From: Sulfuricurvum kujiense DSM 16994
Lineage (GTDB): Bacteria; Campylobacterota; Campylobacteria; Campylobacterales; Sulfurimonadaceae
DNA length: 64,000 bases
Assembly (NCBI RefSeq): GCF_000183725.1
Contig: NC_014762.1
Location: 1,736,001-1,800,000 of the forward strand
Direction of reading: 5' to 3'
Position 1 is the first letter of the stretch. Every line of letters starts with the position of its first letter. This document shows, piece by piece, positions 1-64,000 of this stretch. The translations under genes and the position numbers were made by a program. The notes under the pieces were generated by a model. It was not told the DNA's origin. It ran no database searches and saw only the letters and a list, made by a program, of their open reading frames with translations.

Positions 1-830
1 TAGCCGAAGAACTCAAAGTCAGTACGAAAACTGTACAGCGTGACCTGCATGAAGCACTGTCAGGAAGTGGGGTTTATTGCGACGGACGGCGTTGGAAACT
101 TAGCAGAAACAGTGCAGAAGACGGCTTAGCCAACGAAGAACGTATCGTTCTTGGTGTTCTTGATTCTTTAGCCAAACAAGCTGGTTCTGCTTTTTACAAC
201 AAAGCCCATCAGCTTTTGGAACAGGTAACCTGCCAGCTCGATCATCCCCTCTTTGCCAATCTCGATACTGAAACTCTCTCAGAAGATCATATTAAGACTT
301 TTTCACTTCTCGAAAACGCTATTAAAGCTCGTCATGAAATCACCGCGATGTATACAGCAGTCAACAAACGCAAGCGTACTGTCAAACTAAAACCCCTTCG
401 TCTCGCTTTTTTTGATGGCTATTGGTATTTGTTGGCATTTGATGCCGAAGACAAGGATACGTTTAAAAAATTCCATCTAAAATCACTCGCTGCTATCGTT
501 GAAACCGAAGAATCGTTTATCTATCCCAAAGATGTTGCTTCAGCTATCGAAAAAGCATACTCGGTATGGTTTTCGCTCAATGACTCATTTGAAGTACGCT
601 TATGGGTTGATAAAACCATCGCCCCCTACTTCGAACGTAAACCCTACCACGGGCAAAGCATCGAGGGTCGAGATCCGGATGGCTCCATCGAAGTCGTTTT
701 GAAAATAACCGATGAAATGGAAATCCTCCCTATCGTTCAATGGTATCTACCGCATGTTCGTATTTTGGAACCGGAGTGGATCAATGAGATGCTCATGGAG
801 AAAATTGCAACCTATACAAAAGGGCTTTAA
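1..830 (+). CDS. WYL-domain transcriptional regulator, 5' end outside the window
   Basis: The reading frame is open from the first complete codon at position 3, so the start lies upstream and at least 275 residues are visible. The first ~35 visible residues read as a DeoR/HTH_11-type winged helix (AEELKVSTKTVQRDL). A WYL domain follows, with the family pattern of a strand-rich core around GYWYLLAFD, and then the WCX C-terminal extension (EVRLWVDKTIAPYF). WYL proteins are one-component DNA-binding regulators whose WYL domain is thought to bind nucleic acid or nucleotide ligands, and many control defence or DNA-repair genes. The target here cannot be told, because whatever lies upstream is missing. 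It converges on the next gene with only 5 nt between the stops. The family call is firm; the role is open. Confidence 0.85.
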   Translation, partial: AEELKVSTKTVQRDLHEALSGSGVYCDGRRWKLSRNSAEDGLANEERIVLGVLDSLAKQAGSAFYNKAHQLLEQVTCQLDHPLFANLDTETLSEDHIKTFSLLENAIKARHEITAMYTAVNKRKRTVKLKPLRLAFFDGYWYLLAFDAEDKDTFKKFHLKSLAAIVETEESFIYPKDVASAIEKAYSVWFSLNDSFEVRLWVDKTIAPYFERKPYHGQSIEGRDPDGSIEVVLKITDEMEILPIVQWYLPHVRILEPEWINEMLMEKIATYTKGL

Positions 831-835
831 GTCGA

Positions 836-1432
836 TTAAAGCACCTTCCACCCTTCCAATTCTTTCCACAAGACTTCATCACGAACATACATCCACATCT
901 CATCATCCGCTTCGCACTTGTTATTTTCAACTGTCCAAAGATCTTTTGGCATTTCATCCGCTCTAAAGATTCGTTCATTAAATCCTATTGAGTCCAGTAT
1001 CTCGCTTATCTCATAATAACGTCGCAATCCCCTCTTTATGGTCGTCATCGGTCCACGAATAATGACAGGAGGGTTTTTACGGCGAATGTAATGGATTAGA
1101 TTTTTTCCGATAATCTTACGCACGATACTGCGATTTACCGGATCAGAGAAATAATGCTTTGTAGATAGCCCCGATTGAGCATCTACATCACTTAGTTTTG
1201 AAAACCGGGCTTGCTTTTCATCATGTTTTTCAATCTCTATTTGATATCCAAAATTGACAATGGGTATATGCCATCGCAAACTCTCCCCAACGGCTTTATA
1301 TTTTATTCTCAGTAGAACATAAAAACTGTTATCCACCCAAAAACGATACTCACTGGTATGCTCAATTGGATGATCCTGAAAAAAATATCCCTTATCGACT
1401 TCAACAAGTTTCATGCTTTCTGTAAGCATCAT
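836..1432 (-). CDS. Hypothetical protein, 198 residues
   Basis: I do not recognise this family. The protein is soluble-looking, rich in aromatic and charged residues, with no signal peptide, membrane helix or clear nucleotide-binding motif. The middle carries a basic stretch (RKIIGKNLIHYIRRKNPP) and the C-terminus is acidic. The start is placed at the first of two adjacent ATG codons, because AAGGA sits 8 nt upstream. It lies directly downstream of dnaA on the same strand with 85 nt between, and that gap holds a hairpin, so it may or may not be cotranscribed. Base composition is AT-richer than the housekeeping genes beyond 3.9 kb, which fits the accessory block in which it sits. Confidence 0.6.
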   Translation of the reverse strand: MMLTESMKLVEVDKGYFFQDHPIEHTSEYRFWVDNSFYVLLRIKYKAVGESLRWHIPIVNFGYQIEIEKHDEKQARFSKLSDVDAQSGLSTKHYFSDPVNRSIVRKIIGKNLIHYIRRKNPPVIIRGPMTTIKRGLRRYYEISEILDSIGFNERIFRADEMPKDLWTVENNKCEADDEMWMYVRDEVLWKELEGWKVL

Positions 1433-1481
1433 AGAAATAATCCTTATGATTTAATTATTTCAATGATACGGAGAATACGAG

Positions 1482-1514
1482 ACACAAATATGTCCTAACA
1501 AATGGTATTTGTGT
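1482..1514 (-). terminator. Hairpin just downstream of the dnaA stop codon
   Basis: ACACAAATA at 1482-1490 pairs perfectly with TATTTGTGT at 1506-1514, with a 15-nt loop. It starts 4 nt beyond the dnaA stop codon. Read on the plus strand it is followed by a T-run; read in the direction of dnaA it is preceded by A residues and lacks a strong U-tract. It may act as a 3' stem-loop or weak terminator. Confidence 0.35.
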
Positions 1515-1517
1515 TTT

Positions 1518-2849
1518 TTAAATATTTGAAATTTTATTGATCATTTCATCGATCTTTAGTTTAAAATCATCATCATTTTCCATCATATCTTTAATTTTTT
1601 TCATGGTATGGCTGACAGCAGTATGATCTTTTAGCCCAAAATAACTCGCTAATTGAGGCATAGAATTTGGAGTTAATGTTCGAGATAGATAAATGGCTAT
1701 ACGGCGAGCATGGACTACTGGCACAGTACGATTATTAGAACGCATTTCACTTTGCTTTACGTTCAGCTCTTTTGCTACCAGTTCTAAAATAGAATCGATC
1801 GTGATTTCAGTTTTTTTCTCTTCAATCTGATTTTTCATTACACTGCGTGCGAATTCAAGATCCACTTCAATTCCCATGAGCTGTGAATAGGCATTGAGCT
1901 TGGTAATGATTCCCTCAATTTCTCGTGTATTGTTTTCAATAATCGTAGCAATGTATTGGATAATGTCGTTACTAAAACTAACACGATTGATTTCACACTT
2001 TTTTTTGATAATTTCCAGTTTTGTCTCCAATTCAGGCGACTGAATATCCGCTACAAGACCCCACTCAAACCTGCTAATAAGACGCTTTTCAATGCCCTTT
2101 ATTTTTTTAGGATGTTGATCTGAAGTAATAATAATTTGTCTGTTTTCATTTTTTAGTGCTTCGAAGGTGTGGAAGAATTCCTCTTGAACTTTCACTTTTC
2201 CACTGAGAAATTGAACATCGTCAATAAGGAGTAAATCGCACTTCCGGTATTTATTTTTGAATTGTTCCATTTCGCCAATTCGTAAATAGCGTGAAAAATC
2301 ATTGAGAAAATTTTCAACGGATGTATAGATGACTTCTTTGCCATAGTCTTTCAATACATTCCCAACTGCATGCATCAAATGCGTTTTACCTAAACCTACA
2401 CCACCGTGAATAAATAACGGGTTATATACGATTCCAGGCTTTTTGCTAGCCATAATTGCTGCACGATAAGCAAATTCATTTGAACCTCCAACGATAAAGT
2501 TATCGAAGGTATATAAAGGGTTGAGAGGTGATCCGATGGTGGCTGTCTTTGAAGCATTTGAGCTTTCCATAAATGATGTCAATAAGACTTCATCATCACT
2601 TATGCGAAACGATATCGCTGGTTTAATATTTGTCTTTATTTCGAAGAGTGTTGCAATTAACTCTGCATGTTTTGATTGTATCCAGTTGGCAATCAGTGCA
2701 TTTGGTGTGTCAAAGACGACACTATGCGGTTTAGATAATGCTTCATTGTATTTAAGTTGCTTGATGTAGCGTTTAAAATCAATTGGATTTACCCGTTTTT
2801 CAAGCTCTTCAATAATTAATTCGCCGATGCTAACATTTTTTTTATCCAT
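1518..2849 (-). CDS. dnaA: Chromosomal replication initiator protein DnaA
   Basis: DnaA binds DnaA boxes at the origin and melts DNA to start replication. At 443 residues it has normal length and all four domains. An N-terminal helicase-loader interaction domain (~1-75) leads into the AAA+ core, with Walker A GGVGLGKT at 149-156 and Walker B LLLIDDVQF near 206-214. The C-terminal DNA-binding domain shows the basic loop (VVHARRIAIYLSRTLT) and the DnaA signature GLKDHTAVSH. Nothing is visibly broken. Its setting is odd: dnaN does not follow, the next gene is an orphan, and a serine recombinase diverges upstream. I saw no good DnaA-box cluster in the 226-nt upstream gap. It is either the main dnaA in a rearranged neighbourhood or an extra, horizontally acquired copy. 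The gene is visibly AT-rich compared with genes beyond 3.9 kb. Confidence 0.95.
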   Translation of the reverse strand: MDKKNVSIGELIIEELEKRVNPIDFKRYIKQLKYNEALSKPHSVVFDTPNALIANWIQSKHAELIATLFEIKTNIKPAISFRISDDEVLLTSFMESSNASKTATIGSPLNPLYTFDNFIVGGSNEFAYRAAIMASKKPGIVYNPLFIHGGVGLGKTHLMHAVGNVLKDYGKEVIYTSVENFLNDFSRYLRIGEMEQFKNKYRKCDLLLIDDVQFLSGKVKVQEEFFHTFEALKNENRQIIITSDQHPKKIKGIEKRLISRFEWGLVADIQSPELETKLEIIKKKCEINRVSFSNDIIQYIATIIENNTREIEGIITKLNAYSQLMGIEVDLEFARSVMKNQIEEKKTEITIDSILELVAKELNVKQSEMRSNNRTVPVVHARRIAIYLSRTLTPNSMPQLASYFGLKDHTAVSHTMKKIKDMMENDDDFKLKIDEMINKISNI

Positions 2850-3035
2850 AACGCTACCCGTATATTAATTTCAATTTATACTATCAAAATTGGTAGACAG
2901 GTTTTGTCCAATAAATGAAAAAATTATATGGTCTTACAAAACGATTGGATATCAAGTGTTTTCCGTACACTATGCCCTACCCTGCTTTTAGAAGCGAAAA
3001 AGCTGCCATAAACTATACGAAAAACCCTATCGGAA

Positions 3036-3044
3036 TGATATAAT
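3036..3044 (+). promoter_or_regulatory. Extended -10 promoter for the serine recombinase
   Basis: TGaTATAAT at 3036-3044 is a perfect extended -10 element. It would start transcription near 3051, about 25 nt before the recombinase ATG at 3076. No convincing -35 is needed with this element and none is evident. Confidence 0.6.
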
Positions 3045-3075
3045 AGTTGAATACTAACATTTGAGGTTTTCCGAC

Positions 3076-3636
3076 ATGCTAATAGGATATATGCGAGTAT
3101 CAACCGATGGTGATCGACAAAGTACTGATTTACAACGAGATGCACTCATTAGTGCTGGAGTGGATGAGCGAAATATTTTTGAAGACAAAGCATCGGGAGC
3201 CAAAGATGATCGTGTCGGTTTGGCAAAAGCACTGGAGTATGTCAAAGAAGGTGATACACTTGTTGTTTGGAAATTGGATCGATTAGGAAGGTCCCTACCC
3301 CACTTGATCGAAATCATCTCACAACTCAAATCTAAAGGTGTCGGATTCAGATCTTTGACCGAGGGGATGGATACCTCCAGTGCGTCAGGAGAACTATTGT
3401 TTCATGTATTTGGAGCACTGGCACAGTTTGAACGTTCACTTATACAAGAACGGGTCAATGCCGGATTGGCAGCAGCACGTAAAAGAGGACGTATCGGCGG
3501 GCGACCGCGAGCAATTCCTCAAGAGAAGATGGATGCTATTTTGGAAGCCTTGAATAATGGAATGTCAAAAGCGGCCGTTTGCCGAACGTTTGAAGTGAAG
3601 CGATCGACGTTGATTGATACTTTGAAAAGATATTAA
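3076..3636 (+). CDS. Small serine recombinase (resolvase/invertase family)
   Basis: This is a site-specific DNA recombinase of the Tn3-resolvase/Hin group, 186 residues, the normal size for the small subfamily. The N-terminal catalytic domain begins GYMRVSTDG with the nucleophilic serine at residue 9 (MLIGYMRVS). It carries the usual DRLGRS motif and an E-helix region (FEALAQFERSLIQERV-like). A C-terminal helix-turn-helix (MSKAAVCRTFEVKRSTLID) would bind the crossover site. The ATG at 3076 is preferred over an upstream in-frame TTG at 3061, because GAGG lies 9 nt before it. It sits between a divergent dnaA and a tRNA gene at the end of the accessory block. It could resolve plasmid or transposon dimers or invert a segment. 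No matching transposase is in view. Confidence 0.9.
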   Translation: MLIGYMRVSTDGDRQSTDLQRDALISAGVDERNIFEDKASGAKDDRVGLAKALEYVKEGDTLVVWKLDRLGRSLPHLIEIISQLKSKGVGFRSLTEGMDTSSASGELLFHVFGALAQFERSLIQERVNAGLAAARKRGRIGGRPRAIPQEKMDAILEALNNGMSKAAVCRTFEVKRSTLIDTLKRY

Positions 3637-3678
3637 AATTCTTGAAACTATTTGCGGATTCTACGATTAAGAAGTACT

Positions 3679-3700
3679 ATTCGTCCCCCGATTCGTCCCC
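3679..3700. repeat. Short direct repeat ATTCGTCCCC, two copies
   Basis: ATTCGTCCCC occurs at 3679-3688 and again at 3691-3700, with 2 nt between. It lies in the 134-nt gap between the recombinase stop and the tRNA 3' end. The gap has no other clear content. The repeat could be part of a recombination or attachment site, but this is only inferred from position. Confidence 0.4.
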
Positions 3701-3770
3701 TGTATAAAATCAGTTTTTATATCATTAGATTTAAATCCGAAGAAAGTGCGTTATTTAGGATGTTTGAAGG

Positions 3771-3846
3771 TGGTGGGTCAAGCAGGATTTGAACCTGCGA
3801 CAACCCCGTTATGAGCGGGGGGCTCTAACCACTGAACTATTGACCC
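3771..3846 (-). tRNA. tRNA with CAT anticodon (Met or lysidine-modified Ile)
   Basis: Read on the minus strand this is a complete 76-nt cloverleaf. The acceptor stem GGGTCAA pairs with TTGACCC, the discriminator is A and the CCA end is encoded. The anticodon stem CCCCG/CGGGG encloses loop CTCATAA, giving anticodon CAT. The T arm reads GCAGG TTCAAAT CCTGC. The CTCATAA loop occurs in both elongator tRNA-Met and tRNA-Ile2, and sequence alone does not separate them. It is not an obvious initiator. Its 3' end marks the boundary of the AT-rich accessory block to the left, as expected for a tRNA used as an integration site. Confidence 0.93.
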
Positions 3847-3881
3847 GGTTTTGAAAGAGCGCAATTATAAACGCTCTATCA

Positions 3882-4991
3882 TTAGACGAAGCTTTTTTTA
3901 CCCGTATCCCCGTAAAGATATCGGAAACGATAGGCGAGGAGATTTTCCAAAATCGCCAGAATGACCATAAAATTGATAAAACTGCTCCCCCCATAGCTGA
4001 ACATCGGCAGAGGTACCCCTACGACGGGGGCAAATCCGATCGTCATGGCGATATTGACCGACATGTAGATGAAAAAGAGCAGCGATAATCCCCCTGCGAC
4101 GACCTTTATATAATAATCCTCCGTCCAAAAGGCGATGATAAGCAGATGGACGATCAGTGCCGAATACAGAAGTATCAGTAAAAACGCCCCGAAAAATCCG
4201 AACCGCTCCACCACATAGGCGAAAATAAAGTCGCTCGATGCGATCGGCAAAAACTTCATTTGCGTCTGGGTGGCGTCCTCTTTATCTTTTCCGAAAAAGC
4301 CACCCGAACCTACGGCGATAATCGACTGCTCGACGTGATAGCTCGGTTTTTCACTGACAAAGTCGGTCAGACGCTGCCGCTGGTAATCATGCAGCTGCGA
4401 ATAGATCAGCGGCAAAGAGATGATAAACGACACGATCAGACCGATCCACACTTTCCAATGTACCCCGACGATGAACAAGATTCCGTATCCCAGCATCATA
4501 AGTACCGTCGCCGTCCCCAAATCGGGCTCTTTGGCGATCAGGAAAAACGGCATCAGAATGAAAAACGAGAGTTTTATAAAATCTTTGAGCCGATACCCGT
4601 CGCGCGGAGGGGGATTTCGGCTGATCAGGTACGCCAGCATCAGTACAAACGCAGGTTTAAGCAGCTCCGAGGGCTGGAGGGTAAAATGGATAAACGGTAT
4701 CTCGATCCACCGCTTCGCCCCCAGTCGGCTATGCCCCACGAACTCTACCGCGATTAAGAGCAATATACTCGTCCAATACGCAATCGGGATCATCCAGAGC
4801 ATCCGTCGGATAGGGAGGAGAAAAAGGGTAATAAACACCCCGACCCCGACAAAAACATAAAACATCTGCTTTTGCCCGAGAGTCGGATGTATCTCGTAGA
4901 TGAGCCAACCTGAAGTGAATATGAGCGGAATCAATAAGATAACCGTGATAAAATCAAAGTGTGCTAAAATTCGTCTATCAATATTAAGCAC
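3882..4991 (-). CDS. rodA: Rod-shape peptidoglycan glycosyltransferase RodA
   Basis: RodA is the SEDS-family transmembrane glycosyltransferase that polymerises lipid II for lateral wall growth, with a class B PBP partner. The protein has 369 residues and about ten hydrophobic helices. Family landmarks are visible: PSELLKPAFVLMLAYL, the loop KEPDLGTATVLM, the periplasmic stretch AIAVGSGGFFGKDKEDATQTQMKF-like region with DFIFAYVVERFGF, and the C-terminal VVGVPLPMFSYGGSS. It starts at 4991 with an ATG and is transcribed away from rluD. No penicillin-binding protein is beside it. FtsW is the close alternative, but this length and the GKDKEDATQ-type loop fit RodA better. Confidence 0.9.
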   Translation of the reverse strand: MLNIDRRILAHFDFITVILLIPLIFTSGWLIYEIHPTLGQKQMFYVFVGVGVFITLFLLPIRRMLWMIPIAYWTSILLLIAVEFVGHSRLGAKRWIEIPFIHFTLQPSELLKPAFVLMLAYLISRNPPPRDGYRLKDFIKLSFFILMPFFLIAKEPDLGTATVLMMLGYGILFIVGVHWKVWIGLIVSFIISLPLIYSQLHDYQRQRLTDFVSEKPSYHVEQSIIAVGSGGFFGKDKEDATQTQMKFLPIASSDFIFAYVVERFGFFGAFLLILLYSALIVHLLIIAFWTEDYYIKVVAGGLSLLFFIYMSVNIAMTIGFAPVVGVPLPMFSYGGSSFINFMVILAILENLLAYRFRYLYGDTGKKSFV

Positions 4992-5177
4992 TACGGTCCT
5001 TCTTTAATTTTTGCTAATTGTAGCATAGCGGGCTTATACTAATTTTTTTTGAACGCAAAAGGAATAAAATCCCTTTTGCTGCGCTGGCCGCTAAGGCACT
5101 GAAGCTTGCCTTATTCTAAGGCAGAAGTTTACATTGTCTAAATGAATCTAAAAACAATAAACTAAAGGCACCCTATT
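4992..5177. other. Divergent intergenic region between rodA and rluD
   Basis: This 186-nt gap must hold promoters for both flanking genes. A hairpin GCAAAAGG / CCTTTTGC (5055-5062 with 5072-5079, 9-nt loop) is present. A second short inverted AAGGCA/TGCCTT pair follows near 5093-5115. I could not assign a confident -10 for either gene. Confidence 0.4.
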
Positions 5178-6155
5178 TTGACACAAGAAGACTCAACGTT
5201 TACGACCGACGAAGCTGTTCGTCTGGACGTTTTTTTAACACAGCAGCTGGGACAGACACGCAACCAGATCACTCAGCTCATCGAACAAAACTGCGTTAGC
5301 GTGGACGGTAAAGAAACCGCCAAATCAGGATTGAAACTCAAACCTTCCCAAACGGTAATCATCCGCTTCCCCGAACAAAAATCGACTCCGGCGCAGGAGA
5401 TCGATTTCGACGTCGATATCTTGTTCGAGGATGATGATATCCTCGTTATCAACAAACCCAGCTCCCTCACCGTCCATCCCGCACCGAGTGTGAAAGAACC
5501 GACCCTCGTCGACTGGCTCAAACACAAAGGGATTGCCCTCTCGACGCTGAGCGGCGAAGAGCGCCACGGCATCGTCCACCGACTCGACCGCGGTACGAGC
5601 GGAGCGATGGTCATCGCCAAAAACAACGAAGCCCACGAAGCCCTCTCGCTTCAGCTGCAGGACAAAACGATGGGGAGATACTATCTTGCGATCATTACCC
5701 CCGCGATGAAAGAGACCATCACCGTTATCGACCGCCCTATCGGACGAAGCGCCAACAACCGCCTCAAAATGGCCATCAGCGAGAGCGGGAAAAATGCCAA
5801 AACGGCATTTGCCAAACTTCTCCCAAGCCATGATGAGACCGAGGAACTGATCGCCTGCAAACTCTACACCGGACGGACCCATCAGATACGGGTTCATTTG
5901 GAGTCAATAAGCCGCCATATCATCGGTGATCACCTCTACGGAACTTCGGCAAAAAGCGATAAAATGGAACGTATATTGCTTCATGCCTATAACCTCTATT
6001 TTACCCATCCGACGACCTTAAAGAGGGTGAATTTCACCGCTCCTCTGGGAGACGTGATGGAAGATTATTTAACTAAACATTTTGATTCAAAGGAACTGCA
6101 TGAACTCATCGATCCGCTACGCATTGAGCGCCTCTTTAGCACTGAGTCTCTTTAG
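5178..6155 (+). CDS. rluD: RluA-family 23S rRNA pseudouridine synthase, RluD-like
   Basis: The enzyme isomerises uridine to pseudouridine in large-subunit rRNA (RluD acts around helix 69). It has 325 residues: an S4 RNA-binding domain at about 12-60 (RLDVFLTQQLGQTRNQITQLI), then the catalytic domain with the signature HRLDRGTSG carrying the catalytic Asp. It ends with the usual TGRTHQIRVH substrate-binding strand. The start is a TTG at 5178 with AAAGG about 10 nt upstream; no ATG gives a complete S4 domain. Its 3' end overlaps the next gene by 56 nt, which suggests coupling. RluC/RluA members share these motifs, but S4 plus this length favours RluD. Confidence 0.88.
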   Translation: MTQEDSTFTTDEAVRLDVFLTQQLGQTRNQITQLIEQNCVSVDGKETAKSGLKLKPSQTVIIRFPEQKSTPAQEIDFDVDILFEDDDILVINKPSSLTVHPAPSVKEPTLVDWLKHKGIALSTLSGEERHGIVHRLDRGTSGAMVIAKNNEAHEALSLQLQDKTMGRYYLAIITPAMKETITVIDRPIGRSANNRLKMAISESGKNAKTAFAKLLPSHDETEELIACKLYTGRTHQIRVHLESISRHIIGDHLYGTSAKSDKMERILLHAYNLYFTHPTTLKRVNFTAPLGDVMEDYLTKHFDSKELHELIDPLRIERLFSTESL

Positions 6156-7356
6156 CGGCTGTGCTCCTCAGCCTGTCACACCACAAAAAACCGTTACGAT
6201 CGACTCATCCCTTCCTACCCCCTCATTAAACGGTTTTATTGCCGATATCACGTCGATCGCGTTTGAGTGGAAACTGATCGAAGATCCGCGCATCAGCGGC
6301 TATTACGTTTATCGCAACACTCCGGGTGCCGAAGATCAGAAGTTACAGCGCATCGCTACGATCGACAGCCGTTTCGCAACCCATTTCGTCGACAGCGACC
6401 TCAAACCCGGATGCGAGTACCAATACCGATTTTCCGCCATCACCAAAGAGGGGACAGAATCGATAGCGAGTGAAACCATGCTCGTCGCAACCCAGCCGAT
6501 GATCGCTCCGGTCAGCTTTTTTCAAGCGGTCGGTAACATGCCGCGCAGTGCCAAACTTCTCTGGCGCCCGCATCCGAACGGCAAAATCAACGGCTATATC
6601 GTCGAACGAAGAGATGCAACCGAACAAAAATGGAACGCTATCGCTACCGTTTCAGGACGGCTGAATGCGGAATACATCGACCATGACCTAAAAGACGGGC
6701 AGGTATATCTGTATCACGTCAAAGCGACGACGTTCGACAAACTCACGACCGAGCCGAGCGAAGAGAGCAAAATCATCACCAAACCGCTCCCTCCGGAAAT
6801 TCACAACATCACCTCGACCAACGATCTTCCGCGCGCCATTACGCTAACGTGGGAACCGAGTATGATCAGCGATTTGAGCCATTACAACATTTACCGTTCA
6901 TCAACGCCGAACGGAAAATTTGAGTACTACGTCAAACTCGAAACTACTACCTTTACCGACAAAATCACCGAAGACGGGAAATTCTACTTTTATAAAATCA
7001 CCGCAGTCGACAAAGACGGTTTAGAGAGCCTCCAGCCCTCCGTTGCCACACAGGGTTCAACCCTCTCAAAACCTCAGACGCCGATCGCCTATGAGGGGAA
7101 AATAAACAATAAAGTAGTCGAGCTGCAATGGAAAAATACCGATCCGCGGAGTGTCAGCTATACCGTCATCAAAACAACAAAAACGAGCTGGGTCACCCGA
7201 GAGACTATCGATATCAACAACATCACCGAAACCAGCTTCCGCGATACCGATATCAAACCCGATACCGGCTATCTGTATGAGATTGTAAGCGTCGACAAGA
7301 ACGGTATCCGTTCGCTTCCGACGCAAGCCGTCGAACTCAGCTATGAGGCCAAATAA
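6100..7356 (+). CDS. Fibronectin type III repeat lipoprotein
   Basis: This is a 418-residue predicted outer-membrane or periplasmic lipoprotein. The N-terminus is a lipoprotein signal ending in the lipobox LFSGC, so the mature protein would start at Cys with a lipid anchor. The rest is four repeats of about 90 residues of FN3 type, each with the pattern ...LxWxP...ISGYxVYR...TxFxDxxLKPGxxYxYRxxA. Such domains bind proteins or polysaccharides and carry no enzymatic residues. The ATG at 6100 is chosen because AAGGA precedes it. The gene therefore starts inside rluD, a 56-nt overlap in another frame. trmB follows after 3 nt, so all belong to one operon leading into ftsEX-envC. The exact function is unknown. 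Confidence 0.85.
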   Translation: MNSSIRYALSASLALSLFSGCAPQPVTPQKTVTIDSSLPTPSLNGFIADITSIAFEWKLIEDPRISGYYVYRNTPGAEDQKLQRIATIDSRFATHFVDSDLKPGCEYQYRFSAITKEGTESIASETMLVATQPMIAPVSFFQAVGNMPRSAKLLWRPHPNGKINGYIVERRDATEQKWNAIATVSGRLNAEYIDHDLKDGQVYLYHVKATTFDKLTTEPSEESKIITKPLPPEIHNITSTNDLPRAITLTWEPSMISDLSHYNIYRSSTPNGKFEYYVKLETTTFTDKITEDGKFYFYKITAVDKDGLESLQPSVATQGSTLSKPQTPIAYEGKINNKVVELQWKNTDPRSVSYTVIKTTKTSWVTRETIDINNITETSFRDTDIKPDTGYLYEIVSVDKNGIRSLPTQAVELSYEAK

Positions 7357-7359
7357 CGA

Positions 7360-8532
7360 ATGCCGCATTTAAATCTCGAATCATTTAAGCCCCTCACCTA
7401 TCCGACGCAATGCGGCGAGGTTGAATTTCTGTTCCAAGCGGACTACAAAAATCCCGATGAGGGGGCACTGATCGCTACCCGTTATAAGGGAAGAGAATTC
7501 TTTTTGGTCTACAAAAACGGCGCAAAAAAACTTCTCAAAAGCGATAAGATCACCCGTCCTTCACCTAATTTTATCCTCAAACACGCATTGCTGGCATATG
7601 CGGAGTGCTCCGGTTCCCCTATCCTCGATTCAAACGTCGATAACGCACCGGAAAACACCCACCTCAAAACGCACGACGCGCTGAAAACCATCTCCTATTT
7701 CGCCGAAAATTTCCCTAAGAATCGTGAAGTGCGTATCGAGGTAGGCTTCGGCTCCGCCCGCCATCTGCTCCATCAGGCGGCCGCAAATCCCGATGTGTTG
7801 TTTATCGGGCTGGAGATTCATAAACCTTCCATCGAGCAGGCGCTCAAACAGATCGTGATTCAAAACATCACCAACATCATGATCATCGATTACGACGCAC
7901 GGCTGTTTTTAGAATTCGTCCCCTCCAACATCGTCGGCAAAATCTACGTCCATTTTCCGGTGCCGTGGGATAAAAAACCGCACCGCCGCGTTATCTCCGA
8001 AGCGTTTTTGAAAGAATCCGAACGTGCCTTGCGCGTCGGCGGTACGCTGGAACTGCGCACCGACAGCGAAAACTACTACCGTTTTGCGCTGGAAACTTTC
8101 AGTTCGCCCGCGATCAGCCGTTTCGACGTGCGTAAAAACCAAGAGATCGCTATCGTGAGCAAATATGAAGATCGCTGGAAAAAGATGGAAAAAAACATCT
8201 ATGACGTCACCTTCACCTGCGAAGCAGAGTCTCCCGAACCTGATATCATCGGAAATTTTACATTCTCCGGCGGTGCAGTCGATCCGAAAATTATCGACCG
8301 TCTCTCCACTGAGACCTACAAACGCGAGTGGGGATTTTTGCATGTCGAGCGCACCTTCACCGTCGGTGAAAACGGCAGTATGATCCGTCTGGCGATGGGG
8401 AGTTTCGATCGTCCCGAAAGCACCTATGTTTTGATCGAAAACGGTGCTGCCCGATACTACCCTTCGTTTCCCGTCCGCTCCTCCGCAAATCTCCAAGCCC
8501 ACATCCTATTAGACGAGTTGATCCATGGATAA
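7360..8532 (+). CDS. trmB: tRNA (guanine-N7-)-methyltransferase TrmB
   Basis: TrmB uses SAM to make m7G46 in tRNA variable loops. The SAM-binding motif I is VEVGFGSARHLL in the middle of the protein, followed by FIGLEIHKPSIEQ and the catalytic-region motif VHFPVPWDKKPHRR. At 390 residues it is far longer than E. coli TrmB (~240). It has an extra N-terminal ~120 residues and a C-terminal extension, as is usual in Campylobacterota homologues. It overlaps ftsE by 8 nt, so translation is probably coupled. Confidence 0.92.
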   Translation: MPHLNLESFKPLTYPTQCGEVEFLFQADYKNPDEGALIATRYKGREFFLVYKNGAKKLLKSDKITRPSPNFILKHALLAYAECSGSPILDSNVDNAPENTHLKTHDALKTISYFAENFPKNREVRIEVGFGSARHLLHQAAANPDVLFIGLEIHKPSIEQALKQIVIQNITNIMIIDYDARLFLEFVPSNIVGKIYVHFPVPWDKKPHRRVISEAFLKESERALRVGGTLELRTDSENYYRFALETFSSPAISRFDVRKNQEIAIVSKYEDRWKKMEKNIYDVTFTCEAESPEPDIIGNFTFSGGAVDPKIIDRLSTETYKREWGFLHVERTFTVGENGSMIRLAMGSFDRPESTYVLIENGAARYYPSFPVRSSANLQAHILLDELIHG

Positions 8533-9196
8533 AGTTATTATCGCCGAAAATCTCTCCCTTTCGTACAAAGAGTTTGAAACCATCATCAGCAAAGCAAGTT
8601 TCTCGATCGATGCGGGGGCTTTTGTTTTTGTCACCGGTGCCAGCGGAAGCGGCAAATCCACCTTGTTGAAATCGCTCTACGGTGCGATCGAACCACGTGC
8701 GGGGCAGCTGATGGTCGGCGGGGTGAAGATGAACCGCATCAGTACCTCGAAGCTCAATTTTCTCCGCCGACATATCGGAATCGTCTTCCAAGATTATAAG
8801 CTGATCAAAGAGTGGACAATTGAGAAAAACGTGATGCTTCCGCTCATCATCTCAGGCTATACCAAAGACATCAGCGGACCGCAGGTGCAAAAACTCCTCG
8901 GCCACGTTAAACTGATCCATCAAGCGGGAAAATATCCCCCTGAACTCTCCGGAGGAGAACAGCAGCGTGTCGCCATGGCGCGTGCCCTCGCCCACAACCC
9001 GATCCTGATTCTGGCGGATGAACCGACCGGAAACTTGGACGAATATTCATCCGAAGTGATCTGGAATCTGTTGGAGGGGGCGAACACCCAGCTCAAAACG
9101 ACCATCGTCGTCGTAACCCACCGCATCCCCTCTTCCATAAAAGTTCCGTATAAACATTATCATATTGAGATGGGGAATATCCATGAAGTCTCTTAA
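8525..9196 (+). CDS. ftsE: Cell division ATP-binding protein FtsE
   Basis: FtsE is the cytoplasmic ATPase of the FtsEX complex, which drives activation of cell-wall hydrolases at the septum. The 223-residue ABC ATPase has Walker [10 protein letters not shown], signature [15 protein letters not shown], Walker [13 protein letters not shown] and an H-loop (VVVTHR), all intact. Length and motif style fit FtsE/LolD. The next gene encoding an FtsX permease settles the assignment. It overlaps trmB by 8 nt upstream and ftsX by 14 nt downstream. Confidence 0.93.
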
Positions 9197-9995
9197 AAAT
9201 CATATCTCACTCATCATAGCCCTCTTTACCGTATTGTTTTCGGTTCAGATTTATGTAGCCGTCGACCGTACTATCGGTGCGTATGAGAACCGTCTGAAAA
9301 ACGATTATTCCATTGTCGTCGTTTCCAATAAAGTTCTCAATCCGCACGATTTTAAAGCGATGGATTCGATTATCGAGAGAAGCGAGCCGATCGCGACCGA
9401 TCAGGTGCTCAAGCGTCTTCAAGGGGAGATGACGAAAAAAAATCTTGACTTATTGAAGCTCACTTTGCCGAAATTTTACCGCGTCTATCTGAGCCGTTTT
9501 CCGACTCCCGAAGAGATACAAAAACTTCAGAAAAAACTCGAAAAAAATCCGGGGATCGAACGGGTTGAAGGGTATGCCCAGACCCACGATACCGTCTACA
9601 AGCTGATGCTTTTGTTTAAAGACGTCGTTCAGATTTTCTCTATCGCCATTGCGGCGGTTACGTCTCTTTTGATCCTCAAAGAGATGCGCCTTTGGCAGTT
9701 TCAGCATGCCGATCGGATGTCCATCATGGCCCTTTTCGGTGCACCCGTCTGGCTCCGTTCCGCGGTACTGTTTCGTCTTGCCATCGTCGATGCCATTATC
9801 GCGACCGTCGTCTTGTGTCTCGCCTTTTTCATGATCGACCAATACGGATGGATGGATCTTTTGCTGCGAACGGTAGGGATCAGTATTCAGCTGTTCGATT
9901 TTATCCATGACGGCTTCCGCTCGCTCTTGATCGCACTGGGCGTATCGATTATTCTGACGTTGACAATCGTAATCGGAAGCGAAGAAGAGGAATAA
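9183..9995 (+). CDS. ftsX: Cell division permease FtsX
   Basis: FtsX is the membrane half of FtsEX. The 270-residue protein has one N-terminal helix (~8-27), a periplasmic domain of about 130 residues, then three C-terminal helices around 155-175, 205-225 and 245-262: the four-helix FtsX plan. The periplasmic loop is where EnvC-type activators bind, and one is encoded immediately downstream. The ATG at 9183 is preferred to one at 9165, since GGGGAAT lies just before it and the resulting N-terminus ([15 protein letters not shown]) begins at the first helix. It overlaps ftsE by 14 nt and abuts the next gene. Confidence 0.88.
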   Translation: MKSLKNHISLIIALFTVLFSVQIYVAVDRTIGAYENRLKNDYSIVVVSNKVLNPHDFKAMDSIIERSEPIATDQVLKRLQGEMTKKNLDLLKLTLPKFYRVYLSRFPTPEEIQKLQKKLEKNPGIERVEGYAQTHDTVYKLMLLFKDVVQIFSIAIAAVTSLLILKEMRLWQFQHADRMSIMALFGAPVWLRSAVLFRLAIVDAIIATVVLCLAFFMIDQYGWMDLLLRTVGISIQLFDFIHDGFRSLLIALGVSIILTLTIVIGSEEEE

Positions 9996-11204
9996 ATGAA
10001 AACCTCTTTTTCCCTTGTTCTCATTGCATTGCTCTCTACATCGCTGTATTCGGCAAAAATCGATGAGAAGATCAAAACCACCTCCAAAAAGTTGATTGAA
10101 ACAAAACAGACCTATTCCACGCTCAATGCGAAATTGGAAGAGACAGCCTCCAAAATCATTCAGCAGCGCCAAATCGTCGGTTCCCAGCAGGAACATATTA
10201 ATTCTCTTGTCGAAGAGCTTCAATCCAAAGAGACAATCTATCAATCCAACAAATCAACCCTCAAAGGGCTGGAAACACAGCAAAACTTCCTGATCAAAAC
10301 CCAAAACGAAATAGAGCAGCGGCTGGTTTTCGCCATTGCACGTAACACCTCCATCTCTTTGCTGATCAACGATGATCGGGCAAAAGAGGCTGATGCCATC
10401 ATCACCGAAGAGGCACTGAAGCTTCATCTTAAACAGATCAATCAGGAGATCAAAGATCTCAACGCTATTTTTGTTGCCAATAATGAAAAGATTAACGGGC
10501 TCGCATCCCAAACGACCGTCCTTAAAAAATCGATTGCCGTAATCGATCAGCAAAAAAACAAGGTTTTAGAAACTAAAAAAGAGAATGAAAAGGCGATTGC
10601 CAAACTCGAAAAAGAGAAAAGTGAGTATAAAAAATCGTTAGATAAGATTCTCAATCAGCAGCGTTCGCTACAAAATACTCTTGCCAGTCTCAACATTATA
10701 AAACGCGCAGAGCTTAAACCTAAAAAAGCACCTCCTCCGCTTCAAAAACCGGGCAGCAAACCGATCCCTGCTGACGTGCAGCAAGCGGTGGCACAATACA
10801 GCCCTTCCAGCGTTGCGGCCTATTCGGGTGAACGTACCATCGCTCCGCTGGACGGGTATGTCGTAACCAAACGGTTCGGTCCCTATACCGATCCGATCTA
10901 CGGCATCAAAATTTTCAACGATTCCGTCTCTTTGCGTCCGACCGAATCGGATGCCAAAGTCAAATCGGTCCTGAACGGCAAAGTTATTTTGGCCAAACCG
11001 ACGGCTATGCTTGAAAACGTCATTATTATCGAGCACGATAACGGCCTGCACACCATCTATGCCCACCTAAACATCATCGCCCCTACCGTAGAGGTAGGCA
11101 AACGGCTAAAACAGGGTTCGATCATCGGAAGGGTCGGAAAAGAGCTGATGTTCCAGGTCACCCAGCGCAATGCCCACATCGATCCGATGCAGATGATACG
11201 TTGA
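9996..11204 (+). CDS. envC: EnvC-like murein hydrolase activator with degenerate LytM domain
   Basis: This is a 402-residue periplasmic protein predicted to be the FtsEX-controlled activator of an amidase. It has an N-terminal signal peptide (~1-20) and a long coiled coil (~25-230). A Pro/Lys-rich linker leads to a C-terminal LytM/M23-like domain (~285-402). The LytM domain keeps HTIYAHL and the closing NAHIDPMQ, but the first zinc motif (HxxxD in true peptidases) reads GIKIFNDSV and lacks the metal His. The domain should therefore be non-catalytic, as in E. coli EnvC. It directly follows ftsX with no gap. Its last 47 nt overlap the 3' end of the convergent P-type ATPase gene. Confidence 0.85.
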   Translation: MKTSFSLVLIALLSTSLYSAKIDEKIKTTSKKLIETKQTYSTLNAKLEETASKIIQQRQIVGSQQEHINSLVEELQSKETIYQSNKSTLKGLETQQNFLIKTQNEIEQRLVFAIARNTSISLLINDDRAKEADAIITEEALKLHLKQINQEIKDLNAIFVANNEKINGLASQTTVLKKSIAVIDQQKNKVLETKKENEKAIAKLEKEKSEYKKSLDKILNQQRSLQNTLASLNIIKRAELKPKKAPPPLQKPGSKPIPADVQQAVAQYSPSSVAAYSGERTIAPLDGYVVTKRFGPYTDPIYGIKIFNDSVSLRPTESDAKVKSVLNGKVILAKPTAMLENVIIIEHDNGLHTIYAHLNIIAPTVEVGKRLKQGSIIGRVGKELMFQVTQRNAHIDPMQMIR

Positions 11205-13728
11205 GAACTTTACGGTTCTTTTTCAGACCCCATTCCAGCCATTTATAGCTCTCGATCAATATAAAGACCAAAACGGTAGCCGCACCGATCCAGGCAAGCA
11301 TTTCCCCATCCGGAGAGACGGCATGGAACCATTGTGGCACAACATAGAGGGCGACGGCCTGAAGCGCCAATCCGATTCCGATTCCGATCCAAATAGCCGG
11401 ATTGATCGTTATACTGTTTCGGATATTGTAAAAAAAAGGCTCTTCCTCTTTCTGGGCCAGGATGCCGTTTACCCATTGCGATGTCACGATGATACAAAAC
11501 GATACCGTAAGGGCTATCTCATAGCTGTACCCTTCCATTAGCATATGATAAAAAACGGCCAGCGTCACCGATGCGTTGACAACCGAAACCCATCCGATCC
11601 TGGCTACCTGCCAGCGATCAAAAAACTGTTTTTCCAGCCGCCTCGGAAACCTCTTCATCACGTTCCCCTCTTCCCGGCACACCGGAAACGTCTTATCCGT
11701 TACCCCGTCGGTTACGATGTTTATCCAAAGTATCTGAGTCGGATGTATCGGCAGCGGGAGCCCCATGATGATCGCTCCGCTGATAAGAAGTATTTCATCG
11801 AAACAGGTGGCGAGAAGATAAAAAATAACCTTTCGTAGATTGGCGGTAATGATTCTCCCCTGCCGGATTGCATCGACGATAACCCCGAGATTATTGTCCG
11901 TTATCACCATTTTTGCCGTCGATTTTGCCGCTTCGCTGCCGTTGCCCATCGCGATTCCCAGATCGGCCGCTTTCAGAGCCGGAACATCGTTAACCCCATC
12001 CCCGGTTACGGCGACGATTTCCCCGTGTTCCTGAAGTAGTTTGACGATACGGTATTTATGCTCCGGCAGTGCCCGGGCGATGACCGTGCACCCCAAAAGT
12101 GCGGTATGAAGCTCTGCATCCTCCATCCTTTCGATTTCACTGCCGTTGAGAATAGTCTCCCCCTCCTTCCATATTCCCACTTCTTTGGCTATGACGCGTG
12201 CCGTTATCGGATTATCCCCCGTCACCATCACGACACGGATTCCCGCCTCCTGTGCCTGAGCGACCGCATCCGTAACACCGCTTTTCGCCGCGTCGGCAAA
12301 GCCGATCAAACCGACGATGCGAATGTTCCATGCCGATGCATCTTCCCATTTATCATCGCTGATCCCGAACGCAAGCAGGCGAAGACCCGCGTGAGCCATC
12401 ACATCGTGGGCATTATCGAGCGTCTGCAACTCAACATCGGGATTTATCGCCATAGCCCTAAGCGCTTCATACGCCCCTTTTATGTAGAGGCGCTCTTTCG
12501 TTTCGTTTTGATTGATCGTAGCCATATAACGCGATTGCGGATCAAACGGATGATAAAAAATACGGGGATGGCTGTTTCGGATCGAAATGTACTCTTCGCC
12601 GATCCATCGAACCAGTGCCGTCTCTACAGCATCGCCTCGCTCTGCGGTGGCATCGTTGCATAATACGGCACACTTTTTCAACTCCTCGTGATCCAATGCC
12701 TCCGTCTGCCGAACCGATAAAAACCCTTCGGTAATGGTCCCGGTTTTATCGGTGGCAATCACCGATGCGCTTCCCAACGCTTCGACCGAGGGGAGATGAC
12801 GGACCAGTACTTTATGGTGGCTGAGCCGGTATGCGCCCAATGCCAAAATAAGGGTCACAACGATAGGAAGCCCCTCCGGAGCTGCCGAAACCAGCTCGGC
12901 AATCAAAATAGAAGCCATTTCTCCGTGGCTCCGCCCCTGCAGTACCCCTACAATCCCGACAAGGAAAAGCATTCCGATCAGAACGATCATCAAACGTTTG
13001 GAAAATATGGCCAGCGCGCGCGTGAGGGGAGAATGGGGGGATTGTTCTTTTGCACTTCGTGCGATGGACGCCAAGTAGGTATTTTCTCCCGCCGCGGTAA
13101 CAATACCCCTTGCCGTTCCCTTGATGATATGCGTTCCGGAAAAAAGCATATTGTTCCGTTCATACGGAAGCGCCTCGATCGGGAGGATACTATTTGCCTC
13201 TTTAGCACTCGGGACCGATTCTCCCGTCAAAATCGCTTCGTCTGCCTGCAGACCATGCGATTCGATCAGGCGGATATCAGCAGGAACAAGATCTCCCTCC
13301 CCTAACAAAACAACATCGCCCAAGACAACTTCATGGGAAGGTATCAGTGCTTCCAGTCCTCTTCGTATAACATTCACATGTGTTTCGGTCAATTTTTTCA
13401 ATGCTCTGATGGAGGTTTCAGCCCTGTATTCCTGAGCAAACCCCAATAGACTGTTGATGATGAGAATCCCTGCGATTATCATGCTGTCCGTTCGATGTCC
13501 CATCATTAACGATAACACTGCCGCAACGATCAAAATAGCAACAATAGGGCTTTTAAACTGTCCTAAAAAAATTGAGAAGTAAGAGCGCTCCTCTTCTTTA
13601 AGCGTATTGAACCCGTATATACGAAGACGTTTATCCGCTTCATTAGCTTCAATACCCGACGGGGAGCTTTTTAATAAATCATACAGTTCTTCAGGGGTTT
13701 TTGTATACGAATAATCAGAATTGTTCAT
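11158..13728 (-). CDS. P2-type cation-transporting ATPase (Ca2+-ATPase-like)
   Basis: This is an ATP-driven cation pump of the inner membrane, 856 residues. Visible landmarks are the actuator motif LTGES, the phosphorylation motif DKTGTIT, the nucleotide-domain KGA, the hinge TGDGVNDVPALK, and the N-terminal cation-ATPase domain. Transmembrane segment 4 carries PEGLP and segment 6 carries NIVTDGVTD. Both are the cation ligand patterns of the SERCA/PMR group, so calcium or manganese export is the first guess; Na+/H+ members look similar. The ATG at 13728 has AGAGG upstream. Its last ~15 codons run antisense into envC, and the C-terminal tail (SASDRCGHCAG) looks unlike a conserved end, as if the original stop was lost. 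Confidence 0.87.
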   Translation of the reverse strand: MNNSDYSYTKTPEELYDLLKSSPSGIEANEADKRLRIYGFNTLKEEERSYFSIFLGQFKSPIVAILIVAAVLSLMMGHRTDSMIIAGILIINSLLGFAQEYRAETSIRALKKLTETHVNVIRRGLEALIPSHEVVLGDVVLLGEGDLVPADIRLIESHGLQADEAILTGESVPSAKEANSILPIEALPYERNNMLFSGTHIIKGTARGIVTAAGENTYLASIARSAKEQSPHSPLTRALAIFSKRLMIVLIGMLFLVGIVGVLQGRSHGEMASILIAELVSAAPEGLPIVVTLILALGAYRLSHHKVLVRHLPSVEALGSASVIATDKTGTITEGFLSVRQTEALDHEELKKCAVLCNDATAERGDAVETALVRWIGEEYISIRNSHPRIFYHPFDPQSRYMATINQNETKERLYIKGAYEALRAMAINPDVELQTLDNAHDVMAHAGLRLLAFGISDDKWEDASAWNIRIVGLIGFADAAKSGVTDAVAQAQEAGIRVVMVTGDNPITARVIAKEVGIWKEGETILNGSEIERMEDAELHTALLGCTVIARALPEHKYRIVKLLQEHGEIVAVTGDGVNDVPALKAADLGIAMGNGSEAAKSTAKMVITDNNLGVIVDAIRQGRIITANLRKVIFYLLATCFDEILLISGAIIMGLPLPIHPTQILWINIVTDGVTDKTFPVCREEGNVMKRFPRRLEKQFFDRWQVARIGWVSVVNASVTLAVFYHMLMEGYSYEIALTVSFCIIVTSQWVNGILAQKEEEPFFYNIRNSITINPAIWIGIGIGLALQAVALYVVPQWFHAVSPDGEMLAWIGAATVLVFILIESYKWLEWGLKKNRKVLNVSSASDRCGHCAG

Positions 13729-13812
13729 TATTGCCTCTTTACTGCCTTATGAGGCTGCAAAGAGTTATATTAGCGTACTATCGCCCTATTCGGGGTAAGA
13801 GGGAAGATTTTC

Positions 13813-14529
13813 TTAAAATGGCCAAACCGCTTCGACCAGTTTGCTTCCCCAGCCGCGCTGGGTTGAGCGATCTACATCCCCTTCATTGGCATATAGGATT
13901 TTGGCATCGGAAATTTTTGCCGAGTTAATCTGATTATTCTGATCGATGTCATACGGACGGATGACACCGCTTAGCTGCATGATCTGTTTTTGATCATCCA
14001 CCATGATTTCTCGGCGCCCGGTAATAAAATAGTTTCCGTTTGACATAACTTTAACGATTCTAGCAGAAACCGTCGTGGTAAACGAAGCGTTTTTAGTGGC
14101 ACTGCCGGATCCGGCATACGAAGAGGTCGATCCGCCGGTGAATCCGATATTCGATAATCCGTTCAGTTTATTGACCGCCGAATTAACCGTCGAGTTTGCT
14201 CCGGCTGAAGTGAATACTCCACCGTTCAAGCCTAATGTATCAGCTTCGGAAAGGGCTTTTTTACCGACATTCGAGCTGCTTGCCGTCTCCGAGATCACGA
14301 CCGTGACCACATCGTTTACATGCATTGCTTTATGATCGGAAAAAAGAGGACTGTCCCCCTGACCGAACAGGCTGCCTCGGGCGACAAAACTGTTCTCTTC
14401 TTCACGCGACGGCATCTCTTCGACATATTTCGGAGGGGTAAATGTGATTTCAGGCTCTGTCAGACGCGCAGTACAACCGCTCAGCAACAATGACGCAGAT
14501 AAAATTGATAAGTAAAGGGATATGCGCAT
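13813..14529 (-). CDS. flgH: Flagellar L-ring protein FlgH
   Basis: FlgH forms the outer-membrane L ring through which the flagellar rod passes. The 238-residue protein begins with a lipoprotein signal ending LLLSGC. It contains the family core: SLFGQGDSPLFSDHKAMHVNDVVTV-type region, VVSARIVKVMSNGNYFITGRREI and the C-terminal GVIRPYDIDQNN...DAKILYANEGDVDRS. The start at 14529 is chosen because it gives a clean lipoprotein signal; the longer frame adds 16 residues of no value. No other flagellar gene is adjacent. It shares a 57-nt divergent gap with yqeY. Confidence 0.92.
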   Translation of the reverse strand: MRISLYLSILSASLLLSGCTARLTEPEITFTPPKYVEEMPSREEENSFVARGSLFGQGDSPLFSDHKAMHVNDVVTVVISETASSSNVGKKALSEADTLGLNGGVFTSAGANSTVNSAVNKLNGLSNIGFTGGSTSSYAGSGSATKNASFTTTVSARIVKVMSNGNYFITGRREIMVDDQKQIMQLSGVIRPYDIDQNNQINSAKISDAKILYANEGDVDRSTQRGWGSKLVEAVWPF

Positions 14530-14553
14530 TATTCCATCCAATTGATATTTGGC

Positions 14554-14559
14554 TATAAT
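14554..14559 (+). promoter_or_regulatory. Probable -10 element for yqeY
   Basis: TATAAT at 14554-14559 lies 27 nt before the yqeY ATG, in the short gap shared with flgH. A strong AAGGGA ribosome-binding site lies at about 14576-14581. Confidence 0.5.
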
Positions 14560-14586
14560 AAGCAAAAATAGTTCCAAGGGATAGAA

Positions 14587-15030
14587 ATGAGTTTAAAAGA
14601 ACAAATCAATAATGACATCAAAACGGCTATGAAAGAGAAAAATGTTCCGTTACGCGATGCTCTTCGTCTTCTAAGCAGCGCCATGAAGCAAATCGAAGTG
14701 GATGAGCGAAAAGAACTCAGTGATGAAGATATTATTAAAATTATCCAAAAACAGGTGAAACAGCGCAATGACGCAATGAGCCAGTACCGTGATGCGGGAC
14801 GGGAAGACTTGTATGAAAAAGAGGCTTCCGAAGCGGCTATTTTTGAAACGTATCTGCCGAAACAACTGAGCGACGAAGAGTTGGAAAATGCCATCCGCGC
14901 CATTATCACCCAAACCGGTGCCGAAACGATGAAAGATATCGGTAGAGTCATGGGAGCCGCTTCCAAAGAACTCGGTGCTCAGGCTGACGGAAAACGGATC
15001 AACGAATGCGCTAAAAAACTTTTGAGCTAA
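14587..15030 (+). CDS. yqeY: GatB/YqeY-domain protein
   Basis: This 147-residue, mostly helical soluble protein belongs to the YqeY family, which resembles the tRNA-binding tail domain of GatB in Asp/Glu-tRNA amidotransferase. Typical features are the N-terminal LKEQINNDIKTAMKEKN, the central YRDAGREDLYEKEASEAAIFETYLPKQLSDEEL, and the C-terminal MGRVMGAASKEL-type motif. Free-standing YqeY is widespread but has no firm role; a link to tRNA is suspected from the domain. It stands alone, convergent with the GGDEF/EAL gene after only 4 nt. Confidence 0.9.
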   Translation: MSLKEQINNDIKTAMKEKNVPLRDALRLLSSAMKQIEVDERKELSDEDIIKIIQKQVKQRNDAMSQYRDAGREDLYEKEASEAAIFETYLPKQLSDEELENAIRAIITQTGAETMKDIGRVMGAASKELGAQADGKRINECAKKLLS

Positions 15031-15034
15031 ATCC

Positions 15035-17056
15035 TTAGCTCAACTGATGCGGGCGGCCCAGATGGAACCCCTGCGCGTAATCGACTCCGATCTCTTTTAG
15101 GATAGCGAGTGTCTCTTCATCTTCGACATACTCGGCTATCGTCTCTTTTCCAAACTCTTTTGCGATTTGGTGTATATGTTTTACAAAAATACGGTCTTTT
15201 TCATTGACCACGATATTTTTGACAAACTCACCGTCGATTTTAACAAAATCGGTATCGAAATACTTCAGATAAACAAACGACGAAAAGCCTGAACCGAAAT
15301 CATCCAGCGCAAAACTGATCCCTCTTTGTTTCATCTGCTCGATGATATCCATCAATCCGTTGACGTTATGAATCGCTTCGCGTTCCAAGATTTCGATCGT
15401 GACACCCGTGTTTTTGTCCGGATGAGGAGAGCGTTTGTAGTGATCTTCGATAACACTGACATACGTGTCTCCAAAGAGGCTTTTGGTTGAAAGATTAAAG
15501 AAAAAGCGTTTATCCCATAACCCTTTCTCTTCCCGTGCATACAGCCCTTTTGTCAGAATAATCTGATCGATCTTCGACGCAAATCCTAAGCTTTCCGCAA
15601 CATCGATGAACTGCCCGGCCGCCATATAGCGCTTGCCGTCACGAATACGTGCCAATACCTCATAACCGAATATCTCTCCGCTTCGTACATTATAAATCGG
15701 CTGAACAAACGGCTCAATCCGATCTTCGTCGATGGCACGGCGAAGGAACTCCCCTTTTTTCTGAATCTCGCTCGCCATCTCCTGATCGCTCTGATCGGCG
15801 CGGGCGATCGTATTTTTTCCCGCCCGTTTGGCTTTGTACATCGCCAAATCCGATCCCGTAAGAAGCGACTCGATGTTTTCGCCCTGTTCCGGATATTCCG
15901 CGATTCCGAAACTCGCTGTTAGCGATACCTGATCGAACATCAACGAAATCGGCGTCGATTCAAGGGATGCGCGAAGTTTTTCGACTACGGCATACCCGTT
16001 CTCGTACGGCGTCTCCGGCAAAATCACCGCAAACTCATCCCCTCCGATACGGGCAAGAATATCCGCATTGCGAAGTTTGGAACCGAAAATTTCGGTCACC
16101 TCTTTGAGTACCAAATCACCCGATGCGTGCCCGTAGGTATCATTGATGTATTTAAAATTATCCAAATCGATCATCAGCACCGTAAACTTATGGCGGTGAC
16201 GGAGAGACCGTTTTACCTCGTAACTCAAAAACTCTTCGAACTTTCGGCGGTTATACAATCCGGTCAAATAATCGCGGTCGGAAAGTTCCTGGAGCTTTTC
16301 ATAATAGTCTTGAATCGAATCGAGCATTTTATTGAAATAGTTCTCGATATTTTTGACTTCCAAAATCTTTGTTTTGAGGCTGATCCGTTTTGCCATGTCA
16401 TTATTGCTGATAATATCCTGGATCATCAGAATGAACTGCTTAATCGGCTGAACCAACAATGAATTGAGTTTGTAATACAAAACGGCAAAAATGATGACGG
16501 TGAACAGGATAAAAAAGATGATAAACGAGTTGATCATCGTCGTCAACGATATTTTTAGGTTTGCAACCGGGAAGCGGACGTCAATAACGCCGTTAATGTC
16601 TCCGACTTTTGCATTGGTATGGCATTTGATACACTCTTGGTTAACGACGATCGGATAAAGGTAGCGGATATCGTCCTCACCGGTCAATATCTCGTTCCCC
16701 CGCATTGCCTGAGCGACCATCGGATCGTGTTCACGAACCTGTTTGTCTATCGTCCGGTCCCCGAAAAGCTCTGCAACGATAGGACTTCGATAGGCGCTGA
16801 TCCGCATTTGCGGCTCAACTTTATTCAAGCGGACAATAATCGCATCAAGTTCTTCTTTGCTCCACCCTTTTTCCATGGCCGAATAAAGCGCTTCAAATGC
16901 CAAACGGCTGGTTTTACGCGCATCCACGCGGGCAAGATCGTCAATCGCCTGCTTTTTGATATACACACCGTACAAAAATGCGACGGCCAAACTGGTCACC
17001 AGCGAGAGTATAACCGTTTTAGCAATAAGCTGTTTGTACGTTGTGTATGATTTCAT
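15035..17056 (-). CDS. Haem-binding DUF3365 sensor with GGDEF and EAL domains
   Basis: This is a membrane-bound c-di-GMP turnover protein, 673 residues. After an N-terminal helix (~12-32) comes a periplasmic DUF3365-type sensor ending in a CxxCH motif (C142, C145, H146), so it probably carries c-type haem. A second helix (~176-196) and a HAMP-like linker follow. The GGDEF domain has an intact RIGGDEF at 337-342, and the C-terminal EAL domain has the variant EVL for EAL but retains DDFGSG, the E of TIEILE and the late EYVEDEE/QGF motifs. Both activities are possible. A haem in the sensor suggests control by redox state or a gas. It appears to be transcribed alone, with 125 nt to the upstream chemoreceptor gene. 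Confidence 0.88.
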   Translation of the reverse strand: MKSYTTYKQLIAKTVILSLVTSLAVAFLYGVYIKKQAIDDLARVDARKTSRLAFEALYSAMEKGWSKEELDAIIVRLNKVEPQMRISAYRSPIVAELFGDRTIDKQVREHDPMVAQAMRGNEILTGEDDIRYLYPIVVNQECIKCHTNAKVGDINGVIDVRFPVANLKISLTTMINSFIIFFILFTVIIFAVLYYKLNSLLVQPIKQFILMIQDIISNNDMAKRISLKTKILEVKNIENYFNKMLDSIQDYYEKLQELSDRDYLTGLYNRRKFEEFLSYEVKRSLRHRHKFTVLMIDLDNFKYINDTYGHASGDLVLKEVTEIFGSKLRNADILARIGGDEFAVILPETPYENGYAVVEKLRASLESTPISLMFDQVSLTASFGIAEYPEQGENIESLLTGSDLAMYKAKRAGKNTIARADQSDQEMASEIQKKGEFLRRAIDEDRIEPFVQPIYNVRSGEIFGYEVLARIRDGKRYMAAGQFIDVAESLGFASKIDQIILTKGLYAREEKGLWDKRFFFNLSTKSLFGDTYVSVIEDHYKRSPHPDKNTGVTIEILEREAIHNVNGLMDIIEQMKQRGISFALDDFGSGFSSFVYLKYFDTDFVKIDGEFVKNIVVNEKDRIFVKHIHQIAKEFGKETIAEYVEDEETLAILKEIGVDYAQGFHLGRPHQLS

Positions 17057-17181
17057 TCCCCATTCCTGACATGACGATAAATTAAATTATTATAACATTA
17101 AATCTTTGAATCAAAAAAATTATATTCATTTATTGTTCCACAGTTTTTAACATAATTGGCCTTGTTCCTCAACACCCGCTG

Positions 17182-18702
17182 CTAAAACTTTTTCGTTTTG
17201 ACATCGCTCAGGACGCGATCAGCCATAACAAAGACTTCATTGGCGATCTCATCGGTATTTTTAGCGATATCGGCATTCTTTTTCGTCTCTTCTTCAAAGC
17301 CCGCCACAATGTGATTGATTTCATTAATCCCTTTGGCCTGACCTTCAATCGCATCACCGATATCGGTAATGGATTGGATCAATATACCGACGTTCGCATT
17401 GATCTCCGAAAGCGATTTTTGGGTCCGTTCGGCCAATTTGCGTACTTCATCCGCTACCACGGCAAATCCTCTTCCGTGTTCGCCGGCGCGCGCCGCTTCG
17501 ATGGCGGCGTTAAGGGCAAGAAGATTGGTTTGTTCGGCGATATCGCCGATTATGGTGATAATCATTTTGATGTCATCGGATTGGCGTATTACCTCTTGCG
17601 TTCTTTGAAGAACATCATGCACGCTTTGCGTCATTCGGTCAACTTCGTACGCCGTTTTTTGAATCTCGACTGCTTGTTTTTGAGAAGCATTATCCAACTC
17701 TTCGACATTCTTTTGAAGACGATGGGCATTCTCTTCCATTGAGGTACCGTTACTCAGACTGGTACGGAGCATTGCGGCGATATCATCCCCTAAGTTATTG
17801 ACTAACTGCTCAATTTTCCCGCTGCTTTTAGCGATACGCTGCGTAAAATCGAGCTTGCCGTACGATTCGACGACACGGATGATTTCCTGCAGATCCTGCC
17901 CCACCATTTGACGCAAGGCCCCGAGCATGCTGTTAAATACTTCCCGAAGTTCTTTGAGCTGAGCATTGGAAGGATTGGCGCTTAATGTCCGCTCAATAAT
18001 CCCTTTTGAAACTTCAGCGGCGATGCTGACGGCTTCGTTTACCATCATGGCATCTTCACGGATCCCCTCTTCAAGCATTTTGACGTTATTGTCCGCTTGG
18101 ATTTGAAGCTTGTTGCTTTGGATAAATTGATGCGATTTGGTAACGATGATATAGACCAGACCAACAACCTGCGTCGCAAACAAAACGATATGAGTCAACA
18201 AAATCCAGATGTCGCAACCGCTCGAAAATACAATGACATCCAAGCCGAACATCGTCGCATGATTCAACTGAAGGATAAAAAAGAGGATATGATGAAACGC
18301 GACCGCAACCGTAGCCAGCAAAATAGGGATAATGTCTTTATAAATCGCCAAAAATGCCGCAATAACGAACAGAGCGAAGTGCATCTCGATCATTCCCAGC
18401 TGCTGCTGGATCATAATCATTGGAAAAATGGTGAGGGCGACTCCGATGATACTGCGTCCGAGGGTTGTCCCCCGAAAGCCCAAATAAGCGGCAACGATCA
18501 GAGCCAGAGCTACCGCTCCGTTAATAAGACCGAATTGATAGGTCGAATATCGGATCGACGTGATAAAAGCCACCGTTAGGAAAGCAAGAACCCCGATAAG
18601 GAGCATAAATTTATCCGCTTTAATATAATCGGCTCTCAATCTCTCTTTTATCTCGGGACTGAGTGTCGGATCCTGCGCAGGGAAAAGAAATCTCAGATTC
18701 AT
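17182..18702 (-). CDS. Methyl-accepting chemotaxis protein with six-helix membrane sensor
   Basis: This is a chemoreceptor of 506 residues. The C-terminal ~300 residues form the signalling coiled coil, with the hairpin-tip sequence [19 protein letters not shown] and [15 protein letters not shown]. Instead of a periplasmic ligand domain, the N-terminus (~30-200) is about six transmembrane helices, with conserved residues in IEMHF, IYKD, an HH pair and a Ser/Cys-containing FSSGC. The same module heads the hybrid kinase at 61627. It overlaps the SCO gene upstream by 4 nt (ATGA), so the two are coupled. The buried His residues suggest metal or haem binding, or sensing of membrane redox state; this is inferred, not shown. 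Confidence 0.9.
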
Positions 18703-19265
18703 TGTAACGCTCCTATGTCTTCTAAAATTAGCGATCGATTGTACGGCGAAGAGGTATAGATATAGACCAACTCATATCTTTCCCCTTTTTTTTGTATTAA
18801 ATACAGATACGGCATATGCTCCGCTTCCACACCCATTTTCGTATACACCAGATTGAGGGTATGTACCATCTCTTGAAGCTCCTTGTCCGTAGGCGCGTAC
18901 GACTTGAACCGTTGGTTAAAATGCTCCGCCCAGCTTTGCACCGACGAAGGATCCATTTGTGGGGTCATGTTGACAAACCATACGGACGGGACGTGTTCAA
19001 ACCCTCTCTTATGTATCTCGTCATCAATTCCGGACAAATCGTTCAACGCCGGAGTACAAACACGGGTACATCCGACATAGCCGAAATAGACCAATATAAG
19101 TTCCGATGTTTCCCCTTTTAAAAAAGGAAAATCAACAATTCTTATATCTTCGCTTCTGCCCGCATGCTTCGGATCGCTCAATGCGGGAAATGCCAATCCC
19201 GCAATCGTACCAAATCCAATGATAACTAAAAGTATCCCAGAAATGGTTTTAATCGTTGATTTCAT
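18699..19265 (-). CDS. SCO1/SenC-family copper/thiol protein
   Basis: SCO proteins are membrane-anchored thioredoxin-fold proteins that carry copper to cytochrome oxidase or act in thiol redox control. This 188-residue protein has one N-terminal anchor helix (~8-28). Its periplasmic domain has the copper-binding CxxxC (CTRVC within [10 protein letters not shown]) and the distal His in [11 protein letters not shown], so all three expected ligands are present. It overlaps trpC by 4 nt and the chemoreceptor by 4 nt. No oxidase genes are nearby, so a role as partner of the downstream sensor is more likely than oxidase assembly. A second SCO with the same setting is at 61073. Confidence 0.87.
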
Positions 19266-20047
19266 CCGTTTTTCAAAGTTTTCAGTGCCGATTCCACATC
19301 CTCTTGACGCATCAAAGACTCACCGACCAAAAACGCATCGACTCCCGCTTTGTTCAGATCTTCCAATTGTCCGTGCTCATAAATGCCGCTCTCGGCGACA
19401 ATGATCTTTCCGTTTGGGATCAACGGGATAAGATCATAGCTGAGATTCATGTTCATATCGAACGTCTGAAGGTTACGGTGGTTGATCCCGATAATATCGG
19501 CACCCGCCGCAATCGCTTTGGTGAGTTCGGATTTATCATGAATCTCGACTAACGCCTCCATTCCCAGATGGCGGGTGTAGTTGAGAAGCTCTTTGAGTTC
19601 GCTCGTAGAGAGCGCCGCGGCGATGAGGAGTACGAAATCGGCTCCGTATACGAGCGCTTCGAGAAGCTGATATTTGGAGACGATAAAATCTTTGCGCAAA
19701 AGGGGGATGCTGACGTATCGACGGATTTCGGCGAGATAATCGAGATTCCCCTGGAAAAAATGGGGCTCGGTCAAAATAGAGATCGCATTCGCACCGCCGC
19801 GCTCATACGCCTGCGCAATCGCTACGGGATCGAAATCTTCACGGATCACCCCTTTGGACGGAGAGGCTTTTTTCACTTCGGAAATGATACGGTACGGCTC
19901 CTGCGGAGTCGAGGTCAGATAGGGGCGCACGTCACGCGGTGCACGGGCGTTAAATGCCAAAGAGCGTCCCAGCCATTCCATGCTGAACGCCGCTTCGCGC
20001 TCTTTTAAATCTTCTTTGGTTTTTTTGATTATCTCATCTAAAATCAT
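19262..20047 (-). CDS. trpC: Indole-3-glycerol phosphate synthase TrpC
   Basis: TrpC closes the indole ring in tryptophan synthesis, converting carboxyphenylaminodeoxyribulose phosphate to indole-3-glycerol phosphate. The 261-residue TIM barrel shows the family motifs: [12 protein letters not shown] with the catalytic Lys, [41 protein letters not shown] and the phosphate-binding AESGI and FLVGESLM. The other trp genes are absent here. It is the fourth of six overlapping minus-strand genes, touching the TPR gene by 1 nt and SCO by 4 nt. Confidence 0.96.
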
Positions 20048-21303
20048 TAATTTTTCTCCTTTGGTTTACACTTTTCAATCGCTTTGAGATGATCTCTGAC
20101 CTCTTCTTCGTCACTGCCGATCATCGACTCGACCTGTTTGATCAGCCGCAGCGCTTCCGCACACTCGCCCAGTTTATAATTTCCCCAGGCGAGGGAATCG
20201 AGATAAAACGGCGAATCGGGCTGTTTTTCGAGGGCACGGCGGACGTACCCCATCCCCTCGGTTACATTGAGATCATGATCGATCATCAAATACCCCAGAT
20301 AGTTCAAATAGAGCGGTTCTTCCAAGTCTTTGTTGGCTTTTTTCAGCCCCTCGACCACGCTTGCGAGCATAGAGGGATCGTTACGGTCGCTTGAGCCTTC
20401 GTATTTGAAAACGGCGCTTTGGGCCAGATAGAGCGGATTGTCTTCACGTTCATACAGTTTTTGCGCAAGGGTTGAAGCTTTGTCAAACGATTTGATTTTG
20501 ACATAGATATCGAGCAAAAGGGGATCGTTGGTGTGGGATTTTTCCAACAATGCCGTCATTTTGGAAAAATTTTGCTGGTAGAGGTAAATTTTGAGGGCAT
20601 CGTCGGCGGATGAAGGGTCTTGGAACGCCTCATAGGTCTGCTCGTACATCTGTGCCGCATCGTCCAAATCGCCTCTGTCCGCATACAGACTTCCCAACCG
20701 TTTGCCGAGGATTTGAGAGTTGCCGTGGGTTCCAATATGCGCTTTCAAAAAGTCTATCGCTTCGTTTTTTTCACCCAATTGCGTATATTGGATCAATGCG
20801 ATCCTCTCAGCCGTCGTTTCGTCATAATTGAGCGCATACGCTTTTTTGAGCGCTTCCACCGATCCCGCATAATCGGCGAGTTTCAAACGGGCTTCGGCAT
20901 ACAGAAGGTAATTCGCCGACTCCTTGCTCTTTTCACTCAGAACAAGAGATTTTTGGGACGCTTCGCCGAAATTCCCCTCTTTGAGCAAAACAATGATCTC
21001 AAAGCGTTTTAATATCTCATCCTCGGGTGATACGGCAAGGGCCGCGGCAACCTGTTTGGACAGTCCTTTGATATCGTTGGCCTGTTCCAGCATCTTAAAC
21101 GATTGGTAAAGGTACTCTTTTTTGGAGGTTTGTTTGTAAAGTTCTGTAAAAAAACCGGAAGATCGGTGGTATTTTTGGTGCATTTGAGCATCCAATGCGT
21201 AGAGGGAAAGGGTATCTTCCAATGCTTGCGTGTTTCTCACGCTCATCGGTGCGGCACTGAGTACACATCCCGTTACAATAAAAGGCAGTAGATATCTAGT
21301 CAT
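20047..21303 (-). CDS. TPR-repeat exported protein, probable lipoprotein
   Basis: This is a 418-residue predicted periplasmic or outer-membrane-associated protein. The N-terminus [13 protein letters not shown] ends in a possible lipobox (VTGC), although signal peptidase I cleavage after LSAA is also plausible. The rest is helical with repeated TPR patterns (for example [14 protein letters not shown] and [16 protein letters not shown] near the C-terminus), which serve as protein-binding scaffolds. GGGGAT lies 6 nt before the ATG. It overlaps ykgJ by 8 nt and trpC by 1 nt. Similar exported TPR proteins are common in Campylobacterota without assigned function. Confidence 0.75.
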
Positions 21304-21676
21304 GGATTATCCCCGGACACTCGGCTTTTAGCTCATCGATACGGTGCCGAAAATAATCCCAAAAGGGAAAGGTTCGGCACTGCAGCGGTCTGGCTTCGTA
21401 AATACTACATCCGTTTTGTGAACGGTCAAAAAACGCGCAGTCGTACGAACCGTTCACGAGGCGCTCTTTGAGCGAAAAGCGAAACCCCTCTTTGCGCAAA
21501 AACGTACGGCGAAATTCCCCCTCGTCCATTTCCAAAAGCTTTGCGATGGCGGCAATTTCGGTCACAGAGACGAATATGCTGCCGCTCTCTCCGGTACAGC
21601 AATTTCCGCCGCACGAGGCGCAGGCAGAGGGGTCGAACGCGTAGCTGAAACCTTCCTGTGTCATGAAATCAGACAT
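21296..21676 (-). CDS. YkgJ-type cysteine-cluster protein
   Basis: This 126-residue protein belongs to the YkgJ/UPF0153 family, believed to bind zinc or an Fe-S cluster through eight or so cysteines. Visible cysteines are CASCGGNCC near the start, C in YDCAFF, then GCSIYEARPLQCRTFPF. No activity is firmly known. Two starts are possible: ATG at 21676, or ATG at 21664, which forms an ATGA overlap with the upstream methyltransferase stop. Either way the pair is coupled. It overlaps the TPR gene by 8 nt. Confidence 0.85.
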   Translation of the reverse strand: MSDFMTQEGFSYAFDPSACASCGGNCCTGESGSIFVSVTEIAAIAKLLEMDEGEFRRTFLRKEGFRFSLKERLVNGSYDCAFFDRSQNGCSIYEARPLQCRTFPFWDYFRHRIDELKAECPGIIHD

Positions 21677-22362
21677 TTGATACTGTGCGCCTTTGCTTTG
21701 TCGTAGATGGCCTGCACGGCCGGAGTATACCTCCCCTCTTCCTCAAACGTTATCAACGGAGGCAAGACGGTAAGCGCCGATTTGCTGTTTTTTTTAACAT
21801 GGATCATCACAAGGATACTAGGACGGTCCGCTTTGGAATGGACGAATTGTACCTCAACGACTCTTAATCCTCTACTCTCAAACGCACTGCAAAGCTCAGC
21901 GAACTGACGCGCGTCGTAACAGATCGCCGCTTCACCCGAAGATTTCAGAAGTTTCGAAATCTTGGTGACAAACGCTTCGATAGGGAGATGGATATTATAG
22001 CGTGCCTGATGGAGGATCGGATTTTCCGAGCGCGCGGAACCCTCATGGTAAAACGGGGGATTGGAAACGATCCAGTCATAGCTTCCGTGACCGCCCAGTT
22101 CCAAAAAGTCCCCCTCGTGGAGCGTATAGCCGATGCCGTTGATTTGTGCGTTGCGGCGGGCAAACTCCGCATAAAGGCTCTGTTTTTCGCTCCCCTCCAG
22201 CACGACCTCTTTAAAATCGCGCGCTACCAGCAATCCGACGATCCCGCTCCCCGCTCCGACATCGAGCATTTTTCCCTTCGGTGCGAAACGGGAGATAAAC
22301 CCGTACAGCAGTATCGAATCGCTGTTGTAACAGTAGCCGCCGTCGGGTTGATAAAGGAGCAT
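21661..22362 (-). CDS. tRNA1(Val) (adenine37-N6)-methyltransferase family protein
   Basis: This SAM-dependent N6-adenine methyltransferase of the YfiC/TrmN6 type has 233 residues. The SAM site is DVGAGSGIVGLL, and the catalytic NPPF motif appears as SNPPFYHEG. The N-terminus LLYQPDGGYCYNSDSILLYGF matches the family's usual opening. The TrmN6 role (m6A37 in tRNA-Val) is by family; related enzymes methylate other RNAs. It heads the overlapping six-gene operon and is divergent from kdsB, with 54 nt between. Confidence 0.82.
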   Translation of the reverse strand: MLLYQPDGGYCYNSDSILLYGFISRFAPKGKMLDVGAGSGIVGLLVARDFKEVVLEGSEKQSLYAEFARRNAQINGIGYTLHEGDFLELGGHGSYDWIVSNPPFYHEGSARSENPILHQARYNIHLPIEAFVTKISKLLKSSGEAAICYDARQFAELCSAFESRGLRVVEVQFVHSKADRPSILVMIHVKKNSKSALTVLPPLITFEEEGRYTPAVQAIYDKAKAHSIKCLIS

Positions 22363-22416
22363 TTACGTCTCTTTGCGTTATTATTTAGGCAATTATATCT
22401 CTCTATAGGTTTAACT

Positions 22417-23136
22417 ATGATTATTATCCCTGCCCGTCTCGCCTCCACCCGTTTTCCCGAAAAAGTGCTCGCCGATATCGGCGGATTGCCGATGGTGATC
22501 CGCACCGCCAAACGGGTAGAGGGGATCGACCGTGTCGTGGTCGCCTGCGACGATGAAAAAATCCTCGATATCTGCGCTCAGTACGGCGTCGAAGCGCGTC
22601 TCACCTCTACGACGCACAAAAGCGGAACCGACCGCATCAACGAGTGCGCCCAGATTATCGACGTACCAGATGACGAACTCATCATCAACGTCCAAGCCGA
22701 CGAGCCGTTTATCGAAACCGAAGTGCTGGAACTGCTGATAGAGCGTCTGAACGAACTGAAAAAGCAAAATGCTCCGTTCATTATGGCGAGCTGCTACAAC
22801 GCGATCAATACCGAATCGGCACAGGACCCGAACCTCGTCAAAGTGATCACCGACGCGGATCATAACGCGATCTATTTCTCCCGTTCACCCATCCCGTTCA
22901 ACCGCAGCGGGGAAGCGAACTATTTCGGACATATCGGGATTTACGGATTTACGAAAAAATCGCTCCATGATTTCTGTGCGCTGGGCGAAGCACCCCTCGA
23001 AGATATCGAAAAGCTCGAACAGTTACGCGCCCTCTATCACGGCAAAAAAATCTCGATGATCAAAGTGGCGAGTGCCGGATTCGGGATCGATACGGTGGAA
23101 GATTTGGAGCGGGCAAAGAAGATTTTCGGCGTTTGA
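22417..23136 (+). CDS. kdsB: 3-deoxy-manno-octulosonate cytidylyltransferase KdsB
   Basis: KdsB activates Kdo with CTP to CMP-Kdo for LPS inner-core synthesis in the cytoplasm. The 239-residue protein begins with the nucleotide-binding signature MIIIPARLASTRFPEKVL. It contains VVVACDDEKI, TSGTDRI-type sequence (HKSGTDRINECA), NVQADEPFI and the C-terminal GFGIDTVEDLERA, all typical. The start is the ATG at 22417 with AGG 7 nt upstream; a longer open frame extends back into the divergent methyltransferase gene and is not credible. Confidence 0.95.
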   Translation: MIIIPARLASTRFPEKVLADIGGLPMVIRTAKRVEGIDRVVVACDDEKILDICAQYGVEARLTSTTHKSGTDRINECAQIIDVPDDELIINVQADEPFIETEVLELLIERLNELKKQNAPFIMASCYNAINTESAQDPNLVKVITDADHNAIYFSRSPIPFNRSGEANYFGHIGIYGFTKKSLHDFCALGEAPLEDIEKLEQLRALYHGKKISMIKVASAGFGIDTVEDLERAKKIFGV

Positions 23137-23152
23137 TATAAAAGGTTTTTAA

Positions 23153-23173
23153 TTGCTATACTGTTGCTATACT
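23153..23173 (+). promoter_or_regulatory. Duplicated -10 region before the 23212 gene
   Basis: TTGCTATACT occurs twice, at 23153-23162 and 23164-23173, 11 nt apart. Each copy contains a TATACT -10-like hexamer. The second would start transcription near 23180, about 30 nt before the ATG. The arrangement could give two start sites on nearly the same face of the helix. Confidence 0.4.
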
Positions 23174-23211
23174 TAAGTCGTAGAATTATTAAAACGAATA
23201 AAGGACAAGAA

Positions 23212-23553
23212 ATGTCACTCATCGAAACGTTTACCGATTACGTTCTCAACCGCAAAAGCCTCAAAGAGTATGTCGAAGCCCGAAAGACGATCAATGAACG
23301 GGGCGAATTTAACGATGCCAAACTTATTCAAGCACAAGAAAATCTGGACCGCCTAAAAGCTGAAGAGCCCGAAATTTATGAGGGTATGTACGCTACATTA
23401 GCTAAAATTTATGCACAAAACAAAGGATTGACGATCGAATATCCTATCGAATTTACGCGCCAGATTCTCCGAATGTATAAAACGTCGCTTACTCCAAAAC
23501 AAGTGTATGAAGAGTATACGCGGATTTTGGATCATTACCACCACGACATTTAA
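23212..23553 (+). CDS. Small hypothetical protein, 113 residues
   Basis: I do not recognise the family. The protein is charged and mostly helical, with no signal peptide or membrane helix. Its opening MSLIETFTDYVLNRKSLKEYVEARK and the C-terminal QVYEEYTRILDHYHHDI look like a conserved small cytoplasmic protein. The ATG at 23212 is chosen because AAGGA lies 9 nt before it; a longer open frame starts in the promoter region and is unlikely. It has its own promoter-like element and a good terminator, so it is a single-gene unit. Confidence 0.7.
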   Translation: MSLIETFTDYVLNRKSLKEYVEARKTINERGEFNDAKLIQAQENLDRLKAEEPEIYEGMYATLAKIYAQNKGLTIEYPIEFTRQILRMYKTSLTPKQVYEEYTRILDHYHHDI

Positions 23554-23570
23554 GGGCATCCGCCCTTTTT
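23552..23570 (+). terminator. Rho-independent terminator
   Basis: AAGGGC at 23552-23557 pairs with GCCCTT at 23562-23567 around loop ATCC and is followed by T residues to 23570. It begins at the stop codon of the small gene and ends just before the stop of the convergent deacylase-like gene, so it may serve both directions. Confidence 0.8.
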
Positions 23571-23571
23571 C

Positions 23572-24504
23572 TTATTTTTCGACCGAAGCGATCCGAAAAG
23601 CGATTGAATTTTGAAAAATAAGGGGGCTGGCATACTGGCATGTTAACACCCCGCCAATCGGTGCTACGATTTTTTCCAGCTTTTCCCCGCTGAGTGCATC
23701 GGTAATACGACCTAATATATCCCCTTTCTCCACTGTCGCACCGCAGGAAACCACCGAATCGAAAATACCCGCACGGGAAGCTTTTAGCACCGTAATATAT
23801 TCGGGCTGTATGATATTGCTCGAATATCCCTCAAACATCGGAAGATCCAGCATCCCGCGCTTCGTCATTAAACGCACCAGCGCTTCGTGGACTTCACTGC
23901 TGGTGGTATTATTAATCGCACCGTTTTTACCGAATACGATGGAGAGGGCTTTTGTCTCCCACAGCTGCCAGTTATACTGGAGCATTACCGTCTCGATCGG
24001 GCTGTAAGGGCGATAATGGATAAAACGCATCCCCAAATCCCGTGCCGATTCGATATCCTCATAGCCGCTTTTGATGATTTTGACGTAAGGCAGACACATC
24101 CCCTGATCCCGACGCCCCTCCAAGATAATGCCGTAATCGAATCCCTGAAGGGATTGAAACAGCTTTGCGGCAATCCGCTGTGTCGTCTCACCCTGTGCAT
24201 AGCCGGGGAACATCATATTGATGTCGGTTTTATCGAGCGGCCAAAACGTCTCCCCCATATTCAAAGCATAGGTATTGACCGCCGGTATTACCAGAATTTT
24301 GCCGATGATTTTCCCCTCTTCCTCTTTTTGACGAAGATAATCGACCAGACGGGAAGCAACATAAAGCTGATTAATATGATCTCCGCTCATCGCTCCTACG
24401 ATCGCGATAGAAGGGCCCTTTGATTCTTCACCGAATAAAAACCCCTCGACTTTGAGCGGAGCGCGGTTGGGAGATTTAAAATTAAGTATTTCGAGCCGCT
24501 TCAT
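23572..24504 (-). CDS. AstE/AspA-family deacylase paralogue lacking catalytic residues
   Basis: The overall sequence is homologous to the active-looking neighbour at 24501 and to succinylglutamate desuccinylase/aspartoacylase (M14-like zinc enzymes). It has 310 residues, including the C-terminal barrel (DALSGEKLEKIVAPIGGVL). The key residues are changed: where the neighbour has H43 and E46 (GIHGDELEG), this protein has S40 and H43 (GAMSGDHINQ). The second zinc His (H130 in the neighbour) is E129, the substrate-binding NR is NM (96-97), and the catalytic Glu (E192) is V190. It should not be a normal zinc deacylase and may be a regulatory or structural partner. It overlaps the active paralogue by 4 nt. 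Confidence 0.8.
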   Translation of the reverse strand: MKRLEILNFKSPNRAPLKVEGFLFGEESKGPSIAIVGAMSGDHINQLYVASRLVDYLRQKEEEGKIIGKILVIPAVNTYALNMGETFWPLDKTDINMMFPGYAQGETTQRIAAKLFQSLQGFDYGIILEGRRDQGMCLPYVKIIKSGYEDIESARDLGMRFIHYRPYSPIETVMLQYNWQLWETKALSIVFGKNGAINNTTSSEVHEALVRLMTKRGMLDLPMFEGYSSNIIQPEYITVLKASRAGIFDSVVSCGATVEKGDILGRITDALSGEKLEKIVAPIGGVLTCQYASPLIFQNSIAFRIASVEK

Positions 24505-25439
24505 CCGTTTTCTCCAAATATACGTCCGACCAAGGATCCCTCATAAACGATAGGATAGGCCCTGAGTGTAAACAGTATCCCTCCGATCGGAGCGATCACC
24601 TCATCGAGCGTTGCGCCGCTGAGCGGATCGACGATTGTCCCTACGACGGAACCTTTCTCGATCATCTGACAGTGTTCGATGGACGGAACGAACAATCCCG
24701 GCTGTGAAGCGTTCAGATATGCCACTTCCCCGACGTGCGACTGAATCGGAAAACGGACATTCAGCGGTTCTATCGCCAAAAAACCCTCTTCCGCCATCAG
24801 ATTTAAAATACCGTCCAGCAGCTGATGCCCGTACGCTTTGCCCAAACGCATACCGACCCCCATCTCGACCACGAGAGTTTTCGTCCCCAGCGTATTCATC
24901 GCATGAGCAAAGGTCGATTCTAAAACCGTGACCGCATCGTGTACCCAGACAAAATCGATGTTAAGCTTATTGGCGAGCGGGACGAGGGTTTTTTCCTGGG
25001 ATTTGGCGATGCGCACCTGCGGTATTTCGCGTAAAAAGACATTGGAAGAGTGGATATCAATCGCTATCTCCGATCCGCTCATCGCACTGATGACCCCATC
25101 GGCAATCTGTGCGGGGAGGAAGTCGTTTTTGCTTCCGGGAAAAATGCGGTTTAAATCGACATCATAGAAAGGAACCGAACGGGTGATACTGTCAAGTCCC
25201 AAAGAGTTGATGGCGGGATAGATATCAATCGTCGCTTTGATCTTGTCCGGATTAGCGCGAAGCCACTCTCCGAGCAAAAAACAGACGTACTGACCTTCCA
25301 ACTCGTCTCCGTGAATCCCGCTGACGATGGAGATGCGCTTTGACGTTTCGCCTTCTTTGGGCGTGTATCGGCACCGCTGGATCCGAAACTGCTCCCCTAC
25401 GGGAAGATCGATCGAAAAAACTTCTTCTATAACGCCCAT
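24501..25439 (-). CDS. AstE/AspA-family zinc deacylase (M14-like)
   Basis: This is a predicted zinc-dependent amide hydrolase related to succinylglutamate desuccinylase and aspartoacylase, 312 residues. Zinc ligands are visible as H43/E46 in SGIHGDELEG and H130 in AIDIHSSN. The substrate-binding NR is at 97-98 (VDLNRIFPG) and the catalytic Glu at E192 in VVEMGVG. The C-terminal ~80 residues form the small beta barrel seen in the family. In this setting, next to ATP-grasp amidoligases, it may trim an N-acyl or aspartyl/glutamyl group from the cluster's product rather than act in arginine breakdown; no ast genes are present. It overlaps the degenerate paralogue by 4 nt and lies 10 nt after the alpha-E gene. 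Confidence 0.87.
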   Translation of the reverse strand: MGVIEEVFSIDLPVGEQFRIQRCRYTPKEGETSKRISIVSGIHGDELEGQYVCFLLGEWLRANPDKIKATIDIYPAINSLGLDSITRSVPFYDVDLNRIFPGSKNDFLPAQIADGVISAMSGSEIAIDIHSSNVFLREIPQVRIAKSQEKTLVPLANKLNIDFVWVHDAVTVLESTFAHAMNTLGTKTLVVEMGVGMRLGKAYGHQLLDGILNLMAEEGFLAIEPLNVRFPIQSHVGEVAYLNASQPGLFVPSIEHCQMIEKGSVVGTIVDPLSGATLDEVIAPIGGILFTLRAYPIVYEGSLVGRIFGENG

Positions 25440-25449
25440 AATGTCTCCA

Positions 25450-26148
25450 TCATGATTGTGTTTGGAGCGATACCGAAGCGCAGGTATCTTTTTGAATCAC
25501 CCGATCGACAACGCCGTTAAGAAATACCAAAAACTTCGAGATATCGGACGTTGTCACATTAATCGGACGGTAGTTGCGGTTCAACTGACGCGCGATCGCA
25601 TTGATCACATCAATATCGGCCGCCACCATCTCAATCTCTCCGTAGAGCCGTAAAATAAGGTCAAATCTCTCGATCTGCTGTCCGAAACGGATCAATTGAT
25701 AAGCGCGCGTACGATCCAACTCGGTCGAAAAGATCCCTAAAATCAAGCTGCAGTCATCGATAATCTCTTCGAGATTGGACGGACTCACCGCACGCTCTCG
25801 CCGCTCAACCAATTGATTGTAAATTTTATTGAGGGTGGCAAACCCTCTCTCATCAAGCAAGTGGCGCGTCTCAATCGCGTTTTCTCTGGCCCAGCTGATA
25901 ATCTGCTCGATACTCCCGCCGTAGGTTCCGTATACCCCTTGTTTCAGGAAATCGAGAGCATTTTTATATTCGATTTCAACACCCAGTTTGCTATAGAGCT
26001 TATGCCCCTCCTCAAAATCCCGATCAATAATATAATCATAGGCGTTGACCAGTTCTCTAAGCATTGTCTCGGCACGCTGAACGTACCGTCCGAACCAATA
26101 GAGCCGCTGAGCGGTATTTACCGAAATAGCCATCCCGTTGATAATCAT
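25450..26148 (-). CDS. Alpha-E domain protein (DUF403)
   Basis: This is a 232-residue all-helical protein of the alpha-E family, opening with the typical NTAQRLYWFGRYVQRAETMLR. The domain is nearly always found beside, or fused to, circularly permuted ATP-grasp proteins and transglutaminase-like proteins. Its activity is unknown. The start is taken at 26148, where ATGA overlaps the stop of the upstream ATP-grasp gene by 4 nt; a slightly longer frame exists. The same domain is fused to an ATP-grasp in the 28519 gene, so the cluster holds a split and a fused version. Confidence 0.88.
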   Translation of the reverse strand: MIINGMAISVNTAQRLYWFGRYVQRAETMLRELVNAYDYIIDRDFEEGHKLYSKLGVEIEYKNALDFLKQGVYGTYGGSIEQIISWARENAIETRHLLDERGFATLNKIYNQLVERRERAVSPSNLEEIIDDCSLILGIFSTELDRTRAYQLIRFGQQIERFDLILRLYGEIEMVAADIDVINAIARQLNRNYRPINVTTSDISKFLVFLNGVVDRVIQKDTCASVSLQTQS

Positions 26149-27509
26149 AATTCCACCACCCATGTATCTTTAAAGCCGCCCCCTTGGGACGAATTGACCA
26201 AATAGTTCCCCTCTTCCATCGCATAGCGGGTCAACCCGCCCATACTGACGGTCACTTTTTCCCCATGGATGACATAGGCGCGAAGATCGGCTTTGCGGGG
26301 GACGATACCCCCTTCCATCATACACGGCAGATCGTAAAACTCGATCACCTCCTGAGCGATCCATCGGCGCGGCTCCGCCAAAATCATCTCGATAATTTCA
26401 GCGCGTTTTTCGCTCGTTAAACGGTTCCCGAACAATACGCCGTACCCTCCCGCTTCCGCAACGTCTTTGATAACGAGTTTGTCGATATTCGCCAGAACGT
26501 ATTCACGGTCTTTTTCATAATACGGAAGATAGGTCGGAGCGTTCGAGAGTATCGGCTCCTCATCCAAATAATATTTGACCATTTGGGGGACGAAATAATA
26601 AATACCCTTGTCATCGGCGACGCCGTTGCCGATGCTGTTCATAATAGCGATGTTTCCGGCTCGGTAAGCGCGCGTGATCCCTTTTACCCCGATGAGGGTA
26701 TCGGGTTCAAATTCTTCGGGATCGAGAAAATCATCATCCAGCCGCCGATAGATCGCTCCGACCCGCTGGCGTTCTCCGTCGTACGAGCATAAGAAGACTT
26801 CATCGTTTTGAACGATTAAATCATCCCCGGTTGCGAGCGTGGCTCCGGTAATTTTTGCCAGGTAGCTGTGTTCGTAATAGGCGGAGTTATAGCGACCCGG
26901 GGTGAGAACGACATTGAGTCCCCCCGTATTGACGTAATCCATCGCCGCTTTGAGTTCATCACCGTAATGCTTGATTTTGCTGATTTTCATCGATTCGAAA
27001 AATTCGGGATAGGTGTGGCGAAACGCACGGCGGATAGTGAGGGGATAACTCACTCCGCTGGGAACGCGAAGGTTATCTTCGAGAATCACCCATTTACCGC
27101 TCACGGCGTCTTTCACCAAATCGATACCGCTGATATGGGTACGAATCCCTTTTGGGGGATTGACACCCATAAATTCAGGCAAAAACGCTTTTGCCGAATC
27201 GACATACTCACGCGGGACTATACCGTCTTTGACAATTTTCTGATCATTGTAAATATCGTTTAAAAAAGCGTTGAGGGCTTTGACACGCTGAATAATCCCC
27301 TCTTCCAACTCGTCGAATTCAGACTTGGGAATGATACGGGGGATCATATCGAAAGGGAAAGAGCGTTCAATAAAAGTTCCGTCTTTAAACAGATTGAAAT
27401 TGACCGCATTGGCTTCTAGAAACTCTTTAAACTCAGAGACTTTACTTTGATCGACTTGATCAAAAATATCATAAAACTTTTGTAATTCAGGACATACGGG
27501 CTCGAGCAT
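26145..27509 (-). CDS. Circularly permuted ATP-grasp type 2 amidoligase (DUF404/DUF407)
   Basis: This 454-residue protein belongs to the circularly permuted ATP-grasp group predicted to join a carboxylate to an amine with ATP. Recognisable motifs are EDNLRVPSGVSYPL, LTPGRYNSAYYEHSYLA, DVAEAGGYGVLFG and the C-terminal RKADLRAYVIHG with GGLTRYA. The ATG at 27509 has AAGGGG just upstream; a TTG one codon earlier is ignored. It heads the downstream half of the cluster, coupled by ATGA to the alpha-E gene, with 112 nt back to the transglutaminase gene. Substrate unknown. Confidence 0.9.
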   Translation of the reverse strand: MLEPVCPELQKFYDIFDQVDQSKVSEFKEFLEANAVNFNLFKDGTFIERSFPFDMIPRIIPKSEFDELEEGIIQRVKALNAFLNDIYNDQKIVKDGIVPREYVDSAKAFLPEFMGVNPPKGIRTHISGIDLVKDAVSGKWVILEDNLRVPSGVSYPLTIRRAFRHTYPEFFESMKISKIKHYGDELKAAMDYVNTGGLNVVLTPGRYNSAYYEHSYLAKITGATLATGDDLIVQNDEVFLCSYDGERQRVGAIYRRLDDDFLDPEEFEPDTLIGVKGITRAYRAGNIAIMNSIGNGVADDKGIYYFVPQMVKYYLDEEPILSNAPTYLPYYEKDREYVLANIDKLVIKDVAEAGGYGVLFGNRLTSEKRAEIIEMILAEPRRWIAQEVIEFYDLPCMMEGGIVPRKADLRAYVIHGEKVTVSMGGLTRYAMEEGNYLVNSSQGGGFKDTWVVEL

Positions 27510-27624
27510 CAATACCCCTTGAAAATTAGGACTTATTCAATGATATCCTAATCTGATCTCATGGGTTGCTTAAAAAAAATACAATTACGCATTAATCATG
27601 CAAAAAGAACCTATTTATAAAAAT

Positions 27625-28515
27625 CTACTCTCTGGAAACATCCACCATCACCCCTAAATGACTCGAGCCGCTTCCGACGACGACCCCCTGCATCGGAGAG
27701 ATATCACTGTAGTCACGACCGTATCCCAAAAGAATATGCTGATCGATCGGAACCAAATTATTGGTAGGATCAAATTCGAACCATCCGAATCCCGGGAAAA
27801 ATACCCCGATCCATGCATGAGACGCATCGGAACCGAATAGTTTCTCCGAACCCTCCTGTGGATTAGTCTCAATGTAACCGCTCATATAACGGACACATAA
27901 ACCCGCTCCCCGCAACGCGGTAAGGGCAAAATGGGCAAAATCCTGACAAACCCCTTTTTTTTCGGCGAATACCCGCTCAACCGGAGTACTGAGATCGCTA
28001 AAACCGCTTACAAACGAGAAATCAGTAAATATCCGTTCCATAAACTCCATAATTCCCTCATACAAAGAGCGCTCCGGCTTGATGGAGTGCAGAACATACT
28101 GCAAAATCTCAGCGGAGGCGATAGGGAGCAGCGGACTTTTAAGCGCGAACTGTTTGGCTTCGATAATCTCAGGGGTAAGAAACATCATCCTCTCCTGTGC
28201 CTGCGCGTACGTAAGCGAAGCGGCTCTCTGGCGATTTTCCTGAAGCCGCTCTATCGCGTTAAAATCGATTTCTACCCTCGACTGAGCCGCAACGTTCAAA
28301 ACGGTATGCGGCTCGCGCACCAGCAGATGATGCAGATGATTTCCGAAAAAATCGTCATACCCTTCAATCTCTGCCGCAATCGGCTCGATCGTGAGATCAA
28401 AATTGAGCACTTTTTGGGTAGCGGTATTTCGCGGCTGCAAACGGATAAGGTTATGGCTGAACCCGACTTCATGCTGATAAATGAATCGGGTGCTGTGATA
28501 AACGGTATATATCAT
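27625..28515 (-). CDS. Transglutaminase-like cysteine peptidase
   Basis: The 296-residue protein has an N-terminal beta-rich domain (bacterial transglutaminase N-type, YTVYHSTRFIYQHEVGFSHN) and a transglutaminase-like core. The catalytic triad is visible: Cys in KKGVCQDFAHF, His in SDASHAWIG and Asp in FEFDPTNN. Such bacterial enzymes are usually peptidases or amidases rather than cross-linkers. It is cytoplasmic by lack of a signal peptide. It lies 3 nt from the fused ATP-grasp/alpha-E gene upstream and belongs to the amidoligase cluster. Confidence 0.9.
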   Translation of the reverse strand: MIYTVYHSTRFIYQHEVGFSHNLIRLQPRNTATQKVLNFDLTIEPIAAEIEGYDDFFGNHLHHLLVREPHTVLNVAAQSRVEIDFNAIERLQENRQRAASLTYAQAQERMMFLTPEIIEAKQFALKSPLLPIASAEILQYVLHSIKPERSLYEGIMEFMERIFTDFSFVSGFSDLSTPVERVFAEKKGVCQDFAHFALTALRGAGLCVRYMSGYIETNPQEGSEKLFGSDASHAWIGVFFPGFGWFEFDPTNNLVPIDQHILLGYGRDYSDISPMQGVVVGSGSSHLGVMVDVSRE

Positions 28516-28518
28516 CGG

Positions 28519-30999
28519 TTACTCGTCATAATGGGCAAAATAGGTTTTGGACAACTCCGAAGAGGCCAACAACAGCTTGGCCGAGAGTTCGGAGAGGAGC
28601 GAATCGAGTTCGCTTCGAATATATTCATTAGCGCCTAACGAACAAAGGGTATCGATTTTACTGAGCCGCAACATTGAAAAGACTTCAAAAATAGGCTCTT
28701 CATAGCGGCTTAGATAGGTGGCATTTTTAAATTTCGGCAGTTGAGGGAGGATTTTCATCAATCCATCCACCTCGCTGATCAACGATTTCGGGAAATTTAT
28801 ATCGAGAAGCAAAAACTCGATAATATTTCTCATCTCGTACGATGAGCGATACCGTGCACGATACGCATTGAGACTTTCGCACGTACTGAGCAGCGTCTCT
28901 AAAATTTCATATTCGCTCAGTTCGTCATGGGCAGGGGTAAGCAACGCCCGTGCTTTGGAGATAAGCAGCTGAGAACGCTCGATCCGGGCTCCGATCTCGT
29001 ACAGCAATGATCCCTGATCGACAAATAAAGACTCTTGAATCAGTTCTTTATAGGCCATCAGCTGCATCAGCAGTTGATCAAGATTATGAATCATCAATCG
29101 CGGATTCGCCGTCGCTTCGGAACAAAACTGATTCCATTCACGGTTCATCCGTTCATATATACGGGACGCTTCAAGCGGTAAAATACTTTTGGCATACGTG
29201 TTAGCATTAGAGAGCATCGTAATAATCTGCGCCAAACTCCCCACTCTTGTCGCGTTAAAACTCACCGAAGCAATCTCGTCAAACGCCGATGGAGTGTTCT
29301 CCTCATCTAAAAACCCCGGATAGGTCATCGTCACGTGAGTAAGCGCTTTGGTGAGCATCTCCAAGGTTTGATGATTGGAGACCTGATCATAGCGTGAAGC
29401 GTTTGTCATATATTTGAGAGTTGTACGGATCATTCGAGCGGTAATGATGGAGCGCATAAGATAGCGTCCCAGCCAAAAAAGGTTCTCCGCACGAAGGCTC
29501 GGGATATTTTCCAACGAATTTTCCGCAGCCGTTTTGGAGTGAAACAGCGGGGTCGGAGGGATGCTTTGAGACTCTCCCAAAACCCATAAATCTTTACTGC
29601 TCCCTCCAAATTGGTTGGATACGACGAGCGAATCATTCCCCGCCCCTACCCGCACCAAAGCTCCCGGCATCACCGTATAGCGATCATCCTGAACAATCGT
29701 ATAGGCACGGATAACCGCTTTTCGAGGCTCAATCGACTCTTTTACTAGGGTCGGACAGCTCGCGAACTCAACCTCCTCTTGCCCGACATAGCGGTGAGGT
29801 TGATCCAATATCTCCTGACGGAGAGATTTCAGCTCTTTTTTACTCAGCTGTTTGCCGATATAGGTGTGTTTTTCCCCCAGCCGATCGATTGTTTTGATAA
29901 TAAGACGTTCCAAATTATCCAAAACGAACTCTTTTTCCTTGCTCTGCCCGCACCACCATGTGGCGATCTGGGGCAATATGAGCTCTTCATCCAAAAAGTA
30001 GCGTGCCAAATGGGACATAAACGGATTCAGCCCCAAATTTTCCAGTACGCCGCTTCCCAGCGGGTTCAGCATCTCTACCCCCCCCGCTCTGATCGACTGA
30101 ACCAATCCGGCGACACCGAGCTGCGAATCCTGACGCAGTTCCAACGGATCACAGTAGCTCTCATCCACACGGCGTAAAATCGTATCCACACGGCGGAGCC
30201 CTTTAAGACTTTTGAGCCAGACGGCTCCGTTTTTAGCCAGCAGATCCTGTCCCTGAACCAAAGTAAGCCCTAAAAAAGAGCTCAAATAGGCATGTTCGAA
30301 ATAGGTTTCATTGTGCGGCCCCGGCGAAAGAAGGACGTTAAGCGTCTCACTGTGGCGTCCGGAACCCTCGCCTTGAAAAATCGATTTAAACGTTTCGAAA
30401 AAATCGTACAGCCGTTTGACCGAAATCCCCTCAAACATATCGGGCATTGCCCCGTTCATCGTCAGGCGGTTTTCGATCGAGTATCCCAAACCCGAAGGGG
30501 CTTGTGTACGGTCATTGACCACCCAGATTTTTCCGTCAGGCCCGCGTGCCATGTCGGCGGCATAGATCGTCAACGGCATTTTCATCCCGTGCATTTCGCG
30601 CATAAACCCGCCGTGCGCATAGATCACTTCCATCGGGATAATGCCCTCTTGAATCGCTTTTTGTTCGCCGTAGATATCCTGCAGCAGCAGATTAAACAGT
30701 CTGCACCGCTGCTTAAGCCCCTCTTCCACCAGATTCCATTGTTCCTCTTCGATAATCAAAGGGATCGGATCAAGTTTCCACGGGCGATTAAATCCGCCGG
30801 GATCATTGTAAACGTTGTAGGTAACTCCGTTGTCTTCCAGACGCCAGTCGATCTCTTTTTGCTTGACGAGCAACTGTTCCAAACCGATCCGTTCAAGATT
30901 CGATTTCAGTTTCTCCCAATGAGGGCGAATATTTTTTTCCGCGTCAAACATCTCATCGTACGATGAACTTTGAGAATAGCGTTCAAAGATAGAGTCCAA
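28519..30999 (-). CDS. Fused circularly permuted ATP-grasp and alpha-E protein
   Basis: This 826-residue fusion has an ATP-grasp amidoligase in roughly the first 480 residues (motifs NDRTQAPSGLGYSIENR, LSPGPHNETYFEHAYL, RKAVIRAYTI, LVRVGAG) and an alpha-E domain from about 505 onward (LRAENLFWLGRYLMRSIITARM). It carries the same two activities as the separate 26145 and 25450 genes, but the sequences are clearly diverged. The two copies may therefore handle different substrates or steps. The next gene downstream, the transglutaminase, is 3 nt away; the large DUF2126 gene is 43 nt upstream. Confidence 0.9.
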   Translation of the reverse strand: MDSIFERYSQSSSYDEMFDAEKNIRPHWEKLKSNLERIGLEQLLVKQKEIDWRLEDNGVTYNVYNDPGGFNRPWKLDPIPLIIEEEQWNLVEEGLKQRCRLFNLLLQDIYGEQKAIQEGIIPMEVIYAHGGFMREMHGMKMPLTIYAADMARGPDGKIWVVNDRTQAPSGLGYSIENRLTMNGAMPDMFEGISVKRLYDFFETFKSIFQGEGSGRHSETLNVLLSPGPHNETYFEHAYLSSFLGLTLVQGQDLLAKNGAVWLKSLKGLRRVDTILRRVDESYCDPLELRQDSQLGVAGLVQSIRAGGVEMLNPLGSGVLENLGLNPFMSHLARYFLDEELILPQIATWWCGQSKEKEFVLDNLERLIIKTIDRLGEKHTYIGKQLSKKELKSLRQEILDQPHRYVGQEEVEFASCPTLVKESIEPRKAVIRAYTIVQDDRYTVMPGALVRVGAGNDSLVVSNQFGGSSKDLWVLGESQSIPPTPLFHSKTAAENSLENIPSLRAENLFWLGRYLMRSIITARMIRTTLKYMTNASRYDQVSNHQTLEMLTKALTHVTMTYPGFLDEENTPSAFDEIASVSFNATRVGSLAQIITMLSNANTYAKSILPLEASRIYERMNREWNQFCSEATANPRLMIHNLDQLLMQLMAYKELIQESLFVDQGSLLYEIGARIERSQLLISKARALLTPAHDELSEYEILETLLSTCESLNAYRARYRSSYEMRNIIEFLLLDINFPKSLISEVDGLMKILPQLPKFKNATYLSRYEEPIFEVFSMLRLSKIDTLCSLGANEYIRSELDSLLSELSAKLLLASSELSKTYFAHYDE

Positions 31000-31042
31000 A
31001 GCAGATTACCTTTTACTTATTAAGTGTGTAGCGGATTTTACC

Positions 31043-34000
31043 CTATTGTGCATTAGGGCTCCATTTTCGGCGCAAATCGAGGGTATGCGGATATTCCAGC
31101 GACCCCGGAAGCTCTTGATACGCGAACACTTTTTTCTGAGGGTGATTTCGGACAACCCGCGAAGCAGTCTCTTCACCCGATTCTTGGGAACGGATAAGCG
31201 GTTCATGCACCTCTTCGATCTCCCCTTGGGTATGTCCGAATCCCCAGTAGCGGCTGATACGGCGTGATTGCGCTTCGAGGGAATTGACCGGAAACGTATC
31301 GTAGGCACGACCGCCAGGGTGGGCGATAAAATAGGTAAACCCTCCCATGGAACGTCGGTTCCACGTATCGACGATATCAAACACGAGCGGCGTATCGACC
31401 CCAATCGTCGGATGGAGTGCCGACCACGGCTGCCATGCACGGTAGCGCACGCCAGCGACGAATTCCCCCTCCACACCCGTCGAGACGAGAGGGACCCGTA
31501 CCCCGTTGCAGGTGATGACATAGCGTTCGCTGACGAAATCATTGACCTTGATCTGTACCCGCTCTACCGAAGAATCGACGTATCGGGCAGTTCCCTGCGA
31601 ACTCGATTCTTCCCCCAGTACGTTCCACGGTTCGATCCCGCCACGCAGTTCACAATGTATCCCCTCGATCGTACTCATCCCGTACAACGGGAAACGGAAC
31701 TCGAAAAACGGATCGAACCAGTCGTTCTCAAACCCGTACCCCTCGGCACGCAAAAATGCGACGATATCACGGATATCGTCGCGGACGTAATGTTCGATCA
31801 GAAATTTATCGTGCAGCTGTGTCCCCCAACGAACCAATTTATGTTTGTACGGTTTTTTCCAAAAGAGCGACACGAGGGTACGGATCAGAAGCATCTGCAC
31901 CAACGACATCTGGGCGTGCGGCGGCATCTCAAACCCTCTTAATTCCAAAATCCCGAGTCTCCCCGTGGAGGAGTCTGGGGAATAGAGTTTATCGATACAA
32001 AACTCGCTTCGGTGGGTGTTCCCCGTCAAATCGGTGAGCATATGGCGAAACAGCCGGTCGGTGAGCCAAAACGGTACCTCTCCCTCTTCCGGGATTTGGT
32101 TAAACGCGATCTCGAGTTCATACAGGTTTTCCAACCGCCCCTCATCGACGCGGGGAGCCTGAGAAGTAGGCCCGATAAACTGTCCTGAGAACAGATATGA
32201 GAGACTCGGATGATGCTGCCAAAACGTAATAAGCGAGCGCAAAAGTTCGGGACGGCGCAGCAGCGGACTGTCACTCGGTGTAATCCCTCCAATCGTAACA
32301 TGGTTTCCTCCCCCCGTTCCGCTTTGCTTGCCGTCTTGCATAAATTTGAGTGTCCCCAGACGGGAGAAATGGGCATCTTCATAGAGGGTATCAATGACAT
32401 CCGTGAGCTCTTCCCAGCTTGAGGTTGGATGGATATTCACCTCGATGACCCCCGGGTCCGGAGTGACCCGCATCTTCTCCAGACGCAAATCGTTCGGAGG
32501 CTCATACCCCTCGATCATGACCGCCATATTCAGTGCTTCAGCCGTCTCTTCGATCGAGGCGATCAGGTCTAAAAACGCTTCGGTATCGGTGATCGGAGGG
32601 AGGAAAATAAAGAGTTTGGATTCGCGTATCTCGACACTCAGAGCCGTCCGGACGAACACCTCGTAATCCGGTGTTTTTTTCGTCGTTTTTTTCACCTTTG
32701 CCGCACGTGCTTTTACCGCACTGTGGTATTCTCCCAGTGAGGGAAAAGCGGCAAAAAGATCGGGTTCGAAACTCTGTTCCAGCTCCACCTGCGGTTTATG
32801 GGTCAGCGAATCAAGCGGCAGACGCAAGCCTACCGGAGAGGTTCCCGGTGCGAGAAAGAGCTGCGCACGTCTAAATTCCCAACGGCATGTTACCCAGCGG
32901 GTCGTCCCCCAATTCAGCGGGAGGACGAATCCGGCAGGTTTATCGATGCCGCTGGAGAGATTCTCTGCCAATGCGCGCCGCTCTAATGAATCTTTCATCG
33001 ATGTTTTCATCGGATCGACATCGATCGGCAGCAGCGATTCTTGCAGGAGTGCGATGAGAGGGTCGTTGTAGGCATCGTGAATGTTTTGATCGCTGATTCC
33101 CAGATTCAGACAAAGCTTGGCTAAAAATTTCCGTGCATCTTCGGGAGTGTAATCGAACGTCTGATCCAGACTCGCCAGCAGCTCGGGGTTATTCCAGATC
33201 GCTTGGCCGTCACGCCGCCAAATAATCGTGCTCATCCATCGCGGAAGCGGTTCACCCGGATACCATTTGCCCTGCGCATGGTGAAGCATTCCCCCTTTTC
33301 CAAACGATCTTAAAAGACGGCGGGAGAGGACATTCGCCAACTCACGTTTGTGAGGGCCGTCCGCTTCGGTATTCCACTCTGGCGATTCCATATCGTCGAT
33401 GGAGACAAACGTCGGTTCTCCCCCCATCGTGAGACGGACATCGTTTTTCACCAATTCCTGATCCACCAGATGCCCCAGTTTGTCAATCGCTTCCCACTGC
33501 TCGGCTCGGTAAGGTTTTGTAACCCGGGGAGATTCAAAAACGCGCGTAACAGTGTTGGAATAGGTAAATTCGACCTCGCACTTATCCATAGCCCCCTCGA
33601 CGGGAGCGGCACTCTCAGGATTCGGGGTACATGCCAGCGGTATATGTCCCTCGGCGGCGAACAGTCCGCTCGTCGCATCCAGCCCGATCCATCCCGCACC
33701 CGGGATATAGACCTCCGTCCACGCATGCAGGTCGGTAAAATCCTCCGCAGGGCCGCTAGGGCCGTCCAATGAAGCGACATCGGCGGAGAGCTGAACGAGA
33801 TACCCCGAAACAAACCGTGCCGCAAGCCCAAGATGTCGAAGCACCTGCACGAACAGCCATGCGAAATCGCGGCATGAACCCAGCTTGTTTTCCAGCGTCA
33901 CTTCGCAGCTCTGCACCCCCGGTTCCATACGGATTGTGTAGTCGAGATATTTATGGACCGCCATATTCAGATCGACGAGGAAATCGTTAATATTTCGGGG

Positions 34001-34411
34001 AGTCAAATCGAGCGTTTTGAGAAACTTTTTGAGTTTTTTACCCTCTTCGGTAATCTCCAGATAGGGGGATAACTCTTTTTTGAGCTCTTTTTTATATTTG
34101 AACGGAAAATCAGTCGCATACTCTTCGACGAAAAAATCAAACGGGTTGATACTGACCAATTCGGCCAAAACCTCCACATCGATAGAGAGTTCCGTCGTCT
34201 TCTCCGGAAAAACGATCCGTGCCAGATAGTTTCCGAACGGGTCTTGCTGCCAATTGATAAAATGATCTTCCGGCTTTATATTGAGCGAATACGCTTCAAT
34301 CGGCGTACGGCTGTGAGGGGCGGGACGAAGACGTATCACATGGGGAGAAAGATTGATCGGTTTATCGAAAGCATAATGGGTCTTGTGTGAGAGAACGACT
34401 TTGAGCGACAT
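31043..34411 (-). CDS. Transglutaminase-like / DUF2126 fusion protein
   Basis: This is a 1122-residue protein with an N-terminal transglutaminase-like part (~1-300). Its Cys is in LGSCRDFAWLF, its His in TDLHAWTEVY and its Asp in IGLDATSGL. The rest is DUF2126, a large domain placed by published comparative genomics in the COOH-NH2 ligase (glutamate-cysteine ligase-like) fold. Conserved-looking pieces include LTMGGEPTFVSIDDM, GGGNHVTIGG and LELRGFEMPPHAQMS. It is first in the cluster's transcription order. A ligase and a peptidase in one chain fits a make-and-trim scheme for a small peptide, which is inference. Confidence 0.9.
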   Translation of the reverse strand: MSLKVVLSHKTHYAFDKPINLSPHVIRLRPAPHSRTPIEAYSLNIKPEDHFINWQQDPFGNYLARIVFPEKTTELSIDVEVLAELVSINPFDFFVEEYATDFPFKYKKELKKELSPYLEITEEGKKLKKFLKTLDLTPRNINDFLVDLNMAVHKYLDYTIRMEPGVQSCEVTLENKLGSCRDFAWLFVQVLRHLGLAARFVSGYLVQLSADVASLDGPSGPAEDFTDLHAWTEVYIPGAGWIGLDATSGLFAAEGHIPLACTPNPESAAPVEGAMDKCEVEFTYSNTVTRVFESPRVTKPYRAEQWEAIDKLGHLVDQELVKNDVRLTMGGEPTFVSIDDMESPEWNTEADGPHKRELANVLSRRLLRSFGKGGMLHHAQGKWYPGEPLPRWMSTIIWRRDGQAIWNNPELLASLDQTFDYTPEDARKFLAKLCLNLGISDQNIHDAYNDPLIALLQESLLPIDVDPMKTSMKDSLERRALAENLSSGIDKPAGFVLPLNWGTTRWVTCRWEFRRAQLFLAPGTSPVGLRLPLDSLTHKPQVELEQSFEPDLFAAFPSLGEYHSAVKARAAKVKKTTKKTPDYEVFVRTALSVEIRESKLFIFLPPITDTEAFLDLIASIEETAEALNMAVMIEGYEPPNDLRLEKMRVTPDPGVIEVNIHPTSSWEELTDVIDTLYEDAHFSRLGTLKFMQDGKQSGTGGGNHVTIGGITPSDSPLLRRPELLRSLITFWQHHPSLSYLFSGQFIGPTSQAPRVDEGRLENLYELEIAFNQIPEEGEVPFWLTDRLFRHMLTDLTGNTHRSEFCIDKLYSPDSSTGRLGILELRGFEMPPHAQMSLVQMLLIRTLVSLFWKKPYKHKLVRWGTQLHDKFLIEHYVRDDIRDIVAFLRAEGYGFENDWFDPFFEFRFPLYGMSTIEGIHCELRGGIEPWNVLGEESSSQGTARYVDSSVERVQIKVNDFVSERYVITCNGVRVPLVSTGVEGEFVAGVRYRAWQPWSALHPTIGVDTPLVFDIVDTWNRRSMGGFTYFIAHPGGRAYDTFPVNSLEAQSRRISRYWGFGHTQGEIEEVHEPLIRSQESGEETASRVVRNHPQKKVFAYQELPGSLEYPHTLDLRRKWSPNAQ

Positions 34412-34577
34412 CGGATTCCTTTAGGCAATCTACTGGATGATGGCAAAGGATAACACAATTTACACTAAAGCAATAAACAACGGCTGTACAATAAACAGAC
34501 AGAGTGTTATTAAAAAGATAGTATGCGCTTAATATATGGGTAAAGAGAGGAGATCCCCGAAGATCGGGGAAGAAGAA
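34412..34577. other. Intergenic region between the amidoligase cluster and rpsO
   Basis: This 166-nt AT-rich gap should hold the promoter of the minus-strand amidoligase cluster and the 3' end of the rpsO transcript. Apart from the hairpin at 34554-34570 I found no distinct signal. Confidence 0.4.
34554..34570 (-). terminator. Hairpin downstream of rpsO
   Basis: TCCCCGA at 34554-34560 pairs with TCGGGGA at 34564-34570 around a 3-nt loop, 7 nt beyond the rpsO stop. In the rpsO direction it is followed by a pyrimidine-rich but not pure U stretch, so termination is plausible but not certain. Confidence 0.55.
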
Positions 34578-34853
34578 TTAGATGTTGTCGCGGATACCGA
34601 GATCAGCAACCAATTTGTTGTAGCTTTCGCGGTTTGTACGTTTCAAATAACGCATCAAACGGCGGCGTTGACCGACAAGTTTCAAAAGACCGAGACGTGA
34701 GCTGTGGTCTTTTTTGAATGTTTTCAAGTGCTCAGTAAGAGCAGCGATACGAGTTGAAAGAAGCGCGATTTGCACTTCGCTTGAACCTGTGTCACCTTCA
34801 GTTCTTTGGTATTGTTTGATAATTTGCGTTTTGTTCGCCGTATCTAAAGCCAT
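34578..34853 (-). CDS. rpsO: 30S ribosomal protein S15
   Basis: S15 binds 16S rRNA early in assembly of the small-subunit platform. The 91-residue protein matches the family along its whole length, including [38 protein letters not shown] and a basic C-terminus. The ATG at 34853 follows an AGGAGG; the longer open frame upstream is not used. It is divergent from the Rrf2 gene, and rpsO next to an Rrf2 regulator and flhA is a gene order also seen in Campylobacter. Confidence 0.97.
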
Positions 34854-34980
34854 AATAGCCTCCTGATGGGTATAAAATTTTACTTGAAAGACAATCCGTT
34901 CAAGCAGGGTCGGAATTATAGCGAAAAAAATCACGTTTTACGCTAAAAAATTCTGCAAGTAGCCTCTTATGATTTTTAGC

Positions 34981-34986
34981 TATAAT
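34981..34986 (+). promoter_or_regulatory. Probable -10 element for the Rrf2-flhA operon
   Basis: TATAAT at 34981-34986, preceded by the AT-rich tract usual for Campylobacterota promoters, lies 30 nt before the Rrf2 ATG. AGGAGG at about 35002-35007 is the ribosome-binding site. Confidence 0.5.
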
Positions 34987-35015
34987 AACCTTTTTATTGC
35001 AGGAGGGTGTTTTAG

Positions 35016-35420
35016 ATGCTAATGACTAAAGCGAGTGAATACGCATTGTTGTCTCTGATCGTTTTAGCCAAAGCGGGGCATCCCCTCGATGCGGACACCC
35101 TCTCCAAAGAGCTCGATATCTCCAAAAGCTTTTTGGCGAAGATTCTGCAGTCTTTGGCACGGCAGGGAATTCTCAACTCTTACAAAGGGGTAAACGGAGG
35201 GTTCGAACTTGCCCGCCATTCCCGCGAAATCACCGTACTGGAAGTGATGGAAGCGGCCGAGGGGAAAAGCCCGGCGGTATTCAGCTGTTCCCCGTCGCAG
35301 GAGGATTGCCCCTCCAATAAAGCGATGAGTTGCGGATTATGGCCGTTTCTAAACCGATTGCAGGGAAAAGTGGATGCCTTTTTAGGCACCCTCACCCTCG
35401 AAGCCATTTTAGAAGAGTAA
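35016..35420 (+). CDS. Rrf2-family transcriptional regulator
   Basis: This 134-residue winged-helix regulator is related to IscR and NsrR. The N-terminal DNA-binding domain (MTKASEYALLSLIVLA, then ISKSFLAKILQSLARQGIL and the wing YKGVNGGFELAR) is typical. Three cysteines in FSCSPSQEDCPSNKAMSC (C-x6-C-x7-C) resemble the Fe-S ligand set of IscR/NsrR proteins, so it may sense iron-sulphur status, oxygen or nitric oxide. It is followed by flhA after 3 nt, so the regulator and the flagellar export gene are cotranscribed. Targets are unknown. Confidence 0.9.
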   Translation: MLMTKASEYALLSLIVLAKAGHPLDADTLSKELDISKSFLAKILQSLARQGILNSYKGVNGGFELARHSREITVLEVMEAAEGKSPAVFSCSPSQEDCPSNKAMSCGLWPFLNRLQGKVDAFLGTLTLEAILEE

Positions 35421-35423
35421 TGT

Positions 35424-37619
35424 TTGGCAAAAGTAAAGAATAGAACTCCCGACGTTAAAACGGTATTATCGGCACTTTTTGCCTCCCGTGACCTCAGCGT
35501 CGTCTTTTTTGTTATGGCGATTTTGGCGATTATTATCGTCCCGATGCCGAGCAGTATGCTCGATTTTCTTTTGGCAATCGTCATCGCCATATCGGTTCTT
35601 ATCCTGCTAATATCGCTTTATATCCCGAAACCGACCGATTTGACGACCTTTCCGACACTCTTGCTGGTCATCACCCTCTTTCGCCTCTCGCTTAATATCT
35701 CCACAACGCGGATGATTCTAAGTCACGGCCACGAGGGGCCCGAAGCGGTCAGCGATATCATCACCAGTTTCGGAAATTTCGTCGTCGGCGGAAATATCGT
35801 CATCGGGGTTATCGTTTTTATTATTTTGGTTTTGATCAATTTCATGGTTATCACCAAAGGTTCAGGCCGCGTCGCCGAAGTTGCAGCACGCTTCACCCTC
35901 GATGCGATGCCCGGAAAACAGATGGCGATCGATGCCGATCTCAACAGCGGACTGATCGACGAATCCGAAGCCAAACGGCGCCGTGCGGAGATTTTGCAGG
36001 ATGCCAATTTCTACGGAGCAATGGACGGGTCGAGTAAATTTATCAAAGGGGACGCCGTCGCGGGGATCATTATCACGATGGTCAACATCATCGGCGGATT
36101 TCTGATCGGGATTTTTCAATTTAATCTTGATGTCGGTACCAGTGCCCAAACCTATACGATCCTCACGATCGGGGACGGTCTGGTAGCGCAGGTACCTGCG
36201 CTGATCATCTCCACCGCAACCGGTATTATGATCACACGCGGTTCCAGCGATACGGGCGGAAACTTCGCCGAAGGCAGTATCAACCAGCTCATGGGAAATG
36301 CCCGTGTCATGATCATCGTCGGATTCATCATGCTCCTTTTTGCTTTGGTTCCGGGTTTACCGACACTCTCATTGGGCTTTGTCGGGCTTGTTTTCGCCGG
36401 CTTGGGATACGCACTCTATAAATATGAGAGGGGAGAACTCGTCCTCACCTCCGCACCCGCCGTTGCGAAAAAAGACGGTTCGCCGAGTGCCGGGGTCCCA
36501 GGGGCTACAGAAGGGGGCGCTGCTGCCGCACCGAGGAAGAAAACAAACGAAGAGATCGCCAAAGAGGAAGAGGCCGCCCTCGAAGATATCCTCAAAATCG
36601 AGATGCTCGAACTTACCCTCGGGTATCAGCTTATCCGTTTGGCTGACAGCGCTCAAGGGGGTGATTTACTCGAACGTATCCGCTCGATGCGCCGTAAAAT
36701 CGCTTCGGATTTCGGCTTTTTGATGCCGCAGGTCCGTATCCGTGATAACCTCCACCTCAAACCGACCCAGTACGAAATTCTCCTCAAAGGGGTCAATATC
36801 GGCGACGGATTCATCCAGCCGGATCGCTACCTCGCGATGGACAGCGGCATGGCGATGGCCGAAATCGACGGGGAACCGACGAAAGAGCCGGCATTCGGCC
36901 TCGATGCACTGTGGATCGTCCCGGAGCTGAAAGAAGACGCCATTATCAACGGCTATACCGTTGTTGACCCGGCAACCGTCATTTCGACCCATATGAGCGA
37001 ACTGATCAAACGCCATGCCGAAGAGCTTCTCACCCGCCAAGAGACCCAATCGCTCATCGAAAAAATCAAAAACGACTATCCGGTTGTCGTCGACGATCTT
37101 CTCAAAGTGGCAAATATCGGTCTTATCCAGCGGGTATTCAAAGCCCTCTTGCACGAGCGTATCCCTCTCAAAGATATGATCACAATCCTCGAGACGATGG
37201 CCGATGTCGCCGAATACACCAAAAGCGTAGACATCATTACCGAACATGTCCGTGCCAAACTCTCCCGTATCATCACACAGGCCTACACCAGTCCTGACGG
37301 TGTCATCAAACTCCTGACGTTCGATACGATGAGCGAACAGATGATGCTGGAAAAATCGCAAGAGCGAGACGGAACCCGCCAGCTCCTCCTCAACGTCGGT
37401 GAGATCAACGGGCTGATCCAGGCCACCAGCCAAAAAGCGACCGAACTGCTCCAAAAAGGGATTTCGCCGATCATCGTCATCGTCGATCCGAAACTCCGCC
37501 GCCCGCTGGCCGAGATTTACGAACGGTTCAGTCTCGACATCGTGACCCTCTCCCATGCCGAAATCGATTCGAACGCCAAATTCGAAGTGCTCGGCTCCAT
37601 CACTTTAGATACCAAATAG
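35424..37619 (+). CDS. flhA: Flagellar type III export protein FlhA
   Basis: FlhA is the export-gate protein of the flagellar type III secretion system and the docking site for export chaperones. The 731-residue protein has about eight N-terminal transmembrane helices. Family motifs include TTFPTLLLVITLFRLSLNIS, VITKGSGRVAEVAARFTLDAMPGKQMAIDADLN and the FHIPEP-type region. A charged linker (~340-390) precedes the large cytosolic domain. The start is a TTG at 35424, 3 nt after the Rrf2 stop; no better-placed ATG exists. It is far from flgH in this window, as flagellar genes are scattered in this phylum. Confidence 0.95.
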   Translation: MAKVKNRTPDVKTVLSALFASRDLSVVFFVMAILAIIIVPMPSSMLDFLLAIVIAISVLILLISLYIPKPTDLTTFPTLLLVITLFRLSLNISTTRMILSHGHEGPEAVSDIITSFGNFVVGGNIVIGVIVFIILVLINFMVITKGSGRVAEVAARFTLDAMPGKQMAIDADLNSGLIDESEAKRRRAEILQDANFYGAMDGSSKFIKGDAVAGIIITMVNIIGGFLIGIFQFNLDVGTSAQTYTILTIGDGLVAQVPALIISTATGIMITRGSSDTGGNFAEGSINQLMGNARVMIIVGFIMLLFALVPGLPTLSLGFVGLVFAGLGYALYKYERGELVLTSAPAVAKKDGSPSAGVPGATEGGAAAAPRKKTNEEIAKEEEAALEDILKIEMLELTLGYQLIRLADSAQGGDLLERIRSMRRKIASDFGFLMPQVRIRDNLHLKPTQYEILLKGVNIGDGFIQPDRYLAMDSGMAMAEIDGEPTKEPAFGLDALWIVPELKEDAIINGYTVVDPATVISTHMSELIKRHAEELLTRQETQSLIEKIKNDYPVVVDDLLKVANIGLIQRVFKALLHERIPLKDMITILETMADVAEYTKSVDIITEHVRAKLSRIITQAYTSPDGVIKLLTFDTMSEQMMLEKSQERDGTRQLLLNVGEINGLIQATSQKATELLQKGISPIIVIVDPKLRRPLAEIYERFSLDIVTLSHAEIDSNAKFEVLGSITLDTK

Positions 37620-37626
37620 GAAAACC

Positions 37627-38703
37627 ATGACCAAAACTTTTTACCACCTCTCCCACATCGATCTCGACGGCTACAGCTGCCAACTCGTCATGGCGCAAAC
37701 CTCACATACCATGTTCAGCTACAACGCCAACTACGGTGCCGAAGTGATGGATCGCCTCGAAGAGATCATCGATACGATCAAAAAAAGCAAACAGAGCGCC
37801 ACTATCCTGATCACCGATCTCAACCTCTACCCCGAAGAAGCCAAATGGCTGAATAATGAAGTCAACCGCCTCAACGAGGGGGGATGGAATATCACCATCA
37901 CCCTCCTCGACCACCACGGCAGCGGGAAAGATACGGCGGCACAGTATCCGTGGTATTTCCTCGATACCGAGCGCTGCGCGACGAAAATCGTCTATGAATA
38001 CGCGATGGAACATTACGGTCTGGAAGCGGGCGGATGGCTCGAAGCATTTGTCAAAGTGGTCAATGCCGTCGATCTGTGGCACCAGGACGAAGTGGAAGAT
38101 TTCGAATACGGCAAGGTGTGCATGCGCCTCATCTCTGACGCCAAAGAACTCAGCCGCGTCATGTTTGCCGACGAAGACCGCGCCTATAAGCTCGCTATGC
38201 TTGAGCAGGCGGCGCAAATGCGTAACGTCACCAACGCCAACATCATTCTCGATGAAGCGCTCCATAAAATGAAAAAAGAGTTTTTCAAAGACGGTGTCGA
38301 TGATACCCTCGACAATCTCTCAACCAAATATATCGTCGCGTTACTGGGGACCAAACGATCCACGATGACCATCTATTACAAAGGGTGGAGAGGATTCTTG
38401 AGCTACGGGCTGGGGAATACCTCGATCATCGGAAACGGCTTTTTGACCGAATTTAGTGATTTTGACTTCATCGTCGATGTCGGTACACGCGGTACGATGA
38501 GTCTGCGCGGTCATAATAAAGTGGACGTGGCTCTCATGGCGGGCGAATGGGTCGGCGGCGGCGGACATCCGAACGCGGCGGGCGGCAGAATCCAGGGGTT
38601 CAAAGAGCAGTTTCGCTTCGATAAAGTGAAACGGCAGATGGAAGATATGCTCTCCAACAAAGAGGCGATGCCGGGAAAACTCCCCCATAAAATAGAGGAA
38701 TAA
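37627..38703 (+). CDS. DHH-family phosphoesterase
   Basis: This 358-residue protein has the DHH superfamily layout. The first metal motif appears as SHIDLDGYS and the DHH motif as LLDHHGSG. A C-terminal DHHA1-like substrate domain ends in GGGGHPNAAGG. Members cleave short nucleotides (nanoRNA, c-di-AMP, pAp) or pyrophosphate; this one differs enough from NrnA and RecJ that a substrate cannot be named. It follows flhA by 7 nt and precedes an ABC-F gene by 10 nt, so it is in the same operon. Confidence 0.85.
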   Translation: MTKTFYHLSHIDLDGYSCQLVMAQTSHTMFSYNANYGAEVMDRLEEIIDTIKKSKQSATILITDLNLYPEEAKWLNNEVNRLNEGGWNITITLLDHHGSGKDTAAQYPWYFLDTERCATKIVYEYAMEHYGLEAGGWLEAFVKVVNAVDLWHQDEVEDFEYGKVCMRLISDAKELSRVMFADEDRAYKLAMLEQAAQMRNVTNANIILDEALHKMKKEFFKDGVDDTLDNLSTKYIVALLGTKRSTMTIYYKGWRGFLSYGLGNTSIIGNGFLTEFSDFDFIVDVGTRGTMSLRGHNKVDVALMAGEWVGGGGHPNAAGGRIQGFKEQFRFDKVKRQMEDMLSNKEAMPGKLPHKIEE

Positions 38704-38713
38704 GTACCGTTTT

Positions 38714-40546
38714 ATGATTCAGATCAACAATCTCACCAAAAGCTACGGGACACGCTTCCTGTTCGAAAACCTCTCCCTTAAACTGAACGCCGGAAACAAA
38801 GTCGGATTCGTCGGACGCAACGGGAGCGGAAAATCGACCCTTTTTAAAATTATCCTCGGCGAAGAGCCTTACGATTCGGGAGAAATCATCATCCCGAAAA
38901 ACTACCGTATCGGTACGCTGCGCCAGCATCTGCATTTTACCCATAAGAGTGTCCGTGAAGAGTGTGCCTCCGTCCTAGAGGGGGATATGGAGCACGAAGT
39001 CTACCGGGTCGAGAAGATCCTTTTCGGTCTGGGGTTTACGCAGGAGGATCTGGAGAAAGACCCGCTGAGTTTTTCGGGGGGATATCAGATCCGACTCAAC
39101 CTCGTCAAACTCCTCGTCACCGAACCCAATCTCCTGCTCCTCGATGAGCCGACCAACTACCTCGATATCGTCTCTTTGCGCTGGCTGGCGTCGTTCATCA
39201 GATCGTTCGAGGGGGAAGTGATCCTCATCACCCATGATCGCGATTTCATGGACTCGGTAACAACCCATACGATGGGATTGCGCCGACGAAGTGTCAGCAT
39301 CATCAAAGGCGACACCCGCAAATATTACGCCAACCAGGCACAGGAAGACGAACTCTACGTCAAGACCAAAATCAACCACGATAAAAAGCGTGCCGAGCTG
39401 GAAGACTTCGTCGCCCGCAACAAAGCCCGCGCCTCTACGGCGACACTCGCGCAGTCCAAACAAAAAGAGCTCGATAAGATGGGAATTATGGAAGATCTGG
39501 AAGGAGAAAAAGACCTCTCTTTTTCATTCTCGTATAAACCTACCCCCGCCAAAGTGATCATGCAGGTCAAAGATCTCTCGTTCGGATATACCCCTGATGA
39601 GCTGTTGTTCAAAAACCTCTCGTTTGCGCTGGAGGCAAAAAAGTGCCTCGCCATCATCGGTAAAAACGGCAAAGGGAAATCGACGCTGCTCAACACCCTC
39701 GCGGGGGTTTTGACACCGAACGGGGAGATTACCGCTCACCCCTCCACCGCCATCGCCCATTTCGGGCAAACGAACATCGACCGACTCGATAAAAACCGCA
39801 CCATTACCGAAGAGATCCAAAGCGCCGACAACACTTTGCAAAACGTCCGTATCCGCGGTATCTGCGGGACGATGATGTTCAGCGGCGACGATGCCGATAA
39901 AAAGATCTCCATCCTTAGCGGGGGAGAGCGCAGCCGCGTCATGCTGGGCAAAATCATCGCCACCCCCGCCAACCTCCTCTTTCTCGATGAGCCGACCAAC
40001 CACCTCGATATGCAGTCGATCGATTCGCTCTGCGACGCGCTGAAACGCTTCGAAGGCTCCGTCGTCATCGTCACCCACTCCGAGATGCTATTACGCGAGC
40101 TTGCCGATCAGCTCGTCATTTTCCGTGAGGGGAACGCCGAGTTTTTCGACGGAAACTATGATGAGTTCTTGGAAAAAATCGGATGGGACGAAGAGATCAC
40201 CGATGCGCCGAAACCTGCCAAAGTGACTCCGAACGTCAATAAAAAAGAGAACAAACAGCTTCGAGCCGCCCTCATCCAAGAGCGCTCCAAACTCCTCAGT
40301 CCCCTCAAAAAAGAGGTCGAGCATTGCGAAAACACGATCATGAAACTCGAAGAGAAGCTCAAAACTTCCCATGAGCTTTTAACGACCTATTCCAATCAGG
40401 GAGAAACATCCAAACTCCTCGAACTCTCCAAACAGGTCGGTGAGGATGAGAAGATGATCGAAGAGCTGTTCGAGCGGCTCGAGATCGCCAGCGACGAGAT
40501 CACACGTATCGAAGCTGAATACGAGGAAAAGTTGAGTGAGCTCTAA
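38714..40546 (+). CDS. ABC-F family ATPase
   Basis: This is a cytoplasmic two-domain ABC ATPase without membrane segments, 610 residues. The first domain has GRNGSGKST, FSGGYQIRLNL and LLLLDEPTNYLD; the second has GKNGKGKST, LSGGERSRVML and LLFLDEPTNHLD. An inter-domain linker (~200-260) and a C-terminal coiled coil (~510-610) match the Uup/YheS style. ABC-F proteins act on the ribosomal E site to rescue or regulate translation. No antibiotic-resistance signature is evident. Its last 11 nt overlap the pseudouridine synthase gene. Confidence 0.93.
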   Translation: MIQINNLTKSYGTRFLFENLSLKLNAGNKVGFVGRNGSGKSTLFKIILGEEPYDSGEIIIPKNYRIGTLRQHLHFTHKSVREECASVLEGDMEHEVYRVEKILFGLGFTQEDLEKDPLSFSGGYQIRLNLVKLLVTEPNLLLLDEPTNYLDIVSLRWLASFIRSFEGEVILITHDRDFMDSVTTHTMGLRRRSVSIIKGDTRKYYANQAQEDELYVKTKINHDKKRAELEDFVARNKARASTATLAQSKQKELDKMGIMEDLEGEKDLSFSFSYKPTPAKVIMQVKDLSFGYTPDELLFKNLSFALEAKKCLAIIGKNGKGKSTLLNTLAGVLTPNGEITAHPSTAIAHFGQTNIDRLDKNRTITEEIQSADNTLQNVRIRGICGTMMFSGDDADKKISILSGGERSRVMLGKIIATPANLLFLDEPTNHLDMQSIDSLCDALKRFEGSVVIVTHSEMLLRELADQLVIFREGNAEFFDGNYDEFLEKIGWDEEITDAPKPAKVTPNVNKKENKQLRAALIQERSKLLSPLKKEVEHCENTIMKLEEKLKTSHELLTTYSNQGETSKLLELSKQVGEDEKMIEELFERLEIASDEITRIEAEYEEKLSEL

Positions 40547-41240
40547 ACTCCGCCTCGACAAGCTCCTCTCCTCGCTGGGGTATTGCAGTCGGCGCGAGGT
40601 CGCACTCCTCATCCGAGAGGGGATCATCACCCATGCCCACAATCTCCCCCTCAAAAGCGATACGAAAGTCTCCCATGACGAAATCCTCTGTGAGGGGGAA
40701 CCTCTCGATCCGCCGCAGGGGATCGTGATCCTGATGCACAAGCCCGCAGGTCTGGTCTGCAGTCATGACGACGGCGAGGGGAAGCTTGTCTATGATCTAT
40801 TGCCCGAACGGTGGCGGCTTCGCGATCCGAAAATCTCCACCGTCGGGCGGCTCGACAAGGATACGAGCGGTTTATTGCTCCTCACCGATGACGGCGCCCT
40901 GCTCCACCGCCTCACCTCTCCCAAACATAAAGTGCCGAAAGTGTACGAAGCGAGACTCGATAGAGCGCTCAAAGGGGACGAAGCAGAGATATTCGCCTCG
41001 GGAACACTGATGCTTAACGGCGAAAAAACCCCGTGCCTCCCCGCCAAACTCACCGTCATCGATGATACCCATGTGACACTGGAGATCGTCGAGGGGCGGT
41101 ATCATCAGGTGCGGCGGATGTTTGCGGCGGTCGGGAATCATGTCACGGCATTGCACCGCTGCTCTTTCGGGACACTTACCCTCGGCGATTTAAAGGCGGG
41201 GGAATACCGCCTCATCGACGCACAATCACTGTCAAAATAA
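40536..41240 (+). CDS. RsuA/RluB-family rRNA pseudouridine synthase
   Basis: This 234-residue enzyme has an N-terminal S4 domain (RLDKLLSSLGYCSRREVALLI) and an RsuA-type catalytic domain. The active-site Asp is in GRLDKDTSGLLLLTDDG, and EGRYHQVRRMFAAVG follows. Members modify one uridine in 16S or 23S rRNA. The length fits RsuA (16S U516), but RluE/RluB relatives share the motifs. Translation starts at a GTG at 40536 within the end of the ABC-F gene, with GAGGA just upstream, so the two are coupled. Confidence 0.88.
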   Translation: MSSKLRLDKLLSSLGYCSRREVALLIREGIITHAHNLPLKSDTKVSHDEILCEGEPLDPPQGIVILMHKPAGLVCSHDDGEGKLVYDLLPERWRLRDPKISTVGRLDKDTSGLLLLTDDGALLHRLTSPKHKVPKVYEARLDRALKGDEAEIFASGTLMLNGEKTPCLPAKLTVIDDTHVTLEIVEGRYHQVRRMFAAVGNHVTALHRCSFGTLTLGDLKAGEYRLIDAQSLSK

Positions 41241-41251
41241 TTAATATTATG

Positions 41252-41334
41252 CACTTTCTGGGCAAAGCCCATCAAGTGGCAGGGACAAATGTCCCTACAA
41301 CCCCCTAAAGCTACCCGTATCTTTCGGATACGGG
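41252..41334. repeat. Three tandem hairpins in an intergenic element
   Basis: Three clean stem-loops stand in a row. The first pairs 41252-41263 with 41267-41278 (CACTT..TGGGC around AAA, with a symmetric TC/TC internal loop). The second pairs AGGGAC 41281-41286 with GTCCCT 41291-41296. The third pairs CCCGTATC 41314-41321 with GATACGGG 41327-41334. They fill the gap between two convergent genes. Together they look like a REP-type repeat or compound terminator rather than chance sequence. Confidence 0.65.
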
Positions 41335-41347
41335 AGAACATTAATCA

Positions 41348-41947
41348 TTAATCAACCAGCACTATCCCCATCGATTCGAGTAAAAAGAGCGCTTCGTAGC
41401 GGCTGAAGATAGCGCCTTTGAGGTGGTTGGAGCGAAGGTCGATAGAGGTGTTGGAAGCGTCGGTAAAGTTGGCCGCCTCCAGATGGGTGTTGCCGAACAG
41501 CGCCCCTTTGAAATCGGTTCGGCTAAAATCGGCTTTGATAAAACTTCCGTTGCGAAAATCGACCTCTTTGGCTCTACACTCCCGCATCACCAATCCCTCT
41601 ATGCTCAGACCGAAAAAGTTGCTGTCATTGAGGATACACTCGCGAAAAAGGATCGGATCGGCATTGAGCAAACTCTTCCAGTCCGCCATCGTCCAGTCGA
41701 TCCCGACCATCTTGCACGAGACGAAATCGACATCGCTCATTTTGGTGTTGGTAAGTTTCATGACGCTCAGGTTGCAGTTTTCGAAACGGCATTCGGTGAA
41801 TTTGCAGGAGGAGAAAAAAGTTTCGCTGAAATCGCAAGAGACGAAGGTGCAGTCATCGAATTCGGCTTTGGTGATCTTTTTGCCGTGCAGGTCGATACCC
41901 TCGAACTTCTCGGCGAATACGTCCATGTTGTCGGTGATAGGGATCAT
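41348..41947 (-). CDS. Pentapeptide-repeat protein
   Basis: This 199-residue protein is built of pentapeptide repeats with the A(D/N)LXX/CXFXX rhythm (for example TFVSCDFSETFFSSCKF and FSRTDFKGALF). They fold as a right-handed quadrilateral helix that mimics DNA. The two blocks are separated by a short break (GIDWTMADWKSLLNADPILF), as in the Qnr/MfpA-like group, so protection of DNA gyrase is one possibility. General scaffold roles are equally likely. There is no signal peptide. It lies just downstream of a toxin-antitoxin pair on the same strand. Confidence 0.88.
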   Translation of the reverse strand: MIPITDNMDVFAEKFEGIDLHGKKITKAEFDDCTFVSCDFSETFFSSCKFTECRFENCNLSVMKLTNTKMSDVDFVSCKMVGIDWTMADWKSLLNADPILFRECILNDSNFFGLSIEGLVMRECRAKEVDFRNGSFIKADFSRTDFKGALFGNTHLEAANFTDASNTSIDLRSNHLKGAIFSRYEALFLLESMGIVLVD

Positions 41948-41976
41948 GTTAAAAATTCAGATGTGAATTGGCATCT

Positions 41977-42234
41977 TTACCCATGCGCTTTTAACCCGTC
42001 CGCAATCAACATCTTTAGATACGACTGATAGGGAATATCATTTTTATTCGCCTGAATTTTCAGCGTTTCGATCATATCAACGGGCATACGGATCGAAATC
42101 GTTTTCGCACTTTTTTGCAGCTTTGTGAGGCGTACCGGCTTGGCTTTGTCCCAATCGATATACTCGGTCGAGTCGTGTTCGTCCCAGAACTCTGCGATCT
42201 CTTCTTCGGTTTTTAATTCAGGCATTTTTTTCAT
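41977..42234 (-). CDS. CopG-type antitoxin of a BrnT pair
   Basis: The 85-residue antitoxin has an N-terminal toxin-binding segment (PELKTEEEIAEFWDEHDSTEYIDW, the PF12441-type opening). A C-terminal ribbon-helix-helix (KTISIRMPVDMIETLKIQANKNDIPYQ) would bind the operon's own promoter. It overlaps the upstream toxin gene by 17 nt. Toxin-first order is the normal brnTA layout, with autoregulation expected. Confidence 0.87.
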   Translation of the reverse strand: MKKMPELKTEEEIAEFWDEHDSTEYIDWDKAKPVRLTKLQKSAKTISIRMPVDMIETLKIQANKNDIPYQSYLKMLIADGLKAHG

Positions 42235-42523
42235 AATAGCTTCTCTCCTTTTTGCTCATAGGTCGTGCCGAAATCACCCTGATGTTTTGCCCTCTCACGG
42301 TAAAAGCGACGAACAGCATTTGTCCATTATCGGTCTTTCCCAGCGCATAGCATCGGCACTCTTGCTCCGAATGGGCATTGTCCTCGTAAATGAGTAACGG
42401 GGTGTTGAAAAATATCTCTTCGATCAGCCAAAAATCAAGCCCGTGTTTGAGTTTGTTTTTCTGGATATTGCCATCATCCCAATCAAACCCGCGTAATCGT
42501 TCGACATCGAGACAATCAAACAT
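42218..42523 (-). CDS. brnT: BrnT-family ribonuclease toxin
   Basis: This 101-residue protein is of the BrnT family (RelE-like fold), whose members cleave RNA and stop growth when not bound by antitoxin. Typical features are FDWDDGNIQKNKLKHGLDF at the start, the central IYEDNAHSEQECRCYALGKT, and RVISARPMSKKERSYYE at the C-terminus holding the conserved basic and aromatic residues. It precedes and overlaps its antitoxin. The short AT-rich gap upstream (42524-42607) probably carries the autoregulated promoter. Confidence 0.88.
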   Translation of the reverse strand: MFDCLDVERLRGFDWDDGNIQKNKLKHGLDFWLIEEIFFNTPLLIYEDNAHSEQECRCYALGKTDNGQMLFVAFTVRGQNIRVISARPMSKKERSYYEKNA

Positions 42524-42607
42524 TACTCACCTTTTTCAAAATGTATGGAATGATTATATACATAATGCCACATCATGTCAAGATCATAAAGAATTTATAT
42601 TACTGAT

Positions 42608-43444
42608 TTACGACGCTCTCAGTGTTGTCTGAGCGTTTTTGTCCGTTTGAATAGTTTCAAATGCCGCTTGGATCGATTGAAAGGTGAGAGTGTATTTGTC
42701 GATAATCTCTTGGCCTTGGTTAAACACTCGATCGGGATGGTATTTGTGCAGAAGTTTTTTACATCTTTTTTTGATCTCGGAAAGTTCTTCTTTCGGTGAA
42801 ACATTCAGGAGTTTATAGGCTTTTTCTATCTTCGATTGTTCACTCTCTTTTTGAGACTCAAAATAATTATTGGATGCAAGTAGTTGCGAGATGTGCTGTC
42901 GGTTATACATAAAACTGACGTGATACTGCATGATGCGCGTACGCTTTAGAAGTATGAGCAATTTTTCTTTAACCGCTTCGCTGTCCACCTTAACAAGATA
43001 GTGATCTCTATCCCCTGCAAGGCTGATAATGTGGGTTCTAAAATAGGCGCGTAAAAAGTTATGCATATACGTTGTGGCATTCTCTTGTTTAAAAGCAAAC
43101 TTGACATAAATCTTGTTAATGACCTCGATTGAAATCGGAACATTGGTGATGATATTCGCTTTTTCGATCCACTTGATCTTTATCGGGCGCTGCGGTTTTG
43201 ATTCGATCTCTTCTCTCAAATCATTAGGCTCTTTGCCGTGCATCTGTTGATAGCTCCAATAGAGCCAATGAAAGAACCTATTTTTACTGTTTACTTCTTC
43301 ATTGCAGTGATGGATGAAAATACCCGATTCGCCCTGAACCTTGTATTTGAAGTGGCGGTTTACAAAATCGACAATCACTTTCTCTTGGATAGAATCACGT
43401 CTAGCATGGATCAGAATCATGTTTCTATTGGCAAATATCCGCAT
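42608..43444 (-). CDS. Protein with C-terminal J domain
   Basis: The last ~65 of 278 residues are a DnaJ-type J domain (YKLLNVSPKEELSEIKKRCKKLLHKYHPDR) with the HPD motif needed to stimulate DnaK ATPase. The first ~200 residues are unrecognised, basic and aromatic-rich, with no membrane segment. They may be the client- or location-specific part. A C-terminal J domain is the reverse of classical DnaJ. The gene is AT-rich compared with its flanks. The ATG at 43444 has GGAG 10 nt upstream. It lies alone upstream of the toxin-antitoxin pair. Confidence 0.75.
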   Translation of the reverse strand: MRIFANRNMILIHARRDSIQEKVIVDFVNRHFKYKVQGESGIFIHHCNEEVNSKNRFFHWLYWSYQQMHGKEPNDLREEIESKPQRPIKIKWIEKANIITNVPISIEVINKIYVKFAFKQENATTYMHNFLRAYFRTHIISLAGDRDHYLVKVDSEAVKEKLLILLKRTRIMQYHVSFMYNRQHISQLLASNNYFESQKESEQSKIEKAYKLLNVSPKEELSEIKKRCKKLLHKYHPDRVFNQGQEIIDKYTLTFQSIQAAFETIQTDKNAQTTLRAS

Positions 43445-43583
43445 TTTTAGAGACTCCGCTCGATCTGTTTATAGATTAAAGGATCATAAATTTTCTATAT
43501 TTAAGCAAAAAACATTCCCTAGATATAAGAAATAAAAAACTGCCGATACGAATTTCAAAAGGGGAGATTGGATAAACTCTCAT

Positions 43584-44258
43584 ATGGAAAAAATGAGACT
43601 TATTTTTGAAAATGATACGTTCGTCGTTGCGATCAAACCTGAGGGAGTCAACTTCCACTCCGAAGGCGAAGCGGGGTTCGTCGTACAAGTCTCCGAACAG
43701 CTCGGATGCCCCCTCTTTCCCGTCCACCGCCTCGATAAAATGACCTCCGGTCTCGTCATCCTTGCCAAAAACTCCGAAACCGCCGCACGGTTCGGAAAAA
43801 TGTTTGAAAACCGAGAGATTGAGAAATACTACCTTGCCATCAGCATGCGCAAACCGAAGAAAAAAATGGGGTGGATAAAAGGGGACATGGCAAGTGCGCG
43901 GCGGGGAGACTATAAACTCCTCGTAACGATGAACAACCCTGCCATAACCCGCTTCATCAGCTGCGCACTGCGGACCCATGAACGGGGATTTTTGATCAAG
44001 CCCCATACGGGGAAGACCCATCAGATCCGCGTCGCTCTCAAATCTCTCGGTTCTCCCATCGCGGGAGACGAGCGCTACGCGCAGGCCGACGAAGCGCGCA
44101 AAGAGGATCGGGGGTATCTGCACGCCTATGCACTGCGGTTTCGTCTGGGTGAGGAGGAATTTTGTTTTGTCTCACCCCCTGATGAGGGGGAACGGTTTAT
44201 GAGTGTGGAGTGTAAAAGTCAGCTAGAAACATGGAATAAACCGTGGGAGCTGTTTTAA
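43584..44258 (+). CDS. Compact RluA-family pseudouridine synthase
   Basis: This 224-residue enzyme lacks the S4 domain. It opens directly with the catalytic fold (LIFENDTFVVAIKPEGVNFH). The catalytic Asp motif is PVHRLDKMTSGLVILAKN and the binding strand is TGKTHQIRVALKS. The size fits the TruC/TIGR01621-type subfamily, which acts on tRNA or rRNA; the target is unknown. Its stop overlaps the convergent HD-GYP gene by 4 nt. The 139-nt gap upstream shows nothing distinct. Confidence 0.85.
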   Translation: MEKMRLIFENDTFVVAIKPEGVNFHSEGEAGFVVQVSEQLGCPLFPVHRLDKMTSGLVILAKNSETAARFGKMFENREIEKYYLAISMRKPKKKMGWIKGDMASARRGDYKLLVTMNNPAITRFISCALRTHERGFLIKPHTGKTHQIRVALKSLGSPIAGDERYAQADEARKEDRGYLHAYALRFRLGEEEFCFVSPPDEGERFMSVECKSQLETWNKPWELF

Positions 44259-45574
44259 TCCGTCATTCTTCCATACCCCAATATAAGGGCGTAAGGGGAA
44301 ATAGCCTCACGTATCAGTTTTTCAAGTTCATCGATATTTTTATCGGAAACATCATTCAAGATACATTCCGCAATGTCACAAAATGAAATCACTACCATCG
44401 GGTCAAAGTGCCTTCCGCTCCCCTCACGGATAGACTCGATAGCGTGTTGAAAAGTAAATGCCTGTTTATAAGGCCGTACGGATACAAGTGCGTCAAAAAC
44501 ATCAACGACCGCAAATATTCTTGCTGTCAAAGGGATTTCTTCCCCTTTTAAACCGTTGGGATAACCGCTGCCGTCAAATTTTTCATGATGAAAACCGATA
44601 ACCGCTAAAGCGTCATCGCACCACGGGATCTTTTGAATAAGCGCTGTTCCTAAATCCACATGCTGTTTCATGATACTGAATTCGTTTTCGTCCAAACGGC
44701 CCGGTTTTAACAAAATCGTATCGCTTATTCCGATCTTACCGACATCGTGCAGAAATGCCCCTTTGATTAATGCAGGCAATGCTTCCGGCGGCACATTCAT
44801 TTTTTCCGCTAGTCGGATGGTGTAGTAGGTTACGCGATAGTTGTGTTCCGATGTATCGCTATCACGCATAGCCACCACATCTCCTAAAACCCGCACTAAG
44901 TTAAAATTGCTGTATAACAGCTCCGTTTTATCCGATTGAAGCTGCCGATATTGCCGGTAGATTATCGGAAAAATCGCCACGATGACCAATAATAAAATGA
45001 CCGTCGTACCGATGAATACGATCCTCATCCCTTTGCGCATCGCAAGTACGGTTTCAGATTTCAACGGAATGGCAGCTTTCAGTACAATCGTCGATGTATG
45101 ATTTATCGGAAGACTTTTTGCGAATATCAATATCAGGTTGTCGGGATCGGCAGGGACCAAGTGGTAACTAATTGTTTCCGAAACATCCGGATCAAAACGG
45201 CGGAATAATTGCACCATATCGGTGTCGGGTGTTTTGGCAACCGCAAACAGCTCTGTTCCATCCGTTTCACGTATATCCAGTATTAACATTTGATGAGACT
45301 CCATCAATTCATTCATACGGGAAATGAATAGCTTCCGGGTTTCAAGATTGCCGAGTTCCAATCCCTTTAAATGTTTTTCAAAATCGATGAACTCCTTATT
45401 GATAAGCGCATCGATCCGTTTCGCATTTTCTCGTTCAATGTACCAATAAATACTGCTGATTCCTAATAAGGTTACGGTGACAGAGATAACACCCAATCGA
45501 ATAAAAAACAAAGCAAGCACATTGTTCTGAAAAAATCTTTTGACAGAATTTTTCTGCTTTACCGATGTACTCAT
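44255..45574 (-). CDS. Membrane HD-GYP cyclic-di-GMP phosphodiesterase
   Basis: This 439-residue protein is predicted to degrade c-di-GMP. Two transmembrane helices (~22-42 and ~185-205) flank a periplasmic sensor domain of about 140 residues. The C-terminal HD-GYP domain shows HDVGKIGISDTILLKPGRL, then HHEKFDGSGYPNGLKGEEIP and RIFAVVDVFDAL, with metal ligands and the GYP motif intact. It is probably monocistronic, and its 3' end overlaps the pseudouridine synthase by 4 nt. Confidence 0.92.
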   Translation of the reverse strand: MSTSVKQKNSVKRFFQNNVLALFFIRLGVISVTVTLLGISSIYWYIERENAKRIDALINKEFIDFEKHLKGLELGNLETRKLFISRMNELMESHQMLILDIRETDGTELFAVAKTPDTDMVQLFRRFDPDVSETISYHLVPADPDNLILIFAKSLPINHTSTIVLKAAIPLKSETVLAMRKGMRIVFIGTTVILLLVIVAIFPIIYRQYRQLQSDKTELLYSNFNLVRVLGDVVAMRDSDTSEHNYRVTYYTIRLAEKMNVPPEALPALIKGAFLHDVGKIGISDTILLKPGRLDENEFSIMKQHVDLGTALIQKIPWCDDALAVIGFHHEKFDGSGYPNGLKGEEIPLTARIFAVVDVFDALVSVRPYKQAFTFQHAIESIREGSGRHFDPMVVISFCDIAECILNDVSDKNIDELEKLIREAISPYALILGYGRMTD

Positions 45575-45612
45575 TGACCTAAGTTTCCATCCCCGATTTA
45601 GTATAAGAAGTT

Positions 45613-46221
45613 TTAACGCAAACCTTTTAGCAACACCGCTTGGCTGTAGCTATAGATTTCTTCAAGATTGTCGCTCATCAGCAGGTGGCCGTCGATCAAC
45701 AACGACGCGAGGCCGTGGATCGATGCCCACACCGTTGCCGCCTGTACCATCGGATTCTCCCGAGCGATTATCCCCTCTTCCTGAGCCTCGGTTAAAAGAC
45801 CGATCAGGGCATACAGTCCCGTTGCCTGCGTCTCGTCTTTGTAGTCGCAGATCTCTGCGCGTTCTTTTCGGTACATCTCCCCGAAAAGAAGACGATAGAG
45901 ATTCGGATGCTCGATCGCGAAATCGAGATACGCCCTCCCCATCGCTTCAAACCGAACATCTACACTGCGGCTCTTATCCTGAAAAATAGGAGTAAATATC
46001 AGATTCAGCTGCTCATACCCTTTTTCGATCACCCCGAGTATCAATGCCTCTTTGCTCTCAAAATGGCGGTAAACCGCCGTTCGTGATGTCCCGAGCCGCT
46101 GCGTCAGATCGCGAAGGGTAATACTGTCGAGTCCATCCGTGTCGATCATCTCCAATGCCGTTTGCAACAGCTCTTCTTTGAGGTTTCCGTGATGATAGGG
46201 GGCGGCTTTTTTCTCTTTCAT
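45613..46221 (-). CDS. TetR-family repressor of the adjacent efflux operon
   Basis: This is a 202-residue TetR regulator with an N-terminal helix-turn-helix (DSITLRDLTQRLGTSRTAVYRHFESKEALI) and a helical ligand-binding C-terminal part of the TetR_C/WHG type. It diverges from the TolC-MFP-RND operon, and the 89-nt gap between carries two palindromes suited to a TetR dimer. Repression of both itself and the efflux operon, relieved by a pump substrate, is the natural reading. Confidence 0.9.
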   Translation of the reverse strand: MKEKKAAPYHHGNLKEELLQTALEMIDTDGLDSITLRDLTQRLGTSRTAVYRHFESKEALILGVIEKGYEQLNLIFTPIFQDKSRSVDVRFEAMGRAYLDFAIEHPNLYRLLFGEMYRKERAEICDYKDETQATGLYALIGLLTEAQEEGIIARENPMVQAATVWASIHGLASLLIDGHLLMSDNLEEIYSYSQAVLLKGLR

Positions 46222-46250
46222 GACGATATTGTATCAGATTATCACCCATA

Positions 46251-46289
46251 TGTTGACATTGTCCACATTTAATGTTAACATTGTCAACA
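46251..46289. promoter_or_regulatory. Two tandem 17-bp palindromic operators
   Basis: TGTTGACATTGTCCACA (46251-46267) and TGTTAACATTGTCAACA (46273-46289) are near-identical copies of the palindrome TGTTGAC-ATT-GTCAACA, each with one change. Their centres are 22 bp apart, about two helical turns, so two repressor dimers could bind on the same face. They lie between the TetR gene and the tolC-like gene. Confidence 0.8.
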
Positions 46290-46310
46290 TTAAACTCGTC
46301 AAGGATAACC

Positions 46311-47543
46311 ATGAGACCGTTTGTTCTCCTCTCCTTCACCCTTTTGCCGCTGATCGCCTCAGACCTCATCACGTTATTACCGCAGGCAAAATCAAATCTG
46401 CGCGTTGAATCGGCCCGAATCGAAGCACAGAGGGCAAAAGAGCAGTTGGAACAGGCAAAAACCGCTTATTTCCCGACGCTCGACGCTACCGCCCTGTATC
46501 AAAAAAAAGACAAAGCAACCGCTTTTGAACCTCGAACGATCCAGGGATTGGAGCTAGGGACAAAAATCACCCTCTTCGACGGATTGCGCCGTGAATCGAC
46601 CATTGACGCGATCCACTCTTCGATAAATTCGGCACAGCAATCCCTCCAGCAAAAAGAGCAGGACGTATTGTTTGAGACGATTCAAGCCTACTACGGCTAT
46701 TTTAACGCCAAAGCATCGCTCGACGCCATCCGAGACAAAAAGACCGAACTCTCCGCACAGGTTGAACGCTTTAGCATCCTTGTCCAAAACGACCTTGCCA
46801 CGTCCGATATTCTAAAATCGCTCATCGCCTCCAAACTCCAAGCCGATTATGACGAACAGAATCAAAAAGTCATGCTGGAACGGAGCCGCAAAAATCTCGA
46901 ACTCCTCACCGGAAGTTCCGTCGAAAGCCTCGAATACACAGAACTCGCTACGCCGCAAACGAGAGAGATTGATCGTCACGATCTAAAAGCGGATATCTCA
47001 TCGGTCGAAACGCTCCGGCACTCCGAGGGGTTTTACACCTATCTGCCGACGCTGAGCGTTCAGGGGAAACACCGTGAAATGGATTACAACGATTACGACA
47101 CGATGGGGGGAAGCAATATCCAACCCTCAAGCCAAAACGAGATTATCGCATCGCTCTCGATGACCCTATTTGATATGGGAAGTATCGCAAAAGAGCGCGA
47201 ACAGGCCCGTCTATCGACACTCAAAGCGCAAAAACTGATCGAATATAAAACCAAAAGCATCCAAAACGAAGCCGATATAGCCCGCCTCAGCCTCCAGGCC
47301 TCACAAAGTGCCTATGATGCGGCAAAGTCCGAAGAAGAGGCGCGAAGCGAGGCCTTTGGCTTTGTCAAAAAACGTTTTGAAGCGGGTTTGGTCAATACCA
47401 CGACCTATCTGAGCGAGCTCAGCGACCTGAGCCTATCGCGTGCAAAAGTCCAGAGCGCACGCCACAGCCTCCAAATGGCTAAAGCCAATCTCGCCTACGC
47501 CTACGGAACCGATCTTATGACACTAATCGAGGGGAAACAATGA
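46311..47543 (+). CDS. TolC-family outer-membrane efflux protein
   Basis: This 410-residue protein is an outer-membrane channel for a tripartite pump. It has a signal peptide (MRPFVLLSFTLLPLIAS) and two OEP repeats of long helices and strands (for example QAKSNLRVESARIEAQRAKEQLEQAKTAYFPTLD and KKRFEAGLVNTTTYL). The ATG at 46311 is chosen because AAGGA precedes it; the longer open frame would run through the operator. It overlaps the next gene by 4 nt and is first in the TetR-controlled operon. Confidence 0.9.
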   Translation: MRPFVLLSFTLLPLIASDLITLLPQAKSNLRVESARIEAQRAKEQLEQAKTAYFPTLDATALYQKKDKATAFEPRTIQGLELGTKITLFDGLRRESTIDAIHSSINSAQQSLQQKEQDVLFETIQAYYGYFNAKASLDAIRDKKTELSAQVERFSILVQNDLATSDILKSLIASKLQADYDEQNQKVMLERSRKNLELLTGSSVESLEYTELATPQTREIDRHDLKADISSVETLRHSEGFYTYLPTLSVQGKHREMDYNDYDTMGGSNIQPSSQNEIIASLSMTLFDMGSIAKEREQARLSTLKAQKLIEYKTKSIQNEADIARLSLQASQSAYDAAKSEEEARSEAFGFVKKRFEAGLVNTTTYLSELSDLSLSRAKVQSARHSLQMAKANLAYAYGTDLMTLIEGKQ

Positions 47544-48274
47544 AACTTTTACTAATGACGGCACTCTCTGCCTTAAGCTTATGGGGCGATGTCTACGCCA
47601 CCTTTGAAGCGCAAGCGTATCGCGAAGCCTCACTGGGGATGAACGCATCGGGGATTGTTAAAAATCTCTATGTCCAAAGAGGCGATCATGTCAAAAAAGG
47701 ATCCCTTCTCCTCGAACTCGACAGTGCCGAAGAGCAGCTTTCGCTGCAGATGGCAAAAGCCGATTTGGAGGCACTCTCCAAAGAGACGACGTTTTTGAGC
47801 GATCAATACGCCCGCTATGAAAAAAGCGCACAGGTATTCGATAAAAATACCCTCGACAAACTCAAATCCGAACTAGGGACAAAGCTCGCACAGCGTGATC
47901 GTGCCCGTCTATCAATCGCCTATGCCGAACAAAAGCTCTCCAAAATGAAGCTCACGGCTCCGTTTGCGGGAAGCATCTCCGAGAAAAATATCGAACTGGG
48001 AGATATGGTCTCTTCGATGGGGGGGACGCCGTTGTTTAAACTCATCAGCGACCAGACCAAACTCCTCATCCAGTACGATTCCAAATTCGCTTCGCAGGTC
48101 AAAGCAGGAGACCGTTTTTGCAGCTCCATCGACGGCAAACCGACGGGAAAATGTTCAAAAATCATTAAAATCTACCCCTCGATCAACACCAAAAACCGTC
48201 AGATGACCGCCGAAGCCGACGGATCGGGTCTCCGTCCCGGCACGTTCGGTGACGGCATGATCATGTCAAAATAG
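47540..48274 (+). CDS. RND efflux periplasmic adaptor (membrane fusion protein)
   Basis: This 244-residue adaptor links the RND pump to the TolC channel. It has a signal peptide (~1-16), a lipoyl-type half-motif (GIVKNLYVQRGDHVKKGSLLLELD), a helical hairpin (~65-125), a second lipoyl half (LTAPFAGSISEKNIELGDMV) and a beta-barrel region. It is shorter than typical 350-400-residue adaptors, with little after the barrel. It is translationally coupled to the TolC gene (4-nt overlap) and lies 8 nt before the pump gene. Confidence 0.9.
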   Translation: MKLLLMTALSALSLWGDVYATFEAQAYREASLGMNASGIVKNLYVQRGDHVKKGSLLLELDSAEEQLSLQMAKADLEALSKETTFLSDQYARYEKSAQVFDKNTLDKLKSELGTKLAQRDRARLSIAYAEQKLSKMKLTAPFAGSISEKNIELGDMVSSMGGTPLFKLISDQTKLLIQYDSKFASQVKAGDRFCSSIDGKPTGKCSKIIKIYPSINTKNRQMTAEADGSGLRPGTFGDGMIMSK

Positions 48275-48282
48275 GAGATACT

Positions 48283-51200
48283 ATGCATAAAACCGCCATT
48301 CTCCGTCCCGTAACGACCGTTATGTTCGCCCTCGCTTTGATCTTTTTCGGGCTGGTTGAACGCAACGGTATGCCCTCGGCACTCTATCCGAACGTCGATT
48401 TCCCGATCGTCATCGTCACCACCACCTACAAAGGGGCCAATGCCGACATCGTCGAGAGCAAGGTGAGCGACAAGATCGAAGAGGCGGTGAGCGGAATCTC
48501 GGGGCTCGATACCCTAAGCTCGGACAGTTCCAAAGGGATCAGTATCGTCGTCGCTCAGTTCAAACTCTCTAAAAACCTCGACGAAGCGGTTAACGACGTC
48601 CGTGATAAAGTCTCCAGTATTCAGCTCCCCAACGAAGTGGATAAACCCTCGGTCGATAAATATGCCCTCAATTCTTCTCCCGTCATCACCCTCTTTTTAG
48701 CCGGCACCGACAGCCAAAAAGTGATGAAACACGCCGATGAGATACTCAAACCCCGCCTTCAGCGCATCGAAGGGGTCGGCGGAGTCACCCTTAAGGGTTT
48801 GCGTAAAAAGCAGATTCTCATCTCCCCCGATCCCGCCCTTCTTGCCAAATATTCATTGACGATGAACGACCTGACCAACATCATCAAAGCCCAAAACATC
48901 CGGATGGACGGCGGAAAAACCGTTGATCCGCGTCATGAATATCAAATACTCATCGACAACGACAGCAAAACGGTGCAAGCTCTCAGCGACCTTCGGATAC
49001 GGGAGGGGTTGAGCTTGGGCGATGTAGCCACGGTGAGCGATACGCTGGCCGAAGAGCGCAGCTACGCTTCGCTGGACGGCAAAGCCGGGGTTCTGCTCAT
49101 GGTCAAAAAGATGACGGGAGCCAACGAAATCGCGATCGCCGATGCACTGCGTGCACAGCTTCCCGCATTGGCGGCATTGGAACCGACGATGAGCCTCACA
49201 CCCCTGCAGGATGCGACAGGATATATCCGCGACACCCTGCACGGCGTTCAATTCGACCTTATGCTAGGCTCACTCCTCGCCTCGCTCGTCATCTTTCTCT
49301 TTTTGCGCAACTTTACCCTCACCCTTATCGCCGCCGTCTCCCTCCCCGTATCGATTTTCGGGGTATTTGCGATCATGGGGTGGAGCGGTCAGACGTTCAA
49401 TCTCCTCACCCTTACCGCCCTCACCCTCGCTATCGGGATCATCATCGACGATGCTATTGTCGTCATCGAAAATATTTTCAAGCGTCTCGAAGCGGGGCGC
49501 GACCGCCTCAATGCCGCTATCGAAGGGGTGAGCGAAATCTTGTTTTCCATCATCGCCATCTCCGCGATGCTCCTCGCCGTTTTTGTCCCGATCGCCAAAA
49601 TGAGCGGGATCGTCGGGCGTTTCTTTACCAGCTTCGGCGTGACGATCATCGCCGCCATCGTCGTCTCCTTCGTCATCGCGGTCACCCTCATCCCGATGAT
49701 CGCCTCGCAGATCGCCAAAGGGGAGCACAGCCCTTTTTATCACAAAACGGAACACTTCTTTGTCCGTATGGAAGAGCGATACCGTCTCCTCATTCACGCC
49801 GTCTTAAAATACAAAAAGACGACCCTCTTCAGTGCATTGGGTATCTTTATCGTCTCCATCATCCTCTCGGGGACGCTAGGGATGGTATTCATGCCCAAAG
49901 AAGACAAAAGCCAGTTCGATATTACGCTGAAAGCTCCGGCAGGGACGAGTGTGGAAGGGATGAAACATCTCTCGCTCGATGTTCAGCGCCGCATCGGCAA
50001 AATTGCCGAAGTGGAGTACTGCACCCTCTACGTCGGGCGTGGCGATGATCAAAAAGCAAACGAATCGGCGCTGTATGTCCGCCTCAAACCTCTGCACGAG
50101 CGTACCCGAAGCCAAAGCGAGATCATGAAAGAGACCCGTACCATGCTGGGTAGCCTCAAAGGATTTACGATGACGAGCGTCACCGAAGTCAATGATATCG
50201 GAGGCTACGAGATCAACACCCCCTATCAGGTGATCCTCAAAGCCCAGAACATGGACGATGCCGAAGCCTCTGCCAAAAAGCTGATGAAACTGCTCAAAAA
50301 CATAGAGGGGACAACCGACGTCCAAAGCAACATCCAACCCAAGGCCCCGCAGCTGAATATCACCGTCCTCACCCAAAACGCTACGAGGCTCGGGGTCAAT
50401 GTCGATGAGATAGCCCGCGTAATCGCCGATGGGTACTCCGGGGACGGAACCATCACGTTTATCCGAGAGCGGGGCAAAGAGTACGATGTCGTAATGCGTC
50501 TGGATGACACCAAACGGATGAGCATTGACACCCTAAATTCCCTCAATGTCCGTACTTCAGAAGGGGGAACGGTACCGATCTCTGCGGTCGTATCGATCAC
50601 CCAAGATTACGCCCCGACGACGATCAAACGGTTCGACCGCCTCAAAAAAGTGATCGTCGGAGCCGACATCACCAAAGCCCTCCCGCTCGATAAACTGGTC
50701 AGTATCGTCAACGAGCGTCAGGGTGAGTGGCTGGGTAAAGGGGTAGCATTCGAACTCGACGGCGATGCCAAACATATGCAGGAGAGTAACGAAGCGTTCG
50801 GGGTCGCGATCGGGGCGGCACTCGTGATGATCTATCTGATCCTCGCCGCATTGTACGAATCGCCGCTGCAGCCGATCATCATCATGAGCGCATTGCCGCT
50901 GAGTTTTACGGGGGCGTTTATCGGTCTGTGGGCTGCGGGGATGAATATGTCGCTCTTTAGTATGATGGGACTGATGCTTCTGCTGGGACTGGTGGGGAAA
51001 AACTCCACCCTCGTCGTCGATGCCGCCAACCGTCTCTACCACAGCGGTCATGAGCTTGATGAATCGATCGTCGAGGCGGGGGTGGCACGTCTGCGCCCGA
51101 TTCTGATGACCACGACGGCGATGTGTTTCGGGATGCTCCCCCTCGCCCTCTCGGTCGGGGAAGGTTCGGGGGTCAAGGGGCCGATGGGGGTTGCCGTTAT

Positions 51201-51312
51201 CTGCGGACTGCTCCTCTCGACGCTGACCAGTCTCCTCGTCGTTCCGGCGCTCTATAAAGTCCTTGCACCGCTGGATAATAAAATTCGTAAGCTCTATACG
51301 ATTAAAAAATAG
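48283..51312 (+). CDS. RND-family efflux pump (AcrB/HAE1 type)
   Basis: This 1009-residue inner-membrane proton-driven exporter has the twelve-helix, two-periplasmic-loop RND plan. Landmarks include the N-terminal RPVTTVMFALALIFFG and the first-loop VESKVSDKIEEAVSGI. The segment-4 proton-relay region LTALTLAIGIIIDDAIVVIENI has the Asp pair. The C-terminal repeat carries GLVGKNSTLVVDAANRL and RLRPILMTTTAMCFGMLPLA. The DD pair makes it a HAE-type drug/organic-compound pump rather than a CusA-type metal pump. Substrate unknown. A small hairpin follows its stop. Confidence 0.94.
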   Translation: MHKTAILRPVTTVMFALALIFFGLVERNGMPSALYPNVDFPIVIVTTTYKGANADIVESKVSDKIEEAVSGISGLDTLSSDSSKGISIVVAQFKLSKNLDEAVNDVRDKVSSIQLPNEVDKPSVDKYALNSSPVITLFLAGTDSQKVMKHADEILKPRLQRIEGVGGVTLKGLRKKQILISPDPALLAKYSLTMNDLTNIIKAQNIRMDGGKTVDPRHEYQILIDNDSKTVQALSDLRIREGLSLGDVATVSDTLAEERSYASLDGKAGVLLMVKKMTGANEIAIADALRAQLPALAALEPTMSLTPLQDATGYIRDTLHGVQFDLMLGSLLASLVIFLFLRNFTLTLIAAVSLPVSIFGVFAIMGWSGQTFNLLTLTALTLAIGIIIDDAIVVIENIFKRLEAGRDRLNAAIEGVSEILFSIIAISAMLLAVFVPIAKMSGIVGRFFTSFGVTIIAAIVVSFVIAVTLIPMIASQIAKGEHSPFYHKTEHFFVRMEERYRLLIHAVLKYKKTTLFSALGIFIVSIILSGTLGMVFMPKEDKSQFDITLKAPAGTSVEGMKHLSLDVQRRIGKIAEVEYCTLYVGRGDDQKANESALYVRLKPLHERTRSQSEIMKETRTMLGSLKGFTMTSVTEVNDIGGYEINTPYQVILKAQNMDDAEASAKKLMKLLKNIEGTTDVQSNIQPKAPQLNITVLTQNATRLGVNVDEIARVIADGYSGDGTITFIRERGKEYDVVMRLDDTKRMSIDTLNSLNVRTSEGGTVPISAVVSITQDYAPTTIKRFDRLKKVIVGADITKALPLDKLVSIVNERQGEWLGKGVAFELDGDAKHMQESNEAFGVAIGAALVMIYLILAALYESPLQPIIIMSALPLSFTGAFIGLWAAGMNMSLFSMMGLMLLLGLVGKNSTLVVDAANRLYHSGHELDESIVEAGVARLRPILMTTTAMCFGMLPLALSVGEGSGVKGPMGVAVICGLLLSTLTSLLVVPALYKVLAPLDNKIRKLYTIKK

Positions 51313-51325
51313 CCTCTTCGAGGCT
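51311..51325. terminator. Short hairpin at the end of the efflux operon
   Basis: AGCCTC at 51311-51316 pairs with GAGGCT at 51320-51325 around a 3-nt loop, overlapping the RND stop codon. No U-run follows on the plus strand, so it is a weak terminator at best. Confidence 0.35.
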
Positions 51326-51387
51326 AAAACCCCTATATGGACTGTTTTTTGCTAGTACTTTTATAACAATATTTATAAGGAGTACAA

Positions 51388-51825
51388 ATGCAGGTTCTAT
51401 CAAACAGTTCATATCCGTTTTCAAACCCTTTTGGCACATCCTCCTATTCGCCTCCGCCGTCTTATAAAGAGATATCCCAAACCGGGGAACTCGACAAACT
51501 CAAAGACGACTTCAGTATGATTTCCCAAGAGCTGAACCCCTCTGAACGGAAACTCTATAACACCCTTTTAAGCGAAAAAAATTATGAAGCCGCAAAAGGG
51601 ATAGTGACGGTCGGATTTATGCGAGCGGCAGGTATATATCACGACAATAACGCAGATACCCTCACGGGTGAATCTCTTGTTCAGGATTTGGCAACATTGT
51701 ATCCGCCCGATTCCCAGGAGGAGCAGAACTCTATTAAGGCATTGCAGAATTATCTAACAGCCAATCCTTCGGCTATGGCTCTGAATCAAGAGCGGCGGGG
51801 TAATTTACTCGATCTTACCGCCTGA
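51388..51825 (+). CDS. Hypothetical protein, 145 residues
   Basis: I do not recognise the family. The first ~30 residues are Ser/Pro/Tyr-rich and probably disordered; the rest is helical and polar (for example LKDDFSMISQELNPSERKLYNTLL). There is no signal peptide. AAGGAG lies 7 nt before the ATG. Its TGA stop shares an A with the ATG of the methyltransferase gene (TGATG), so translation is coupled; a functional link to that enzyme is possible. Confidence 0.65.
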   Translation: MQVLSNSSYPFSNPFGTSSYSPPPSYKEISQTGELDKLKDDFSMISQELNPSERKLYNTLLSEKNYEAAKGIVTVGFMRAAGIYHDNNADTLTGESLVQDLATLYPPDSQEEQNSIKALQNYLTANPSAMALNQERRGNLLDLTA

Positions 51826-52745
51826 TGCATATGAGTTTAGGCGATTTAAAAGAGTTATTAGTCTCAAATTCCCATGGCATAAACGAAGAGTACACGCGTA
51901 TTTTTCACGGTCGGGGAAATACCTACGAGGGGTATCGGTTTCTTACCGTAGACAGTGTCGACAAAGTGCTGTTTGCCGTGTTGTTTGAGCCTTGCGACGA
52001 GGAAGATGCCATCGTATCGATACTGCGTGATTTCTTTTGCGCTGAGGGTAAATGGGAAGCGCTTGTAGTACAGCAGCGCTATCTCCCCTCTTCCCCGTCG
52101 AGTGTTATAGAAGGAGAGTTTCCAAACGAAACCTATGCGATTGAAAACGGCCTCAAATACCGTATCAACTTTCTCAATGCCCAAAACATCGGATTTTTCC
52201 CTGACATGAAACTCGGAAGGGAATTTGTCCGTGACCATGCCCAAGGGAAAAAGGTTTTAAACCTCTTCTCCTACACCTGTTCGTTCTCCGTGGCCGCAAT
52301 ATCGGGAGGTGCGGTATCGGTCGTTAATGTCGACATGAACAAAAACGTCCTCTCCGTCGGACGGGAAAACCACCGTCTCAACGCCCTTGATACGAAGAAA
52401 GTGGAATTTATGCCCTACAATATCCTCAAGTCGTGGAGCCGTATCCGCAAAGAGGGGCCGTACGATCTGATCATCATCGATCCCCCCAGCTTTCAGAAGG
52501 GTTCGTTTGCCGCCACGTCCGATTACGAGAAAATCATCCGACGGCTTCATGAGTTCGCCGCAGAGGAGTGCATCGTCCTCTCGGCACTCAACGCTCCCGA
52601 ACTAAACAGCGGATTTATCAAAACCCTTTTTTGCGACAATGCACCCGAGTTTCGCTATGTTGAAAGGCTGAAAAACTTGGACAGCTTCCCCGAAAAAGAG
52701 GAAGAGCGGAGCCTGAAAAATCTGGTTTTTAAAAAAGAACCATAA
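51825..52745 (+). CDS. Class I SAM-dependent methyltransferase, RlmI/RlmK-like
   Basis: This 306-residue enzyme has the COG1092-type layout. The SAM site is LNLFSYTCSFSVAAISGGA with VNVDMNKNVLSVGRENHRLN, and the catalytic-loop motif is IIIDPPSFQKG. Relatives methylate cytosine C5 or guanine N2 in 23S rRNA. The PUA domain of RlmI is not present; the N-terminal ~100 residues are different. Start at 51825 (ATG, second ATG two codons later). It is coupled to the preceding orphan by a TGATG overlap. Confidence 0.83.
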   Translation: MHMSLGDLKELLVSNSHGINEEYTRIFHGRGNTYEGYRFLTVDSVDKVLFAVLFEPCDEEDAIVSILRDFFCAEGKWEALVVQQRYLPSSPSSVIEGEFPNETYAIENGLKYRINFLNAQNIGFFPDMKLGREFVRDHAQGKKVLNLFSYTCSFSVAAISGGAVSVVNVDMNKNVLSVGRENHRLNALDTKKVEFMPYNILKSWSRIRKEGPYDLIIIDPPSFQKGSFAATSDYEKIIRRLHEFAAEECIVLSALNAPELNSGFIKTLFCDNAPEFRYVERLKNLDSFPEKEEERSLKNLVFKKEP

Positions 52746-52852
52746 TTATTGTCGCAGCTACTCCCTGATCTCCCTATCTATTTCGAGAGGTTGATTTGGA
52801 TCGTCACCTGAAGCCAAATTATCAACTAACTTCTACTTGGTTGAAATTTTTT
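52746..52852. other. Convergent intergenic gap
   Basis: These 107 nt separate the convergent methyltransferase and PD40 genes. I saw no clear terminator hairpin or other signal in them. Confidence 0.4.
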
Positions 52853-54601
52853 TCATACTAAAGTATCAACATAAAGTGGATTCCCGACAATAAAGACATC
52901 GAATGATCCGTTTGTGTCATTGCTGACAAGGTTTGAAGCTTCACTGCTAAATGTGATATAGCTACCATCTGCAGATATAAATGGATATATCGAACGGTTA
53001 TTTCCAATCTCTCCACTAGAACTTTTTGAGATGAGTTCCAATGCTCCAGTTTGAGTGTCTTTAAGAAAAACATCACCATTGTCATTAGTATCTCCGCTAA
53101 CAAAATTGGTAGCAGACGTATAAAAGACTACGAATCTACCATCAGCCGAGATAGATGGGCTATAAGAACCGTTATTTCCCTGTTCCCCCGCTGCGGTACA
53201 AGAGATAAGAGTGGTAATTCCGGTTTGCGTATCTTTTAAAAAAATATCCGACTGACTATTCGTATCGCCGCTGACGAGGTTGGTGGCAGTACTGTCAAAT
53301 ACTACATATCTCCCATTCGAAGAGATGGATGCATTGAATGAATCGCTGTTTCCAAACGCCCCACTGGAATTCGATGATATCAGAGTAGCCGCCCCGGTTA
53401 TAGTGTTTTTGAGAAAAATATCCGAAAACCATAGTTCAATTCCATCAAATATTTGAGGTACATCACCTGCTACAATGTTTGATGAAGCAGATTCAAAGAC
53501 AACAAAATTACCATCTGCCGATATGTCCGGATACCAGGAAGCACGGTTCCCTATCTCTGAACTTGAACTCGATGATACCAAACTCGTAATGCCGGTTTGC
53601 GTATCTCGCAAAAAGATATCCCCATACCCGTTAGTATCACCATTCACAAGATTTGAAGCATCGCTTCTAAATACGACGTATCGGCCATCCGAAGAGATAG
53701 CGGTATTGTATGAATCATCATTCCCACCGTAACCATAAATACTCTGAGAGATCAACGTTGTAATACCAGTCTGTGTGTCTTTTAGAAAAACATCGCTGAT
53801 TCCCCCTGCTCCCGATATCAAATTGCTACTGTAACTTTCGAAAACAACGTATCGGCCATCCGCACTTATAACAGGAGATACAGAGGCGTCATTTCCGATT
53901 GTTCCGCTTGAAGAGGAGGATATAAGAGAGACCGTCCCTGTTTGCGTATCTTTTAGGAAAATATCTTCCTTGGCATTAGTATCACCGTTAATAAGATTTG
54001 TGGCATAACTCTCAAATGTTATATATCTGCCATCTGACGAAATAGATGAAGACAACGAACTGGAATCTCCAATCGTTCCATCCGCTGTAATTGAAACGAG
54101 AGAAATATCGGTAGCATTCCCGTTTCCGCTGTTTTGTGAAATCATATTCAATGCACTCGTAACCGATGCCGTAGTTGCATCTATTCCTGACATTACTGAA
54201 CGTGCCAATGTAGTATCATTTAAATTATTGTTGTAAAAGCTCAGACCAACCGTCTGTTTATTAGTTAAAATCGTAGCATCATCTCCAAGAGCGCCTCCGA
54301 TAAAGGCTAAAATTGCCGTATCTCTCGATACCCGCCCTGCGTCAAGTTCTCCAACCCAATATTGCAAGCCGGCCGGCTCAGCATCCCGATTGAAAAGGTT
54401 ATTGTAAATAGTATTTACAAACGTACTATTGGATGTCCCTGCAGGGTAGGCACTCTGAGTTTCAGATTGATCGAAAAAGCTTTGAGCTATCTGTTCCAAC
54501 GTCAATCCTGAGCTGTAGACCCAGTAATCAAGCCCTGCTGAGTCCGGTGCCCTATTAAAGGTAGCAACATATAGTTTTGTAACATCATTTAAAGAAGCCA
54601 T
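52853..54601 (-). CDS. DUF4214 protein with seven PD40-like beta-propeller repeats
   Basis: This is a 582-residue protein likely to be exported without a classical signal. The N-terminal ~150 residues hold DUF4214 units (LYVATFNRAPDSAGLDYWV and NLFNRDAEPAGLQYWVGEL), a domain often seen in large secreted or surface proteins. Then come seven repeats of about 57 residues with the core ISxDGRYVVFESxxSNLVxGDTNxxxDIFLKDTQTGxxxLIS, which should form a TolB-like seven-bladed propeller. Repeat DNA is similar enough that copies may recombine. It is divergent from another DUF4214 protein. Confidence 0.83.
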   Translation of the reverse strand: MASLNDVTKLYVATFNRAPDSAGLDYWVYSSGLTLEQIAQSFFDQSETQSAYPAGTSNSTFVNTIYNNLFNRDAEPAGLQYWVGELDAGRVSRDTAILAFIGGALGDDATILTNKQTVGLSFYNNNLNDTTLARSVMSGIDATTASVTSALNMISQNSGNGNATDISLVSITADGTIGDSSSLSSSISSDGRYITFESYATNLINGDTNAKEDIFLKDTQTGTVSLISSSSSGTIGNDASVSPVISADGRYVVFESYSSNLISGAGGISDVFLKDTQTGITTLISQSIYGYGGNDDSYNTAISSDGRYVVFRSDASNLVNGDTNGYGDIFLRDTQTGITSLVSSSSSSEIGNRASWYPDISADGNFVVFESASSNIVAGDVPQIFDGIELWFSDIFLKNTITGAATLISSNSSGAFGNSDSFNASISSNGRYVVFDSTATNLVSGDTNSQSDIFLKDTQTGITTLISCTAAGEQGNNGSYSPSISADGRFVVFYTSATNFVSGDTNDNGDVFLKDTQTGALELISKSSSGEIGNNRSIYPFISADGSYITFSSEASNLVSNDTNGSFDVFIVGNPLYVDTLV

Positions 54602-54805
54602 CTGAAATCCTTATTTCTACTTTGAATTTTTTATGAACCTTACTTAAATAATATGCTTTTTTTCCAAATTATTTCTTAAAATCAGTTCATATTTTTTAGG
54701 GTGACATCCATGATGACGTTTTTCTAAAAATTCTAACTTTTTTTATACTTATTGGTGTATATTTGGAAATGTCAAATTTTAATGGGAATGAGGAAGGATT
54801 TAGAT
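54602..54805. promoter_or_regulatory. Divergent AT-rich promoter region of the DUF4214 pair
   Basis: These 204 nt are very AT-rich and must drive both DUF4214 genes. TATACT at 54744-54749 is a plausible -10 for the plus-strand gene, giving a leader of about 50 nt. AGGAAGGA before 54806 is its strong ribosome-binding site. Confidence 0.4.
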
Positions 54806-57217
54806 ATGAATGATTTATTGCTATCCGAACTTTATGTTTCGATATTAAATCGGGCACCGGACGCTGCCGGACTGGCCTATTGGGTGAATGAGCTTACTCA
54901 AGGTACGATAACATTGGAACAGCTCGGTTCCAACTGGATGAACGAACAGCCGGAGGTGGTAGCATTATACCCATCAACTCTAGCCACCGATTCTTTTATT
55001 GATGCTATCTATCAAAATGTTTTGGGACGAAGTGCAGAAGCGGCAGGGCTCATTTACTGGAGTGGAGAGCTAGAAAACGGCAATGTTACCAGAAGCATTT
55101 TTGTCAACGCCATCATTAATGGCGCCAAAGCGGCTTCGGGAAGCGCCACCGATGCAGCCTACTTAAATAATCGTGCCGAAGTGGGTCTCGCATTTGCCGC
55201 AGCGAACTTAAACGATGCCACCGTGGCACGCGATATTGAATCAATCGTTACATCCGATCCAGAAACAACAGCAGCTGCATCTGCTATCATCAATCTGGTC
55301 CCTGCCGATCCAACCTCGGCTAACTTGACCGCCATTACTTCAATCATCAATCATGTGGCAGATTTAATTGCTGCATCACCTACCGCCATTACCAATATGG
55401 TCCAATACCTTGAGACCGTAGTGGCACAAATCACAGCCAATCCGACAGCAGTTATTGCAGATGTCTTAAATGCAGTTACTTCTGTTACAGCAAGTGCGGC
55501 GATAGACACCACTATTTTAGGAAGTGCAATCAGTTTAGGAACGAGCAGTGTTACATCTCCAAGTACAATCGATTCGGCTATAGAAACAGCATCAACAGCA
55601 ACACTGATACACACACAGGCAACAACAGGGATAGACACTATTTCAGGAACAGCCGCAAATGATGTATTTGTAGCCGTTGGGATTACTGCTGCGGGACAAT
55701 ATTCCGGTTCCGATACCAATTTTACCGATTTAACAACTATAAACAATTCTAGTACATCGCAAATAAATAGCGGTGATTCTTTCAACGGCGGAGCCGGTTA
55801 CAATGTATTGCATGTGTATGGAATTGCCGATTTGAGCGGGGTAACTCTCACTAATATTCAAAAAGTCATACTACACTCTGATGTCACGTTTACTGATGAG
55901 CAAATCAATGCATTAAATGCAGCCAGAGCTTCTATCGAAGGTGACGGCTCCAGTATCATGAGAGTCACAGGAGCTCCCGGTGCTACAGCAGATATGTCCA
56001 ATATACAACTTCAAGCGATCGGTCAATTTGATTTGGCACAAAGTTTAACGGCACAAATTTCACAATTGGGACTTGACCAGATAGGAACGGTTGCAGTCGA
56101 CAGTGATGCCTATATTCAAGCTGATGAAGGGTCTCTTGATTTTACCGGCAAAACTGTTTACGGAGATGGCAGTGTCAAAGATGCGAATGGTGTGACGGTT
56201 GGTACCCTAGACCAAATGAGCGGTGTAATAACCCATCTTAATACGGTTGTTACGAGTGTAGCCTCTCTCGTTGATTCAATGAATACTCTTTTAGCAATCG
56301 TACCAGGGTATACTACACAGGACACCGTAAACCTTGATGTCGCCACCATGAATCTGTATTTAGGTTCACAGACCGCATCCGATGTCATTATGGCTGGCAA
56401 TAATTCTGCATTTTTACGGGGTGGCAGTTATAACGACACCATTATCGGCGGCAACGGCACCAACTTTATTTCTGGAGCTGCCGGTGATGATACGATTACA
56501 GGTGGAGCATTACGTGATTTTATCGCCGGTGATGAGGGTAACGATACGGTTGATGGATTAGCCGGTAACGATTTTATCAATACTCAAAGCGGAAACGACA
56601 CGGTTTCAGGTGGAGCGGGACAAGATTTTATAATGCCTGGCGATGGGGCAGACACTGTTATTGTTGATAATAATACGGACTTTATCAGTCTTTACTCCAG
56701 TACCTCGCCTTCTACAACAGACGGTGCAACCGACGTAATAAAATTTACAACGGATACTGCCCTCATCGGAGGCCCAAATGTTATCGTAGGTTTCGAGAGT
56801 GCCAATGATGTACTGAAGTTTGAATCCATTATAAGCGGTTCAGGGATTACCGGCATTACTGCTGCAAACGGCATTGCTACTATCAGCAGTGCAGGAATAG
56901 CCGGATTCAATATGAGTACCGCCGCACCTGGCGGTATCCTAATCCTGACGGATAACTCGTTTATTCGAGGTGATGCCGCTTCAGCTAACGATTCATCAAT
57001 AGGCTATGACACCATATTGGGTTTGGCCGGCACCCTGGCTGGTCCAGGAGTAGGCCATCTGATTGCCGTGAATGACGGGGGAGGAAACACTAATATTTTC
57101 TATGACAGCGATGGTAGCTCTGTTCTTAATAACTGGCAGTTCGCCGTAAAAATAATAGGGGTAAGTGCCAATAATCTGAATGCAGCTTCACTTCAAATTA
57201 TCAATGAAAACACCTAA
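54806..57217 (+). CDS. DUF4214 and RTX calcium-binding repeat protein
   Basis: This 803-residue acidic, Ala/Thr/Ser-rich protein is probably secreted by a type I system. DUF4214 units occupy the first ~150 residues (LYVSILNRAPDAAGLAYWVNEL). A long low-complexity linker follows. RTX nonapeptides of the GGxGxDxUx type lie at about 530-630 (for example GAAGDDTITGG, GDEGNDTVDG, SGNDTVSGGAGQDFI), which bind Ca2+ and fold outside the cell. The start at 54806 is set by AGGAAGGA 8 nt upstream; an earlier in-frame codon is unlikely. No ABC exporter genes are nearby. Surface layer, adhesin or matrix roles are possible. Confidence 0.85.
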   Translation: MNDLLLSELYVSILNRAPDAAGLAYWVNELTQGTITLEQLGSNWMNEQPEVVALYPSTLATDSFIDAIYQNVLGRSAEAAGLIYWSGELENGNVTRSIFVNAIINGAKAASGSATDAAYLNNRAEVGLAFAAANLNDATVARDIESIVTSDPETTAAASAIINLVPADPTSANLTAITSIINHVADLIAASPTAITNMVQYLETVVAQITANPTAVIADVLNAVTSVTASAAIDTTILGSAISLGTSSVTSPSTIDSAIETASTATLIHTQATTGIDTISGTAANDVFVAVGITAAGQYSGSDTNFTDLTTINNSSTSQINSGDSFNGGAGYNVLHVYGIADLSGVTLTNIQKVILHSDVTFTDEQINALNAARASIEGDGSSIMRVTGAPGATADMSNIQLQAIGQFDLAQSLTAQISQLGLDQIGTVAVDSDAYIQADEGSLDFTGKTVYGDGSVKDANGVTVGTLDQMSGVITHLNTVVTSVASLVDSMNTLLAIVPGYTTQDTVNLDVATMNLYLGSQTASDVIMAGNNSAFLRGGSYNDTIIGGNGTNFISGAAGDDTITGGALRDFIAGDEGNDTVDGLAGNDFINTQSGNDTVSGGAGQDFIMPGDGADTVIVDNNTDFISLYSSTSPSTTDGATDVIKFTTDTALIGGPNVIVGFESANDVLKFESIISGSGITGITAANGIATISSAGIAGFNMSTAAPGGILILTDNSFIRGDAASANDSSIGYDTILGLAGTLAGPGVGHLIAVNDGGGNTNIFYDSDGSSVLNNWQFAVKIIGVSANNLNAASLQIINENT

Positions 57218-57266
57218 TCACCATACATTTTTAATACCGTTTGACTGCTTCGAAAAAGCATACAAA

Positions 57267-57288
57267 CTCCACATTTAAAAATGGGGAG
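57267..57288. terminator. Bidirectional terminator-like hairpin
   Basis: CTCCaCATTT (57267-57276) pairs with AAATGgGGAG (57279-57288), with one A/G mismatch. A further CTTCG/CGAAG pair (57248-57252 with 57289-57293) extends it. It sits between the convergent RTX and Old Yellow Enzyme genes. Confidence 0.5.
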
Positions 57289-57305
57289 CGAAGTCTAAAA
57301 AATCT

Positions 57306-58373
57306 CTAGAGCGTAGGATAATCCAGATACCCCTCTTCCCCCTGAGTATAAAAAGTCTCAGGATTCGGCGCATTCAGCTCGGCATCGGCATGAAAGCGTT
57401 CGGGAAGATCGGGATTGGCTAAAAAGAGCGCTCCGAATGCGACCGCGTCCGCCAGTCCGCTTTGAATAGCTTTGTTTCCTCTCTCTTTCGTGTAGCCGCC
57501 GTTGGCTATTAAGACCCCTTTATACGCTTCGCTCAACACACTCAAGTCAACGACATTCGCCCCGTGACGGATATCTCCTTCCAACGCATCGACGATATGC
57601 AGGTAGGCGAGATCAAATTCATTGAGTAGTTCACAGATATACGAGAAATGGTTCGCAGGATCGGAGTCTTTCATATCGTTAAACGTACCGCTGGGAGAAA
57701 GTCGCACCCCCGTTTTATCCGAACCGACCGCAGAAATCACCCCTCTGATGATTTCCAAAAGAAACTTAACACGCTTTTCGATCGTACCGCCGTAAGCATC
57801 CTCCCTGTGATTGGTACCGTCACGTAAAAACTGATCGATCAGATAGCCGTTGGCCCCATGGATTTCAACCCCGTCAAATCCTGCTTCGATCGCATTTTTG
57901 GCCCCTTGAACATACTGTGCAACAACCGTTTTGATCTCTTCGATAGTGAGCGGATGGGGTGTTACGAACTCTTTCATCCCCTCGGGAGTATAGATACTGC
58001 CGGAGGGCTTGATAGCCGAAGGGGCAAAGGGGAGTTCGCCGTTATGAAATGCGGGATGCGAGATTCGTCCGACATGCCAAAGCTGCAAAAAGATTCTCCC
58101 CCCGCTCTGATGCACCGCCTTGGTCACTTTTTTCCACCCCTCTACCTGTTCTTGGGTATGAATACCCGGAGTATGCGGATAACCGATCCCGCGCGTCGAA
58201 ATCTGGGTCGCTTCGGTGATGATGAGTCCTGCAGAGGCTCTTTGGGCATAGTAGCGTACCATCATATCATTGGGAACATTCCCCTCCGAACTTCGACACC
58301 GCGTCATCGGAGCCATAAATATCCGATTTTGCAAAGTGTAATTACCGATTTTTACAGGAGAGAACAGATCCAT
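57306..58373 (-). CDS. Old Yellow Enzyme family NADH:flavin oxidoreductase
   Basis: This is an FMN-dependent ene-reductase of the NemA/OYE group, 355 residues. Typical sequence includes KIGNYTLQNRIFMAPMTRCRS at the start, ISTRGIGYPHTPGIH, FLQLWHVGRISHP, the substrate-binding HGANGYLIDQFLRDGTNHR and the C-terminal FGALFLANPDLPER. OYE enzymes reduce activated C=C bonds, nitro compounds and electrophiles. The ATG at 58373 has GAGGAG upstream; a longer frame begins in the leader. It is a single-gene unit. Confidence 0.93.
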   Translation of the reverse strand: MDLFSPVKIGNYTLQNRIFMAPMTRCRSSEGNVPNDMMVRYYAQRASAGLIITEATQISTRGIGYPHTPGIHTQEQVEGWKKVTKAVHQSGGRIFLQLWHVGRISHPAFHNGELPFAPSAIKPSGSIYTPEGMKEFVTPHPLTIEEIKTVVAQYVQGAKNAIEAGFDGVEIHGANGYLIDQFLRDGTNHREDAYGGTIEKRVKFLLEIIRGVISAVGSDKTGVRLSPSGTFNDMKDSDPANHFSYICELLNEFDLAYLHIVDALEGDIRHGANVVDLSVLSEAYKGVLIANGGYTKERGNKAIQSGLADAVAFGALFLANPDLPERFHADAELNAPNPETFYTQGEEGYLDYPTL

Positions 58374-58499
58374 AATATACTCCTCATCAAAGATTGTGAG
58401 ACTATTGTCCCACAAACAGATTTATACAATTATGAATAATATTGAGTAATTCCTATTTGAAATAATAAACCTCTCCTTTAAAGTATCACCGTAATCTTT

Positions 58500-58518
58500 A
58501 TCACCGGTCTACGGTGAT
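58500..58518 (-). terminator. Hairpin just after the diguanylate cyclase gene
   Basis: ATCACCG (58500-58506) pairs with CGGTGAT (58512-58518) around a 5-nt loop, 1 nt past the stop of the minus-strand GGDEF gene. An alternative longer pairing TCACCGTA/TACGGTGA (58486-58493 with 58510-58517) is also perfect, so two mutually exclusive structures exist. Confidence 0.5.
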
Positions 58519-58519
58519 C

Positions 58520-59290
58520 TCATAGTCTTTTATGTTGGTACATCTTTTTATCGGCAGTATCGATAACCGAACTCCATTCATCTCTTTGTTTGAATGAAGC
58601 AACACCATAAGCAAAACTGACTTTAAAGGTATCCTCTTCAACTTTGAAAGATTTTTTTCCACAGTTCATAAGCATATGATCAATTTTTTCTTCTATCTTA
58701 GCAACCGGTTCGCCGCTGCCGAACATGACTAAGAACTCATCTCCTCCAAATCGGATGACATCTCCTCCAATCTCTTTAAGTTTATGCGCTATGTGTACTA
58801 AAATTTTATCACCGATAATATGTCCATAAGTATCGTTAATCTCTTTAAATTTATTCAAATCAATCATCACCATGACTCCGTTTCCGCGCATAGTGTGTTT
58901 ATCGCTATTAAGATAATGATCTTCAAACCATTTACGGTTATAGCTTTTGGTCAGGGCGTCTTCATAGATAATTTGCTGAAGTGCTTGAATCTCATCACGC
59001 AATACCTTTGTTTCAGACAAAACGGCAGAGAGCTTTTTTTTGTCCTCAGACTCAATCGCTTCAATAGCCTGCTCAGCACAGGCGGATAATCGAAGCACAT
59101 GATGGACAACTTTTTCATCCAGCATATCAGCATCAAGAAGCTCTTCAGGCTGAAGATCAAGATTCAGTAAATGGGCCTCCTCTGCATACAATTTCCCATA
59201 ATAAGACGGAAAAACAACTTTGAGCGCTTTAATTTTATTTTTAATATTTTCGGTAATTTGAACATGTTGTTCATGTACATTTTTTATCAT
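58520..59290 (-). CDS. Diguanylate cyclase (GGDEF domain)
   Basis: This cytoplasmic protein makes c-di-GMP from two GTP. The C-terminal GGDEF domain has DALTKSYNRKWFEDHYL, IDLNKFKEINDTYGHIIGDKIL and an intact RFGGDEFLVMF, so it should be active. The N-terminal ~110 residues are helical and of no recognised sensor type, and a short helix of EDKKKLSAVLSETKVLRDEIQALQ leads into the catalytic domain. I place the start at ATG 59290 (GAGAGG 8 nt upstream), though a GTG at 59344 keeps the frame open. There is no membrane segment. Confidence 0.85.
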   Translation of the reverse strand: MIKNVHEQHVQITENIKNKIKALKVVFPSYYGKLYAEEAHLLNLDLQPEELLDADMLDEKVVHHVLRLSACAEQAIEAIESEDKKKLSAVLSETKVLRDEIQALQQIIYEDALTKSYNRKWFEDHYLNSDKHTMRGNGVMVMIDLNKFKEINDTYGHIIGDKILVHIAHKLKEIGGDVIRFGGDEFLVMFGSGEPVAKIEEKIDHMLMNCGKKSFKVEEDTFKVSFAYGVASFKQRDEWSSVIDTADKKMYQHKRL

Positions 59291-59474
59291 TGCCATATCC
59301 TCTCGATTGATCCAATGCGGTGCTTCATCTCTTGCGGCTACCACTGTTGTATTGTTATCCCGTTATTTTAGGAAACATAAAATACACTCTAGTATTCATG
59401 CAAGTATAAAATAGATATGTTTGATGAGTGTTGGGTGTATACTAAACGTATTATATGTAGAGCAAAGGATTGAT

Positions 59475-60326
59475 TTGGATTTAACGCTTTTAACAATCAC
59501 CTATTCGATAGGTATCATTCTTCTTTTACTGGCAATGTTAATCTATTGGAATGGGCGGTTGCGCGGGGAAATTGCACAGAAACAACAGGCATTGGAAGAG
59601 AGGGATATTTTACAGAAACAGCAGGATTTTTTCATCCGCAAAATGGTTCACGAAATGAACACGCCTCTCAGTGCAATCGAGCTCAATATTTCCGTCATGA
59701 TGCGCGACTATCCCAATGTGCGCAATCTTGAGATGATCAAAAGCTCAGCCCGTATTCTATCGACGATCTATGACGATATTGCCTTTTTATCCCGAAAAGA
59801 ATTCCTTTGCCCTGTACCCGAATGGATCAATATCGAAGAGTTTATTGCGGACCGCATCCTCTATTTTGATGCCATGCTCTCGGTTAAAGAGATCGTGATC
59901 GAAATGGAGATCGATGAAGGGTATGAAATTCATATGTCCCGTACGGAACTACAAAGACTCATCGACAACAATCTCTCCAATGCCGTCAAATATACGCAGA
60001 AACACGGCGAAATTATCATCATCGTCATCTCCAAAGAATCCGATGGACTTCTGCTCACATTCAAAGACAACGGTATCGGTATGTCCGAAGAAGAGCGGCA
60101 AAAACTTTTCGAAGTTTACTATCGCGGAAATGCCCATCATCAGGGATTGGGGTTAGGAATGAGTATTATCAAAGATATCTGTGACGCCAACGCCATCTCC
60201 ATCCGTGTTGAAAGCGTAAAAGGGGAAGGCAGTTCCTTTACTTACAACATTCCCGAAACACTCATACGTCAAACATCCATCAAACAGTCCGATGCTATAC
60301 TCCGCAAAATAGAAGCAAGGAAATGA
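59475..60326 (+). CDS. Membrane-bound histidine kinase
   Basis: This is the sensor kinase of a two-component pair, 283 residues from the chosen start. One N-terminal membrane helix (~5-25) leads straight into a coiled coil, then the H-box FIRKMVHEMNTPLSAIELN and the ATP-binding domain (N box NNLSNAVKYTQ, G1 DNGIGMSEEE, GLGLGMSIIKDI). There is no periplasmic sensor, so it may sense in or at the membrane or through a partner. The TTG at 59475 is preferred because AAAGG lies 6 nt before it; TTG/ATG at 59421/59424 would add 17-18 residues with no ribosome-binding site. The response regulator follows 10 nt later. Confidence 0.85.
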   Translation: MDLTLLTITYSIGIILLLLAMLIYWNGRLRGEIAQKQQALEERDILQKQQDFFIRKMVHEMNTPLSAIELNISVMMRDYPNVRNLEMIKSSARILSTIYDDIAFLSRKEFLCPVPEWINIEEFIADRILYFDAMLSVKEIVIEMEIDEGYEIHMSRTELQRLIDNNLSNAVKYTQKHGEIIIIVISKESDGLLLTFKDNGIGMSEEERQKLFEVYYRGNAHHQGLGLGMSIIKDICDANAISIRVESVKGEGSSFTYNIPETLIRQTSIKQSDAILRKIEARK

Positions 60327-60336
60327 AAGAAAAACG

Positions 60337-60999
60337 ATGAGAGCACTCCTTCTTGAAGACGATTATGCATTCAATACTCTCATTGCCGAAGAGCTGATAC
60401 GTCTTGGGTTTTCAGTCGATTCGTGTTTCGAAGGAGAATGCGCCATAAACGCCGTTTATACACAACAGCATGACCTCTATATAATCGATATCAATGTTCC
60501 CTCCTTCAACGGCTTCGAAGTACTCACATATATCCGGGAACGCTATGCGAACACTCCCGCACTCATTATCACGACCCATTCGGAAATCGAATACCTCAAA
60601 AAAGGATTCGCCCTTGGCTGCCACGATTACCTCAAAAAGCCTTTCGAGATGGAAGAACTCATGATCCGTATTCATAATGCGTTACGCCTCTCAAATCCGC
60701 AGCAGCGGGACGATAGACTTGCCCTTTCGCAAGGATATACCTATTCGCTGATCACCGGCGAACTTTATTACCATGATATCCTTGTCGAATTGACGCGAAT
60801 CGAATCTCTTCTGCTCCGTGTTCTGATACAAAATATCGGCAATGTCGTCGGCTCGGATACCATACAAAACTATGTTTGGAACAACGAAGAGATTTCACCT
60901 TCAACCATGCGCTACTGGGTTCACCGTCTGATGAAAAAACTCAAAAGCGGTATGATTGTCAACGTCCGAGGAGTCGGTTATCGTCTTCGAAAACTGTAA
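60337..60999 (+). CDS. OmpR/PhoB-family response regulator
   Basis: This 220-residue DNA-binding response regulator has a receiver domain with LLEDDYAFN, the phospho-accepting Asp in LYIIDINVPSFNG and the Lys in YLKKPFEMEEL. The C-terminal winged helix contains LTRIESLLLRVLIQNIGNVV and MRYWVHRLMKKLKSGMIVNVRGVGYRL. It is the clear partner of the kinase just upstream. Target genes may include the adjacent SCO and hybrid-kinase genes 74 nt downstream; this is inferred from position. Confidence 0.93.
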   Translation: MRALLLEDDYAFNTLIAEELIRLGFSVDSCFEGECAINAVYTQQHDLYIIDINVPSFNGFEVLTYIRERYANTPALIITTHSEIEYLKKGFALGCHDYLKKPFEMEELMIRIHNALRLSNPQQRDDRLALSQGYTYSLITGELYYHDILVELTRIESLLLRVLIQNIGNVVGSDTIQNYVWNNEEISPSTMRYWVHRLMKKLKSGMIVNVRGVGYRLRKL

Positions 61000-61072
61000 A
61001 TATCCATTCTCCATCAAACACTCACCCAACATTTCTATATTACACTTTTACAAACAAAAGCAAAGGTTTCAT

Positions 61073-61630
61073 TTGAAAAAAAATATTGCAGGCTTTATAC
61101 TTCTGTTCTTAATGCTTTCTCTGTTGATGATTTTTCCTCTGACTGCCAATTTTTTTACCGAAGAGACCCGCTCGGTCAAAATAAACCAATCGGATATTTT
61201 TGTGCCGTTTTTGGAACACGAGACGACAAAGGCGGTTTTTGTCTATTTCGGATATGTCGGATGCACCGCCATATGTATCCCGACACTCAATGATTTCACC
61301 CCTATGTACCGCCGAATACATGAACACTATCCCGATACTGCATTTTATTTTGTCAATCTTAATCCGACACAGCCGAAGGAATGGGTTGAGCCGTTCGCAA
61401 AAAGTTTTGATCCGACATTTCACGGCATCTATGCAACCGCATCCGAAGTTGACCGATTTGAGCGCAATTTTCATCTTGCCCTCACACCGTACAATGAGGA
61501 GATGTCCCACTCCTCTAACCTTTATCTATTGATCCGTGAACAAAATCACTATGTTTTGAAACGAATCTATGTGACCCATCCCTATTCTGAAGATGTGATC
61601 ATCGATGATTTAGAAAGCTTAATCGTATGA
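61073..61630 (+). CDS. SCO1/SenC-family copper/thiol protein (second copy)
   Basis: This 185-residue SCO protein has an N-terminal anchor helix (KNIAGFILLFLMLSLLMIF). Its periplasmic thioredoxin-like domain has the ligand motif CxxxC in FGYVGCTAICIPTLNDF and the distal His in MSHSSNLYLLI. The start is a TTG at 61073 with AAAGG upstream; longer open frames run back into the response-regulator gene. It overlaps the hybrid kinase by 4 nt. It is a paralogue of the SCO at 18699, which likewise overlaps a six-helix sensor gene by 4 nt, pointing to a SCO-sensor functional pair. Confidence 0.85.
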   Translation: MKKNIAGFILLFLMLSLLMIFPLTANFFTEETRSVKINQSDIFVPFLEHETTKAVFVYFGYVGCTAICIPTLNDFTPMYRRIHEHYPDTAFYFVNLNPTQPKEWVEPFAKSFDPTFHGIYATASEVDRFERNFHLALTPYNEEMSHSSNLYLLIREQNHYVLKRIYVTHPYSEDVIIDDLESLIV

Positions 61631-63795
61631 TTCCATTTACAGTTTTAGGGACTAAAGAGCGCCTGTTATTACAATCGCATTATTACGAAGCAGACAAACT
61701 GATGATGTGGATTTTACTCATTCATGCATTTGTCGCGATTTTCGTAACAGCCAATTATTACAATACCTACTGGCTCGGAATAGTCGGAAGTGCCGTTATT
61801 CTTACCCTGTGCAGTGCAGCGTTCATTCTGCTGCGGGGAACACTGTGGTTTCGTCTGATTGCCGCTGTTGCCATCATGCTCTTTTCCGCTATCTACATAC
61901 AACAGCATCTCGGTCGGATAGAGATGCATTTTCATGTTTTTATCGGTTTGGCCATATTGACCATTTACAAAGATGTAGTGCCGATGTTTATCGCGACTGC
62001 GGCGATTCTCATTCACCATCTGCTGTTCAACTGGATGCAATCTCTCCACGTTATACTCGGCAATGAGCCGGTGATGATATTCAGTTACGGGTGCGGGACA
62101 GAATATGTTATTTTACACGGGGTAATGGTCATTGCAGAAACGGTTCTCCTGACCTATATCATCAAAAATTCAGCCCAACAATTTATCGAAGTGATCCGAG
62201 CGCAAGAAGCGCTTGATATATCCAATCAACAGCTAAGCCGATTCAATATCACACTCGAAGAGCAAGTACGTTTGCGTACGCAGGAGCTTGAATCTGCCCT
62301 TCAAAAGCACATCGGGATGGCCGAAGATTTAAAAATGGCCAAAGAAGAAGCCGTCTCGGCAAACCAGCTTAAATCTGAATTTTTGGCTAATATGAGCCAT
62401 GAAATCCGCACGCCCCTTAATTCGGTGATCGGATTTTCGGATTTGCTGGAACAAGAGGTCAAGGAGCCGAAGCAGGTACAGTATCTGCATGCCATCAAAA
62501 ACGGGGGAAAAGCCCTCCTTTCGTTGATCAATAATATTTTGGATCTCTCCAAAATCGAATCGGGACATATGAAAGTGGAATTGCATCCGCTCCATTTCAA
62601 ACCGTTTCTTCGAGAAATCATGAATATGTTTATCGAGCCCGGAAAGAAAAAAGGGCTTGAAGTCACCTATGAAATAGAAAAGAATCTCCCCGAATGGATT
62701 ATTGCCGATGAAATCCGTATTCGACAGATATTATTCAATCTCATCTCCAATGCCATCAAATTCACCGAAAAAGGTTCCGTTCGCCTCAGTGTATTGTCTA
62801 CCCCTTCCAAAAACGAAGGCTTTGTTGATCTCATTTTCTCGATCAAAGATACGGGAATCGGTATTTCGCCGAAAAATCAAATAAAAATATTTGATGCTTT
62901 CATCCAAAATGACGGACAAGACAGCCGACAATTCGGCGGAACCGGTTTAGGGCTTGCCATCTGCCGCAAACTGGCACAGCTTATGAAAGGGGATATTACC
63001 ATTGAGAGCCAACTGGGCCAAGGGAGCGAATTTACGTTCACAATAGCAAATATCGAAATTTCGGAAGCATTGTTCGCGGAGGCAGAAGAAGCACCGACGA
63101 AAAACACCATCACCTTCTCATCCTCCAAAATCCTGATTGTCGACGATATTGAAGAAAACCGGATATTGCTTCATGAATTTTTGAACGAATTCGGATTCGA
63201 GATCGAAGAAGCGGTAGACGGGCTGGAGGCAACCGAGCTCATCCGTGAACACGCCTATGATCTCGTATTGACCGATATTCGTATGCCGCGTATGGACGGA
63301 TGGGAGGCTATCCGCTTTATTAGAGATGAATTAAGCAATCATACCCTCCCCGTAGTCGCAGTCACCGCATCGGTGATGAAAGAAGATTATGAACACCTGA
63401 TGAAAGTCTTTGACGGAATTATCGAAAAACCGGTCAATAAATCATTACTGATCTCAACACTTCAACGCTTTTTACCTTACACGCAAAATATACCTCTGCC
63501 GGAGGAAGAGAGTTCTTTTGCCATTTCAGGACTTACCCCCGATGAGCAGGAGCGGTTAAAAAACAGCCTTTCCGATTGCGCTAAAGAGGTAGATGCCATT
63601 TTGGAATCCGGGGATATCGAATTAGCCGAAGGATTCGCCGATAAGCTGTTTAATATAGGAAACGAATTCGAAACAAAAGCCATTATAAAGTATGCGTCAT
63701 TACTTAAAGAAAATTGCGAAAGCTTCAACATAGAAAGCGTCGAAAGCTTGCTAAAAGAGTATCAAAAGAACCAAAAACTATGGAGCATTTCATGA
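61627..63795 (+). CDS. Hybrid histidine kinase with six-helix membrane sensor
   Basis: This 722-residue hybrid kinase starts with a six-helix membrane module (~25-185) carrying IEMHFHVF, IYKD, an HHLLF pair and FSYGCG, homologous to the chemoreceptor at 17182. A coiled coil leads to HisKA (FLANMSHEIRTPLNSVIGF) and HATPase (NLISNAIKFTEKG, DTGIGIS, GGTGLGLAICRKLAQLM). A receiver follows with DD, the phospho-Asp in LVLTDIRMPRMDG and the Lys in IIEKPVN. The C-terminal ~85 residues are helical and HPt-like in place, but no phospho-His is seen. It overlaps SCO and the next regulator by 4 nt each. Confidence 0.9.
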   Translation: MIPFTVLGTKERLLLQSHYYEADKLMMWILLIHAFVAIFVTANYYNTYWLGIVGSAVILTLCSAAFILLRGTLWFRLIAAVAIMLFSAIYIQQHLGRIEMHFHVFIGLAILTIYKDVVPMFIATAAILIHHLLFNWMQSLHVILGNEPVMIFSYGCGTEYVILHGVMVIAETVLLTYIIKNSAQQFIEVIRAQEALDISNQQLSRFNITLEEQVRLRTQELESALQKHIGMAEDLKMAKEEAVSANQLKSEFLANMSHEIRTPLNSVIGFSDLLEQEVKEPKQVQYLHAIKNGGKALLSLINNILDLSKIESGHMKVELHPLHFKPFLREIMNMFIEPGKKKGLEVTYEIEKNLPEWIIADEIRIRQILFNLISNAIKFTEKGSVRLSVLSTPSKNEGFVDLIFSIKDTGIGISPKNQIKIFDAFIQNDGQDSRQFGGTGLGLAICRKLAQLMKGDITIESQLGQGSEFTFTIANIEISEALFAEAEEAPTKNTITFSSSKILIVDDIEENRILLHEFLNEFGFEIEEAVDGLEATELIREHAYDLVLTDIRMPRMDGWEAIRFIRDELSNHTLPVVAVTASVMKEDYEHLMKVFDGIIEKPVNKSLLISTLQRFLPYTQNIPLPEEESSFAISGLTPDEQERLKNSLSDCAKEVDAILESGDIELAEGFADKLFNIGNEFETKAIIKYASLLKENCESFNIESVESLLKEYQKNQKLWSIS

Positions 63796-64000
63796 TAAGT
63801 TCATCCGTACCGACCATCTTAGTCGTCGATGACGAACCGCGTAATATTCAAGTCGTATCTAACGTCCTAAAAGAGATAAATGAATGCCATATAATCTATG
63901 CAGTCAACGGTGAGCAGGCATTACAGCGGGTCGAAAAAAACGAGATCGATCTTATCTTGCTTGATATGATGATGCCGCTTCTAGACGGGCTTGAAACCTG
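63792..64000 (+). CDS. Response regulator, 3' end outside the window
   Basis: The first 69 residues of a receiver domain are present, with the acidic pair in ILVVDDEPRN and the phospho-accepting Asp in LILLDMMMPLLDG. It starts with an ATG overlapping the kinase stop by 4 nt (ATGA), so it is coupled to the hybrid kinase. The output domain lies beyond the window. This type of opening (VDDEPRNIQVV) often precedes a GGDEF, EAL or HD-GYP output, but that cannot be seen. Confidence 0.88.
   Translation, partial: MISSSVPTILVVDDEPRNIQVVSNVLKEINECHIIYAVNGEQALQRVEKNEIDLILLDMMMPLLDGLET

Follow-up and report, generated by a model that had tools for sequence, protein, structure and literature searches.

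Two overlapping genes of Sulfuricurvum kujiense DSM 16994 encode an intact and a degenerate member of the AstE/AspA family of deacylases. Judged by sequence comparison, they are a real and conserved live/dead pair joined to an uncharacterised peptide-ligase operon, and the case is stronger than in the preliminary description of the locus, which did not cover the operon context, the all-or-none distribution or the graded decay of the active site. The genes lie in a stretch of 64,000 nucleotides (contig NC_014762.1, positions 1,736,001 to 1,800,000), called the window here, whose numbering is used below. Stand-alone zinc deacylases are what the AstE/AspA family is known for, and an obligate pair of a live and a dead member, occurring in several phyla, would be new to it. 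A literature search found no published description of the pair, though an earlier mention is possible.

An intact and a degenerate deacylase

Gene A (24501-25439, minus strand, 312 aa) is the upstream one, and its stop overlaps the start of gene B (23572-24504, minus strand, 310 aa) by 4 bases. From Pfam, its residues and AlphaFold/Foldseek, A is predicted to be an intact AstE/AspA-family zinc deacylase or peptidase, while Pfam, residues and an AlphaFold model mark B as its dead paralogue. All positions of an active AstE/AspA enzyme are filled in A, namely H43/E46/H130, R87, N97-R98 and E192. B has S40/H43/E129 at the metal triad, N96-M97, V190 at the general base, and T at the position of A-R87. 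The residues quoted in the preliminary description are all correct, as is the overlap, but its claim that every catalytic residue had been lost was slightly too strong: the metal triad and the base are gone, whereas D94 and N96 of the DxNR motif remain, and Arg is still found at the R87 position in 44 of the 81 B sequences collected below. The zinc triad and catalytic Glu of an active AstE/AspA deacylase are thus present in A and absent from B. From its residues A is assumed to be active by the zinc mechanism of this family of deacylases and peptidases, which B cannot use.

Is the fold of B retained? As had been claimed, B and A align end to end, C-terminal barrel included, with 27% identity (E 8e-27). 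Against the Pfam family AstE_AspA_cat (PF24827; curated cut-off 25), A scores 63.5 bits and B 34.6 bits. AlphaFold models were built from family alignments, with a mean pLDDT of 87.1 for A and 87.7 for B. DoeB (6twm) and CphZ (8ein) are the top Foldseek matches of the A model and are among the nearest folds of the B model, whose best Z is 27.2 against 6twm; VIA-align gives B a Z of about 27 against DoeB-type structures across 281-288 residues. The structural check suggested earlier therefore places both proteins, at full length, near these folds, and since B has DoeB and CphZ as its nearest folds at such a score and length, the models indicate that its fold is retained despite the residue loss. 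Model confidence is low in loop 86-92 of B, which holds the invariant W88 and D91.

Graded decay of the active site

Scanning a single genome for each species gave 80 named loci and a set of 81 B sequences, that of the window included. All 81 are decayed, which makes the loss a feature of the family and more than chance: the metal triad reads HEH in none, and where the general base would stand there is V, I, M, L or Y and never E. Every one of the 75 A sequences that extend over the site has H, E, R, N, R, H, E. Because the former triad of B takes about 20 letter combinations, there is no shared replacement metal site; a shared alternative was rejected, as the B proteins have no replacement residues in common. 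E stands at the H130 position in 78/81 and R at the S132 position in 79/81, and C137 and C289 are nearly invariant (alignment A3). H at the E46 position occurs in 26/81, all from the Sulfuricurvum part of the set, where the triad is mostly S/H/E, a swap not common to other genera. A restored metal site had been named as a point that would tell against a dead B. No such site exists family-wide, but in Sulfuricurvum B, and only there, the swapped H43 and E129 occupy two of the three positions that once held ligands and could possibly form a weak two-ligand site.

Other groups differ in how far the decay has gone. Four distant gammaproteobacterial B proteins (L149, L150, L151, L171) keep the whole H/E/H zinc site and N-R and have Gln for the catalytic Glu. 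In Bacteroidales the triad is R/E/A, with Y for the base and N-R kept, and E129, R131, D133 and C137 are missing; in Thiovulum and Thiomicrospira-like B the triad is N/E/E and the base V. B also has a signature of its own, which in the window protein comprises N82, W88, D91, T93, D94, MFPGY and G105-E106-T107-T108-Q109-R110. In a first comparison, N82, W88 and G-E-T-x-Q-R (105-110) were common to the main B clade and three gammaproteobacterial B, and they occur neither in A nor in ordinary 350-aa relatives; D91 is otherwise found in the outgroup only, and W179 is nearly invariant. The signature is present even in gammaproteobacterial B with an intact zinc site. The simplest history would be one old duplication, after which the base was lost first and the zinc site later, an order read across long branches between the groups. 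The series from a lost base with the zinc site kept, through partial loss, to no zinc site would then show, as preserved in nature, the steps by which a pseudoenzyme subunit arises.

Distribution and evolution of the pair

Does the same intact/degenerate pair occur in related genomes, as the preliminary description proposed to look for? Among 399 Campylobacterales genomes, 50 have both A and B, with B identities of 44-100%, and none has A only or B only. The cultured relatives Sulfurospirillum diekertiae and Arcobacter caeni are among the carriers. With Alpha-E as the operon marker, 60 of the 399 genomes were found, of which 50 carry A-B and 10 lack it. In nine of these ten the operon context is complete (ATP-grasp/Alpha-E and transglutaminase/ATP-grasp-Alpha-E) and A and B are both absent, while in the tenth the locus is on a cut contig. 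On the tree of the ATP-grasp ligase, presence of A-B requires 5 changes, at least 3 of which are forced by well supported branches. The pair is also found in Bacteroidales and some Gammaproteobacteria, and so in several phyla. In the 81-sequence set the spacing of A and B is most often -4, which suggests translational coupling; B is open and full length wherever the locus is not truncated by the end of a contig, and no A-B fusion was seen. By this comparison A and B are passed on as a single unit bound to the operon. Plasmid records held general family members only, the best-ranked at 22-25% identity.

In the maximum likelihood tree, A and the main B clade each lie on one side of a branch with support 100/99, and the order of taxa in the A and B trees broadly matches. 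The gammaproteobacterial B group with the B side at a modest 86/75, and so does an unpaired relative, L127 (G471, 1111-2127), that has His at the general-base position, a broken DxNR motif and no A beside it in the locus. One contig labelled Desulfosporosinus (L092) carries an A and a B that nest within Arcobacteraceae, and is most likely misbinned. On three gammaproteobacterial (Thiomicrospira-like) contigs (L073, L082, L086) A and B are placed among Campylobacterota pairs; this position in the tree may reflect either transfer of A-B as a unit or misbinning.

Both genes are under purifying selection: dN/dS is about 0.05 in A and 0.07 in B, with dS partly saturated, and B has evolved about 1.5 times faster than A. 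The mirror-tree distance correlation is 0.94 for A-B versus 0.96 for A-ATP-grasp (partial 0.39). Since the former is not above the latter, it adds nothing beyond shared descent, and these distance correlations show no interaction-specific covariation of A and B.

Operon context

The pair stands at the end of an operon on the minus strand. Upstream of A are an Alpha-E domain protein (25450-26163; PF04168, E 1.2e-20) and, as first gene of the operon, a circularly permuted ATP-grasp protein (26145-27512; PF14403, E 5.7e-141), predicted to be an amide or peptide ligase. Then follows a second cassette, also on the minus strand, with a transglutaminase-like domain fused to DUF2126, a putative amidoligase, as its first gene (31043-34411; PF09899, PF08379, PF01841), a second circularly permuted ATP-grasp fused to Alpha-E (28519-30999; PF14403 and PF04168), and a transglutaminase-like protein as its last (27625-28515; PF08379 and PF01841). 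In many relatives this cassette (27625-34411) adjoins the A-B operon but points the other way; in the window, all the genes share one direction. The transglutaminase of the window belongs to the adjacent second cassette; in other lineages ATP-grasp, Alpha-E, transglutaminase, A and B form a single run. The order ATP-grasp, Alpha-E, (transglutaminase), A, B holds at every sufficiently long locus among the 80, and also in Bacteroidales and most of the gammaproteobacterial pairs examined. The sole pair seen outside the cassette (L151; G706, 4321-6491) has as neighbours genes for elongation factor P and a class II lysyl-tRNA-synthetase-like (EpmA-like) protein.

ATP-grasp, Alpha-E and transglutaminase genes, which here stand together, are also those of the published Anbu operon, where they are followed by the proteasome relative Anbu (PMC6376114, PMC5666114). 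The first genes and their order are alike in the two operons; the difference is that A-B is found at the end, where the published operon has Anbu. Is Anbu encoded elsewhere? In the S. kujiense genome no Anbu was found, and the idea of one hidden elsewhere in it was rejected, the only proteasome-family reading frame being HslV-sized (177 aa). In 23 other genomes there is at most one clear proteasome-family match each, nearly all HslV-sized, the exceptions being a weak additional match in G650 and a match in G706 whose open frame is longer. A third AstE/AspA-like gene, of about 430 aa and with an HGNE motif (G000:C4, 722216-726232; L003, L164), was noted outside the window, with the hslV-like gene of S. 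kujiense about 3 kb away. Operon position suggests that A-B may stand in for Anbu. That the pair is a new two-subunit deconjugase, one subunit live and one dead, which replaced Anbu at the operon end is a tentative idea that we hold possible but rather doubtful. If it were true, two unrelated hydrolases would serve one uncharacterised system of peptide tagging or peptide synthesis.

Function of the pair

Why would a dead deacylase be kept beside a live one? Comparison across genomes indicates that B is a conserved, selected and ancient pseudoenzyme, because it occurs in several phyla, always beside its intact partner and never alone, under purifying selection and with an invariant signature of its own; the earlier proposal of a selected pseudoenzyme is therefore strongly supported. 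Either of the roles offered with it, heterodimer partner or product-binding protein, would fit B. In our view A and B probably make up a single two-subunit hydrolase at the service of the ATP-grasp/Alpha-E/transglutaminase peptide-ligase system, where the complex, the role of the patch and the bond cut are all inferred. A would be its catalytic, zinc-dependent half and would cleave an amide or isopeptide bond, so trimming, releasing or recycling the ligase product. B, the ancient sister copy that would have lost its base before its zinc site, would be retained, without catalysis of its own, to give the complex its shape and/or to hold on to the substrate, with the invariant W88/D91/GETTQR patch beside the old active site as its putative working surface. 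We counted for this reading the residue loss in 81/81 B, co-occurrence, synteny, spacing, the match of the trees, selection, the shared fold and the precedent of the M16B pairs described below; against it, an A-B covariation no stronger than that of A with the ATP-grasp, the L151 pair outside the cassette, and the lack of fusions.

The main rival is that B acts alone, as a sensor, carrier or sink that binds the peptide cut by A and forms no complex with it. B still has its fold and much of the frame of the pocket (N77, D94, N96, FPG), and the invariant W88, D91, E106, Q109 and R110 would suit a ligand pocket too; but strict co-occurrence and coupled start and stop codons favour a stoichiometric partner, and the loop with W88 and D91, of low confidence in the model, looks, weakly, more like one that becomes ordered when a partner binds. 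We regard this rival as unlikely. It is less probable still that B has a rebuilt metal site or new chemistry, based on E129, R131, D133 and C137 or, in Sulfuricurvum, on H43 and E129. The near-constant residues at the H130 and S132 positions, the two cysteines and the Sulfuricurvum His speak for it, but with those residues missing from Bacteroidales B and H/E/H kept in gammaproteobacterial B no alternative site is common to all B, and the former triad varies widely. The faster evolution of B might point to a duplicate of A heading for loss. Such a duplicate would be expected to leave A-only genomes, which were not found, and open reading frames, a conserved signature and low dN/dS in several phyla make it very hard to credit; a recent pseudogene is ruled out by the 81 open and conserved sequences.

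The pair offers a way into the Anbu-type ATP-grasp/Alpha-E operon: a B that does not cut would be a natural substrate trap, and genomes with A-B can be compared directly with genomes lacking it.

Comparison with known systems

Conserved proteins that have lost zinc ligands or the base are known in the wider fold class of A and B, such as the inactive M14 carboxypeptidase-like proteins CPX-1, CPX-2 and AEBP1 and the third domain of CPD. These are eukaryotic and extracellular and are not known to be obligately paired with the gene of an active paralogue, whereas A-B is bacterial and is so paired. The closest solved folds of A and B, over their full length, are DoeB/EutE (N-acetyl-L-2,4-diaminobutyrate deacetylase) and CphZ (cyanophycin dipeptide hydrolase). 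A resembles them with its zinc ligands, Arg, Asn-Arg and general base; B differs in lacking the metal triad and base, and A-B is encoded as a pair in another operon. Membership in the DoeB equivalog (TIGR02994) is ruled out, as B scores 49.7 and A 38.3 bits against a cut-off of 402.7.

Are there precedents for a live and a dead homologue working together? The M16B pairs, MPP alpha/beta and bacterial TTHA1264/TTHA1265, are two-subunit metallopeptidases with a homologous partner subunit; in MPP the zinc motif is missing from one subunit and the other does the catalysis, and the TTHA1264 and TTHA1265 genes are adjacent (PMC12731061). A-B is likewise a homologous live/dead pair, and its active and dead members co-occur obligately, as in a heteromeric metallopeptidase. 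It differs in its unrelated fold and family, and its complex is a predicted one.
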